Source: Deltaproteobacteria bacterium
GTDB lineage: Bacteria; Desulfobacterota; Desulfarculia; Adiutricales; JAGVGV01
NCBI GenBank assembly: GCA_015233515.1
Contig: JADFXS010000090.1
Location: forward strand, 1-9,655
DNA length: 9,655 nucleotides
Direction: 5' to 3'
This document shows, piece by piece, positions 1 to 9,655 of this stretch. The position numbers were made by a program, and so were the translations under genes. Position 1 is the first letter of the stretch, and each line of letters starts with the position of its first letter. The notes below the pieces were generated by a model, which searched no databases, was not told the origin of the DNA, and was given only the letters and a program-made list of their open reading frames with translations.

Positions 1-45
1 ACCCATATCAACGTCGCCTGGCCGGGCCAACCGCGGCCGATCTGA
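1..45 (+). CDS. C-terminal tail of an upstream reading frame (partial)
   Basis: Frame 1 is open from the window edge and reads THINVAWPGQPRPI before a TGA at 43-45. Codon third positions are mostly G or C, which looks coding. The stop lies two bases before the ATG of the next gene, as expected for tightly coupled genes. Too little remains to assign a family. The frame of the following gene is also open back to the window edge, so this tail could instead belong to a frameshifted longer version of that gene. Confidence is low because only 14 codons are visible. Confidence 0.35.
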   Translation, partial: THINVAWPGQPRPI

Positions 46-47
46 GG

Positions 48-599
48 ATGGTCGATAAACCAGCCGATACGGAAAAGCAGGCCGTAGTCAAAGTCAAGGC
101 CACGGTGCTTCTCAATCGTGACGGCAAGGACGAACAAGTGCTTCCGTCCCATGAATTCAAATCCGGAGATAAAGTTAAGATCGTTTATTCCACTAACATA
201 GATTGCTATGTTTACTGGCTGTCCGAAGGCACTTCCGGTGATCACTACATGCTTTTCCCCAACGAAAAAGTCGGCATGGAAAACTGGGTCAAGAAAAACG
301 AAGAAAGCATGATCCCGGTAAAGGGCAACTTCAAATTCGACGAGAAGAAGGGCACGGAAAAGATTCTCCTGGTCATGTCTCCGGAAAAAATCCCCGAACT
401 GGATGAAGCCGCCAAGGTAGCGGCGGTCAAGGGCGGCACGGTTAAAAGTATTCAAGACCAGCAGGAGCAGAAACGCAAGTCTCGCGACTTGGTCTTTGAA
501 GAAGAAGACAACAAAAGCTCCGGCGTGTCCACCCAATCTCAGGTCAGCAAGGATATCAAACAACCCTTTGTCGTGGCTTTTGAATTGAAGCACAATTAA
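48..599 (+). CDS. DUF4384-domain protein carrying a KRxSRDLVFEE loop motif
   Basis: This 183-residue protein has the features of a DUF4384 domain, a beta-rich module often attached to or encoded near bacterial caspase-like peptidases. Residues about 31-115 show the characteristic run: a strand after 'FKSGDKVKI', a 'YVYWLS' strand, the 'LFPNE' turn (69-73), and 'TEKILLVMSPEKIP' (103-116). A charged linker (about 117-170) contains KRKSRDLVFEEE at 142-153, and a last strand 'PFVVAFEL' (173-180) probably closes the fold. The same motif recurs in the TPR-CHAT protein downstream. No signal peptide is visible from this ATG, which is odd because DUF4384 proteins are usually exported and the complete neighbours here all carry export signals. 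GAGG abuts the ATG with no spacer, so the start is uncertain and the protein may begin upstream of the window or after a frameshift. The domain call is from pattern recognition, not a profile search. Confidence 0.72.
   Translation: MVDKPADTEKQAVVKVKATVLLNRDGKDEQVLPSHEFKSGDKVKIVYSTNIDCYVYWLSEGTSGDHYMLFPNEKVGMENWVKKNEESMIPVKGNFKFDEKKGTEKILLVMSPEKIPELDEAAKVAAVKGGTVKSIQDQQEQKRKSRDLVFEEEDNKSSGVSTQSQVSKDIKQPFVVAFELKHN
471..503 (+). other. Motif KRKSRDLVFEE, copy 1 (protein-level repeat)
   Basis: Residues 142-152 of the DUF4384 protein. Nine of the 11 positions are identical to copy 2 in the CHAT protein and one more is a Val/Ile exchange. The codons differ at many synonymous sites (Ser TCT versus AGC, Arg CGC versus CGG, Asp GAC versus GAT, Phe TTT versus TTC). 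The similarity is therefore at the peptide level and is not a recent DNA duplication. It sits in a charged linker just before the final predicted strand. Confidence 0.8.
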
Positions 600-768
600 C
601 CTGGTTTGGCTGAATGTGAAAGGCCTGGCGCATAAATCTGCGCGGACCTATTGAACTTTTGTCCCCGGATGCGAACCCCGTGGAAAAATCCCGGACTTGC
701 TACCAATCTTAATGATAGCCCGGGCGGGTTAGGCGTCATCTTCCGCTCCGGATTAAAATTTGTGACAA

Positions 769-805
769 ACTGTCCGGTCGCCAGACCGGGCAGTATTAAA
801 TTTTT
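769..805 (+). terminator. Rho-independent terminator after the DUF4384 gene
   Basis: Bases 769-779 pair with 784-794 to give an 11-bp stem (one T-G wobble) closed by a GCCA loop. An AT-rich stretch ATTAAATTTTT follows. The 170 bases between the DUF4384 stop and this hairpin (600-768) show no convincing gene. The AT-rich DNA after it, including TATTAT at 815-820, may hold the promoter of the next gene, but no clear -35 element is visible. Confidence 0.6.
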
Positions 806-846
806 ACTCCAAAATATTATAAAAAATTAAACCCCAAGGAGGCACA

Positions 847-1881
847 ATGAAGAAATTCTATCGAAAAAATCGCAAATTACTGTTGGTTCTGTCTCTAATC
901 CTCCTGGCTGCGGCCATTGTCTGGGCCGCCGCGGAATTATCCGGCCAAGCCAATTCCTTGGCTCAGGACGCCGGCAGTAACTCAGCCGGCATGGAAATGA
1001 CGACCCTGAACACGGTCAAACCACCGGCTAAAACCAAGGATTCCCCCCAACCGCCGGCCTGTGATTGGGCCAAGGAACGACAAATTAAAGGCGCATTGGA
1101 TAGAAACGATGCCTCCTACAAGCAGTTGACCACGAAGGCTAAAAGTGAAATGTCCGGAACCGGCAAGGTGTCGCCGGCCACCCAGTCGGCGCTTATGTCT
1201 TCAGCTCGGGAATTCAAAAGTTTGTGCGATCAGTATGCCACCATGTGGGATGCATGCAAATGCTACACTCGTGGTAAAACCGCTCGCGCCACCGGCAACT
1301 CCCGAATAAAAAGCGCGGAAGTCCTGGCCGCCGGTTTGGATCAAAACAAGATGAACCAAATGCAATCCGCTCAGACTGATATGAAAAACGCCCGTCGTGA
1401 ATACGTCCAATCCGCGGTTGACGGCGGCGAAATCAGCGACGCGGACAAAGCCGATATCAAATCGAACGTCGTCCCGCAGATTCAGACCCTTTTGGGTCAG
1501 AGTGAATCCTTGGTTACCGGCGTAACGAGACTGTTAGGCGATATTCAAGGTGGAATCACCAGCGGCGTCAGTCAAGCGACTACCAGCGGCATCAGCAGCC
1601 TGACCGATATGGCCAAAAGCGCGACCACCGGCGGCGGAACAACCTCGGCCAGCGCCGCGGCCAGCTCCGCCAAGACCAAAGTGGCCGCCGCAAGCACGAC
1701 CTCATTACTCCAACCGGTTCAGGCCTTGCTGTCCTTGGCCACCTCTCTGTTTGACGGAGTAAAATCGCTTTTCTCCGATGCCCAGTCACTGATCTCCGGC
1801 GGTGCAGCCGGTGCAGCGGCCGGATTAGTCACGGGTGACAAAAAGATGAGCCCCTGCTTTGTAGGAGCTTCCGAGGATTAA
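847..1881 (+). CDS. Exported or membrane-anchored Ala/Ser/Thr-rich protein, unknown family
   Basis: This 344-residue protein was not recognised. AAGGAGG at 836-842, four bases before the ATG, supports the start. Residues 1-6 are basic, and about 10-29 form a hydrophobic segment that is either an uncleaved anchor or a signal peptide ending near 'VWAAA'. The middle (about 70-215) is charged and probably helical, with cysteines in 'PPACDW', 'LCDQY' and 'DACKC' and a fifth in 'SPCF' near the C terminus; disulphides are plausible in the periplasm. Residues about 235-280 are low-complexity Gly/Ser/Thr/Ala, with a short internal repeat (TSGVS...TSGIS). About 285-330 is amphipathic to hydrophobic and ends in a glycine-zipper-like 'GGAAGAAAG'. 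It lies directly upstream of the CHAT gene, separated by 207 bases holding two hairpins, so co-expression is possible but not certain. The gene is real by ribosome site, length and composition; no function is assigned. Confidence 0.85.
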   Translation: MKKFYRKNRKLLLVLSLILLAAAIVWAAAELSGQANSLAQDAGSNSAGMEMTTLNTVKPPAKTKDSPQPPACDWAKERQIKGALDRNDASYKQLTTKAKSEMSGTGKVSPATQSALMSSAREFKSLCDQYATMWDACKCYTRGKTARATGNSRIKSAEVLAAGLDQNKMNQMQSAQTDMKNARREYVQSAVDGGEISDADKADIKSNVVPQIQTLLGQSESLVTGVTRLLGDIQGGITSGVSQATTSGISSLTDMAKSATTGGGTTSASAAASSAKTKVAAASTTSLLQPVQALLSLATSLFDGVKSLFSDAQSLISGGAAGAAAGLVTGDKKMSPCFVGASED

Positions 1882-1890
1882 AACTTCAGC

Positions 1891-1931
1891 GCCAGGCCCG
1901 TGGGATGATTGTTCAGCCCGCGGGCCTTGGC
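1891..1931 (+). terminator. Intergenic stem-loop after the 847-1881 gene
   Basis: Bases 1891-1904 pair with 1917-1931 to form about 14 pairs with one wobble and one bulged base, around a 12-base loop. It sits 10 bases after the stop codon, where a terminator would be. The downstream sequence CGGCCTAAAATATT lacks a T-tract, so it may act as a 3'-end stabilising or attenuating hairpin, or be Rho-associated, rather than a classical terminator. Confidence 0.4.
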
Positions 1932-1951
1932 CGGCCTAAAATATTAAAAAT

Positions 1952-1982
1952 CCTCGCGGCAAACCGCGGGGAATGCGCTCGC
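1952..1982 (+). repeat. REP-like palindromic element, copy 1
   Basis: An 8-bp stem (1952-1959 with 1964-1971, one T-G wobble) and a CAAA loop are followed directly by AATGCGCTCGC at 1972-1982. A near-identical copy in the same orientation occurs at 5491-5521, on the other side of the CHAT gene. Small GC-rich hairpins with a conserved tail of this kind resemble repetitive extragenic palindromes, some of which are mobilised by REP-associated tyrosine transposases. No such transposase is in this window. Confidence 0.65.
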
Positions 1983-2088
1983 CGGCATGTTTATTGACCG
2001 TTTCTCCCTTACGGCCGCCCGGACACATCGGACGGCCATTACCTCAATAACTCATAATGGTTCATCTCGTTATCAAAGGAGGACACCT

Positions 2089-5000
2089 GTGCGCTACTTA
2101 AAGGCCATCTTTGCTTCCCTGCTGGTATCGGTTCTGATCGTCGGTGTCGCGTTCAGTGAGTCAGTGGACGATTACCTTAATAAAGCCAACATGTTATTCA
2201 AAAACAAAGATTACGAAGGCACTATAACCGAATTACGCAAAGCTCTTGAAATTTTAAAAAAAGACAATCCGGCCGCGGCGCAGCAGGTGCAGATGAATAT
2301 CGGCCTTAATTATGTCCGCCTGGAAAAATATCAGGAAGCCATTCAGGAACTGGAAGCGGCTTTAGCCCTCAATAAAAAACCGGACCCCAAAATTGATCTG
2401 AAACTAAACCAGATACTGGCCACCGCCCACTATAATCTGGGCCATTACGCCCTGCGGGCCGCCATTCTCGAAGGTTTATTCAAGAGAATCAAGGATATTG
2501 ATGATGAAACCAAAGCCGACATGCTCGCGCAACTGGGCGATGCTTATCGGCGAAACGAAATCCACTCCAAAGCCATTCAATATTACGGTGAAGCCGCCAA
2601 GCTTTTCGAAAAATTGAAAAAACAAGACCGCCAAGCCCTGGTCCTCACCGCCATGGGCTTGTCCCAATCCAAGTTGGGAGACTTTCCCGGAGCGACCAAA
2701 AGCTTGAATATGGCACTGGAACTGGCCAAAAATCTGAACAACCCCCTGAACACCGCGGAAACTTACAGTAATTTAGGTATAGTTCAATGGGATCAAGGAG
2801 AATATGCCAAAGCCCTGGAGCTGGTAAATCTAGCCAAGGAAGTGGAATCCAAAGGCAATCTCAAACGCAACCTGGGCGCTGATTTCAACAACGAAGGTCT
2901 GATTTATAAAAGCGTCGGCCTGTATCCCAAGGCCATGGAAGCCATCAACCAAGCCATCAAGATCGCTCAGGAAATTAAAGATCGCCAATCCGAGGCCATT
3001 GCCCTGTCCAACCGGGCCTTGCTCTATCGGATCCTGGGAAAAAATGCCGATGCGCTCAAGGACTATCAAGCTGCTCTCAAAATTTATGACGACGTGAAGT
3101 TTTTGGAAGGGACCGCCAGTTGCCGGCTGGGTCTGGGCAAGCTATATGAAGTCCATGAGCACGACTTTACTAAAGCCAATGAGGCTTACCAAAAAGCCCT
3201 GGAAATGTATAAACAGCTGGGCAACCTGACGTACCAGGCGGAAACTCTCAATCAAATCGGCCGGGTCTTGAAAAAAAGCATTGATCCCAAACGCGCCAGC
3301 CGGGATTTGATCTTCGAAGAAGGTGAACCGAAACTTCTGGCCGTTAAACCGGAGGAAGCCGCGGAAAAATCCACGGCGGCGTACAAGGAAGCCCTGGAGC
3401 TAGCCAAAAAAGTCAACAAACGAGAAGCCATCTGGAGTGCGCAACAAGGCCTGGGCTATGCCTTGAAGTCTCAAGGCCAGGAAGAAGAAGCCTGTAAATA
3501 TTATCAGGAGGCCGTGAATATGGTGGTCGGCATCCGAGGCGGCACCGATTCAGACCTTTTAGGTAACTACCTTAACGATAAGGAAGACCTGTTCACTGAA
3601 GCCATCGAACTGTGCCGGATTCTCTTCGAAAAAACCAAAAAACCCGAATACCAGCGTTTGATGATGCAATATGAAGAGATCTACAAAAACGAAGTCATGA
3701 AAACGGCCATGAACGGGGCCAAATTGGAATTCCAGGACAAAAACAAGGCCGGCATATTCGACCAGATACAGAAAACCCTGGCCGAAAAAGACAAACTGGA
3801 TCAACTGTCCGCCAAACAACAAAACCTCCTGGCCAAGGCTCCGGCGTCGGAATCGGAAAAAATCGAACAATCCCAACTGAAAAAAGATGTGGAAACGGAA
3901 AATAAACAGGTAACGGTCAGAGCCAAAAAACTGGAAGGAACTCTTGAAGAACTCTTCAATAAATGGAAAAAACAGTATCCCAATGACGCCGGTCTGTTCG
4001 ACAGTTCCGCCCGGGTGGACCTGACCTCCATCCAAAAAACCCTGAAAGACGATCAGGCTTTGATTCAATATTTCCCACTCAACGATAAATTGAGCATTCT
4101 TTGTGTGACCAAAACAGAAATCAAGGGCGCCGATGTCGCCATCGCCTATGAGGATTTGGCCAGCCTGATCCGGGACCAATTCACCTATGAGAATATTGAA
4201 TTATACGGTCATGGCAAAACCAAATTGACTGAAGAACAGTCTTTTGAAAATTGCAACAAAGTTTTGAACAAGCTATATACCCTGCTCCTGGCCCCGGTGG
4301 AACGCGAAATCGCCGAAAAAAATAAATTGATTATTGTTCCCAGTAAATACATCGGCTATGTTCCTTTTTCCGCCCTGGTCACCAAATTTGACGGTAAAGA
4401 ACCTCACTACCTGGTCCAAGACAAAACAGTAACCTACATCCGTTTGTCCTTCTTCGACCAAGTCTTTGCCAAACGTAAAAAAATAGACTTCGCCAAAAAC
4501 AGATTGATGGCCGTGGGTAATCCGACTCACGCCTTTTTAAAGGCCGGTTTACCCGATCTACCCGGCGCGGAAAAGGAAATCCAAGGCGCCATGAACGCGG
4601 CTAAAAAAATGGATAGCGCCGAGGCCTTGTATCGGGAAGAAGCCACGGAAACGACTTGGCATCAACAACCTTATACAGTTTTTTATTTTGCCACTCATGG
4701 GGTGCCTTTCGCGGAGATCATGTATGACCGCAAGGCCACTATCGGCCCGGCCTTGGTCAAAATGAAAAAAAGGATGGAGGCCGAAACCGATCCGACCAAA
4801 AAGCAGCAGCTGGAAGCTAAAGTCAAAGGACTGGAAGAATTTGAAAAATTTTGCGATCAAACCTTCAAGTCCAAGTCGCCCATGAATGGTTTCCTATACC
4901 TTTCTTACAGCGGGAAGGAAGAAGATAACGGCGTCCTGACCCTCAAGAAAATCATGGAAATGCCGGAGTCTGTTTTCAAGGAAGCCAATTTGGCCATTCT

Positions 5001-5373
5001 GTCCGCCTGCAATACGGCCGTGACATATTCCCCAAAAGTAGATGATAAAATCCGCAAGGAAAGCGAATCATCGGAAATAGACCGGGAATTGGCCGCGGCC
5101 GGTTTTACGCCGGGCGTAGATCAGGTCTGCCTGTCCGATACATTCATGAAACGTAACTTTAATAGCGTCATGGGCACATTATGGTTCGCCGACGACCAGG
5201 CCACCGGGTTTATCATCGCCAAATTCTTCGAAGGACTGGCCGACAAACTGCCGTCGGACGCTTTGCGGGCCGCCCAACTGGCGTATTTGGAAAAGCCCCC
5301 CCTGGCTCCGGATTACACCAAAGTCCCGAAACATCCCTATTACTGGGCCGTAAGCGCCGTATTCGGGGATTAG
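2089..5373 (+). CDS. Exported TPR-CHAT caspase-like protease
   Basis: This 1094-residue protein is read as a CHAT (caspase/separase-like cysteine peptidase) effector on a TPR scaffold. The GTG start at 2089 is chosen because AAAGGAGG lies at 2075-2082, six bases upstream; the frame stays open further 5' but that extension lacks support. Residues 1-23 form a signal peptide (basic MRYLK, then a hydrophobic core ending 'GVAFS'). About 11 TPR units follow (roughly 25-484), and the tenth is interrupted by a loop carrying KRASRDLIFEE (401-411). A helical, coiled-coil-like linker (about 520-635) leads to the CHAT domain (about 640-1094). Catalytic His870 is in 'FATHG' and Cys974 in 'LSACNTA'. Other landmarks are 'LPGAEKEI', 'GTLWFADDQATG' and a terminal 'HPYYWAVSAVFGD'. 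The domain contains extra segments between His and Cys (about 872-933) and after Cys (about 977-1004). Both catalytic residues are present, so activity is expected. Substrates are unknown; the DUF4384 protein is a candidate partner. Confidence 0.92.
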   Translation: MRYLKAIFASLLVSVLIVGVAFSESVDDYLNKANMLFKNKDYEGTITELRKALEILKKDNPAAAQQVQMNIGLNYVRLEKYQEAIQELEAALALNKKPDPKIDLKLNQILATAHYNLGHYALRAAILEGLFKRIKDIDDETKADMLAQLGDAYRRNEIHSKAIQYYGEAAKLFEKLKKQDRQALVLTAMGLSQSKLGDFPGATKSLNMALELAKNLNNPLNTAETYSNLGIVQWDQGEYAKALELVNLAKEVESKGNLKRNLGADFNNEGLIYKSVGLYPKAMEAINQAIKIAQEIKDRQSEAIALSNRALLYRILGKNADALKDYQAALKIYDDVKFLEGTASCRLGLGKLYEVHEHDFTKANEAYQKALEMYKQLGNLTYQAETLNQIGRVLKKSIDPKRASRDLIFEEGEPKLLAVKPEEAAEKSTAAYKEALELAKKVNKREAIWSAQQGLGYALKSQGQEEEACKYYQEAVNMVVGIRGGTDSDLLGNYLNDKEDLFTEAIELCRILFEKTKKPEYQRLMMQYEEIYKNEVMKTAMNGAKLEFQDKNKAGIFDQIQKTLAEKDKLDQLSAKQQNLLAKAPASESEKIEQSQLKKDVETENKQVTVRAKKLEGTLEELFNKWKKQYPNDAGLFDSSARVDLTSIQKTLKDDQALIQYFPLNDKLSILCVTKTEIKGADVAIAYEDLASLIRDQFTYENIELYGHGKTKLTEEQSFENCNKVLNKLYTLLLAPVEREIAEKNKLIIVPSKYIGYVPFSALVTKFDGKEPHYLVQDKTVTYIRLSFFDQVFAKRKKIDFAKNRLMAVGNPTHAFLKAGLPDLPGAEKEIQGAMNAAKKMDSAEALYREEATETTWHQQPYTVFYFATHGVPFAEIMYDRKATIGPALVKMKKRMEAETDPTKKQQLEAKVKGLEEFEKFCDQTFKSKSPMNGFLYLSYSGKEEDNGVLTLKKIMEMPESVFKEANLAILSACNTAVTYSPKVDDKIRKESESSEIDRELAAAGFTPGVDQVCLSDTFMKRNFNSVMGTLWFADDQATGFIIAKFFEGLADKLPSDALRAAQLAYLEKPPLAPDYTKVPKHPYYWAVSAVFGD
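3289..3321 (+). other. Motif KRASRDLIFEE, copy 2 (loop in the TPR array)
   Basis: Residues 401-411 of the CHAT protein. It sits in a roughly 25-residue insertion between the two helices of a TPR unit (after 'IGRVLKKSI' and before 'AEKSTAAYKEALELA'), so it is probably an exposed loop. It matches the motif in the DUF4384 protein at 471-503. Confidence 0.8.
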
Positions 5374-5447
5374 CCTTTCCATGCCCACGCTTTCGGGCCA
5401 AGCGCAGTCTGAGGAAGAACGCCTCGGAAGGTCAACCGAGCCGCGCT

Positions 5448-5463
5448 CCGCGATTAATCGCGG
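5448..5463. repeat. Perfect 16-bp palindrome
   Basis: CCGCGATTAATCGCGG reads identically on both strands. It lies 75 bases past the CHAT stop codon. It could be a dimeric regulator site or part of a folded transcript. No T-tract follows directly, so it does not look like a simple terminator. Confidence 0.55.
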
Positions 5464-5490
5464 GCAGTAAATTTCAGGCATGTTGAAGCT

Positions 5491-5521
5491 CCCCGCGGCA
5501 AGCCGTGGGGAATGCGCTCGC
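5491..5521 (+). repeat. REP-like palindromic element, copy 2
   Basis: An 8-bp stem (5491-5498 with 5503-5510) and a CAAG loop are followed by AATGCGCTCGC at 5511-5521, matching copy 1 (1952-1982) at all but three positions. Two of the differences fall in the stem and keep pairing through a G-T wobble; the third is in the loop. This copy is also enclosed by a 7-bp inverted repeat (GTTGAAG at 5482-5488 and CTTCAAC at 5528-5534), so a larger stem could form. Confidence 0.65.
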
Positions 5522-5542
5522 TTAAATCTTCAACCTCAGGGC

Positions 5543-5622
5543 GCGATCAAACCAACCGTAGTTTTGATCGCCGCCGCCCGAAGCGGAAACGCCAAATCGC
5601 CTTCAAACTTATTTTGAAAGCG
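5543..5622 (+). promoter_or_regulatory. Two consecutive stem-loops upstream of the ompA-like gene
   Basis: Stem 1 is GCGATCAAA at 5543-5551 with its exact complement at 5563-5571, around an 11-base loop. Stem 2 is 5598-5607 with 5613-5622, nine of ten pairs, around a five-base loop. They precede the ribosome site at 5661-5667, with TTGACG at 5625-5630 as a possible but unsupported -35 element. Together with the palindrome and REP hairpin they fill most of the 300 bases from 5374 to 5673, where no convincing gene was found. A 5' leader structure or small RNA is possible; no known riboswitch was recognised. Confidence 0.35.
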
Positions 5623-5673
5623 ACTTGACGCCGAAATAAATCCACAAACGATCAATGGTTGGGGAGGCACAAG

Positions 5674-6264
5674 ATGTTTAACCGCCCACCGGGTTCCTAT
5701 TGGAAAATATGGTTATTGCCTATCATTTTTTTAACCGCGACCATGATCGCTCAACCGGGCCTGGGGCAGTCCGACTCGGACTCGAACCAAGTCGTTCCGT
5801 TAGATCTAAAAAAAGTCGGTAAGGACAGCCCGATTGCCGACGTTTTCAAAGCAATCAAATCCAAGGACGAGATAGTCAAGGTTCTGGCCGAGGAGCCCAA
5901 ACCCGACAAACCAAAACCGGAAATAACCGTGTACATCATGTTCAAAGTCGGGACCGCCGAATTGGCGGACGACCGGTCAAAAAAGCAACTGGACGAAGCC
6001 GGCCGGGCTCTGGCTTCTTCGGAATTGAACGGCTACAAATTTGAAATCGCCGGACATACGGATAGTACCGGTCAAGCGCAATACAACCTCAACTTATCCA
6101 AGATTCGAGCTCAAGCGGTCAAAGACTACCTGGCGGCCAACTACCACATCGAGCCGACGCGTCTTAATGTTCAAGGTTACGGCGATACCAAACCCATGGC
6201 CGTCAACGACACCGAAGCCAATCGGGCGCTGAATAGGCGAGTGGTCTTTTCCAGGCTGAATTGA
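5674..6264 (+). CDS. OmpA-family peptidoglycan-binding protein
   Basis: This 196-residue protein has a signal peptide and a C-terminal OmpA-like domain, which anchors envelope proteins non-covalently to the diaminopimelate of peptidoglycan. ATG 5674 is preferred over the in-frame TTG at 5659 because GGGGAGG (5661-5667) is correctly spaced, six bases, from the ATG and would lie inside the coding region otherwise. Residues about 1-31 are the signal peptide (hydrophobic core 'IWLLPIIFLTATMIA', likely cut after 'GLG'). A short charged linker with a KPDKPKP stretch (about 74-82) leads to the OmpA domain (83-196), with 'GHTDSTG' and 'NLSKIRAQAV'. Asp130 and Arg145 match the peptidoglycan-binding pair, with the same 15-residue spacing as in E. 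coli OmpA. There is no beta-barrel, so this is a soluble, wall-bound periplasmic protein. It may head a four-gene run that ends at 8515. Confidence 0.92.
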   Translation: MFNRPPGSYWKIWLLPIIFLTATMIAQPGLGQSDSDSNQVVPLDLKKVGKDSPIADVFKAIKSKDEIVKVLAEEPKPDKPKPEITVYIMFKVGTAELADDRSKKQLDEAGRALASSELNGYKFEIAGHTDSTGQAQYNLNLSKIRAQAVKDYLAANYHIEPTRLNVQGYGDTKPMAVNDTEANRALNRRVVFSRLN

Positions 6265-6381
6265 TAGCCGTAGAAGTGCCTGCTCCTCCGCTGGGAAGCG
6301 GGATGCAGCGATTAAAAAAAGACCCATAGTGCTGGTTTTTGGAGCATCATGTCAAGAAACCTTCAAATTGAGGAGACGAAT

Positions 6382-7086
6382 ATGCGGCCGGAAAAAGGCC
6401 CCACAAAACAATGGCGATTTATAAGTTTCATTTTAGGGTTGTGCTTGATCGGACTGAACGCTACCCCGAGTTCAGCCATATCGGATGAGGAATATAAGCG
6501 ACTTCTAACCGAATCTTCCTGGCTGACATCGGTCGACCAGGAACTGAAAGACGTCATGAAGAATCTCCTGACTATAGCCGCCCAGGATCAACGTCAGGAA
6601 TTGGAAAAAGTCCAAAAATACTGGCTGGAGGCCAGAGACGCCAAAGCCACGACCTTGGCCGCTGAAAAAAAAGTTCCCCTGGCCACGGCATACGCCATAC
6701 TCACCGCTGATCGTTCCGCCGAGCTCAAGCCTCTTCTGATCCGCTCATGGTCAAAAAAACTACTGGCCAAAAGACCGGATGCCGGGAACAAGAATACTCA
6801 GAATCAAGCGCAAGAAAAGAAGGAGACTTCAAGTACCAAAACCATGGAAATGGAAGTCAAACCGATGAAGCCAAAAACCATGTCCAAACTTTTTCAAGCC
6901 GCCCCCCAAGATAGCCCGGGCCCTGCCACGGCTGACTCCAATTCATCGATGAGTTCATCGGCGGATCAAGGCAAAGGCTTATCCTCTGAAGCCAAAGCCG
7001 GAGCTTCTCCCACAGATGAAACCGCCCTGGATATTTTTACCGGATTTTCACTGTGGCCCTCCAGCCAATACCATCGGAACAAATAG
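6382..7086 (+). CDS. Exported LprI/DUF1311-like protein with a disordered tail
   Basis: This 234-residue protein has a signal peptide (residues 1-32, likely cut after 'PSSA') and a helical region (about 48-120) resembling the LprI/DUF1311 family, whose founding member inhibits lysozyme. The resemblance rests on 'DQELKDVMKNLL', 'QRQELEKVQKYWLEARDAKA' and 'LTADRSAELKPLL', which parallel the family's ADxxLNxxY, QRxWxxxRDxxC and TxxRxxxL patterns. Cysteines common in the family are absent, so function may differ. The C-terminal half (about 131-234) is low-complexity Ser/Ala/Lys/Asp-rich and probably disordered. ATG 6382 is preferred over ATG 6349 because GAGGAG (6370-6375) is six bases upstream of it. 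The 117 bases before it (6265-6381) hold only short weak hairpins. The gene ends 30 bases before the lipoprotein gene, implying cotranscription. Confidence 0.65.
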   Translation: MRPEKGPTKQWRFISFILGLCLIGLNATPSSAISDEEYKRLLTESSWLTSVDQELKDVMKNLLTIAAQDQRQELEKVQKYWLEARDAKATTLAAEKKVPLATAYAILTADRSAELKPLLIRSWSKKLLAKRPDAGNKNTQNQAQEKKETSSTKTMEMEVKPMKPKTMSKLFQAAPQDSPGPATADSNSSMSSSADQGKGLSSEAKAGASPTDETALDIFTGFSLWPSSQYHRNK

Positions 7087-7116
7087 CTTTATCTTGAGCT
7101 TGGAAAGGATTCGACC

Positions 7117-7806
7117 ATGAAAAGAATATTAAGCCTAGTATCATGTTCCGGGCTGGTTTTGGCGCTTTCCCTCTTTACGGCTTGCGAGTACTCCATAATC
7201 CCGGAAATTTTCATCAATGACATCATAACCGTGGCCGACGGCAAAGAAAAAGTGGTCACCGCCAAAGCCAAAATCAGAATCGCCATGCCATCGGACAAGG
7301 AGTGCGCTGAAAAGCAAGAGAAACTTCTGGGGATTCTCGGCACATTCTTTAATAATGTCAAAAACCCCAAATGTGGGACCGAGCAATTCAACAATTTTTT
7401 TGAAGTGGACGTGGACCTGCCCATGATGGCCGTGAGCAAGGCCCCAGCGGAAATCCCGGGAAAAGGCATGACGGCTATAGGTGTATCCGAGCAATCCGAC
7501 GGCAAGAATAAATTCGTGGTAATCAGCCTGATCCTGGATCGTAATAATTTCAAATCTGTCCTGGAAAATGAATTTTTTGTTTCCTTGGGTCCTAAGGACT
7601 TGACCCTGGCCCTGACGGTGAACAACGATTTATCCGGTGAGGCGACTATTCTGGTTTACAACGCTTTTGTCAGCGGCAAGCCTGTCCCCATGCCCACTTA
7701 CCAGACTCTGGCCCGTCGCGATAAAAAAAATATCGTCCTGGCGGATGTGATGAGCCAATACATTCAGGAAACCGGTTTTGCCGAAGTTCTTCTGCTACGT
7801 AGGTAA
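7117..7806 (+). CDS. Predicted lipoprotein of unknown function
   Basis: This 229-residue protein has a type II signal peptide: MKR, a hydrophobic core, then 'LSLFTAC' with Cys23 as the lipidated residue. Phe at -3 is unusual but tolerable. Glu at +2 is not the classical Asp retention signal, so outer-membrane sorting would be expected if E. coli rules apply. The mature part has alternating strands and helices, with conserved-looking segments 'SDKECAEKQEKLLGIL', 'NNDLSGEATILVYNAFVSG' and 'LARRDKKNIVLADVM'. These recall small uncharacterised lipoproteins of the DUF7424 type, but this is memory of the pattern and has not been searched. Two mature cysteines, in 'KECAE' and 'PKCGT', could form a disulphide. 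AAAGGA at 7104-7109 supports the ATG. The gene lies 30 bases after the LprI-like gene and 31 bases before the next, so an operon is likely. Confidence 0.8.
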   Translation: MKRILSLVSCSGLVLALSLFTACEYSIIPEIFINDIITVADGKEKVVTAKAKIRIAMPSDKECAEKQEKLLGILGTFFNNVKNPKCGTEQFNNFFEVDVDLPMMAVSKAPAEIPGKGMTAIGVSEQSDGKNKFVVISLILDRNNFKSVLENEFFVSLGPKDLTLALTVNNDLSGEATILVYNAFVSGKPVPMPTYQTLARRDKKNIVLADVMSQYIQETGFAEVLLLRR

Positions 7807-7837
7807 TAACCGGCAAAAAAGATAGATGGAGGCATTG

Positions 7838-8515
7838 ATGAAAAAATGTTTAAAAACGGCCTTGGCGGCCACGGTAGCTTTGTTGTTCGTTTTAAACTTA
7901 TCCTCGGTCTGGGCCAAGGATTCCCCACCGTTGGAGGCATTTAAAAAGCTGGGAGCGGCGGCGGAAAAAAAGGATTGGGGCTCGTTTTACGATGGCTGCG
8001 AAAAGAGCACTCAACAAACCATAGGACAATTGTTCCTCTTCGCCTTGGCCCTCGGGACCATGGACAGCCCGGAAAAACAGAAAAAAATGGAAGCGGAACT
8101 GGGGGCTCCTCCAACTCCCGGCCAGGAGAAGAAGATAGACCGGGCCACTTTTATCAAACTCATGAAACTGATGGACGAAATCGGCGATTCCAAGGATGAG
8201 GCCCAAATCGTGCCGAAAAATCCGGAAATAACGGAAAAAGACCTCAAGGCCGATCGAGCCGTGCTCAGCGTCAAGGATCCGGGTAAGCCGGCGCCGGAAG
8301 ATGTGGTTATGGTCTTGGAAGAAGGCGCCTGGAAGTTCTTTATGGCCAATCCTTTTGAAGAAGCCATGAAACAACAAAAAGGCGGCGCTGGCCAGACTTC
8401 TTCGACCGCTCCAGGTGCCGATACCTCGTCATCCACGGCTCCTTCGGCCGGAACAGGCCAGGACGCGGATCAGAAAGCCAAGGAAACCATTAAAAAATTT
8501 TTCAAGAACCAATAA
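7838..8515 (+). CDS. Small exported protein, possibly NTF2-like, with a Ser/Thr/Ala linker
   Basis: This 225-residue protein has a signal peptide (residues 1-26, cut after 'SVWA'). ATG 7838 is chosen over the in-frame ATG 7826 because TGGAGG at 7827-7832 is five bases upstream of it. The mature N-terminal part ('LEAFKKLGAAAEKKDWGSFYDGC') followed by helices and ending in 'DVVMVLEEGAWKFFMANPFEE' has the plan of an NTF2-like/DUF4878 fold: opening helix, then a final strand with a Trp before the closing segment. This is a structural impression and sequence evidence is weak. After about residue 175 comes a linker with two related copies of SSTAP(G/S)A(D/G)T, then a short basic helix 'KAKETIKKFFKNQ' that could bind a membrane or partner. 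It is the last gene of the run, 26 bases from the terminator hairpin. Confidence 0.75.
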   Translation: MKKCLKTALAATVALLFVLNLSSVWAKDSPPLEAFKKLGAAAEKKDWGSFYDGCEKSTQQTIGQLFLFALALGTMDSPEKQKKMEAELGAPPTPGQEKKIDRATFIKLMKLMDEIGDSKDEAQIVPKNPEITEKDLKADRAVLSVKDPGKPAPEDVVMVLEEGAWKFFMANPFEEAMKQQKGGAGQTSSTAPGADTSSSTAPSAGTGQDADQKAKETIKKFFKNQ

Positions 8516-8540
8516 ACAAGATCGTAATTTCATAAACATC

Positions 8541-8571
8541 AGCGGCCGCTTTCGCGGCCGCTTTGATTTTT
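8541..8571 (+). terminator. Strong Rho-independent terminator between convergent genes
   Basis: AGCGGCCGC (8541-8549) pairs perfectly with GCGGCCGCT (8554-8562) around a TTTC loop. TTGATTTTT follows. It closes the plus-strand run ending at 8515. The minus-strand FecR gene stops 13 bases beyond it, so the hairpin may also serve that gene, although the tract on that strand (GATGTTTATG) is less T-rich. Confidence 0.85.
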
Positions 8572-8583
8572 GGCGAACTAACG

Positions 8584-9655
8584 TTATTTACTGAACGGAC
8601 TCATGAACTTATTAAGCAGCGGTTGGGCAGGGGCCAAATTATCCTTGAAATCCTTGGATATAGCCACTTCCTTGGCCTTGACTTCCTCTTGACGGGCCAA
8701 GATTCTTTTCAACCCGTCATCCACGGACTTATATTCCGGTCCTAGCTGTTCGGCAAAGCTCGGCAACAAGGATTTCAGGTGTTCCGTCTGGACAAAGGTA
8801 TTGTTGAGTCTCATCCGCTCGACTCGGAACCGTTGAACCAGTCCCAAAACATTAGCGGCTTCCATATGGGTTTGAATGACCAGCTTCGCTTTTTCCGCGG
8901 CATCGGCCGGTCCCAGGGCCGCCAGTTTTTCATCCAGTTTTTTCAGCACTTCCGCCCGATCTTGAGGCATGGCCTTGATCTTATCCAAAGTGGCCAACCG
9001 GGGATCCACATCTTTTTCCAGCTTGGCTATGATTTCCGGGAGATTGGTTTTCATTCCTTCGATCCGCTTATTGCGGAAAGCTTTCCATTCATCCATGGTT
9101 GCGGCGGTCAGCGGTTGCGGAGTTAAAACCGCGCCGGGTTTGTCGGCGATTACTTCCTGGCCCGGGCTTAAGTCCACCTGACTGGTTTTTTCTCCGGCTT
9201 GATCAGTGGAAACCGCCACCTGCCCCGCGGTCACCGACAAGACCGTGGCTCCGTCTTCAGCCACGCCGATGGAAAAATCCGTCCCGCGGACTCCGGCCAC
9301 CATGGTCGGAGTTATAGCCACGTCATCACCGCGCAGTTTGTTAAGCTTGGCGACAACTCTCCCGAAAAATAAAGACAAGGAAAATTTGCTTTGCTCTTCC
9401 GGAATCAGCTCGTTGATTTCTATCCGCGTGGCTTGGAAGATTTCAAACTTGGAGCCATCGTCCAGAACGAGAACGGCATGACCGCCTTGAGCGCTTTCTA
9501 TAGCTTGGTTTGGTTCCAGTCGATCACCTTTCTTCAAGGTTATCCGTTTACCGTCCTTGAAAATCAATTCCACCCGGCCTTCCACCGAATCCACTACAGC
9601 GGAAATAGCTTGAGCCCAAGCGGGTTGAGCATGGATCGACAAAGACCACCAACAT
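8584..9655 (-). CDS. FecR-domain exported protein with a helical C-terminal half (5' end outside window)
   Basis: At least 357 residues read on the minus strand from the window edge to a TAA at 8584-8586. The frame stays open past the TTG at 9642, and 'CWWSLSIHAQPAWAQA' is the end of a signal peptide, so the true start lies beyond 9655. The mature protein begins about 'ISAVVDSVEGRVE' and contains a FecR domain: 'KKGDRLEPNQAIESAQGGHAVLVLDDGSKFEI' split over two strands, then 'VAGVRGTDFSIGV' (about 9265-9303) and 'VLSVTAGQVAVS'. FecR domains are periplasmic beta structures found in anti-sigma regulators and, without a membrane segment, in free envelope proteins. Here there is no transmembrane segment after the start and no sigma factor nearby. 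The second half is long and charged, probably helical ('MDEWKAFRNKRIEGMK' onward), with no recognised family. It is convergent with the plus-strand run, so it is transcribed separately. Confidence 0.85.
   Translation of the reverse strand, partial: CWWSLSIHAQPAWAQAISAVVDSVEGRVELIFKDGKRITLKKGDRLEPNQAIESAQGGHAVLVLDDGSKFEIFQATRIEINELIPEEQSKFSLSLFFGRVVAKLNKLRGDDVAITPTMVAGVRGTDFSIGVAEDGATVLSVTAGQVAVSTDQAGEKTSQVDLSPGQEVIADKPGAVLTPQPLTAATMDEWKAFRNKRIEGMKTNLPEIIAKLEKDVDPRLATLDKIKAMPQDRAEVLKKLDEKLAALGPADAAEKAKLVIQTHMEAANVLGLVQRFRVERMRLNNTFVQTEHLKSLLPSFAEQLGPEYKSVDDGLKRILARQEEVKAKEVAISKDFKDNLAPAQPLLNKFMSPFSK

What the first reader, a model, noticed from the sequence alone, without database searches (positions are those of the whole stretch)
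471..3321. Shared peptide motif KRxSRDL[VI]FEE in the DUF4384 protein and the TPR-CHAT protease
Seen directly: residues 142-152 of the DUF4384 protein and 401-411 of the CHAT protein match at 9 of 11 positions plus a Val/Ile exchange, with different synonymous codons including TCT versus AGC for Ser. In both proteins the motif falls in a loop interrupting an otherwise regular fold (before the last DUF4384 strand; between TPR helices). Known: CHAT peptidases are related to separases and caspases, which cut in exposed loops after basic or acidic residues. Inference: it could be a substrate or self-processing site, a docking peptide, or a strand-addition motif bridging two proteins of one system.
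Basis: partly seen in the sequence, partly recalled or inferred. Interest (0 to 1): 0.72.

Follow-up and report, generated by a model that had tools for sequence, protein, structure and literature searches.

The report
Private recognition peptide of CHAT system
A secreted-looking bacterial protease and the small protein encoded beside it carry the same short peptide, kept nearly unchanged in relatives while its surroundings drift, so both are probably read by one partner, most likely the protease itself.

Summary
RDLx[FY], mostly [TS]RDL[VI]F[ED][ED], is in the TPR insert of 40 of 42 CHAT relatives and in all 101 retrieved DUF4384 proteins, the window's own included; 89 have it twice (strict form 25 of 42 and 97 of 101). 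Full-length DUF4384 proteins carry one copy after the apparent signal peptide and one before the last strands; the window lacks the first, its contig starting inside the gene. In 16 genomes all 44 strict matches lie at this locus; reversed pattern 0. None of 61 remoter CHAT loci and none of 30 other DUF4384 loci has it. A second CHAT lineage carries it elsewhere, near the mature N-terminus (10 of 10 closest relatives), beside motif-bearing DUF4384 genes in the 3 loci seen. AlphaFold leaves the CHAT copy disordered. So this is a system-private linear motif, not chance. Most likely it is a docking peptide read by the CHAT protease, whose own copy acts in cis, as separase's NxLxΦE loop does. A scissile site, strand exchange, or reading by a linked HERxH protein stay open; nothing was tested at the bench.

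The parts
1..599 (+). DUF4384 protein, 5' end cut off by the window edge (reading frame open from base 3)
   Evidence: PF14326 E 2.1e-12, 47.4 bits against cut-off 27; 101 proteins, itself included
471..503 (+). motif copy KRKSRDLVFEE (the C-terminal copy of the DUF4384 protein)
   Evidence: R, D, L invariant in 68 aligned sequences
847..1881 (+). gene B, conserved neighbour of unknown family with an N-terminal hydrophobic segment; no motif in it
   Evidence: homologues in 17 of the 18 lineage-1 loci plus the window; aligned as A6; no Pfam hit; not found in three lineage-2 genomes
2089..5373 (+). secreted-looking TPR-CHAT protein, GTG start after AAAGGAGG, 1094 aa
   Evidence: CHAT PF12770 E 8.7e-35, TPR_12 E 5e-40; AlphaFold mean pLDDT 87.5
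3289..3321 (+). motif copy KRASRDLIFEE, in a disordered insert between two TPR helices
   Evidence: residues 405-411 have pLDDT < 50, helices 380-398 and 421-442 on either side; R405 D406 L407 invariant in 37 sequences
4696..4698 (+). His870 codon, putative catalytic
   Evidence: invariant in A1
5008..5010 (+). Cys974 codon, putative catalytic (LSACNT)
   Evidence: invariant in A1

Best explanation
The motif [TSN]-R-D-L-[VIL]-[FY]-[ED]-[ED] is the private recognition peptide of a small secreted protease system. SHOWN by sequence: it occurs in both proteins, usually twice around the DUF4384 domain and once in a flexible part of the TPR-CHAT protease; it is conserved, private to the locus, and found in two CHAT lineages at different places. 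INFERRED: the CHAT protease reads it, in a groove between its TPR arm and protease domain. In trans the copies in DUF4384 dock that protein on the protease as substrate, inhibitor or scaffold. In cis the protease's own copy, in a disordered insert or tail, competes for the same groove and holds the enzyme back until the partner or a signal displaces it. This is how the NxLxΦE peptide works in human separase, where the substrate Scc1, the inhibitor securin and separase's own autoinhibitory loop AIL1 all carry it.
For: Conservation in both families. Privacy: 44 of 44 strict and 52 of 58 relaxed matches in 16 genomes lie at the locus. A full-length CHAT profile hit 11 genomes in two surveys, and all 11 carry the motif in the CHAT gene; ten of these are genomes already behind L001-L018, the new one is G532, whose CHAT gene is broken. 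Other CHAT and DUF4384 loci lack it: 0 of 61, 0 of 30. The CHAT copy and the first DUF4384 copy are modelled with low confidence, in acidic, variable sequence. In lineage 2 it sits near the mature N-terminus (10 of 10 closest relatives, 0 of the 89 other hits): position is free, the peptide is not. CHAT and DUF4384 copies are more alike within than between genomes (0.745 against 0.681, 31 pairs; partial Mantel controlling for the CHAT body, 27 pairs, r 0.19, P 0.014 and r 0.17, P 0.039); all three copies are NRD in L017 and GTRD in L015. His/Cys pair invariant. Separase and Csx29 (8eey_B) stand at ranks 3 and 4 of the Foldseek list for CHAT, though with low TM-scores and among many TPR proteins. 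The separase parallel: PMC10317155.
Against: No binding or cleavage data; no complex could be modelled. The two CHAT lineages are far apart, so a groove for one peptide would have had to persist or arise twice. The likeness to NxLxΦE is only L-x-Φ-[ED], and in separase AIL1 that peptide is helical, whereas the DUF4384 C-terminal copy is modelled as a strand. L006 has a CHAT copy (RDLVFENE) but no DUF4384 gene in its 11.8 kb and no strict match anywhere in its genome.
Confidence: 0.42

Rival explanations
1. Cleavage site: the CHAT protease cuts within the motif, in itself (maturation) and on both sides of the DUF4384 domain (release of the domain).
For: Flexible acidic linkers suit protease sites. 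Human separase cuts itself after Arg in a disordered insert of its TPR-like domain, as it cuts its substrates after Arg (PMC10317155); Csx29 cuts Csx30 in a flexible loop (PMC10028731). In long DUF4384 proteins (L011, L012, L018, L113) the two copies bracket the domain and would release it.
Against: In most DUF4384 proteins (R at residue 26-34 in 89 of 99 that begin with Met) and in lineage-2 CHAT (residue 37) the copy lies a few residues after the apparent signal peptide, where a cut would only trim the end. No counterpart of separase's Arg-binding Asp could be assigned, so a cut after Arg has no support from the pocket.
Confidence: 0.27
2. Strand exchange: the DUF4384 domain accepts the RDLVFE peptide as an added strand, so DUF4384 proteins chain together and bind the CHAT protein through its copy.
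Against: 30 other DUF4384 loci have no such peptide, so it is no general property of the fold; all Z are under 8; no complex was modelled.
Confidence: 0.15
3. The reader is the linked HERxH protein (gene D), a possible zinc peptidase that would process both motif proteins.
For: Gene D occurs in 8 of 288 family genomes, all of them genomes with motif groups, and in 17 of 23 motif genomes, with both CHAT lineages.
Against: Not found in 6 of the 23: in G278 the motif locus has flanks on both sides, though the genome may be incomplete; the other five have fragmented loci. The first His of HERxH is Gln in L005. No known family matches it.
Confidence: 0.1
4. No shared function: the peptide was copied from one gene into the other, or is a relic of descent.
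For: In L128 and L129 the flanks match too (NKPGTRDLV in both proteins), as a copying event would give.
Against: Neutral copies would drift; here the core is kept with different codons in many genomes and at different positions.
Confidence: 0.03

Closest known systems
Human separase with securin and Scc1 (NxLxΦE motif, auto-inhibitory loops, autocleavage in insert 2)
   Same: TPR-like arm plus clan CD protease; disordered inserts out of the TPR arm; one short motif shared by protease loop, substrate and inhibitor (PMC10317155); Foldseek match of low TM-score
   Different: Bacterial and apparently secreted; the motif reads RDL[VI]F[ED]; partner is a DUF4384 protein; no evidence yet of inhibition or cleavage
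Csx29-Csx30 of type III-E CRISPR (Craspase, TPR-CHAT)
   Same: TPR-CHAT protease with a dedicated partner protein
   Different: For Csx30, alanine changes showed no residue essential for cleavage, though deleting M427 stopped it (PMC10028731); here a peptide is nearly invariant. These proteins have apparent signal peptides. A CRISPR link was not specifically searched for
DUF4384 domains on bacterial caspase homologues (orthocaspases)
   Same: DUF4384 with a clan CD peptidase (PMC7475262; PMC6426788)
   Different: There it is fused to caspase-like proteins; here it is a separate protein beside CHAT and carries the motif

Membership tests
TPR-CHAT protease (PF12770) | CHAT domain over the curated cut-off | tested here: met
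   E 8.7e-35, 121 bits against 24
TPR-CHAT protease (PF12770) | His/Cys catalytic pair | tested here: met
   His870 and Cys974 invariant in 37 sequences; activity not tested
TPR-CHAT protease (PF12770) | N-terminal TPR arm | tested here: met
   TPR_12 E 5e-40, helical pairs in the model
DUF4384 (PF14326) | Pfam match over cut-off | tested here: met
   47.4 bits against 27
Separase | Asp in the S1 pocket that binds P1 Arg (41 residues after the catalytic Cys in human) | tested here: inconclusive
   Cys2029 and Asp2070 from PMC10317155; 41 after Cys974 is Leu1015, nearest conserved acids are D1011 (invariant) and D1017 (invariant in A1, 90% or more in A5); loop lengths differ, no structural alignment made
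Separase | cleavage of substrates and of itself | not testable with these tools
   needs protein
Csx29 / Craspase | Cas7-11 partner in a type III-E CRISPR locus | not tested
   not searched for; neighbours seen are others
Anti-phage defence system in PADLOC | match to a defence protein model | tested here: inconclusive
   only a general TPR model for the window CHAT and a weak BovA match (E 3.8e-5) for the lineage-2 CHAT, of 5 proteins scanned

The most novel reading that the evidence does not exclude
A bacterial counterpart of the separase control circuit: a secreted TPR-CHAT protease whose flexible insert (lineage 1) or tail (lineage 2) carries the same recognition peptide as its partner, so that cis inhibition and trans engagement compete for one groove, reached in two CHAT lineages by placing the same peptide at different positions.
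Probability: 0.3. Interest if true: 0.86.

Novelty: new variant of a known kind. Interest (0 to 1): 0.68.

Why it matters
To my knowledge (recalled) natural partners and recognition rules are known for few bacterial CHAT proteases. Here sequence alone gives a partner, the exact peptide, and a natural rearrangement of it, so reading by the protease can be tested with one peptide and two mutants. If it works as separase does, it shows a shared way of controlling clan CD proteases in bacteria and eukaryotes.

Tried and rejected
Chance match: rejected. General export or sorting tag: rejected as main reading, because in 16 genomes no strict match lies outside the locus; the relaxed pattern gave 6 of 58 outside, two of them reading Ser in place of Arg.

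Generic feature of DUF4384 or of CHAT: rejected. 37 of 148 genomes of the phylum have a DUF4384 match at E <= 0.001, yet none of the 30 loci fetched had the motif (30 of 65 listed places); 0 of 61 other CHAT loci. Single matches elsewhere look like background with some excess: in 395 genomes 36 of 49 matches lay outside the loci, against 21 for the reversed pattern by my count. I fetched 4 of these 36: two show one and the same unrelated peptide context (L116, L117), one a reverse-strand frame (L114), one no frame of 90 aa or more with the motif (L115). In the 288-genome survey three genomes had single matches (L130, L131 in long frames without the CHAT signature, L135 reading WRDFVYEED), and in a 37-genome survey one (L136, no such frame).

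Gene B as the common reader: weakened, not found in three lineage-2 genomes. Arginine-specific pocket by homology to separase: inconclusive; a mapping through separase sequence that I recalled was considered and not used. Sequence search of the CHAT domain against solved structures gave only a weak TPR-CHAT match (7zoq_A, E 0.04). Mobile element: no phage record and one weak, partial plasmid match for the DUF4384 protein. DUF4384 fold: no Foldseek match at E <= 0.001.

Results against my reading: the strict form [TS]RDL[VI]F[ED][ED] holds in 25 of 42 CHAT and 97 of 101 DUF4384 proteins only; the looser RDLx[FY] in 40 and 101. P0120 and P0121 lack R-D (GALVFEEE is left). L014 and L118 CHAT have variant ends (RDLTFTD, RDLIFES). 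L006 shows a CHAT copy without any strict match in its genome and no DUF4384 gene nearby. The lists were drawn by shared five-residue words, and one search used a region holding the motif, which favours carriers; the profile surveys rest on alignments of those hits, so they lessen this bias but do not remove it. R, D, L counts are fixed by the search expression, so invariance is cited from the alignments.

Print: no paper held 'RDLVFE' or 'DUF4384' together with 'CHAT domain'; one search found none; one search listed 15 of 25 papers, none of the 15 holding 'CHAT domain'. The library holds part of the literature. Papers seen: PMC10317155 section 4 and passages; PMC10028731, PMC7475262, PMC6426788 passages; all others search listings only.
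Full report
WHAT IS IN THE WINDOW. The left end is a DUF4384 protein whose 5' end is cut off, then gene B (847-1881), then a TPR-CHAT protein (GTG 2089 to 5373), then an OmpA protein and others. KRKSRDLVFEE (471-503) and KRASRDLIFEE (3289-3321) are as reported. Shuffles of one protein never reached 9 of 11 (300 tries).

CONSERVATION. The DUF4384 search gave 101 proteins, the window's own included; 89 have two copies of RDLx[FY], 2 have three and 10 have one, among these the window's own and several short or odd sequences. The strict form [TS]RDL[VI]F[ED][ED] is in 97. The first copy follows the apparent signal peptide (read by eye; R at residue 26-34 in 89 of 99 proteins beginning with Met); the second precedes the last strands. 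R, D and L of the second copy and D and L of the first are invariant in 68 aligned sequences, R of the first 90% or more. For CHAT, 52 proteins were found. I treated the first 42 as the family (P0102-P0143, the window's own included); the last 10 are remote (21-36% identity over parts). 40 of the 42 have RDLx[FY] in the TPR insert, 25 the strict form; P0120 and P0121 keep only LVFEEE. Columns before the first DUF4384 copy average 0.28 identity against 0.92 for the best eight columns of the motif; in CHAT the contrast is smaller (0.66 before, 0.53 after, 0.81 in the motif).

PRIVACY. The genome scan gave 79 loci. In L001-L018 every CHAT gene has the motif, L014 as the variant TRDLTFTD. DUF4384 genes were seen in 16 of these 18 loci, and a motif copy in each of the 16; L016 also holds a short broken-looking DUF4384 frame without it. 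L002 begins inside the operon. L006 has no DUF4384 gene in 11.8 kb. L019-L079, remoter CHAT proteins, gave no motif. In 16 of the 18 genomes, searched whole, all 44 strict matches were at the locus, reversed pattern 0; a looser pattern gave 58, of which 6 lay elsewhere, reversed 1. The other two: the genome of L003 (G594) has 3 matches, all in DUF4384 genes; that of L006 has none in the strict form, its CHAT copy reading RDLVFENE.

In 395 genomes of the phylum, two or more matches on one contig occurred only in G001, G008, G012 and G278, and the CHAT profile at E <= 1e-60 found G001, G008 and G012 only. In 288 genomes of one family, 12 had groups of matches: 8 had lineage-1 CHAT, 2 had lineage-2 CHAT, and in 2 (G500, G547) the contig ends just after the second copy. 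All 11 genomes hit by the CHAT profile in these two surveys have the motif in the CHAT gene; ten of them are genomes of L001-L018, the eleventh, G532, has a broken CHAT gene.

A SECOND LINEAGE. G278 (L113) has a long DUF4384 protein with two copies beside a different TPR-CHAT protein, with GTRDLVYEED near its N-terminus. Its search gave 99 proteins: the 10 closest, 46-81% identical, all carry the motif with R at residue 37, and none of the other 89 has RDL[VI][FY]E. So two CHAT lineages use one peptide at different places.

NEIGHBOURS. By all-against-all comparison of 20 loci (18, L113 and the window), gene B is in 18 and gene D in 14. Gene D (HERxH...EEW, aligned) was found in 17 of 23 motif genomes and in 8 of 288 family genomes, all of them with motif groups. 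It was missing from G278. Gene B was not found in three lineage-2 genomes.

COVARIATION. In 31 gene pairs the CHAT copy is closer to its own genome's DUF4384 copies (0.745) than to others (0.681; 0 of 20,000 permutations as high, no kinship control). 14 of these pairs were matched by equal contig length. In 27 pairs (the window and lineage 2 left out) the partial Mantel with the CHAT body held constant gave r 0.19, P 0.014 (first copy) and r 0.17, P 0.039 (second); against the closest relative the own copy won 12, tied 10, lost 5. This is weak support.

MECHANISM. Shown: a conserved, private, position-free peptide in two partners. Inferred: recognition by the CHAT protease. In human separase NxLxΦE is carried by Scc1, securin and the AIL1 loop, binds near the active site, and removal of AIL1 raises activity (PMC10317155). 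RDL[VI][FY][ED] fits the L-x-Φ-E part; this is a likeness, not a test of descent. I put docking ahead of cutting because many copies lie almost at the apparent mature N-terminus.

MEMBERSHIP AND NOVELTY. The protease is a member of the CHAT family by domain and residue pair. It works perhaps like separase; separase membership is not claimed. I found no report of the motif.

Noticed in passing
L001:6823-7671, L007:14026-14985 and 11 other loci (alignment A4): Gene D: a secreted-looking protein with (H/Q)ERxH and a later EEW, no Pfam match over cut-off and no NCBIfam match in the members scanned, found in 8 of 288 genomes of one family, all with the motif system.
   Followed up: partly
window 847-1881: Gene B: conserved partner of unknown family, N-terminal hydrophobic segment, serine/glycine-rich C-terminal half; lineage 1 only so far as tested.
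   Followed up: partly
L007:8310-8903 and ten other loci: Gene E: about 170 aa, upstream of the DUF4384 gene, no Pfam match in the two members scanned.
   Followed up: no
window 1-47: The frame upstream of ATG 48 does not match the signal peptide and first motif copy that homologues have; contig edge or assembly error likely.
   Followed up: partly
L012:6727-8037, L018:7258-8544, L113:8092-9294, L011:15008-16231: Long DUF4384 proteins with an extra N-terminal domain (RLNFxLTNLT...) in which the two motif copies bracket the DUF4384 domain.
   Followed up: partly
L006:6953-10390: A CHAT gene with the motif (RDLVFENE) in a MAG labelled Azoarcus, without a DUF4384 gene nearby and without any strict match in the genome.
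   Followed up: partly
P0096, P0097: DUF4384 proteins that run into an unrelated C-terminal part (PF10369) in place of the second motif copy.
   Followed up: no
window 7117-7806 and 8584-9642: A DUF7424 protein, and a FecR-domain protein on the - strand, downstream of the system; relation unknown.
   Followed up: no
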